Below are positions 1 to 37,050 of a DNA stretch of 37,050 nucleotides, piece by piece. Under the pieces are notes generated by a model, which worked only from the letters and a program-made list of their open reading frames with translations, did not search any database and was not told the origin of the DNA. Source of the stretch: Campylobacterales bacterium (GTDB lineage: Bacteria; Campylobacterota; Campylobacteria; Campylobacterales; JAABSR01); contig JAABSR010000003.1 of NCBI GenBank assembly GCA_011390245.1, positions 1 to 37,050 on the forward strand. The letters are read 5' to 3'. The position numbers and the translations under genes are program-made. Within the stretch, counting starts at the first letter, position 1; every line of letters starts with the position of its first letter.

Positions 1-2
1 TT

Positions 3-1262
3 CTTCATTGGTGTGAGGATTTTGTGGATGGATTTGATTTTTATGTGATTGATTCTTATATTGCTACTGCTTTAGTTTACAGTAGATACTCCAAATCTGC
101 TCCTTGCCTCTTTTTTGATGATAACTTTAGGATAGATTATCCAAATGGGATGATACTAAATTGTGCTATTGGTGCTGAAAATTTATATAAAAAAGATAAA
201 AATCACACCTACCTACTAGGAGAGGAGTATCTTCTTTTGCGACCTGAATTTGTAGAGCAAAAAAGAGAACATAGAGAAAAAATAGAGAAGATTCTTATAG
301 TGCTTGGAGCAAATGATATAAGAGATATATCTTCAAAAATTATCAAAAGTATAAAAAAATACAATAAGAATCTCCAAATCTCTCAAATCATCACAGATAG
401 TTACAAAACAGAGGAGAGAGGGATTGTCTATCATAAAAATCTAGATGCAAATGAAGTAGCAAGTGTTATGAGGGAGAGTGATGTAGCTATTTGTGCAGGT
501 GGGCAAAGTTTGCTTGAGTTATGTGCACTAGGTGTGCCAACGCTCTCAATCCAAATAGCAGATAATCAAAAAAATAATATCGCTTACTTGGAGAAATATG
601 GACTTACAACATATTTGGGGGATTATGAAAAAATAGATTTTCAAGATAGAATAAGCTCAAATCTAAAGAGATTAGAATCCAAAGAATCTAGAGATAAAAT
701 CTCAAGCTCTTTAGTGAAAAGATTTAGCAAAAATGGTGGTCAAAATATAGCAGAGGAGATAAAAAGATACTATCTAGATATGAAGCTAAAGAGGAATCTA
801 ACCATCCAAAATCTAGAGCTAAAAAACTTTATCCACTTAGATGATGATGAAAAAGTGGAGATTCTCTCTTGGCGAAATAGTAGAGCTATCTTAGAAAATA
901 TGATCAACACTCAAGAGATAGATATGGATTCTCATCTAGCTTTTTTGGATGGTTTAGGAGATAGGAGTGATAAGTTTTACTTCAAGGTTTCTGATATTGG
1001 AGTAGTTACTATTGAAGATATCAAAATCACTCAATGTAGCTTTGGAATCTACAAAAATCCAAAATCCAAAAAAGTTGGTGCTATATTACTTAGTATTGCA
1101 GAAGAGATAATATGCAAAAAGCTTAAAATAGATAAAATTGTGATAAAAGTAAAAGAGGATAATTTTATCGCCCAAAATCTCTACAAAAATCATAACTACA
1201 CTATGATAGAGAAGAGAGAGGGTCTGCTTATAATGCAAAAGGGTTTTTTATGTCAAAAATAG
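3..1262 (+). CDS. PseG-like UDP-sugar hydrolase fused to C-terminal PseH-like GNAT N-acetyltransferase (5' partial at window edge)
   Basis: Frame stays open to the left edge (LHWCEDFVDGFDFY...). PseG-type segment CAGGQSLLELCALGVPTLSIQIADNQKNN is followed by a C-terminal GNAT-like region (LSWRNSRAILENM...VKEDNFIAQNLYKNHNY). pseI follows directly. Confidence 0.8.
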   Translation, partial: LHWCEDFVDGFDFYVIDSYIATALVYSRYSKSAPCLFFDDNFRIDYPNGMILNCAIGAENLYKKDKNHTYLLGEEYLLLRPEFVEQKREHREKIEKILIVLGANDIRDISSKIIKSIKKYNKNLQISQIITDSYKTEERGIVYHKNLDANEVASVMRESDVAICAGGQSLLELCALGVPTLSIQIADNQKNNIAYLEKYGLTTYLGDYEKIDFQDRISSNLKRLESKESRDKISSSLVKRFSKNGGQNIAEEIKRYYLDMKLKRNLTIQNLELKNFIHLDDDEKVEILSWRNSRAILENMINTQEIDMDSHLAFLDGLGDRSDKFYFKVSDIGVVTIEDIKITQCSFGIYKNPKSKKVGAILLSIAEEIICKKLKIDKIVIKVKEDNFIAQNLYKNHNYTMIEKREGLLIMQKGFLCQK

Positions 1263-2293
1263 AGAAAATTTTTAGTGGTGAAATGCAAAGTTGCTATATT
1301 ATTGCAGAACTCTCAGCAAATCACAATGGGAGCAAAGATGTAGCACTTCAGACTATAGAAGCAGCAAGCAGATGCGGAGTAGATGCTATAAAGCTACAAA
1401 CCTACACCCCAGATACTATCACTCTAAATTGTGACAATAAACACTTCAAAATAGATGAAGAGACTATTTGGGATGGTAGAATACTATATGATCTATACAA
1501 AGAGGCATACACTCCATGGGAGTGGCATGAAGAGCTTATGGAGTATGCTAGAGATCTTGGGTTAGAGTGTTTTAGTTCTCCTTTTGATTTTAGTGCAGTA
1601 GATTTTTTGGAATCTTTAGATGTTCCAGCTTATAAAATCGCCTCTTTTGAGATAAATGATATTCCACTTATTGAGTATGTAGCAAAAAAGGGTAAGCCTA
1701 TTATATTTTCAACAGGTATTGCATCGATTGAAGATATAGAGCTAGCTTTGAAGAGTTGCTTTGAATCTGGAAACAGAGATGTTGCTTTGCTTAAATGCAC
1801 CTCATCATATCCAGCTCCTTATGAGGAGATAAATCTTAGAACTATTGAGGATATGAGGAGAAGATTTGGAGTGCCTATAGGTTTGAGCGATCATACACTT
1901 GGGATTGAAGTGCCTATTGCCTCTGTAAGTCTAGGAGCAAAAATAGTAGAGAAGCACTTTATTCTAGATAGGAGTAACAAAGGAGTGGATAGTAGCTTTT
2001 CTTTAGAGCCAAAAGAGCTTGAGATGATGGTAAAATCCATAAGAAATGTAGAAAAAGCACTAGGGAGTGTCTCTTATGAGCTTAGCCAAAAGAGCAAAAA
2101 GAGTAGAAGATTTGCAAGAAGTCTTTTTGTGGTGGAGGATATAAAACAAGGGGAGAAGCTATCATCTAAAAACATAAGATCTATTAGACCAAATGATGGA
2201 TTGGAGCCAAAATACTACTATGAGGTTTTGGGCAAAACTGCAAAGATGGATTTGGAGTATGGGAAACCTCTAAGGGAGGATGATTTTGAGTAG
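1250..2293 (+). CDS. pseI: Pseudaminic acid synthase
   Basis: NeuB/PseI family motifs: YIIAELSANHNGS, DAIKLQTYTPDT, FSSPFDFSAVDFLE, PIGLSDHTLGIEVPIASVSLGAKIVEKHF; C-terminal SAF-like domain. Confidence 0.92.
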   Translation: MSKIEKIFSGEMQSCYIIAELSANHNGSKDVALQTIEAASRCGVDAIKLQTYTPDTITLNCDNKHFKIDEETIWDGRILYDLYKEAYTPWEWHEELMEYARDLGLECFSSPFDFSAVDFLESLDVPAYKIASFEINDIPLIEYVAKKGKPIIFSTGIASIEDIELALKSCFESGNRDVALLKCTSSYPAPYEEINLRTIEDMRRRFGVPIGLSDHTLGIEVPIASVSLGAKIVEKHFILDRSNKGVDSSFSLEPKELEMMVKSIRNVEKALGSVSYELSQKSKKSRRFARSLFVVEDIKQGEKLSSKNIRSIRPNDGLEPKYYYEVLGKTAKMDLEYGKPLREDDFE

Positions 2294-3101
2294 AGAGAGC
2301 GAAGTTAGAGAATACTATTTTAGAGGCACATTTTATCCTGAGAGTTGTGCTGAGATAAAGCTTTTGATAGAGAAATTTAATGTAATGCTAGATGAGGCGA
2401 TCAAAGAAGATGATAGCTTTTTTGATAACATCCCAAGAGCTATTATTGTGCCACATGCTGGATATGTATATAGTGGTTTTAGTGCAAATGCAGCATACAG
2501 AATCTTTTCACAAAATAGCCAAATAGAGAATATTTTGATCTTTGGACCATCTCATCACCACTACTTCAAGGGGATAAGTATTGGAGATTTTGGTTCTATC
2601 TCCTTGAAAAATTATGAGCTAATGTGTGATAGAGAGCTTATATCTCAAATAAAAGATAGATATGGATTAGAGTTTGTAAAAGATGCTCACAAAGAGCATA
2701 GCACTGAGGTGCAGTTTCCATTTGTGAAATACTATTTTGAGGATGCAAAAGCTATAGAGTTTGTGTATGGGGATTGTGAGCCTCAAGATTTGGCTAATAT
2801 ACTAATAGATGTGCTAAAAAATCCAAAAAATGGAGTAGTTATCAGCACTGATCTTAGCCACTTCTATAGCGAAGATGAGGCAAACTCTATAGATAATATC
2901 TGCTTACATGCTATAGCAAAAGGGGATAATAGTCTGCTTCATAGAGGATGTGAGGCGTGTGGGATTATTGGAATAGAGGCTTTGATTAGTGCCTCAAAAG
3001 AGATGAATCTAAATCCTAAGATAGTTGATTATAGGACATCTAGCTGGAGTAGTGGTGATAAGAGTAGGGTGGTTGGATATACAAGTGCTATATACTATTG
3101 A
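2280..3101 (+). CDS. MEMO1 family protein (AmmeMemoRadiSam system protein B)
   Basis: RGTFYPES, IIVPHAGYVYSGFSANAAYR, ILIFGPSHHHYFKG, VISTDLSHFYS match the MEMO family. Overlaps the end of pseI by 14 nt. Confidence 0.88.
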   Translation: MILSRESEVREYYFRGTFYPESCAEIKLLIEKFNVMLDEAIKEDDSFFDNIPRAIIVPHAGYVYSGFSANAAYRIFSQNSQIENILIFGPSHHHYFKGISIGDFGSISLKNYELMCDRELISQIKDRYGLEFVKDAHKEHSTEVQFPFVKYYFEDAKAIEFVYGDCEPQDLANILIDVLKNPKNGVVISTDLSHFYSEDEANSIDNICLHAIAKGDNSLLHRGCEACGIIGIEALISASKEMNLNPKIVDYRTSSWSSGDKSRVVGYTSAIYY

Positions 3102-3139
3102 TGTCAGATGTGCTTGTTACTAGAATCTAGGGCAGTTTT

Positions 3140-3805
3140 TTGAAATTTGGAAAGATTGATTATCTAAATCTACTCCCTTTTTATGTTTTTTTGAAAAAAT
3201 ATAAAGCTCCTAGTAGATTTAAGATGTACGCATTTAACAAAAAGAGCTACCCATCTAAAATAAACTCACTCTACAAAAGAGGCGAAATAGATGCTGCTTT
3301 TATCTCCTCAATAGTTGCAAAAAATCAAAAAGGGGCACTAGATATTGGTATTGTTGCAAAAAAAGAGATCATGAGTGTTATTGTAGAGATTGACAAAAAA
3401 AGTGAGATAGATTTTCACTCGCAAACATCAAATGAGTTGGCGAAAATTTTGGAGATTGAGGGTAGGGTGTCAATAGGTGATAAAGCTCTAAGAATCTATA
3501 TAGATAGGGATGATTCTGTGATAGATCTAGCAGAAGCGTGGCATCAAAAATATAGACTACCTTTTGTATTTGCAAGGTTGTGTTGCAATAGAGATATAGA
3601 GTTTTATAGGAAAATGTCCAAAGCTTTCGTAAGAAAAAAGGTAAAAATTCCATACTACATAATCAAAAGAGAATCTATAAGAAAAAACATACCAATAGAT
3701 ATCATAAAAATATATCTAGATAAGGTTAGTTATGAGATTGGCATAAAAGAGAAGAGGTCACTCAAGAAGTTTTATGATCTTGCAGGGAGAAAAAAGAGAT
3801 CATGA
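3140..3805 (+). CDS. mqnA: Chorismate dehydratase, futalosine menaquinone pathway (MqnA/MqnD family)
   Basis: KFGKIDYLNLLPFYVFL N-terminus, GEIDAAFISSIVA, VSIGDKAL, DLAEAWHQKYRLPFVFA; TTG start. Confidence 0.85.
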   Translation: MKFGKIDYLNLLPFYVFLKKYKAPSRFKMYAFNKKSYPSKINSLYKRGEIDAAFISSIVAKNQKGALDIGIVAKKEIMSVIVEIDKKSEIDFHSQTSNELAKILEIEGRVSIGDKALRIYIDRDDSVIDLAEAWHQKYRLPFVFARLCCNRDIEFYRKMSKAFVRKKVKIPYYIIKRESIRKNIPIDIIKIYLDKVSYEIGIKEKRSLKKFYDLAGRKKRS

Positions 3806-5130
3806 ACTACCATGTCCTAAAGAAGGTAGTAGAGAGATTTGAGGAGTTTGAGTATATAAACTCCATAAGAAGAGTAGATGATAATATCTTAAAAATAGAA
3901 TTCAATAGAGATGATGTCTATTTTCTAGATCTCAAAAGAGGTGCTAGCTCTATTTTTACCCAAAAAGATTTTGTCAGCTCCAAAGTATATCAAGCTCCTT
4001 TTGATCTCAACCTCAAAAAGCTATTTTCAAAAGCAAAAATTGAGAGTATTTGTGTTTTGGAAAATGATAGGATTATAAGATTTGAGGTGACCTCATCTCT
4101 TAAATATAAATCTACAAAAACATATCTTCAAGTTGAATTTACTGGAAAAAATACAAATGCAATAATCTTAAATGATCAAAACATAATCATAGAAGCTCTT
4201 AGGCATATTGATATAAGAAATTCATTTAGAGAGGTAAAAGCGGGCAAGAGACTGCTTGATCTTCCAAAAAGAGAGATAAGAGATAAGCCTATAGATATAG
4301 ATGATATTGATAGCTTTTTGGTAGAAAAAAGAGAAGAGATAGAGAGGGAAGAGCTAGAGAGAAAAAAATCTCAAGCAGTATCAAATATACTAAAGAGGCA
4401 AAAATCTCTTCTAGTATCACTACAGAATCTAAGCTCAGAAGAGAGGCTTTTTGAGATATCAAAAGTTGCAAAAAATGAGGCTGATCTTATCTTGGCAAAT
4501 CTAAATAGTATAGATTTTTATAAAAAAGAGCAGATGGTTGTAGGTTTTGATGGAGAGGAGATAAAAGTAGAGATCCCCTCACACGCTAGAGATCTAAAAG
4601 AGGCTAGCAAGATACTATATGAGAGATCAAAAAAAGCTAAACAAAAGGCGAAAAATCTACACATAGAAAAGGAGAATCTAGAAGATAAGATACTCTTTTT
4701 AAATAGGCTAATAGGAGCACTAAAAGCCACAAAAACCATCGATGAGCTAAATCTATATACACAAAAAAGAGAGAAAAGAAGAGCCAAAAAAAGTAGTGGA
4801 GATGAGCTAATATCATTTTTTATAGATGGGTACAAAGTCTCTGTTGGTAGGAATCAAAAAGAGAATATGAAGATACTAAAAATCGCAAAATCTGATGATA
4901 TTTGGATGCATATCAAAGATAGAGCCTCATCTCATGTTATAATACATACTGGCAAGCAAAAAATTGAAGAGAGCATACTGTACAATGCTGCAAAGATGTG
5001 TGTCAATTTTAGCGGATGTGAAGGAGGAAGATTTTCTGTCGATTATACTAGGCGAAAGTTTGTGAAGATTCAAGATGGAGCAAATGTGCTCTATACACAT
5101 GATAAGACCATAATAGTTTTAAAGGAGTAA
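3802..5130 (+). CDS. NFACT family protein (RqcH/FbpA-like)
   Basis: NFACT-N-like region with NDRIIRFEV, central coiled coil, and C-terminal NFACT-R domain (DDIWMHIKDRASSHVII...GGRFSVDYTRRKFVKI). 4-nt overlap with mqnA. Confidence 0.85.
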   Translation: MNYHVLKKVVERFEEFEYINSIRRVDDNILKIEFNRDDVYFLDLKRGASSIFTQKDFVSSKVYQAPFDLNLKKLFSKAKIESICVLENDRIIRFEVTSSLKYKSTKTYLQVEFTGKNTNAIILNDQNIIIEALRHIDIRNSFREVKAGKRLLDLPKREIRDKPIDIDDIDSFLVEKREEIEREELERKKSQAVSNILKRQKSLLVSLQNLSSEERLFEISKVAKNEADLILANLNSIDFYKKEQMVVGFDGEEIKVEIPSHARDLKEASKILYERSKKAKQKAKNLHIEKENLEDKILFLNRLIGALKATKTIDELNLYTQKREKRRAKKSSGDELISFFIDGYKVSVGRNQKENMKILKIAKSDDIWMHIKDRASSHVIIHTGKQKIEESILYNAAKMCVNFSGCEGGRFSVDYTRRKFVKIQDGANVLYTHDKTIIVLKE

Positions 5131-5133
5131 GCT

Positions 5134-5442
5134 ATGGCGATGTCACCTCTTGGAAATATTATACATGTTAATCAAAACATGCAGATTCAGACTCTAATGC
5201 AGGCAGGTTTGCAAAATAGGATAGATTTTCAATCTTTTATGAACATGGAAGAGTTCAATGATAAGCTTGAAAAGATTGAGGAGGTTAGGCCTACTGAAGA
5301 GGTAGGTAAAATTGATGAAGAGGGACACGACTCAAGTCAAGACCAACAAGGAAAAGAAAAAAGAGAGAGAGAAGATGAAGAGGATGAAGAGGATGAGGGA
5401 GGGGTGAAGGTTTCAAACCATATTCTTGATATAACGGTTTGA
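5134..5442 (+). CDS. Small hypothetical protein with acidic low-complexity C-terminus
   Basis: 102-aa ORF 3 nt after the NFACT stop; C-terminal EKREREDEEDEEDEGG tract. Confidence 0.6.
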   Translation: MAMSPLGNIIHVNQNMQIQTLMQAGLQNRIDFQSFMNMEEFNDKLEKIEEVRPTEEVGKIDEEGHDSSQDQQGKEKREREDEEDEEDEGGVKVSNHILDITV

Positions 5443-5503
5443 TGCTAGAGAGCCTTTTTATTCTAAGATGATTTAGGTAGATAAAATATTAGGAGTCTGA
5501 TAG

Positions 5504-6430
5504 ATGAGTTGTGTGATTTGTGGTGGAGATCTATTTTTTGAGTTTAAAAAGAGAGATAGCAAATCCTCCAAAGAGCTAAATATAGCTTTTTGCAATGGCT
5601 GCGGACTGATTTTTCAAAATCCTCTACCCTCATCTAAAGAGCTAGAAGAGTACTACTCACACAACTACAGATCAGAGTACAAAAACACCTACACACCTAA
5701 ACCAAAACATATCCACAGGGCTGGCAAAACTGCAATAAAAAGAATCTCTTTTTTAAAAGAGAATGGCATAGATAGTGGCAGACTTGTAGATATTGGAGCA
5801 GGTGGAGGAGAGTTTGTCTATATGGCAAGTGCATTTGGCTTTGAATCTGAAGGTATTGAGCCAAATATTGGCTACTCAGAGTATGCAAAACAAAACTACC
5901 AAAAGAGCATAAAAACAGGGACTCTAGAGGATGTTGGGAGTGGCTATGATGTGATAACTATGTTTCATGTTTTAGAACACATACCAAATCTACCAGATGT
6001 TTTTGAGAGATTGTACACTGCTCTCAATCCAAATGGGGTGCTATTTATTGAAGTGCCTTGGATTGAGACTAAAGATGCCTCTCCATCAAATATATATTTT
6101 GGAGCACATCTTTTCTATTTTAGCTCTGCTACACCAATAGCGGCCGCTAGTAGGTATTTTGACCCCATAAAAGTTGATACCTCTTCAAATCTAAAAGTGC
6201 TTTTGAGAGCAAAAAAACATCCAGGTAGTATCAAACTACCAGATCCTAAAATCGTAGATGATCTCAAAGTGCGGCTTGAGAAAAAAGGATGGCTAGAGTA
6301 CCTCTTCAAAGGCGGTGGTATTTTAAAACCACTCAAAAAACTAAGAAGAGCAGCAGAAGAGTCAAAATCCAAAAATCTAACTCCAAAAGAGATACTAGAA
6401 AATATAATCAAAAAGAGCACAATAGAGTAA
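5504..6430 (+). CDS. Class I SAM-dependent methyltransferase with N-terminal Cys4 zinc-finger-like motif
   Basis: CVICGG...CNGCGLIFQNPLP, LVDIGAGGGEF (motif I), FHVLEHIPNLPDVFERLYTALNPNGVLFIEVP. Confidence 0.85.
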   Translation: MSCVICGGDLFFEFKKRDSKSSKELNIAFCNGCGLIFQNPLPSSKELEEYYSHNYRSEYKNTYTPKPKHIHRAGKTAIKRISFLKENGIDSGRLVDIGAGGGEFVYMASAFGFESEGIEPNIGYSEYAKQNYQKSIKTGTLEDVGSGYDVITMFHVLEHIPNLPDVFERLYTALNPNGVLFIEVPWIETKDASPSNIYFGAHLFYFSSATPIAAASRYFDPIKVDTSSNLKVLLRAKKHPGSIKLPDPKIVDDLKVRLEKKGWLEYLFKGGGILKPLKKLRRAAEESKSKNLTPKEILENIIKKSTIE

Positions 6431-6486
6431 ACTTCTTCAAAAATCCTCTAGATAAAATATGCTACAATCCTCACTCTAATTTCCAA

Positions 6487-6563
6487 GTCCTCGTAGCTCA
6501 GCTGGATAGAGCACACGATTCCTAATCGTGAGGCCGTGGGTTCGAATCCCGCCGAGGACACCA
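6487..6563 (+). tRNA. tRNA-Arg (anticodon CCU)
   Basis: Acceptor stem GTCCTCG/CGAGGAC, D-arm GCTCAGCTGGATAGAGC, anticodon arm CACGA-TTCCTAA-TCGTG, T-loop GGTTCGAATCC, encoded CCA. Confidence 0.96.
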
Positions 6564-6615
6564 TCTACTCAAAGCTCACAAAACATTTAAAAGATTTATA
6601 ACCATTCATTGAGTG

Positions 6616-6662
6616 TGACAAAAAATATTTTGTCTAGCTTCTTGACAAAATATTTTTTGTCA
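6616..6662. repeat. Perfect 19-bp inverted repeat with 9-nt spacer
   Basis: TGACAAAAAATATTTTGTC (6616-6634), spacer TAGCTTCTT, GACAAAATATTTTTTGTCA (6644-6662). Confidence 0.9.
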
Positions 6663-6722
6663 TAATGCAAGATGACTTCCCTAGTGAGATTAAAAAAATG
6701 GGAAGCGAATTGCAAGAGAGTG

Positions 6723-6911
6723 TTTAGAATCTCAAAGACTGATTTCAAAATAAGATCAATCTATCATAGGATATAAGCTAGAATAAAAGTTCATATACTA
6801 CTATCATGTGTATCCTATGCACTCCATAAAGAGTTTGAGAGAAAGATTAAAGCTCTAAGAGTTAAAATAAAGAGTTCTCGTAATCAATCCCTAGTAGAAT
6901 GCAGTCACTAA
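6723..6911 (+). pseudogene. Degenerate C-terminal fragment of a DDE transposase (IS4/IS1634-like)
   Basis: Frame starting at 6723 reads FRISKTDFKIRSIYHRI*ARIKVHILLSCVSYALHKEFERKIKALRVKIKSS, which resembles the conserved transposase C-terminus 'xFRISKTDLxxRPIYHRxxxRIxAHxxL'. It has an internal stop and no intact N-terminal part. Confidence 0.7.
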
Positions 6912-7326
6912 AGTATGGCAAAAAGCAGATAGTGTAGAATCTATCCTCTCTATCATAGTAGTAGAGGTTGTCATATACTCTGATGGGAAAAGAGAGGCGT
7001 AGATTATCTTTTGTATAGAGGCTCACTCCGCCAAATTGGCTTATTTTGATAAAATCATCTATGTATCCACTATAAAGTACTACATGTCCAAAAAGTGGCT
7101 TTTTGTTTTCTAAATCTTTATAACTCTCATAACTTATAAGATAGTATCCATTAAATATCGCATAGTCTCTTTTTATGCTTTGTTGTTGGATGTTTAGATG
7201 AAAAGACTCTAGGTTTGGTAGATATTTTCTATATTCTGTGGAGTTGAAATCAAGTGAGAAAAGATTTTGTAGTGTTAGAAGAACAAGAAGAGAAAAAAGC
7301 CAAAAGGCTCTCTTCTTGGGTTTCAA
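6862..7326 (-). CDS. Hypothetical exported/membrane-anchored protein (possibly 3'-truncated)
   Basis: Hydrophobic N-terminus FWLFSLLVLLTLQNLFSL; 4-nt overlap with oorC; stop codon lies within the transposase-like sequence. Confidence 0.6.
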   Translation of the reverse strand: MKPKKRAFWLFSLLVLLTLQNLFSLDFNSTEYRKYLPNLESFHLNIQQQSIKRDYAIFNGYYLISYESYKDLENKKPLFGHVVLYSGYIDDFIKISQFGGVSLYTKDNLRLSFPIRVYDNLYYYDREDRFYTICFLPYFSDCILLGIDYENSLF

Positions 7327-7886
7327 CCAATTTTCTCTAGTGCTTCATCTGAGTATTTATATCCCAAATCATAAGCTTTGAGGTTTACTTCATGTACTTT
7401 TTCTGGTACTTTTGAGAGCATGACATCTTTTAGTGTCTCTTTGTCGATTGCTTTCATAAAGTTGTTTGCTATTGCTAGAGCTATAACAGATTGGGTTATA
7501 ACATTTCCAACCTCCTCTTTGGCAATAGTAATAATAGGAATCTCAACTATTTTCCATCTTTTTCTATCTTCATCAGTTGCTTTGATTAGGTTTGGTTCTA
7601 TAACAATAGTACCACCTTCACTTACACCACTTTTGAAAAGATCATAACTTTTTTGTGCAACTGAGAGCATAAAGTCAATCTCACCATCATTTGCATAAGG
7701 GTAGAAGATCTCATCATCATCTAGAGTTATATCCACAACCGTAGGACCACCTCTTACTTGAGATGTATATGTTGCAGTTTTAAGCCCATATCCTCCTATT
7801 TTTATCTTTGCTGCAGCAAAAATTTCACCCGCTAGAAGAACACCCTGTCCACCAACACCTGTAAATCTCATTAATGTTCTAGCCAT
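7323..7886 (-). CDS. oorC: 2-oxoglutarate:acceptor oxidoreductase gamma subunit
   Basis: MRFTGVGGQGVLLAGEIFAAAKIK, TYTSQVRGGPTVVDITL; position after oorDAB. Confidence 0.93.
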   Translation of the reverse strand: MARTLMRFTGVGGQGVLLAGEIFAAAKIKIGGYGLKTATYTSQVRGGPTVVDITLDDDEIFYPYANDGEIDFMLSVAQKSYDLFKSGVSEGGTIVIEPNLIKATDEDRKRWKIVEIPIITIAKEEVGNVITQSVIALAIANNFMKAIDKETLKDVMLSKVPEKVHEVNLKAYDLGYKYSDEALEKIG

Positions 7887-7895
7887 TGTGTCTCC

Positions 7896-8753
7896 TTATA
7901 TCTTTTTCTCAAAGTCATCTTGAGAGATAACTTTGCGTTTCTTTTGATGTACTGCTTTGATATCTTCATACATATCGCAATACTCTCTAGCTTTCTCATC
8001 ATGTTTTAGCACGCCTGTTGGAAATGTGTTAAGTTTCTCTTCATCACTTAACTTCTCATATCTGTTTATTGGTGCAGTAATTTTATCTATCCAGTCTAGA
8101 TTCTCCATAGCTGAGAGCATTTTGTTTTTTCTACCTAAGTTTACATGGCAGTTGCTCATGATATCAAAGAAGCTAAATCCTCTATGCTGGAATCCTTTTA
8201 CTAGTAACTTCTCTAGCTTTCTTGGGTCAAGCATAGTCTCTCTTCCTACAAAACTAGCACCACTTGCGATAGCTAGATTACATCCATCAAAAGTTGGATC
8301 TATATTTCCAGCTTTTTGAGAGACAGTCCACATACCTTGAGGTGTAGTTGGAGAAGTTTGCGAGTTTGTCAAACCATAGATAAAGTTGTTTATCATGATA
8401 AAGTTGATATCTATATTTCTCCTACAAGCATGAATAGTATGATTCCCACCAATTGCCAATGCATCACCATCACCAGCTACACATATTACATGTTTATCAG
8501 GATTTGCCATCTTGATACCAGTAGCAAATGCAACAGTTCTACCATGAGTTGTATGTACTGTGTTAAAATCAACATAAGAGGAGAATCTTCCACTACATCC
8601 AATTCCAGAAACAACAACTACATCATCTTGTTTCCAACCGCACTTCTCAATAGCTCTAATAACAGCTTTGAGTATAACGCCATCTCCACAACCCCAACAC
8701 CACAATGTTGGCATCTTCTCTAATCTTAGAAATTTATCGTAATTGTATGCCAT
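7896..8753 (-). CDS. oorB: 2-oxoglutarate:acceptor oxidoreductase beta subunit (TPP-binding)
   Basis: PTLWCWGCGDGVILKAVIRAI, VSGIGCSGRFSSYVDFNTVHTTHGR, VAGDGDALAIGGNHTIHACRRN. Confidence 0.95.
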   Translation of the reverse strand: MAYNYDKFLRLEKMPTLWCWGCGDGVILKAVIRAIEKCGWKQDDVVVVSGIGCSGRFSSYVDFNTVHTTHGRTVAFATGIKMANPDKHVICVAGDGDALAIGGNHTIHACRRNIDINFIMINNFIYGLTNSQTSPTTPQGMWTVSQKAGNIDPTFDGCNLAIASGASFVGRETMLDPRKLEKLLVKGFQHRGFSFFDIMSNCHVNLGRKNKMLSAMENLDWIDKITAPINRYEKLSDEEKLNTFPTGVLKHDEKAREYCDMYEDIKAVHQKKRKVISQDDFEKKI

Positions 8754-9898
8754 TAGATCATCTCCTTCACTTTATTCACAATCTCAAATGGTGAAATAGC
8801 TCTACCATTTACTTTGTACAGACCCTCTATATCAAGTCTGCTTGAAACTCTCTCCACCTCTTCAGTATATTGTCTAATATTTAGCTCAACACATAGAACA
8901 TTTTTGATCTTGTCAGTGAAGTGTTTGATTCTTTTAGCTGGACTTGGCCAAAGCGTGATAGGTCTAAACAATCCAGCTTTGATCCCATCCTCTCTTAGGT
9001 GTCTTATGGCCTCTTTTGCAGCCAATGAGACAGAACCATAAGCGATAACAAGAACATCATTTTCTTCCAAATCATCAACCATAAACTCCTCATTTAGCTC
9101 TAGCTCATCAGTATGGTTCATAACCTTATCTTCAAGTCTTTGAATAAGTTTTCTACAAGTCTCTATCTCTTCTGTTGGAAAACCTCTTCTATCATGATGC
9201 AAACCTGTAAAGTGGTATCTATACCCCTGAAACATAGGGTTTAAAACTGCTGGCTCATCGCCTCCACACTCATAAGGGAAATAGTCTTCTGGCTTTCCAT
9301 CAAATCTTTTTCTAGGAACGATTCCCTTTTTTACCTCTTCTACTGTAGGAACTATAGCCTTTCCATGCATGTGTCCAATAGTCTCATCAGTTAGAACAAT
9401 AACAGGCTGCATAAATCTATCTGCTAAGTTAAAAGCTCTCACCACTTCAGTATAACATTCCGCCAAACTTCCTGCACATAGTGTTATAGATCTATAGTCA
9501 CCATGACTTGGGTTTCTAGCTTGTCTTACATCACCTTGAGATACACGCGTTGGAAGACCAGTACTTGGACCACCTCTCATAACATCAACCACCACTAGCG
9601 GAACTTCTGCCATCTGTGCAAGACCTAGATTTTCAGCTTTTAGTGACATCCCAGGACCTGAAGTTGCAGTCATTGACCTAACCCCACTCATAGCTGCTCC
9701 AATAGCAGAAGCAACGCCAGCTATCTCATCTTCCATCTGAATACAGACACCATCAGCTGCAGGCAGAAGATCTGATATTGTATGCATCACCTCACTTGAT
9801 GGAGTGATTGGATAACCTCCAAAAAACTTACATCCCGCATCTACTGCAGCAATAGCAGCTAGATCGTTTCCAGTTGAAATAATTTCTCTAGTTTCCAT
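8753..9898 (-). CDS. oorA: 2-oxoglutarate:acceptor oxidoreductase alpha subunit
   Basis: GCKFFGGYPITPSSEVM, ATSGPGMSLKAENLGLAQMAEVPLVVVDVMRGGPSTGLPT. Confidence 0.95.
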   Translation of the reverse strand: METREIISTGNDLAAIAAVDAGCKFFGGYPITPSSEVMHTISDLLPAADGVCIQMEDEIAGVASAIGAAMSGVRSMTATSGPGMSLKAENLGLAQMAEVPLVVVDVMRGGPSTGLPTRVSQGDVRQARNPSHGDYRSITLCAGSLAECYTEVVRAFNLADRFMQPVIVLTDETIGHMHGKAIVPTVEEVKKGIVPRKRFDGKPEDYFPYECGGDEPAVLNPMFQGYRYHFTGLHHDRRGFPTEEIETCRKLIQRLEDKVMNHTDELELNEEFMVDDLEENDVLVIAYGSVSLAAKEAIRHLREDGIKAGLFRPITLWPSPAKRIKHFTDKIKNVLCVELNIRQYTEEVERVSSRLDIEGLYKVNGRAISPFEIVNKVKEMI

Positions 9899-9908
9899 TT
9901 AACGCTCC

Positions 9909-10223
9909 TTAATTGCCTGGATATCTATATTTGTTAGCTATTATAGCCTCTTGCCTAGCTTTTGCATCATCATTTAGTTTTGCAAATTTATACTCATTTT
10001 TTTCTGCTACAAAGATAGCAAAATCAGGGCAGTTTAGTTCACAGTTGATACAACCTGTACAACTCTCAGGATGTTTAATCCTTACCATTGCACCAAGTGT
10101 GCTACTTGGTTCAAGCTCCATTGCTAAAACACCTGCAGGGCATACTGACACACAGATATCGCATGCTTTGCATCTACTCTCATCAACCCAGACGGGCGTA
10201 TTTTCAGGCGCTACTACACTCAT
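9909..10223 (-). CDS. oorD: 2-oxoglutarate:acceptor oxidoreductase delta subunit, 2[4Fe-4S] ferredoxin
   Basis: CKACDICVSVCPAGVL and CTGCINCELNCPDFAIFV; directly upstream of oorA. Confidence 0.93.
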   Translation of the reverse strand: MSVVAPENTPVWVDESRCKACDICVSVCPAGVLAMELEPSSTLGAMVRIKHPESCTGCINCELNCPDFAIFVAEKNEYKFAKLNDDAKARQEAIIANKYRYPGN

Positions 10224-10245
10224 ATCACTTATCTCCTTATTAGAT

Positions 10246-11115
10246 TTAGTTTAAAACTTCTTTTACAGCTTTACCGATATCAGCAGGAGATATCACAACT
10301 CTTACACCTGCCTCCTCTAATGCTGTCATCTTTTCAGCTGCAGTTCCAGCACCACCGCTAATAATAGCTCCAGCGTGACCCATTCTTTTTCCTTTTGGAG
10401 CAGTCTGTCCAGCGATAAAAGCCACTACTGGCTTTTTTATATTCTCTTTTATAAAATGTGCAGCTTGAATCTCCAAATCACCACCAATCTCACCAATCAT
10501 CACAATAGCTTTAGTCTCAGGGTCATTTTCAAACATTGGCAGTAGCTGCTTATATGAGAGACCAATGATTGGATCTCCACCTATTCCAACAGCAGTTGAA
10601 ATACCATAACCCTCACACACTACTTGATTGCTAGCCTCATAAGTTAGTGTTCCAGATTTTGAAATAAGCCCAACATTCCCTTTTTTGAAAATCATACCAG
10701 GCATGATTCCAATTTTGCACTCCTCAGCTGTGATGATTCCAGGGCAATTTGGCCCTATTGTTTTCATCTCTTTTTTTACTGCATAAGCTTTTGCAAACAT
10801 CATATCTTTAACAGGTGCACCCTCTGTAATGATAACTGCTAGCTCAATACCTGCATCTGCTGCTTCCATGACCGCATCACTTACAAAAGCTGGTGGTACA
10901 AATATCATAGAAACAGTTGCTTTTGTCTTTTTAACTGCTTCTGCAACAGTATTAAAAACAGGCTTTCCAAGATGTTCCATGCCACCCTTGCCAGGGGTAA
11001 CACCACCTACAATTTGAGTTCCATACGCCAAACACTGTTCAGAGTGAAATGTCCCCTCTTTTCCAGTGAAACCTTGAACTATAACTTTTGTATTTTTATC
11101 TACTAATATTGACAT
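10246..11115 (-). CDS. sucD: Succinyl-CoA ligase (ADP-forming) alpha subunit
   Basis: [60 protein letters not shown]. Confidence 0.95.
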
Positions 11116-11118
11116 GAC

Positions 11119-12288
11119 CTAACCTCTCTTTGCGGCTTCAACAGCTTTTTTTGCACCATCTTCTAAATCATTTGCTGCTATGATATTCTCAATCCCAGCA
11201 CTATTTAAGATCGCAGCTGCCTCTTTTGCGTTTGTTCCATCAAGCCTGACAATAACTGGCACATTTACATCTGTAATCTTTGTAGCCTCCAAGATTCCAT
11301 TTGCTACTCTATCACATCTGACTATTCCACCAAAAATATTGACAAATATTGACTTTACATTTTTATCTTTTAGGATAATCTCAAATCCTTTTGCAACTGT
11401 TTCAGGATTTGCGCCGCCACCCACATCCAAAAAGTTTGCAGGCTTTCCACCAACATAATTTATCGTATCCATTGTACCCATAGCAAGCCCAGCACCATTT
11501 ACCATGCAGCCAACATCGCCATCTAGCTTTACATAACTTAGACCATATTTTCCTGCTTCTATCTCAGTTGCTTCCTCTTCACTAAGATCTCTCATCTCAG
11601 CTATAGAGTTTTGTCTATAGAGTGCGTTGTTGTCAAATCCCATCTTTGCATCTAGTGCCAAGAACCTTCCATCTCCAGTTTTGATGAGTGGATTTATCTC
11701 TATCATCTCTGCATCATTTTCCATATATACTTTGTACAGTGCTTGTGCAAATTTGATAAAAGGCATGATATCAGCATTCTCAAGCCCTAGCCCAAAAGCT
11801 ATCTCTCTTCCGTGGAATCCTTGAAAACCAATAGTTGGATCAATAGCCACTTTTACAATCTTTTCAGGAGATTTACTAGCCACCTCTTCAATCTCCATAC
11901 CGCCCTCAGTAGAAGCCATCATCACTGGCATCTCTTTTGCACGATCTAGTACCATACCAAGATAGTACTCTTTTTTTATATCAGCACCCTCTTCAATATA
12001 GACTTTTTGAACAAGCTTGCCCTCAGCTCCAGTTTGGTGAGTTACTAGATTCATACCAAGTATTTTGGTTGCCCAATCTTTTACCTCATCTGTGGTTTTA
12101 GCAATTTTCACGCCACCACCTAATCCTCTTCCACCTGCATGTATTTGAGCTTTTACCACCCATATATTTCCACCTAAATCTTGAGCAACTCTGACCGCTT
12201 CATCAGGTGTATATGCTACATGGCCACTTGGCGTTGGGACACCATATTTTCTAAATATCTCTTTTGCTTGATATTCATGTATGTTCAT
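11119..12288 (-). CDS. sucC: Succinyl-CoA ligase (ADP-forming) beta subunit
   Basis: MNIHEYQAKEIFRKYGVPTPSGHVA, KAQIHAGGRGLGGGVK, NFLDVGGGANPETV. Confidence 0.95.
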   Translation of the reverse strand: MNIHEYQAKEIFRKYGVPTPSGHVAYTPDEAVRVAQDLGGNIWVVKAQIHAGGRGLGGGVKIAKTTDEVKDWATKILGMNLVTHQTGAEGKLVQKVYIEEGADIKKEYYLGMVLDRAKEMPVMMASTEGGMEIEEVASKSPEKIVKVAIDPTIGFQGFHGREIAFGLGLENADIMPFIKFAQALYKVYMENDAEMIEINPLIKTGDGRFLALDAKMGFDNNALYRQNSIAEMRDLSEEEATEIEAGKYGLSYVKLDGDVGCMVNGAGLAMGTMDTINYVGGKPANFLDVGGGANPETVAKGFEIILKDKNVKSIFVNIFGGIVRCDRVANGILEATKITDVNVPVIVRLDGTNAKEAAAILNSAGIENIIAANDLEDGAKKAVEAAKRG

Positions 12289-12317
12289 AACATCTTCCTT
12301 CTCACTTTATTCTCTCA

Positions 12318-13706
12318 TTACTCTTTTGGGGAAGTCATCTCGCTAGCAACTACCCACCTATCAAAATCTTCACTACTTAAAAGCTCAAGCTCTAGAGCAG
12401 ATTCTTTTAATGTTATGCCTCTCTTATGCGCATTTTTTGCTATTTTTGCTGCATTTTCATAACCAATATGTGGATTAAGAGCGGTTACTAACATTAAAGA
12501 GCTATTTAGATTTCTTTCAATAGTTTCTATGTTTGGCTCTAAACCAATGACACACTTTTGATTAAAAGAATCCATACCATCACTCAAAAGTCTAATTGAT
12601 TGCAAAAAGTTGTATGCAATAACAGGCTTAAATACATTCAACTCAAAATTTCCCTGAGATGCTCCAAAACCAATAGTCACATCATTTCCTAAAACTTGAG
12701 TAGCTATCATTGTTAGTGCTTCAGATTGAGTTGGATTTACTTTTCCTGGCATTATTGAGCTACCAGGTTCATTTTCTGGTATTGTTATTTCACCAATACC
12801 ACACCTAGGGCCAGAGGCAAGCCAGCGGACATCATTTGCTATCTTCATAAGATTCATAGCCAAAGCTTTGAGTGCCCCATGAGCATAAACAGCAGCATCA
12901 TGAGAGGTTAGGGCATGAAATTTGTTTGGAGCAGAGCAGAATCTTTTAGAGGTTAGCAAAGAGATCTCCTCAGCTACCATATCTCCAAATTTAGGATGAG
13001 CATTTAGACCAGTACCAACAGCAGTACCACCAATAGCTAGCTCCCTAATACCTTCTATAGATTCTTCGATCATTTTAGAATTTTTGGAGAGCATCTCCAC
13101 CCATCCACTTATCTCTTGACCTAGTGTTATTGGAGTTGCATCTTGTAGGTGTGTTCTTCCTATTTTTACAATATTTGCAAATTCAAGTGATTTTTTCTCC
13201 AATACGCTCTCTAGTCTTTTTATTGCAGGCAAGATTCTATCTTCAAGCTCAATAACTAAAGCCACATGCATAGCAGTTGGGTAGGTGTCATTACTACTTT
13301 GACCTTTGTTGACATCATCATTTGGGTGAACTAGCTTACTTCCTAGATCTCCACCAAGCTTGAGAGATGCGATAGTTGCTATAACCTCATTTGAGTTCAT
13401 ATTACTCTGTGTTCCACTTCCAGTTTGCCAAACTACAAGAGGAAACTCATCATCATGCTCACCTCTTAGTATCTCATCGCAAGCTTGAACTATCACATCT
13501 TTTTTGTCATTTGGGAGTCTCTCTAGTCTGTTGTTTGCAATCGCACATGATCTCTTTAGTATTGCAAATGCTCTAACTATCTCTATAGGCATCTTTTCAG
13601 TGCCAATTTTGAAGTTTTCACAACTTCTTTGAGTCTGTGCTCCCCACAATTTTTCAGATGGAACTTTGATCTCTCCCATAGTGTCTTTTTCGATTCTATA
13701 AGACAT
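12318..13706 (-). CDS. fumC: Class II fumarate hydratase
   Basis: [44 protein letters not shown] signature. I prefer the MSYRIEK start at 13706 to the ORF-track start at 13724, which lies inside mdh. Confidence 0.93.
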
Positions 13707-13707
13707 A

Positions 13708-14667
13708 TTACGCCCCCTCAGCAAAGAAATTTTTACTCTCTAGTGTATCAAGAAGTGACTGAACAGATTCCATTGAAGTTTTCAACATCTTCTTTTCACA
13801 ACTATTTAGCGTCACTTCAATAATCTCTTCAGCTCCATGAGCACCAAGCTTAACTGGCACACCATTTACTATATCACTATAATTGTACTCACCCTTTAAA
13901 GTTACAGCACATGGATGAATCTGTTTTGTATCTCTAAGTATCGCCTCTACCATTATAGCTACAGATTTTGCAGGAGCGTAATATGCTGAACCAGTCTGGA
14001 GATGGGATACTATTTCAGCTCCAGCTTGTTTTGTACGCTCCACTATGGATTCTATTGTACTTTCATCCAAAAGATCAGCCAAAGGTACACCTGCTATTGT
14101 AGAGTATCTAGGAAGTGGAACCATATCATCACCATGTCCACCCATAACAGAGGCTCTAATTTGTCCACCACCATAACCAAGCTTTTCTTGAATAAAAGAG
14201 GACATTCTAGCACTATCCAAGATTCCTGCCATACCTATAACTCTACTTCTTGAAAATCCAAGTGTCTTGTATGCAACATAAGTCATAGCATCTAGAGGAT
14301 TTGTCACAATTATGACAATAGCATTTGGTGAGTACTTTTTGATATCGATACAAACTTCTCTCATTATTTTTGCATTTATAAGTAATAAATCATCTCTACT
14401 CATACCTGGTTTTCTTGGGCTTCCAGCAGTTATCACAATGATATCACAATCTTTTAAATCCTCTGGATTATCAGCAACTGTGACTATTGAGTGGCTTCTT
14501 CCTGCTGCTGCTGCTTGACACATATCTAGTGCTTTGCCTCTTGCTATGCCAGGTTTGTTGTCTCTTAATACTATTTCGTGGCAATGTCCATTCATGGCTA
14601 ATATGAAAGCTACTGAGGAGCCCACATTTCCAGCACCGACAATACCAACTTTTCTACTTCTGCTCAT
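13708..14667 (-). CDS. mdh: Malate dehydrogenase
   Basis: [72 protein letters not shown]. Confidence 0.95.
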
Positions 14668-14841
14668 TAAATCTCCTAAAATTTTACAGTTCCCCTAAGT
14701 TATACAAAATGAGCACTTAAATCCAACCAACCTTTAAAGCTTTTTATCTATAAAAACTTAGAAGATGGGATAAAATGAAACAAATTTACCCCACCTTGTG
14801 TATCAAATCGTTACATTATATATAAATTTTATAAATAATAT

Positions 14842-17034
14842 CTATATAGAATCCACAATACTATTTAGTGTATTGCTAGGTCTCATTGCTCTCTCTGCCT
14901 TTTCATCATCTGGATGGTAGTATCCACCTATGTCTTTTGGAGAACCCTCAGTTGCAAGAAGCTCTCCAATAATCTTATCTTCATTCTCTATCAATGCTTT
15001 TGCTATAGGAGAGAATTTTGCTTCAAGCTCCGCATCTCCACATTTTGAAAGTGCATCTGCCCAATATTGTGCTACGAAGAAGTGACTAGCTTTATTATCA
15101 GGTTCTCCACATTTTCTACCCGGAGCTTTATTGTTATCAAGATAGCCCTGATTTGCCTTATCAAGAGATTCTATAACTTTAGCTAGTTTTGGGTTGTTTG
15201 TTTTATTGTTTATATGTCTTAATGCTTCAGCTAAAGCCAAAAACTCACCTAAAGAATCCCATCTTAGATGACCATCTGCCAAAAACTGATCTACATGCTT
15301 TGGTGCACTTCCACCAGCTCCAGTTTCAAAAAGTCCTCCACCTGCAAGTAGTGGCACTATTGAGAGCATTTTTGCTGATGTGCCAAGCTCCAAAATAGGA
15401 TACATATCAGTTAGGTGATCTCTTAATACATTTCCTGTAGCTGCTATTGTATCTTTACCCTCTCTTACTCTAGCGTTTGTATAAGCTGTCGCATCTTGTA
15501 CATTTTTGATAGACCACTCAACTCCATTTGTGTCAAACTCCTTGATATACTCATTTAATTTTACAATCAAATTTTTATCATGAGCTCTATTTTCATCTAG
15601 CCAAAACACTACTGGATTTCCAGTGATTTTCCCTCTCTCAACTGCTAGTCTTATCCAATCTTTGATAGGTATATCTTTTGTTCTACTCATTCTCCAGATA
15701 TCACCTGCCTCTACATCATGGCTACATATAACATTTCCACTAGCATCTTTTACCTCTACAACTCCATCCTCTTCTATCTCAAAAGTTGTAGGGTGTGAGC
15801 CATACTCTTCAGCTTTTTGAGCCATAAGTCCTACATTTGCAACATTACCCATTGTGCTTACATCATACTGTCCATTTTTCACACAATCATCTACCATACC
15901 TTGATGAAATCTTGCGTATGAGCTATCTGGGATTACTGCTGCACACTCTTGTAACTCTCCAGCTGGATTCCACATCTTGCCACCATCTCTTACAACAACA
16001 GGCATTGAAGCATCAATAATAATATCATTACTTGCATGTAGGTTTGTTATACCATTGTCGCTATCTACCATTGCCATCGCTGGTTGTTTTTCAAAACAAG
16101 CATCTATAGCAGCTTTTATCTCATCTTTTTTGTCTGATTTTTCAAGTTTTTTATAGAGATCTCCCAATCCTAAGTTTACATTTACACCTAGTGCTTTAAG
16201 ATCATCTCCATATTTATCAAACACATCTTTGAAATAGACTTTTATAGCATGACCAAACATGATAGGATCACTAACTTTCATCATCGTAGCTTTTAGGTGT
16301 AGTGACCAAAGCACGCCTTTTGCTTTTGCGTTATCAAGTGACTTTTGATAAAACGCTTGCAAAGCTTTTGCACTCATGAAAGTACAATCAATCACCTCTT
16401 TATCTTTAGCATCTAGCTCTTTTAAGCATTTGCCATTTAGGTTGATAGTTATTTTTTGATCACCTTTGATCACTGCTGATTTCTCATTTGAATAGAAGTC
16501 ATTATTTCCATCCATGTGCTCTACATAAGCTTTAGAAGGAGATTCAAAAGGTCTTAACTTGTGAGGATTTTTTTTAGCAAAATTTTTGACAGCTGCTGCT
16601 GCTCTTCTATCGCTATTTCCCTCTCTTAGAACTGGATTAACAGCAGAACCAAGACAAGCTGAATATCTCTCTTTAATCTTTTTCTCTTCATCATTTTTTG
16701 GCTCATAAGGAAAATTTGGTAGTTTATACCCTTGAGATTGAAGCTCTTCGATACACTCTACAAGCTGTGTTACAGATGCAGAAATATTTGGAAGCTTTAT
16801 AATATTTCCCTCAGGTTTTTTTACAACTTCACCAAGCTTTGCAAGCTCATCATCTATTTTTTGCTCACTAGTTAGATACTCAGGAAAAGTAGATATAACT
16901 CTTCCAGCAAGTGAGATGTCGCTCAATTCAAGATCTACACCACCTTGTGCACAAAACTTCTTTGCAATTGGAAGAAGAGAGTATGTTGCTAAAGCTGGTG
17001 CCTCATCAATTTTTGTCCAGATAATTTTTGACAC
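14842..17034 (-). CDS. icd: NADP-dependent isocitrate dehydrogenase, monomeric type
   Basis: [47 protein letters not shown], full-length monomeric IDH architecture. GTG start at 17034 preceded by AAGGAG is preferred to the ORF-track start at 17085. Confidence 0.94.
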
Positions 17035-17231
17035 AGTAAACTCCTTATATGGTAAATTAGGTTGATATCGGTAGAATTGTAACACTATTAGAGTTTTTAT
17101 TTCTACAATTTACTACAAAGTAGTGCTAAAATTATTTATGTATGTTACAAAAATACACATTAAATCAAATTAAGACATAAAAGTGTTACTTTTTGAAATA
17201 CTTGAGAGCCAGTTAGATGATTTTAGAAGAA

Positions 17232-18167
17232 CTATCTTCTTATTTTATCTAGATGCTCCTTGTAGGTTTTGCTAAATGTATGAGATCCATCTTTGTCTCT
17301 TACAAAATAGAGATAATCAACATCTGCTGGCGAAAGTGCTGCCCTTAGGGCTTCTATAGATGTCGAGCCTACAGGATGGGGTGGGATTCCTTTGTATTTG
17401 TAAGTGTTGTATCTTGAGGTATCACTTTTTATCATTTTTGGTGTAACTTTTACATGAGAGAACTCTCCATAGTTCAAAGATCCATCCATCTGAAGAGGCA
17501 TACCTCTTCTTAATCTGTTTCGAATAACTGCTGAGATTAGAGGCATCTCTTCAATATTTGCAGCCTCTTTTTGGATTATTGAAGCAATTGTTACATATTT
17601 AAACCACTGATTTTGGTCATACTCTCCAAGTATCTTAATAGACATATTTTTGTGCTTCTGTAAAGATCTATTTACTAAATAATACATAATATGATTTTCT
17701 TTGATTCCAATAGGGATAGAGTAGGTATCAGGTAAAATAACTCCATCTTTGTATGGAGCATATTTATTGTAGTAGTACTCAAGTTTGGAGGCATCTAGTG
17801 AGGATTTTTCACTTAGCTCTTTAAAGAGGAAATAGTTGGTCTCACCAGGGATTAATACTACATCAAACATTGCAGCTTTTGCATTTGCAATCCTATGCAA
17901 AAAATCAAATCTACTTAGGTGTTCGCTTCCTACATCTATCCACCCTTTTTGAGGTTTTCCAATACTCCTAAGAAGAAGTGCATCTACGCTTGAGAGTTGA
18001 AAGTTGTTTTTGATAAGGTGTGATATAATTTTGTTTATTCCGCCTTCTGGTATATACACTACTTTGCTTGAAGTGATGTGTAAAGACGCGTAGTAAGAGA
18101 GGCTAATAATGCATATAAAGATAATTTCCACAATTAGAAATATTATATTGAGTTTTTTTACTGTCAT
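17232..18167 (-). CDS. mltG: Endolytic transglycosylase MltG (YceG-like)
   Basis: IPEGGINKIISHL, ASIIQKEAANIEEMPLISAVIRNRLRRGMPLQMDGSLNY, GIPPHPVGSTSIEALRAALSPADVDYLYFVRDKDGSHTFSKTYKEH. Start at 18167 (MTVKKLN) or 18182. Confidence 0.92.
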   Translation of the reverse strand: MTVKKLNIIFLIVEIIFICIISLSYYASLHITSSKVVYIPEGGINKIISHLIKNNFQLSSVDALLLRSIGKPQKGWIDVGSEHLSRFDFLHRIANAKAAMFDVVLIPGETNYFLFKELSEKSSLDASKLEYYYNKYAPYKDGVILPDTYSIPIGIKENHIMYYLVNRSLQKHKNMSIKILGEYDQNQWFKYVTIASIIQKEAANIEEMPLISAVIRNRLRRGMPLQMDGSLNYGEFSHVKVTPKMIKSDTSRYNTYKYKGIPPHPVGSTSIEALRAALSPADVDYLYFVRDKDGSHTFSKTYKEHLDKIRR

Positions 18168-20733
18168 TGCTATATGCTCCATAGTCTTTGTGTTTGCCCT
18201 ATTTAGAGGAATAGAGATAGATTCTATTCAGATTGGTAAACTAGAAATTCAAAAATTATATCTTAGCTTTGATAAGAGACTAATCTTGAAAGCACAAAAA
18301 GTTGCTCTCTCAGCCATAGATGATATGGGTGTTGAGGAAAAATCTTTTGAGCTAGATGATCTATATGAGCTAAGAGAAATTATTGAGAATCTCCTAAAAT
18401 ATCTTGATTATTTCAAAGAGATATATGTAGAAAATCTTCTTGTAGATGGAAGATCTTATGCGATTCTCTATGTCGAAAATATCTTTTATGTAGATATTCC
18501 AGAGCTAAATATCGCCACAACATTTGAGATCAATAAAAATAGAATCACTATGGATATAAAAAGCCTAAACTTCAAAGATTATGGGCTTTCACTTAGTGGA
18601 AATATAGACTATAACATAATCTCAAAAGAGGCAAAAATAGATGGTTTTTTCTTTTTCAAATCTGATGCAAGGATATTTTTTAACGCAAACTACTTTGACA
18701 ATAGCGGAAGGTTAAGTATCGAGGGCTACTCAAATGAGTTTGGGAGTATAAGATTCTTAGAGAGAGATTTTGAATTAAAAAATCCACCGCTTGAAAAGTG
18801 GCTATTTCAAAGAGTGGAGAGTAGCTCTTTAAAGATAGATAGTTTTTCGCTAGATTTGAATATCAAGGAGCCAAAGTATGAGGATTTGTACAGTTTAAAA
18901 GCAAGAGGATATGTAAACAATCCAGATGTCCTATTTGATAGTAAGCTCTCCAAAGTAAAAGCTAAAAGAGTTGATCTAAATTTTGAAGATAATGTACTAT
19001 ATTTTGATATAACAGAGCCTATATATAGAGATAAAAAGCTTGATGGCTCAAAACTAGAGATCATAGATGTGCTGGGTAAGTATCCACACCTAAATCTAGA
19101 TTTAAAAATAGATAATAGACTTGATAGAGATATACAGGAGATTTTGAAGAGATTTAATATCAATCTACCACTGATTCAACATAGTGGAAGCACAAAATCA
19201 GCTCTAAATCTTTTAGTCGATTTAAATAGCTACGATACGCTTGCAAAAGGAAAATTTGAGAGCAAAAATAGTGACTTTACTTTGGCAAATCTAGACTTTA
19301 AGATAGAAAAAAGTGAGATATTTTTAGAAAATAATGGCACAAATCACTTTGTGGAAATAAAAAATAGCAAAGCTTCACTCGATGATTTTCTAAGAGTGAA
19401 GCTTGATGGAAGGGTGGAGATTGTTGAAGAGATATTTTCTGGAAATGCTTTTATTTATGATTTTAATATCTCTAGAGGGGAGAACTCAGTAGTAGATATC
19501 AACAACATAAAGAGTGATTTTTTGATTGATTTTTCAAAAGATTTTGTCACTTTAGAGATGAAGAGGTTTGATATTTTTGCTACTTTTGATGATGAGAATA
19601 GTTTTGAGCTAAAGAGTCTTTCAAAAATCTATGATCACTCTGAAATACTAAAAGAGCACAAAATAGAATCTGGTAGAGCCAAAATTACAACGCAAGAGTT
19701 TGAAACTTTTAAGATAGATGCAACTATTGGTGAGCTCTCTTATCCAATAATCACCAAGGATAAAAAGAAGCTAAAAAATCTAAAAGTAGATATAGAGATA
19801 GAGCAAAACCTAACATATATAAAAGCAAAAAATCAAGAGATTGTAGTCTATATTGATGATGAGAGTAGTGTTATTTTTATTAACAATCACGATATTAACA
19901 TTTCAGATCAGTTTCTAGAGAGCATAGAGGGCAAAGAGAAAGAGAGTGGCAAACTCTACCTTAGTGCAATTGATACAAATATATACTTTAAAGATAGATT
20001 TATAGCATCTGATTTTATTGATATTTTAATAGATGGCGAGAATCTATATGGAGATATATGGCATAAAAATGGAAAAATGCATATAGATAAAAATGAGAAA
20101 AGAGTAGAGATAAACGCAAACAACTTTGGAGATGAATTTGTAAATAGATTTTTTGATAAAAAAATGGTGCGAGGTGGTGTTTTTAGAGCAAAAGCTAAGA
20201 TGAGTGGAGAACTAACTAAAGGTGTTATAAAGATTGAAAATAGCCAAATTTATAATCTAAACACACTAAATAACTTTTTTGCACTTATAGATACGATACC
20301 ATCATTGGTTGTTTTTAGAGATCCTGGATTCTCTCAAGAGGGGTATGAGATTATTGATGGATTTATAGAGTTTGGATATATAAATGATATTTTTGTGATA
20401 GAGAAGCTATATTTCAATGGCAAATCCGTTGATATAGAGGGTTTTGGGATGATTGATTTAAAAAATGATAGCTTGGATTTGGATTTTCAAATCCATACTG
20501 TTAAAAACTTAAGTGCAATAATAAATACTATTCCTTTTGTTGGCTATATACTTTTTGGTGATGATGGAAAAGTTAGTAGTGGTGTAAAAGTTACTGGAAA
20601 AATTGATGATCCAAAAGTTCAGAGCAAACTAATAGGTGAAACCTTGCAAGCTCCCATAAATTTTCTAGAGAGAATCATAAAAACTCCTTTTAAGCTTTTT
20701 GGATTTGATGGCAATAGCTCTAAAGATAGATAA
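18109..20733 (+). CDS. Large AsmA/YhdP-like protein (DUF3971-type) with N-terminal TM anchor
   Basis: N-terminal TM helix; long beta-rich repetitive body; C-terminal NNFFALIDTIPSLVVFRDPGFSQEGYEIIDGFIEF...INTIPFVGYILFGDDGKVSSGVKVTGKIDDPKV typical of AsmA-like C-terminal regions. Confidence 0.75.
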   Translation: MHIKIISTIRNIILSFFTVIAICSIVFVFALFRGIEIDSIQIGKLEIQKLYLSFDKRLILKAQKVALSAIDDMGVEEKSFELDDLYELREIIENLLKYLDYFKEIYVENLLVDGRSYAILYVENIFYVDIPELNIATTFEINKNRITMDIKSLNFKDYGLSLSGNIDYNIISKEAKIDGFFFFKSDARIFFNANYFDNSGRLSIEGYSNEFGSIRFLERDFELKNPPLEKWLFQRVESSSLKIDSFSLDLNIKEPKYEDLYSLKARGYVNNPDVLFDSKLSKVKAKRVDLNFEDNVLYFDITEPIYRDKKLDGSKLEIIDVLGKYPHLNLDLKIDNRLDRDIQEILKRFNINLPLIQHSGSTKSALNLLVDLNSYDTLAKGKFESKNSDFTLANLDFKIEKSEIFLENNGTNHFVEIKNSKASLDDFLRVKLDGRVEIVEEIFSGNAFIYDFNISRGENSVVDINNIKSDFLIDFSKDFVTLEMKRFDIFATFDDENSFELKSLSKIYDHSEILKEHKIESGRAKITTQEFETFKIDATIGELSYPIITKDKKKLKNLKVDIEIEQNLTYIKAKNQEIVVYIDDESSVIFINNHDINISDQFLESIEGKEKESGKLYLSAIDTNIYFKDRFIASDFIDILIDGENLYGDIWHKNGKMHIDKNEKRVEINANNFGDEFVNRFFDKKMVRGGVFRAKAKMSGELTKGVIKIENSQIYNLNTLNNFFALIDTIPSLVVFRDPGFSQEGYEIIDGFIEFGYINDIFVIEKLYFNGKSVDIEGFGMIDLKNDSLDLDFQIHTVKNLSAIINTIPFVGYILFGDDGKVSSGVKVTGKIDDPKVQSKLIGETLQAPINFLERIIKTPFKLFGFDGNSSKDR

Positions 20734-20789
20734 AGGGCGGTTTACTGCCCGTGGGCTCTCTGCCGAAGAGCCTTTTTGGACTTGTGCAA
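20732..20789 (+). repeat. Direct repeat copy 1 (58 nt) with two hairpins, the second followed by T5
   Basis: AAAGGGCGGTTTACTGCCCGTGGGCTCTCTGCCGAAGAGCCTTTTTGGACTTGTGCAA. Hairpins GGGCGG-TTTA-CTGCCC (20735-20750) and GGCTCT-CTGCCGA-AGAGCC (20754-20772) then TTTTT. Confidence 0.92.
20754..20777 (+). terminator. Rho-independent terminator-like hairpin in repeat copy 1
   Basis: GGCTCT/AGAGCC 6-bp stem, 7-nt loop, then TTTTT. Confidence 0.65.
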
Positions 20790-20806
20790 TGATTGTGGTG
20801 ATAATA

Positions 20807-20864
20807 AAAGGGCGGTTTACTGCCCGTGGGCTCTCTGCCGAAGAGCCTTTTTGGACTTGTGCAA
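20807..20864 (+). repeat. Direct repeat copy 2 (58 nt), identical to copy 1, period 75 nt
   Basis: Exact identity with 20732-20789; ends 1-2 nt before the nth ribosome-binding site. Confidence 0.92.
20829..20852 (+). terminator. Rho-independent terminator-like hairpin in repeat copy 2
   Basis: Same structure as copy 1, shifted by 75 nt. Confidence 0.65.
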
Positions 20865-20880
20865 AAAGGAGATTAAATAG

Positions 20881-21525
20881 ATGAAACAATCAACTAAGAG
20901 TGAGATAGCAGATATAAAAGCTCTTTTTTTGGAGCACTATCCAGATAGCAAGACTGAGCTAAACTATCAAAATCCTTATGAACTTTTGGTCTCTGTCATG
21001 CTCTCTGCTCAATGCACTGATAAAAGAGTAAATATCATAACTCCTGCTCTTTTTGCAAAATATCCTGATGTAAACTCATTAAGTGTTGCAGAACTAGATG
21101 ATTTAAAGAGCATTATCAACTCTTGCTCATTTTTCAACAACAAAGCAAAAAACCTGATAAAAATGGCACAAGATGTTGTTTTGAAATTTGATGGTAAAAT
21201 ACCACTTTCAAGAGATGAGCTTATGACTCTAGCTGGCGTAGGTCAAAAGAGTGCAAATGTAGTGCTCATAGAGTATGCAAATGCAAATCTTATGGCTGTT
21301 GACACACATGTTTTTAGGGTTTCTCATAGACTTGGATTGAGCGATAAAAAGAGTGCTTTAGAGACAGAAATTGAACTATCAAAGAAACTAAAAGATAATC
21401 TTGATAAACTACATCAGGGAATGGTACTTTTTGGAAGGTATATTTGTAAATCTATCAATCCAAATTGCTATAATTGCTTTCTGATGGAGTACTGTAAATC
21501 AAAAAAGGGCTACAAGCCCTCATAA
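20881..21525 (+). CDS. nth: Endonuclease III
   Basis: VMLSAQCTDKRVN, LAGVGQKSANVVLIEYANANLMAVDTHVFRVSHRLGL, CKSINPNCYNCFLMEYCKS 4Fe-4S ligands; RBS AAGGAG upstream. Confidence 0.95.
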   Translation: MKQSTKSEIADIKALFLEHYPDSKTELNYQNPYELLVSVMLSAQCTDKRVNIITPALFAKYPDVNSLSVAELDDLKSIINSCSFFNNKAKNLIKMAQDVVLKFDGKIPLSRDELMTLAGVGQKSANVVLIEYANANLMAVDTHVFRVSHRLGLSDKKSALETEIELSKKLKDNLDKLHQGMVLFGRYICKSINPNCYNCFLMEYCKSKKGYKPS

Positions 21526-21534
21526 GGGTAGCTT

Positions 21535-21954
21535 GTGAGAGATATTATAGAAAAATCATTTTATAGATCATTTAAGGAGACACTTGGTATTAATTTACAA
21601 GAGTGTAGCGATTTGATAGAACGAGGTTTTACTTCTGAGATTCATATTGATGGTGATAGAAGGTTTTCTATCTACATAGTCTTTGAGAGAGGGTTGCTTG
21701 TTGAAGCATCAAATATTATGCTTTTTGATGATAACCCAGATGAGGAGACTATTATAGATCTTGGAAAAGAGCTTACAAATATTGTAGTTGGACTCTCAAA
21801 AGTTGTTGCTTCTGATGAAAATATAAGATACAACATATCAACACCTACATTTTTAGGCGATAGAGTTTTTGATAGAGAGTACAATAGTGCACTAGGGTTT
21901 ATTTGTAATGATAAAAGATGTTCAGCATATATCTGCTCTATCAATAGAGCATAA
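21535..21954 (+). CDS. CheX-like chemotaxis/CheY-P phosphatase domain protein
   Basis: DLGKELTN...STP fits the CheC/CheX/FliY active-site pattern [DS]-x3-E-x2-N-x~20-P; located next to fliN. Confidence 0.7.
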   Translation: MRDIIEKSFYRSFKETLGINLQECSDLIERGFTSEIHIDGDRRFSIYIVFERGLLVEASNIMLFDDNPDEETIIDLGKELTNIVVGLSKVVASDENIRYNISTPTFLGDRVFDREYNSALGFICNDKRCSAYICSINRA

Positions 21955-21962
21955 GGAGTTAG

Positions 21963-22298
21963 ATGGAAGATGCTTTTGAAGATGAGGTGTTTGATAAAAA
22001 TAACCTCATAAAATATCTTGATGAAATAATTCACAACTATACAGGACTCCTTGATATGGAGGTTGTATTTGCAGCAGAGCTAGGAGCTACTAAAATCTCT
22101 CTAAAAAATATACTCCAATTTGATAAAGGCTCAATAATAGATTTACAAAAACCAGCTGGAGAATCTGTAGAGACATTTGTAAATGGCAGGATAGTTGGCA
22201 AAGGTGAAGTTATGGTTTATGAGAAAAACCTAGCTATTAGGATAAATGAGATCCTAGATTCTAATGCAATAGTATATTATCTCACTAGAGAGAATTAG
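21963..22298 (+). CDS. fliN: Flagellar motor switch protein FliN
   Basis: LLDMEVVFAAELGATKISLKNILQFDKGSIIDLQKPAGESVETFVNGRIVGKGEVMVYEKNLAIRINEI (SpoA domain). Confidence 0.93.
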   Translation: MEDAFEDEVFDKNNLIKYLDEIIHNYTGLLDMEVVFAAELGATKISLKNILQFDKGSIIDLQKPAGESVETFVNGRIVGKGEVMVYEKNLAIRINEILDSNAIVYYLTREN

Positions 22299-22301
22299 GA
22301 A

Positions 22302-23201
22302 TTGATAAAAACCCTATCTCTATTGATGATTTTCTCTTTTTCACTTTTTGCTATATCTATCAATGATATAAGCTCTTACCCAAGAAGTGATAGGGTAGAT
22401 ATCATGCTCTCATTTGACAAACCTTTTGATAATGAGATATCTAGAAAAAGTGAAGATGGCTATACAGCAATTATTTTAAGAGGTGTAGGATATTTACAAA
22501 ATAGATCTATAGACATAGAAAAAAGTGGCGTGGAGAAGCTTAGGATTTTTGAACAAGATGGAGATACATATATTATCTTTATCTCTAAAGATTCTCTATC
22601 TGTCCAAGCCTCAAAAAGTGAAAATGGATATGGTTTAAGGCTCAGAGCTACTCAAATGCAAAATAGTGCTACTCAAGCAAATAAGAATACAACTCAAGCA
22701 AAGCAGGGTGCTAATAGTACTCCAATCCCTTTTCAAGGGCAACAAGGAGAACAACAAAATGAGCCTCAACCCTTAAGTGAAGTTCTTGCAAATGATGAAA
22801 TTGATTATACAAACTATATATCTGTTTTGGGAGTCTTAGGTGCTTTGGTTGTAGTGCTTTTGATAGTAAAAAGAAGAGTGGTAAGCTCAAAAAGTAGTAG
22901 TAGCTGGCTGTTTTCAAAGGGTAGCATAGAGGAGTCTATATCTATTATCTCCCAAAAAAATTTAGATGTAAAAAATAGAGTTGTTTTGCTAGAGAGCTAT
23001 GGTGTTAGATATCTTGTTATTATTGGTCAAAATGGAGTGATAGTTTTGGATAAATATTCAAAAAATGATAGAAAGACTCAAAAAAGAGAGATATTTGAGG
23101 AGCTTTTGGAAAACAACAAAGAGATGTTGGATTCATTTTTGGAGTTAGATAATAAAAAATTAGAGGATTTCAAGAAAAAAGCTAGCAGAGACTACTACTA
23201 A
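22302..23201 (+). CDS. FliO-like flagellar export apparatus protein (signal peptide, periplasmic region, TM, cytoplasmic FliO-like tail)
   Basis: Follows fliN; single TM (VLGVLGALVVVLLIVKRR) then VVLLESYGVRYLVIIGQNGVIVLDKY. The order nth-fliN-fliO recalls the Helicobacter pylori HP0585-HP0584-HP0583 arrangement. Confidence 0.6.
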   Translation: MIKTLSLLMIFSFSLFAISINDISSYPRSDRVDIMLSFDKPFDNEISRKSEDGYTAIILRGVGYLQNRSIDIEKSGVEKLRIFEQDGDTYIIFISKDSLSVQASKSENGYGLRLRATQMQNSATQANKNTTQAKQGANSTPIPFQGQQGEQQNEPQPLSEVLANDEIDYTNYISVLGVLGALVVVLLIVKRRVVSSKSSSSWLFSKGSIEESISIISQKNLDVKNRVVLLESYGVRYLVIIGQNGVIVLDKYSKNDRKTQKREIFEELLENNKEMLDSFLELDNKKLEDFKKKASRDYY

Positions 23202-23217
23202 CCACAATAAAATATAT

Positions 23218-24024
23218 ATGAGAAATCTACTATCACTTCTAGTGTCCATACTTCTCCATCTCATAATATTCTCCCTCTATTTTTACACTTTTGAGGAAAA
23301 AAAGAGTGTAGAGAGCTCTAAAGAGAATAAAAAGATATCTCTTCAAAATGTTGTTATAAAAGAGCAAAATACCCCTCCGAATCCTATAGAGAAAGAGCCT
23401 ATAAAAAAAGAGCCCATAAAGAAACCAAAACCTCCTATAGTAGAGGAAAAAATTGTTGAGACAAAAAAAGATATAAAACCTATAGAGAAGATAGTTCAAA
23501 AAAATGAGGAGAGGATTGCTAAAATAGAATCTACTGAGCAAAACAAAACCAAAAAACCAAAAACAGAAGAGAAAAAAAAGATAGAATCTATATCCATGAA
23601 AGATATTGAAGAGAGCCTCGTAAAAAATGAAACAGAGAAGAGTACACCACCAACTATAAAAAGTATAGATGATAGTATTAAAAAAAATGAGAAAATAGAT
23701 GATCTTTATGGTAGTGAATTTGATGAATATAGCAATGAACAAAAGGAGTTCATCAAAGAAAATCTAGATGATATTGGCAAAATAACACAGAGCTACCTAA
23801 GATATCCAAGAGTAGCTGTAGAGACTGCTCAGAGTGGAAAAAATATAGTTGAGTTCTATCTTCTTCCAAATGGAGATATAGAGGAGCTAAAGCTACTTAG
23901 AGGCTCAAGTTATACCCTACTTGATAAAAATAGCATAAGAACAGTAGAGATTGCTTATAAGGAGTATCCTAGACCAAAAGAGAGAACAAAAATAAGAATC
24001 AATGTATTTTATAGGTTATACTAG
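23218..24024 (+). CDS. TonB-family energy transducer
   Basis: N-terminal TM, long Lys/Pro/Glu-rich linker, C-terminal RYPRVAVETAQSGKNIVEFYLLPNGDIEELKLLRGSSYTLLDKNSIRTVEIAYKEYPRP. Confidence 0.82.
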   Translation: MRNLLSLLVSILLHLIIFSLYFYTFEEKKSVESSKENKKISLQNVVIKEQNTPPNPIEKEPIKKEPIKKPKPPIVEEKIVETKKDIKPIEKIVQKNEERIAKIESTEQNKTKKPKTEEKKKIESISMKDIEESLVKNETEKSTPPTIKSIDDSIKKNEKIDDLYGSEFDEYSNEQKEFIKENLDDIGKITQSYLRYPRVAVETAQSGKNIVEFYLLPNGDIEELKLLRGSSYTLLDKNSIRTVEIAYKEYPRPKERTKIRINVFYRLY

Positions 24025-24135
24025 TTACAATTTTACACACTATCAAAATAGTATGTTACTTTATGTTACATACTATTGCTAAATATCGCTATATATTGTA
24101 TATTACATCAGCTTATAACTAATCAAGGAGAGAAT

Positions 24136-26712
24136 ATGGGATTTTTGGAAACATATAATAGTCATGTAGGAGAGAGAGAAGCTTTAAATGTACCGCCTTT
24201 GCCTTTAAATGCAGAGCAGTGTGCAGAGGTTGTTGAGCTTTTAAAAAAGAGTCCTATAGAGAGTAAGGATGAGCTTTTGGATCTACTACTCAATCGTGTC
24301 TCACCAGGTGTAGATGAGGCTGCTTATGTGAAAGCTGCATTTTTAAATGATATAGTTCAAGGCAAAACAAAATGTGAGGCTATTGATGCAAAAAGAGCAG
24401 TAGAGATTCTTGGAACTATGATGGGTGGATATAATGTTGATCCTCTAGTGAAAGCTCTAAATCATAGTGATAATATCGTTGCACAATGTGCTGCAGATAT
24501 GTTAAAAAATACACTTCTAGTTTATGATTCATTTAATGATGTTGCAGAAATCTGTAGCTCAAATAAGTACGCAAAAGAGGTGATGGAATCTTGGGCAGGG
24601 GCAGAGTGGTTTTTTAGCAAATCTGAGATGTCAAAAAAAATAACCGTAACAGTCTTTAAAGTAGATGGAGAGACAAACACTGATGACCTCTCCCCAGCTA
24701 GTGAAGCTTTTACAAGACCAGACATCCCACTTCATGCTCAAGCAATGCTTGTAAAATCAAAAATGCCTGATGCACTAGAGAAAATAGAAGAGCTAAAAAC
24801 AAAAGGTCACCCTCTAACTTTTGTAGGGGATGTAGTAGGTACTGGCTCATCAAGAAAATCAGCTGTAAACTCTGTGCTTTGGCATTTAGGCAATGATATA
24901 CCTTATGTTCCAAATAAAAGAACAGGCGGAGTTGTCATTGGTGGAGTAATTGCACCAATATTTTTCAACACTTGTGAAGATTCTGGATGTCTTCCTATCC
25001 AAGCTGATGTTTCAAAACTAAACATGGGAGATGTTATTGATATCTATCCTTATGAGGGAAAAATAGAAAGGGATGGTGAAGTTATCTCTACTTTTGAATT
25101 ATCTCCAAATACACTAGGGGATGAGATGAGAGCTGGAGGTAGAGTGCCACTTATCATAGGAAGAGGACTTACTAGTAAAGCTAGAAAAGAGCTAGGGTTG
25201 GGTGAGACAGAAGGGTTTTTTGAGAAACCAAATCAACCAGCAGATAGCGGCAAAGGCTATACACTTGCTCAAAAGATGGTAGGAAAAGCTTGTGGAGTCA
25301 AAGGTGTTAGAGCTGGAATGTATGTAGAGCCGCAAACATTGACAGTTGGAAGTCAAGATACAACTGGTGGTATGACAAGAGATGAGATAGTAGAGCTTGC
25401 AGCACTTGGTTTTAGTGCGGATTTTGTATTGCAAAGTTTCTGTCACACCTCTGCATATCCAAAGCCAGCAGATATAAAACTACATCATACACTTCCACAT
25501 TTTATTACAAACAGAGGCGGTGTATCTTTAAAGACAGGCGATGGAGTTATACACTCATGGTTAAATAGAATGGTACTCCCTGATAGTGTTGGAACTGGAG
25601 CAGATTCTCATACTAGATTTCCTATTGGTATCAGTTTTCCTGGGGGTTCTGGACTTGTAGCTTTTGCAGGTGTTACAGGCTCTATGCCACTAAATATGCC
25701 AGAATCTATACTGGTTAGATTTAAAGGAGAGATGCAACCAGGTATTACTCTTAGAGATTTGGTAAATGCAATACCTCATCAAGCTATCAAACAAGGACTT
25801 CTAAGTGTTAATTCATCTAGTAAAAAGAATATCTTCAATGGAAGAATTTTAGAGATAGAGGGATTGCCAAATCTTAAAGTAGAGCAAGCATTTGAACTAA
25901 GCGATGCAAGTGCTGAGAGAAGTGCTGCTGCATGTACTGTGAGGCTAAACAAAGAGCCTGTAGTTGAGTATATCAAATCAAATGTAACACTTCTTCAATC
26001 AATGATGGATGCTGGATATGAGGATGCTAGAACCTTAGAGAGAAGAAAAAAGAAGATGGAGGAGTGGCTTGCAAATCCAGAGCTTCTAGAGCCAGATAGT
26101 GATGCAGAGTATGCTGCTATAATTGAGATAGATCTAAATGAGGTAAAAGAGCCAATTGTTGCATGTCCAAATGATCCTGATGATGTGGCAACATTAAGTG
26201 AAGTATTGGCAAATCCAGATAGAAGAAAAAATATAGATGAAGTGTTTGTTGGAAGTTGTATGACAAACATAGGTCACTATAGAGCTTTGGCAGAGATATT
26301 AAAAGGCGAGGGTCAAGTTCCTACAAAATTGTGGGTGGTGCCTCCTACTAAAATGGATGAGAGAATGCTTATGGAAGAGGGTTACTACTCAATACTTGGA
26401 GCATCTGGAGCTAGGATGGAGATGCCTGGATGTTCATTGTGTATGGGTAATCAGGCAAGAGTTGCTGATAATGCAACTGTTTTCTCAACAAGCACTAGAA
26501 ACTTCAACAACAGAATGGGGCAGGGCTCTCAAGTCTATCTAGGAAGTGCAGAACTAGCAGCGGTTTGTGCCATACTTGGAAAGATTCCAACTGCAGAAGA
26601 GTATAGGAATATAGTACTTAAAAAACTAGAAGGAAAAGATAGCAATGTCTATAGATATCTAAACTTCAATGAGATAGAAAATTATAAGCTAAAAGAGAGA
26701 GGCCAATATTAG
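24136..26712 (+). CDS. acnB: Bifunctional aconitate hydratase 2 / 2-methylisocitrate dehydratase
   Basis: [28 protein letters not shown] start with AAGGAGAG upstream; [72 protein letters not shown]. Confidence 0.96.
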
Positions 26713-26721
26713 TAAAATATA

Positions 26722-26756
26722 AAAATAGGGAGAGAAGTTATATCTTTCCCTATTTT
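26722..26756. terminator. Putative intrinsic (possibly bidirectional) terminator after acnB
   Basis: 14-bp stem AAAATAGGGAGAGA / TCTTTCCCTATTTT (one G.U), 7-nt loop AGTTATA, A- and T-rich flanks. Confidence 0.75.
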
Positions 26757-26819
26757 ACTTACTTTCTTTAAAGTCTTCACAAAGTAGAATCGATAAAAAA
26801 ATATAATGAGGATGCTATT

Positions 26820-28073
26820 GTGAAGAGCGATTCTATCTATTTTGGAAGACAGCCTGTTTTTGACACTAATGGTTCAATAGCCTGTTATGAGATTTTTTAC
26901 AGGGATGGCATGGATACCATTAGCCAAGGCATAGATGACAAAAAAGCAACGGCTTCTGTGATAAACTCCATAGCCAACTACCTATCTGCAAAAGAGTTAC
27001 TTGGTGAATATGAGCTTTTTATAAATCTTGGAAGTGATATTTCAATAGCAAAAGAGATAACTTCACTTGTAAATTTTGGCAATTTCTGTTTTGAGATGAC
27101 ACCACCAATTGAGTACAATCACACAAATTTAGATATCTTAGCCTCACTTAGAAAACAAAATATCAGTATTTCATTTCAAATAGATAGCAACACTCCTGAA
27201 GCACTAAAAAGCACTATGGATTTTGCAAATCAGATTGATTATGTAAAGCTTGATTTTACGACTATTGATAAAAAAAGTGCTTATGCGATTATAAGCAACA
27301 TAAAAACTAAAAACATAAAAGTAAAAGCAATAGCTGCAAAAGTAGAGACAAAAGAGAAGTATGCAGATGCAAAAACTTGTGGTATTGCACTTTTTCAAGG
27401 CTACTTTTTCCAAAAACCAGACACCAAAAAATTTCAATCTCTTGCACCAAGTACCAAGGGAATCTTTAGTATCTACAACCAAATAGACAAAGATGCAGAC
27501 ATAGAATCTGTAGTTGATTCTTTTAGAAGTCATCCAGATTTGACAATAAATCTTCTCCAGTATGTAAACAGAGCATCTCATAGCAAAAGTAATGAGATAA
27601 GCTCTATAAGACAAGCTATAAACTACATGGGAAGAAAGAATCTAAAAAAGTGGCTTCTGCTATTTTTATATACAGATAGCCACATGAATAGATACTCTAT
27701 GTCTTTGCTTGAAAGTGCCATGATTAGAGCAAAAATTATTCAAGCCACACTTGCTTTGGTAGATAAAAAGCTTGAAGAGAAGGGTTTTTTGGTAGGAATC
27801 TTATCAACCCTAGATGCACTCTTAGATATGAAACTAGAGAGCATATTTACAGATACAAATTTTGATAATGAGATAAAAGATGCACTAATCCATAGAAGTG
27901 GAGTATTGGGTAAAGCTTTAGACTTATCAGTTTTTGCAGAAAAAAGTGATTTTAGAGATATATACAAAAGCATAAGAGAGTTCAATATAAAAAGTGACAC
28001 ATTTCTTGAGATATTGCGAGAAGCTTATGAGTGGACATACTCAAACCAAAAGTCGATGATACAGGATAAGTAG
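26820..28073 (+). CDS. EAL-HDOD (YuxH-type) signalling protein, probably catalytically inactive EAL
   Basis: YFGRQPVFDTNGSIACYEIFYRDG, FQGYFFQKPDTK, then HDOD-type SHPDLTINLLQYVNRA...SIRQAINYMGRKNLKKWLLL. GTG start. Confidence 0.85.
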   Translation: MKSDSIYFGRQPVFDTNGSIACYEIFYRDGMDTISQGIDDKKATASVINSIANYLSAKELLGEYELFINLGSDISIAKEITSLVNFGNFCFEMTPPIEYNHTNLDILASLRKQNISISFQIDSNTPEALKSTMDFANQIDYVKLDFTTIDKKSAYAIISNIKTKNIKVKAIAAKVETKEKYADAKTCGIALFQGYFFQKPDTKKFQSLAPSTKGIFSIYNQIDKDADIESVVDSFRSHPDLTINLLQYVNRASHSKSNEISSIRQAINYMGRKNLKKWLLLFLYTDSHMNRYSMSLLESAMIRAKIIQATLALVDKKLEEKGFLVGILSTLDALLDMKLESIFTDTNFDNEIKDALIHRSGVLGKALDLSVFAEKSDFRDIYKSIREFNIKSDTFLEILREAYEWTYSNQKSMIQDK

Positions 28074-29801
28074 ATGCTTGAGACAAAATATGACATCAAA
28101 AATAAAATCTTAAGTCTAAAAGAGTTTGCTCATGTTTTTACCTTTACAAGAGAAGAGTGTGAGCAAGAGCTAGATTTCCAAGAGTGTTTTGTATCAATAA
28201 TCGAACATGAGAGATTGAGCTATTTTATCTATTTTCTAAACTATGAAGAGAGGGATATAGAGGGTAAAAAAGCGATACTCTACAAAGAGTCCTCTTTGAA
28301 AGTTGATAGACTTTTTTTTCTTGAAGTTGCAAATTCTACTATTACAAACAAAGAGAGGGTAAATTTTATTTTCTCAATCATTGGCAGAAGAAATTTTAGC
28401 TCAAATAATAACCCTATATCTTTTTTCCTAGAAGATAGAGCTATCAACTTGGAAAATCTATATGAGAAGATAAGAGTATGGGAGAGAAACCCTCTAAAAA
28501 ATATTGAAAGCTCTATAATTTATGAGCATAGCCATAAAAATACAAACTATTTTGAAGCACTATCTTTAGAGAGCGAAAATTGCTATTTTGCCTACATTGT
28601 GCAGAGAAATAAGGGTAAAAGCGGATGTACAAAGAAGAGTTTTTTGGTTCAAATAGATAGAGAGATTTTTGATTATCTAAACTCAGATATTAGATCAGTA
28701 TATAAAATAGAGACTATTTTTAAAGAGATTGGCAAGAGGGCGTTTTTGGCTTTTGAAACAAAATATAGCTACACTCAAAACTCAACAAATGTGGGTGGTG
28801 CACATTTCTATCCATCTATTTATGAGCAAAATATTGATAAATATAATAGGCTTATATCCTTAAGGGATGAGGGCATAATAGATTCAGATGAGATTAGGTT
28901 TAGGTATTTTGAGCTATATAGATCAGTTTTGAAATATATAAAAAACCCTACCTCTTTGGAGTTGTCAATAGAGGCAGCAAGAGCACTCTACAAGTACAAA
29001 GAGATGATAAAAAATGAAGATGTTTTTGCTGATATTATCTCATTTATGGTCTCTATCATAGTTCTCTTGGAAGATAATGACTTTGGAAGATTGATAGAGA
29101 AAGATAATAGCTTTAGGGAGATAATGATCTCTTCAATAGAGAATATTGGCTCATGGGAGAGCGATCTATTTTGCAAAAGCGATCTCACGCTAGAGGATTT
29201 AGCTGCTTGCACTATTGATTTGGAGGAAAATCTAAAATATCTAGTTGAGAGTTTTGGCAAAAGAAAAGATCTTCTGAGTGATGAAGATAGTCTAGATTGT
29301 GATGGCGATATTGGACTCTTTTTGGATGTAGAAAGTGCTTGTGATGTCAAATCAGACATACCTCAAGAAGCTATAAGCTCAAAAGAGCTTTTTGAAAGCA
29401 CAGTAATAGATCATGAACTTTTGACTGATTTAGATGAGATAGAGAGCGAGATGAGTGATATATTTTATGTAAATGACACACTAAGTAGAGAGTTATATGA
29501 CAAAATAGAGAGATTTTTTGGAGTTTACTCCAAGATGATAAATACAATATATGAATTTAGAGATATAGGCTATTCGCTTACGGCATTGGTTAGTATTATG
29601 GAAAATACACCTTTTGAAACACTAGATAGCGATAGAAAAAATTATATATACAAAACCTCTAAGTCGCTCTTTTTGGATCTTTTGAGCTGGAAGAGGTGTG
29701 TTCTTGTTGAAAAGAGTGCTGGGAATATCCACTATCTAGATCAGACTTTTTTGACAAATATAGTTCAAATAGAGCTTTTTTTGAAAAACAGAGAAGCTTA
29801 A
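28074..29801 (+). CDS. Hypothetical protein of unknown function, coupled to the EAL-HDOD gene
   Basis: 575-aa ORF beginning directly after the preceding stop (TAG ATG); no domain I can recognise. Confidence 0.75.
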   Translation: MLETKYDIKNKILSLKEFAHVFTFTREECEQELDFQECFVSIIEHERLSYFIYFLNYEERDIEGKKAILYKESSLKVDRLFFLEVANSTITNKERVNFIFSIIGRRNFSSNNNPISFFLEDRAINLENLYEKIRVWERNPLKNIESSIIYEHSHKNTNYFEALSLESENCYFAYIVQRNKGKSGCTKKSFLVQIDREIFDYLNSDIRSVYKIETIFKEIGKRAFLAFETKYSYTQNSTNVGGAHFYPSIYEQNIDKYNRLISLRDEGIIDSDEIRFRYFELYRSVLKYIKNPTSLELSIEAARALYKYKEMIKNEDVFADIISFMVSIIVLLEDNDFGRLIEKDNSFREIMISSIENIGSWESDLFCKSDLTLEDLAACTIDLEENLKYLVESFGKRKDLLSDEDSLDCDGDIGLFLDVESACDVKSDIPQEAISSKELFESTVIDHELLTDLDEIESEMSDIFYVNDTLSRELYDKIERFFGVYSKMINTIYEFRDIGYSLTALVSIMENTPFETLDSDRKNYIYKTSKSLFLDLLSWKRCVLVEKSAGNIHYLDQTFLTNIVQIELFLKNREA

Positions 29802-30820
29802 TCTACTATCTCTCTTTGAATAAAAGGTGAGAGCTTTGATAGAACATCATAAGATATAGTTCCAAATTTTTTTGCTACTACTTTTGCATCTTCAAAAAGT
29901 AGTATTTTCTCTTTTGTACTTATTGCACCAAAAGAATCCATGCTTACTCTAGGAAGCAGTTTCTCACCTTCAGGCAAGATGTAGTTTTGACCCTCTTTGA
30001 ATCTAAAAAAGCCATCCCCATAACCTATGTCATAAGTTGAGATTTGTTCAGGTTTTTCAAGCCTGCTTACTCCACTATATCCAATTCTTGCTCCACTTCT
30101 TAGGAATCTTGTAGAGATTTTGTGAGCATATAGCTTCAAAATTGGCTCAAGGGGCGGCTCTTTGAATATCTCATCTAGCTCCAAATAACCATAAGTTGAT
30201 ATTCCAACTCTCACAAAATCATCCTCTATGCTTTTTTGGCGAAAAAGAGCTGAGGAGCTTGAAGCGTGGTACTTTATCTCTTTAAAACCATACTTTGAAG
30301 CTAGATTTTCACTTCTGTTTTTTATCTCTTCAAAATTTTTTATCTGCCAAAAAAGCTCACTTCCTAAATCATCACCACCTCTATAGTGTGTCATCACCCC
30401 TTTTAATCTCAATCCAAGTTTTGAAATGCTCTCAAAAACCTCTTCTAATTGATGGGGCATGATTCCATTTCTGTGCATTCCACTATCTACTTTTAGCTCT
30501 ACATTTGTACCCTTTGGAATAGTCTCTAGAATCTCATTGGAGTTTATTATGTAGTGATATTTGCTATTTTGCTCAAAAGTGGTTCCAAAAAGTATCAAGA
30601 TTTTATCAAAAAGATGTGATATCTCTTTAGCTTCTCTTAGATTTTTAACTATTGCAGTTTTGATTCCATATTCATTGGCTAGCTTTGCACACTCTAGGAG
30701 TCCATGACCATAGGCATTATCTTTTAGCACTACAGCAATCTTTTCTTTGCCTCCAACTCTCTCTTCTATGATTCTTAGATTATTAAAGTAGCTATTTTTT
30801 GAGATTGTGATTAGTGACAT
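29798..30820 (-). CDS. alr: Alanine racemase
   Basis: VVLKDNAYGHGLLECAKLANEYG (PLP-Lys region), KVDSGMHRNGI, ARIGYSGVSRLEKPEQISTYDIGYGDGF, RVSMDSFGAIS. Confidence 0.94.
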   Translation of the reverse strand: MSLITISKNSYFNNLRIIEERVGGKEKIAVVLKDNAYGHGLLECAKLANEYGIKTAIVKNLREAKEISHLFDKILILFGTTFEQNSKYHYIINSNEILETIPKGTNVELKVDSGMHRNGIMPHQLEEVFESISKLGLRLKGVMTHYRGGDDLGSELFWQIKNFEEIKNRSENLASKYGFKEIKYHASSSSALFRQKSIEDDFVRVGISTYGYLELDEIFKEPPLEPILKLYAHKISTRFLRSGARIGYSGVSRLEKPEQISTYDIGYGDGFFRFKEGQNYILPEGEKLLPRVSMDSFGAISTKEKILLFEDAKVVAKKFGTISYDVLSKLSPFIQREIVD

Positions 30821-30837
30821 GTTTTATATCCTAAAAG

Positions 30838-30855
30838 GAGAGGCTATTGCCTCTC
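30838..30855 (-). terminator. Putative terminator hairpin 3' of ccoG
   Basis: GAGAGGC-TATT-GCCTCTC 7-bp stem; followed by CTTTTAG on the minus strand. Confidence 0.5.
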
Positions 30856-30874
30856 TATCTATTTTTCTTTTTTG

Positions 30875-32284
30875 TCATTTCTCTTTTCTTGGATAAAAAA
30901 AGACAGATTCTCTCTCTACTGAGATAACATCTTTTGCATCTAGTGCATAAGATCTTATCACTATATGTATAGGAGTATCTTTTCTGCTATCTTCTGCTAG
31001 CACTTTGTCTGTAGAAAGAGTTACTATCTTTTTGCGTTTAGCTCCAGCTTCAAGCAAAAATGGCTCATCTGGCCTAACTATCTTGATATCATCTCTATTT
31101 ACTATCTCAAAATAGAACTCATGATCACTATTGTCTGTATTTTGAAACAAAAATACATAACTATTTTCTACTATATTATTTGGTTTTACACTATATAGTT
31201 CTGTTGTTCTGTTGATATTTAAGAGCATATTCTCTTTTTTGCCACTCATGAAAATCAATCCACCCACAACAATAAGTAAAGCTCCAATATATGCTATTGT
31301 AGCAAATCTAAAATATTTTACGCCCTTTTTTGTATTGATTGCATCTGGAGATGTCCAAGATATTAAAGATGGCTTCTCAAAAGCAGCCATAACTTTTGTA
31401 CATGCATCAGCACACTCAAGACAGTTTAGACACTCAAGCTGCATACCTTTTCTGATATCAATATGAGTAGGGCAAACCTTAACGCAAGACTCGCATCCAA
31501 TGCACTCTCCCTCTGGAGGTTTTTTCCACATCTTTTCACCATTGTCTTTGTATATCTCTCCACCTCTGTTATAGTCATACACAGTCATTATGGTGTTGTT
31601 ATCATAAAGTACTGACTGAACTCTGCTATATGGGCATATATAGACACAAAAGTTCTCTTTTATAAAGATGACATCAAAAATAAGAAAAAGGCTCAAAACC
31701 AGCAAAAATGTCAAGAGCACGGTGTGCTCACCAGGATTTGCAATATATACAAAAAAGTCCTCAGGAGGCACAAAATACCATAGAAAATTTGAAGCTGCAA
31801 CCAAAGATAGAGCAGACCATATCAGAATAGCTAGTGCCTTTTTGAGTTTGTTTTCTATCTTTGACATATCAGGCTCTTTTTGTTTGTTGAAGAAGTTACT
31901 TCTTAGCCCAAGTAGTTTTGTCTCAATCAAATCTCTATAGATAACCCTAAAAATAGTCTGAGGACAGCCCCATCCACACCAAACACGACCTGCTAAAGTT
32001 GTTATAAAAAATATACCCAAAAACATCAGCATAAGCAAAAAAGGCATTAGGTATAGCTCTTGCATATCAAAAGCTACACCCATAAGGTGCAACTGCTTGT
32101 GGTCAAATGATAGCAAGAATATGTGGTTTCCATTTATCCTTATAAATGGCACACTAAGACTAATTATTGAAATAATCGCAAAAACAATGTATCGCTTATC
32201 ATAATATGGTAGCCATCTCTTAAGATAGGCTTTGGCTTTCTCCCTTTTGGAAGATGTTTGTGAAGAATTTTCTTCTACACTCAT
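30875..32284 (-). CDS. ccoG: Cytochrome c oxidase accessory protein CcoG (FixG/RdxA)
   Basis: RVWCGWGCPQTIFRVIYRDLIE, CVYICPYSRVQSVLYD, CIGCESCVKVCPTHIDIRKGMQLECLNCLECADAC. Preferred start 32284 (MSVEENSS), ATGA overlap with the upstream stop. Confidence 0.93.
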   Translation of the reverse strand: MSVEENSSQTSSKREKAKAYLKRWLPYYDKRYIVFAIISIISLSVPFIRINGNHIFLLSFDHKQLHLMGVAFDMQELYLMPFLLMLMFLGIFFITTLAGRVWCGWGCPQTIFRVIYRDLIETKLLGLRSNFFNKQKEPDMSKIENKLKKALAILIWSALSLVAASNFLWYFVPPEDFFVYIANPGEHTVLLTFLLVLSLFLIFDVIFIKENFCVYICPYSRVQSVLYDNNTIMTVYDYNRGGEIYKDNGEKMWKKPPEGECIGCESCVKVCPTHIDIRKGMQLECLNCLECADACTKVMAAFEKPSLISWTSPDAINTKKGVKYFRFATIAYIGALLIVVGGLIFMSGKKENMLLNINRTTELYSVKPNNIVENSYVFLFQNTDNSDHEFYFEIVNRDDIKIVRPDEPFLLEAGAKRKKIVTLSTDKVLAEDSRKDTPIHIVIRSYALDAKDVISVERESVFFYPRKEK

Positions 32285-32982
32285 GTAGAACTCCTTGAAT
32301 TTAATTTTTTCTGTTCTTTCTCTTTTTGAAATGGACACTCTATAGATTCTAGTATCTTGATAGTCCCAGAAATTTTGTCATATTTTAGTTTTGCTACATT
32401 TTTTGCTCTTGAAGCAAGCTCTTTTAGGCCTCTTGAGTTGATAAAATCTTTTAGTGAGCTTCTATTTACATCTAGTTTTCTTGATATCTCACTAACATTA
32501 TCACCATTTTGAAGCATTACCATTATCTCATTTTTCAAATCATCAAATTTTGATTTTGAGATACTTCCCTTTGGTCTGCCATTTGTTCTATCGTTTTTCT
32601 CTGCTATGTTCATCTCTCTAATCTCATTTATCATCCCGACCACAAGATAGCTTGAGCTATTTTTGTTTACCACTACTCTTTTTTTGACAATATAGACATC
32701 TATATTTTTTTTGAAAAGACAGGTAAACATTTTGACAAGCTCATCTGCATTTGAGCTAAGCGACCAAAGATCATAAAAAATGAGCTTATCGTAATCTTTT
32801 AGATTATCCATGAAAGCTTTTATTTCATCTCTTAAATCTAGCTCTTTTGTAAGTGAAGAGAACTCAGTGAAGATAGAATCGATTTTAATTTTTGCAGAAG
32901 AGACATAATCACAAATAAGGTTTTCTTGCTCTGCAAGAGTCTCTTTGGTTCCTACAGATCTAAAAAGTACATAGTTCATCAT
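32281..32982 (-). CDS. Resolvase-fold protein with C-terminal HTH; catalytic residues apparently degenerate, possible regulator
   Basis: N-terminal serine-recombinase-like layout (YVLFRSVGTKETLAEQENLICDY, YDLWSLSSNADELVKMF) and resolvase-type GRPKGSISKSKFDDLKNEIMVMLQNGDNVSEISRKLDVNRSSLKDFI HTH. Confidence 0.75.
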   Translation of the reverse strand: MMNYVLFRSVGTKETLAEQENLICDYVSSAKIKIDSIFTEFSSLTKELDLRDEIKAFMDNLKDYDKLIFYDLWSLSSNADELVKMFTCLFKKNIDVYIVKKRVVVNKNSSSYLVVGMINEIREMNIAEKNDRTNGRPKGSISKSKFDDLKNEIMVMLQNGDNVSEISRKLDVNRSSLKDFINSRGLKELASRAKNVAKLKYDKISGTIKILESIECPFQKEKEQKKLNSRSST

Positions 32983-33000
32983 TTCTCCTAAAAAGATGAA

Positions 33001-33029
33001 AATATACCACTTTTGACGATTAAAGTCAA
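33001..33029 (-). promoter_or_regulatory. Candidate sigma70 promoter for the resolvase-like/ccoG pair
   Basis: On the minus strand: TTGACT (33029-33024), 17 nt, TATATT (33006-33001), about 18 nt upstream of the ATG at 32982. Confidence 0.6.
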
Positions 33030-33107
33030 GATCTATAATGTTTTTTCGTCAAACTAGCGAAAGACAGGGGTGCTTGATGCTATTGCTTGAGGAAAATTTG
33101 CACTCTT

Positions 33108-33440
33108 TTAGAGAAGTGCTTCGATTTTTTGCTCTAAATCTTTTATTCTTGTTTTGTGTTTTTCACTCTCTAGACGATATTGTGAGTTTCTCTGTTTGAT
33201 AAGCTTTAGTTCATTTTTGAGATTGCTTAGTTCATCTGTTAGGATATCAATATTTCCTAGTGCTCTTTGTAGCTGGAGTTGATGTTTTCTTATCAATATC
33301 TCAGCCTCTTGAAGTGTTAACTTCATAACAGCAGAGTTCTTCTCCTCTTTTTCAGCAACATGTTTGTAGAAAAAAACTCGAATAATCATATAGGTGACAA
33401 AAAGAATCAAAGCAGTAAAAAAAAGCCACTCAAAAAACAT
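33108..33440 (-). CDS. Hypothetical protein: single N-terminal TM plus coiled coil
   Basis: MFFEWLFFTALILFVTYMIIRVFFY followed by heptad-like LQEAEILIRKHQLQLQRALGNIDILTDELSNLKNELKLIKQ. Confidence 0.65.
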   Translation of the reverse strand: MFFEWLFFTALILFVTYMIIRVFFYKHVAEKEEKNSAVMKLTLQEAEILIRKHQLQLQRALGNIDILTDELSNLKNELKLIKQRNSQYRLESEKHKTRIKDLEQKIEALL

Positions 33441-33460
33441 TCACACCCTCCAAAATATTT

Positions 33461-33883
33461 TTATTCTATCTTGCCAATCCTGCAAGCATGTCTGCCGCCC
33501 TCAAACTCTGTAGAGCAAAACGCTTCAATAATGCTCTCCACAACGCCTAGCCCAGTAACTCTCTCACCAAGACACAAGACATTTGCATCATTATGTGCTC
33601 TTGTCATTTTTGCCATATAAGCATCAGTGCAAAGTGCAGCTCTAATCCCATTTATCTTATTTGCAGCAATACTCATTCCAATTCCACTACCACATATTAG
33701 CACACCAAATGAGCCAGAATCTTCCACTACCTTTTTGCACACCTCTTTGGCGAAATCAGGATAATCAACTCTATTGTTATCTTTTGGCCCCAAATCAAAA
33801 ACCTCATGCCCTCTAGATTCTAACATCTCTATCACATTTTGTTTGATATTAAAACCAGCATGATCACTTCCTATAAAATATCT
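33461..33883 (-). CDS. rpiB: Ribose 5-phosphate isomerase B
   Basis: MRYFIGSDHAGFNIKQNV, DYPDFAKEVCKKV, GVLICGSGIGMSIAANKINGIRAALC. Start MRYFIG at 33883 preferred to 33913. Confidence 0.93.
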   Translation of the reverse strand, partial: RYFIGSDHAGFNIKQNVIEMLESRGHEVFDLGPKDNNRVDYPDFAKEVCKKVVEDSGSFGVLICGSGIGMSIAANKINGIRAALCTDAYMAKMTRAHNDANVLCLGERVTGLGVVESIIEAFCSTEFEGGRHACRIGKIE

Positions 33884-33888
33884 CATAA

Positions 33889-34914
33889 CTACTCCCCATT
33901 TAATTTTTCCCACTCATAAGCACTTTTGCAAATTAGCTCTAGATTGTCATATTTTGGAATCCATCCCATTTTATCTCTTATCTTTTTGCTATTAGCCACC
34001 AATTTTGCTGGATCTCCACATCTTCTAGGCACTATATCTACTTTTATCTCTCTACTTGCCATATTTTTGAACACTTCTACTACACTTTTTACAGAGTAGC
34101 CCTCTCCATACCCTAGATTGAATATATCACTATTTTTGGTTTTTAGGTACTCTAGGGCTTTTATGTGAGCATCTGCTACATCATCTACATGTATGTAGTC
34201 TCTAACACCAGTTCCATCATCTGTAGGAAAATCATCTCCATAAATCTCTAGCTTTTCTCTCTTTTTTGTTGCACACTCTGAAGCTATTTTTATAAGATGA
34301 GTGGCATTTTTTGATGATTGACCAATTCTAGGTCTTAGTCTATTATCTTCATAGTTTATATCAGCACCTGCGACATTGAAATATCTAAAAATCACATACT
34401 TAAAAGAGGGATGAGCTTTTGCAACATCCACTAAGACTTGCTCACTCATAAGTTTGCTAGCACCATAAGGGCTTAGTGGATTTAGAGGATACTCTTCATC
34501 CATACCCTCAGGTGGAAAATCCTCCCTATCTTCATAGACTATAGCACTGCTTGAAAATAAAAACTTCTCTACTTTTGCACTTAGGGCAGATTCTATTAAA
34601 TTGATCGTATTTATTGTATTGTTTGTGTAGTATTTGAGTGGATTTTTTATAGATTCTAGAACCTCTACAGATGCTCCAAGATGAATAATAGCATCTATTT
34701 TATGATCTTTTAGCACCATCTCAACTCTTTTTTTCTCACACAAATCAAGCTCTATAAACTCAAAATCTCTTATAGTTTTTAGCACCTCTAGTGATTTTAG
34801 GCTACCATTTGAGAGGTTATCTATGATGGTAAGCTCAAACTCTGTACTCTCTAGCAACCTCTTTGCTACATGACTACCAATATATCCTGCCCCACCAGTT
34901 ATGAGTACATTCAT
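33889..34914 (-). CDS. galE: UDP-glucose 4-epimerase
   Basis: NVLITGGAGYIGSHVAKRLLE, FLFSSSAIVYED, PLSPYGASKLMSEQVL, RYFNVAGAD, TGVRDYIHVDDVADAH. Confidence 0.93.
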   Translation of the reverse strand: MNVLITGGAGYIGSHVAKRLLESTEFELTIIDNLSNGSLKSLEVLKTIRDFEFIELDLCEKKRVEMVLKDHKIDAIIHLGASVEVLESIKNPLKYYTNNTINTINLIESALSAKVEKFLFSSSAIVYEDREDFPPEGMDEEYPLNPLSPYGASKLMSEQVLVDVAKAHPSFKYVIFRYFNVAGADINYEDNRLRPRIGQSSKNATHLIKIASECATKKREKLEIYGDDFPTDDGTGVRDYIHVDDVADAHIKALEYLKTKNSDIFNLGYGEGYSVKSVVEVFKNMASREIKVDIVPRRCGDPAKLVANSKKIRDKMGWIPKYDNLELICKSAYEWEKLNGE

Positions 34915-34919
34915 AAGCT

Positions 34920-35564
34920 TTAACTAAGCAATAGATTTACTATATATGCTACAGGCATAAAAAAGATAGCTGAAAGTGGTGTAGCAAGTATTGCAATAAG
35001 TATAATCATCCCATATCTCTCTATTTTGTTGAAAAATTGAGGAATAGTTCTATTTCCAAACCACAAAGAGAGATAACCTAATGCTTGAGAACCATCAAGT
35101 GGAGGTATAGGCCATAGATTAAAAATCCCAAGCACTATATTGTAGATAACTAGATTTACCAAAAAATAGGCAATAAAAACATCTATACCACTTTGTAAAT
35201 CAACTATCCCGAGTGTAAAAGCAGCACCAAGAGCTAGTGAGAAGTTGAAAGCAATACCAGCTAAAGCTACTACTATCGCACCAAAGTAGCCACCATTTTG
35301 GATAACTTTTGAGATATTTACAGGCACAGGTTTTGCCCAGCCAAAGAGAAATGGAGCAGAAGCAAAAAAGAGTATAGCAGGCACTAAAATAGTCCCTATT
35401 GGATCTATATGCTTTATAGGGTTTATGGAGAGTCTTCCTTCATTTTTTGCAGTATCATCACCATATCTTTTTGCAGCTACTCCATGCATGATTTCATGCC
35501 CTATGATTGCCACCATAAGAGCAAGAATCATAGAGAGAATCTGCAATATCTCTTTTTCGCTCAA
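34920..35564 (-). CDS. Site-2 protease family (M50) membrane metalloprotease
   Basis: GHEIMHGVAAKRYGD (HExxH) and NLWPIPPLDGSQALG; multiple TM segments. Confidence 0.9.
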   Translation of the reverse strand: MSEKEILQILSMILALMVAIIGHEIMHGVAAKRYGDDTAKNEGRLSINPIKHIDPIGTILVPAILFFASAPFLFGWAKPVPVNISKVIQNGGYFGAIVVALAGIAFNFSLALGAAFTLGIVDLQSGIDVFIAYFLVNLVIYNIVLGIFNLWPIPPLDGSQALGYLSLWFGNRTIPQFFNKIERYGMIILIAILATPLSAIFFMPVAYIVNLLLS

Positions 35565-35567
35565 GTG

Positions 35568-36401
35568 TTAAAACTCCCTAGTAAAATTGCCACTTTGCAT
35601 CTCCTCTTCTATAGTATCAATACTTTTTCCAATTCTACTCCATCTTATTTTGTAGTCATCATCCCAACTAAAATAGATAAACCAAGGTTTACCTACTATG
35701 TATTTGTATGGGACTTGACCCCAGAATCTACTATCATTACTATGATCTCTGTTGTCTCCGACCATAAAAAAGTTATCATCATCTATTTTTGCATAGAAGG
35801 CATCAAATTGCTCTGTTTTTACTGGCTGCATTGGTAGGTTTTGACTATACTGCAGATACTGTATCATCTGCTCAAAAGAGCCATGCCCATCTTCATACTG
35901 GACTCCAACATGTTTTTTTGCGTATGGATTTATAGCCCATCTTTTACCAGCTATCTCCATAGTCTCCACATCTCCAAAAATCTCCTCTATCGCATCATCT
36001 CCCTCTTTTGGATGTATTAGGAGCTTCTGTTTTGCAAAAAGCACCTCATCCCCACCAACTGCTACACATCTCTTGACATAGTGGATTCGCTCATCTTCTG
36101 GAAACCTAAAAATAACTATATCACCTCTTTTTGGTCTCTCTCCCTCAATCACATGACCATTGTCATCAAAATCTGTCATGATAGGCACTTCAATCCATGG
36201 AATCCTAGGAGTAGAGACACCATAAGCAAACTTTTTCACAAAGAGATGATCTCCTATGAGCATTGTGCTTTTCATGGAGCCACTAGGTATCACAAAAGCT
36301 TGTGCAACAAAAAATATAATGAGCAAGACAATGATAATAGTCCCTGTCCAGCTATTTGAGAAGTGGTATAGTTTTTTTAACAGATTTATAGATCTTTCCA
36401 T
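35568..36401 (-). CDS. lepB: Signal peptidase I
   Basis: FVIPSGSMKSTMLIGDHLFVKKFAYG (catalytic Ser), RIHYVKRCVAVGGD (catalytic Lys), FMVGDNRDHSNDSRFWGQVP. Confidence 0.95.
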   Translation of the reverse strand: MERSINLLKKLYHFSNSWTGTIIIVLLIIFFVAQAFVIPSGSMKSTMLIGDHLFVKKFAYGVSTPRIPWIEVPIMTDFDDNGHVIEGERPKRGDIVIFRFPEDERIHYVKRCVAVGGDEVLFAKQKLLIHPKEGDDAIEEIFGDVETMEIAGKRWAINPYAKKHVGVQYEDGHGSFEQMIQYLQYSQNLPMQPVKTEQFDAFYAKIDDDNFFMVGDNRDHSNDSRFWGQVPYKYIVGKPWFIYFSWDDDYKIRWSRIGKSIDTIEEEMQSGNFTREF

Positions 36402-36420
36402 TTTTTAGTTATCCTTGAAG

Positions 36421-37050
36421 TTACAATCTAGCTTTTGCAGCTTTTATAGTGTTTTGGAGAAGTGAAGCAATAGTCATAGGTCCTACGCCACCAGGCACTG
36501 GCGTGATGTACGAGCACTTTTTAGAGCAATTTTGAAAATCTACATCACCAACTATCTCACCTTTTGAGTTTCTATTTATCCCAATATCAACCACTACAGC
36601 TCCATCTTTTATCATATCCTCTCTAATAAGATCGATCTTGCCAACACCAACTATCAATATATCAGCTTTTAGTGTATGACTTTTTAGATTATCAGTGTAG
36701 ATGTGACAAATTTCTACAGTGGCATTTGCATTTAGAAGCATCATAGACATTGGTTTTCCAACTATATTGCTAGCTCCTATTACAACAGCATTTTTGCCCT
36801 CTATATCTATCCCATACTCTTCAAGTAGTAACATCACACCTAGTGGAGTTGCAGGCTTAAAAGTATTTGCACCAATTACCATCTTTCCAACATTGCAAGG
36901 ATGAAAACCATCTACATCTTTTTTGGGGTCGATAGCCTCTATGATTTTTTGAGTATTTACATGTTTTGGAAGTGGGAGCTGGACTAGTATCCCATCGATA
37001 TTTGGATTGTTGTTCATCATGGTGATCGTCTCTAGGATACTCTTTTCATC
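36421..37050 (-). CDS. folD: Methylenetetrahydrofolate dehydrogenase/cyclohydrolase FolD (5' partial at window edge)
   Basis: Frame open to the right edge (DEKSILETITMMNNNPNIDGILVQLPLPKHV); KDVDGFHPCNVG, VIGASNIVGKPMSMMLL, YITPVPGGVGPMTIASLLQNT. Confidence 0.94.
   Translation of the reverse strand, partial: DEKSILETITMMNNNPNIDGILVQLPLPKHVNTQKIIEAIDPKKDVDGFHPCNVGKMVIGANTFKPATPLGVMLLLEEYGIDIEGKNAVVIGASNIVGKPMSMMLLNANATVEICHIYTDNLKSHTLKADILIVGVGKIDLIREDMIKDGAVVVDIGINRNSKGEIVGDVDFQNCSKKCSYITPVPGGVGPMTIASLLQNTIKAAKARL

Follow-up and report, generated by a model that had tools for sequence, protein, structure and literature searches.

A dispersed, structured and apparently mobile Campylobacterales repeat very probably supplies the tandem hairpin pair in the nth leader

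Introduction

What are the two identical, hairpin-forming segments that lie in tandem directly in front of nth in a Campylobacterales genome? Most probably they are shortened copies of a repeat that is dispersed through this order, structured and apparently mobile, and that sits in the nth leader and may tune it. Folded, mobile intergenic repeats are a known kind of element; the novelty lies in this particular family, in a fold that is both pseudoknotted and strand-specific, and in the lack of an identified enzyme.

The tandem pair in the nth leader

The window is the whole 37,050-nucleotide stretch of DNA analysed here, and all features of the locus are given on its + strand. A gap of 147 nt separates a YhdP/AsmA-like ORF (18109–20733) from nth (20881–21525), which encodes an HhH-GPD, endonuclease III-like protein, and both copies of the element occupy this gap. 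As the first-pass annotation had reported, direct reading finds positions 20732–20789 and 20807–20864 to be identical over exactly 58 nt, with differing bases on either side, a period of 75 nt and an unrelated linker of 17 nt (20790–20806). At its 5′ end, copy 1 shares bases with the stop codon of the YhdP/AsmA-like ORF, and copy 2 reaches into the nth ribosome-binding site. The core 19-mer of the repeat is found at these two places only within the window, where the chance expectation is 0 even with three mismatches.

Copy 1 (20732–20789) was delimited by direct reading, a covariance-model match and alignment with full copies, and lacks the 3′ arm of its last hairpin, H4′. Copy 2 (20807–20869) comprises the shared 58 nt and the remainder of that arm. 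The first hairpin, H1, has the sequence GGGCGG-TTTA-CTGCCC and lies at 20735–20750 in copy 1 and 20810–20825 in copy 2; the second, H2, spans 20754–20772 and 20829–20847. The terminator-like register described earlier for H2 does exist (GGCTCT at 20754–20759 with AGAGCC at 20767–20772 in copy 1), but it competes with the register used across the repeat family, in which CTCT pairs with AGAG around the loop GCCGA (20758–20761 with 20767–20770 in copy 1; 20833–20836 with 20842–20845 in copy 2). The corresponding pseudoknot strands are 20754–20756 with 20762–20764 in copy 1, and 20829–20831 with 20837–20839 in copy 2. The stretch GGACTTGTGCAA, which had been taken for a conserved tail, is indeed shared, but belongs to a third hairpin, as its loop and part of its 3′ arm; only copy 2 has this hairpin in full. 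There, H4′ (CCTTTTTG-GACTTGTG-CAAAAAGG; 20846–20869) has arms at 20846–20853 and 20862–20869. In copy 1 the boundary of the duplication truncates its 3′ arm, so the terminator-like register of H2 is more stable there. Elsewhere in the window, the gap at 6431–6861 behind a tRNA gene (6487–6560) holds a palindromic stretch (GACAAAAAATATTTTGTC...GACAAAATATTTTTTGTC).

Terminator and small-RNA readings

By eye, H2 is a GC-rich stem followed by T5, and the stem GGCTCT/AGAGCC with its TTTTT has a predicted energy of −8.5 kcal/mol, as would suit an ordinary terminator of the upstream gene that was duplicated locally. A terminator scan of the region nevertheless reported no site, and a nearly unchanged H1, linker and H2 stand in front of other genes at sites C1 and C72 of the same genome, where the T tract is missing. 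The U tract of copy 2 pairs within H4′. A locally duplicated terminator is therefore very improbable.

The proposal that the copies encode two independently transcribed small RNAs of 45–60 nt is very improbable too. One promoter-like match does lie upstream of copy 2 (20777–20805), and it is the sole such match on the + strand near the copies; however, it agrees at only 9/12 positions, runs across the end of copy 1 and the linker, and has no counterpart on the + strand for copy 1, while 0.7 matches are expected by chance in the region. Moreover, the repeat family occurs at many unrelated sites, and in relatives its elements stand in every orientation to genes.

A repeat family dispersed across the order

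Another possibility raised at the outset, a dispersed REP-like repeat, is borne out by copies elsewhere. Sequence searches recovered further copies on other contigs of the window genome, whose assembly is 83% complete: a 94-nt query based on the copy that precedes miaB on contig C72 located 13 places, and a covariance model of the family, R1, likewise gave 13 matches. The full element is ~80 nt long, within a unit of ~80–145 nt, and is built of four hairpins (H1, the pseudoknotted H2, the miniature H3 and the long H4), with the sequence GGGCGGTTTACTGCCCG-TGGGCACTCTGCCGAAGAGAACC-TAGCGTTAGCGTAGC-CTTGTTGGGCTTTGCTCAAAAGG-CG. Over 36 nt, H1, linker and H2 of the window are 97% identical to full copies (E 4.2e-11).

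Alignment with full copies shows that both window copies lack the same 18 nt (AACCTAGCGTTAGCGTAG), which correspond to H3 and its surroundings. An identical loss is found in the copy on contig C88, whose H1 differs. The canonical H4 is absent from the window copies, and its altered version still forms a stem in copy 2, so that the short form has the order H1-H2-H4′. Each window copy scores only 25 bits under R1, because H3 is gone and H4 is altered; both are filed as a degenerate short form of the R1 family.

Full-copy DNA is matched in 81/299 sampled genomes of the order, and R1 finds matches in 109/299, representing 30/81 genera, with no more than 15 copies counted per genome in this survey. 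Six genomes that were scored more deeply with R1 hold 73, 50, 21, 31, 14 and 84 copies. Hosts identified through a degenerate H2-H3 pattern include Sulfurospirillum (with several sites on the S. cavolei chromosome), Sulfuricurvum and Sulfurimonas. All 25 matching genomes in a phylum-level sample of 200 belong to the Campylobacterales, the number sampled outside the order not being given. Genus- and family-level searches comprised the window genome alone. Exact patterns containing the H1 of the window match nothing in genome contigs or viral contigs, because H1 differs between lineages. The element is thus present in relatives and not confined to the window, as both the sequence search and the covariance model suggested earlier as checks now establish. 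In four genomes of family f6 (loci L024, L031, L032 and L035), an element occupies what seems to be one shared position, with an rpmE-like and an rsmI-like gene on its two sides; it may be an ancient insertion that has been kept, and would then be useful for dating.

The family does not correspond to a known Rfam entry. The window yields only a tRNA, and eight full-copy loci gave no match to the element up to E = 1, and none above a gathering score. A weak SECIS_3 match (29 bits, below the gathering score of 63) lies at L025:2434-2492, near an element copy in a genome of the Sulfurospirillum genus. No earlier description of the sequence, or of a like element, was found in a literature search that covered few subscription papers, so one may exist. 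A count of REPs in Sulfurimonas gotlandica is given in PMC12306157, but no family of this type is described in the passage concerned. A high-copy, folded, mobile repeat in an order of well-studied sulfur-cycle bacteria is thus apparently without a name, an Rfam entry or an identified transposase. The R1 model eases its annotation, and makes it easier to ask what moves the copies and whether those in leaders alter expression.

Conserved fold and strand preference

The fold was assessed in an alignment of 44 distinct copies, with the counted structure drawn up by hand from the same sequences. It comprises H1, the H2 stem (columns 26–29 with 35–38), the pseudoknot (columns 22–24 with 30–32), H3, whose two pairs close a GTTA loop, and H4. 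Overall, 93.1% of cells are paired, and 19/25 pairs show changes on both sides. Compensatory cells number 150; shuffling the columns gives 38.6, and sliding the partners by one to three columns gives 5–23.

The pseudoknot joins GGC in the linker to GCC in the H2 loop, and covaries from GGC:GCC to AGC:GCT in 8/44 sequences. A pseudoknot had been anticipated for the window copies, and stands in kind; its partners are these two strands rather than GGGCGG and the loop. Support for H3 consists of one covarying pair. When run unaided, RNAalifold predicts H2 and H4 but places the H3 columns in a different helix, which makes H3 the least certain part of the structure. H1 is variable in sequence, and its differing lengths make it align poorly.

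G-T pairs outnumber A-C mismatches by 64 to 12, or by 57 to 6 when H1 is left out, although 19 cells of this excess fall at one column pair and may be inherited. The two classes would be expected to be alike if both strands mattered equally, which indicates that the strand shown is the folding strand. At the level of sequence comparison, these counts show that one particular strand folds under selection, either as RNA or as single-stranded DNA.

Mobility and insertion sites

Evidence of movement comes from a region containing luxS, the symporter gene sstT and the next gene, compared in 24 genomes of one genus. The gap behind sstT measures 168 nt in genome G193 and 40 nt in G171, which is 94% identical nearby. 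The extra 128 nt in G193 are one element with a flanking hairpin, inserted at GGAG^CGGTA, where G171 has an empty but otherwise matching site. No target-site duplication is visible at this insertion, the single one read precisely. Genome G160 carries another element in the same gap, in the opposite orientation and at a different point. Between luxS and sstT, an element is present in G193, G171, G051 and G299 and absent from the other genomes read. Genome comparison of this kind shows that the element enters intergenic sites as a discrete unit, that is, that the family evidently moves.

The ends of the unit differ between lineages. Many copies in genome G163 are bounded by inverted repeats (ATTAAGTTAA/TTAACTTAAT), whereas the ends in G193 are separate hairpins. 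Two variants of ~150 nt in G163 (L184:6403-6556 and L180:9493-9641) have extra sequence between H2 and H4, and one of them has the inverted-repeat ends on both sides. The family resembles MITEs in being short and non-coding, in inserting as a unit and possibly, in G163, in its inverted ends. It differs from them in its lineage-dependent ends, in having no autonomous partner that could be found and perhaps in target-site duplication, which was not seen at the one site read precisely; ~180 kb of G163 revealed no autonomous transposon sharing the repeat ends.

Tandem copies occur at 10/57 sites in stretches of two genomes, G193 and G163. The pair at nth would fit this pattern: an element without H3, and thus missing 18 nt, would have come to lie at the nth ribosome-binding site, and a 58-nt part of it would have been duplicated locally in tandem, as elsewhere in the family.

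The mobilising enzyme and other repeat classes

Several classes of folded repeat offer comparisons. ERIC, Correia/NEMIS and Bacillus cereus bcr1 elements are, like the present family, mobile or formerly mobile intergenic repeats of ~100–150 nt with conserved folds; by description, ERIC and NEMIS are nearer to one long hairpin, and they have other sequences in other taxa. Cyanobacterial SDR elements are also small folded repeats with no recognised transposase of their own, but measure ~20–30 nt as against a unit of ~80–145 nt here. The SDR (small dispersed repeat) class is named in PMC3116915.

REP/REPIN elements moved by a RAYT (Y1) transposase share further properties with the family: they are short, folded intergenic repeats in high copy number and tandem clusters, regarded as non-autonomous and as being recognised in the form of single-stranded hairpins (PMC3116915). 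Across the order, Y1 domains are associated with the element (odds ratio 3.5, uncorrected for phylogeny). On the other hand, of the 51 genomes that carry 10 copies or more, 14 lack any Y1 match, among them the window genome and the single-contig genomes G158, G191 and G293. The single RAYT-like Y1 transposase gene of G193 (L152:9240-10230) is flanked by a different, unrelated inverted repeat (GGGGTCAGGGCTAAACTTTTAACTTTT), and the nearest element lies ~7 kb away. REPINs are inverted doublets of REPs tied to a flanking RAYT (PMC3116915), whereas the Campylobacterales repeat has four different hairpins and a pseudoknot, and no RAYT flanked by it was seen. The Y1-free high-copy hosts and the other repeats around the G193 gene led to RAYT mobilisation being largely rejected, and it is improbable that the family is a RAYT-moved REP or REPIN.

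No mobilising enzyme was found for the repeat, the Y1/RAYT transposase being the candidate examined. The family would be non-autonomous, its elements being moved by an enzyme that is supplied in trans and recognises their single-stranded fold.

Orientation and possible effects on nth

Elements in the complete G193 genome are intergenic, and often 20–35 nt from the 3′ end of a gene. Their placements there show no significant orientation preference (13 sense, 7 antisense, 11 convergent and 9 divergent), although individual placements may contain errors, since a simple ORF rule was used to identify the genes. An initial count from best-match loci (51 sense and 9 antisense between co-directional genes) was dropped for sampling bias and repeated orthologous sites, and superseded by a count on stretches of G193 and G163. 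In the window genome, all 10/10 sites with a gene close downstream are sense, although the numbers are small and the downstream genes are unrelated; that at C163 is, as recognised by eye, presumably rpmG. This all-sense placement is unlike that in Sulfurospirillum, and leaves room for recruitment of the repeat as leaders in the lineage of the window genome.

The Shine–Dalgarno sequence of nth, AAGGAG, lies at 20866–20871, and its first part falls inside the 3′ arm of H4′ in copy 2, so that the predicted stem CCUUUUUG/CAAAAAGG takes in part of it. At C88, the equivalent predicted stem, CUCCUUU/AAAGGAG, includes the whole Shine–Dalgarno sequence. H4 is placed against or over the Shine–Dalgarno region at several sites, namely nth, miaB, C1, C88 and C112. 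For copy 2, the combination of H1, family-register H2 and H4′ has a predicted energy of −22.4 kcal/mol, compared with −18.9 kcal/mol for H1 with the terminator register of H2 (pseudoknot left out).

The repeat might have been recruited as a cis-regulatory RNA, in which the terminator register of H2 and the pairing of H4′ with the Shine–Dalgarno sequence are alternative states controlling nth and other genes. The two copy 2 folds do compete for the same bases, and the uniform sense placement in the window genome, with H4 at several Shine–Dalgarno regions, would suit such a role. This reading is unlikely, given the lack of a significant orientation preference in G193, the unrelated downstream genes with their small numbers, and the separate Shine–Dalgarno sequence present at several sites. 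Somewhat more doubtful is the broader idea that, in one lineage, a strand-specific, pseudoknotted mobile element with an unrecognised mechanism became a set of sense leaders whose Shine–Dalgarno pairing gates the translation of nth, miaB and other genes that are unrelated to one another.

As far as sequence goes, the hairpins may either matter to nth or simply be passengers that it tolerates. Any effect on nth may act through H4′ over the Shine–Dalgarno sequence rather than through a plain attenuator. More tentatively, copy 2 would fold as H1-H2-H4′ in the nth mRNA, and the modelled pairing of H4′ with part of the Shine–Dalgarno sequence may lower nth translation; copy 1 would add a stable hairpin upstream. 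For the gap as a whole, folding further predicts that the U tract of copy 1 pairs at long range with the A tract of copy 2.
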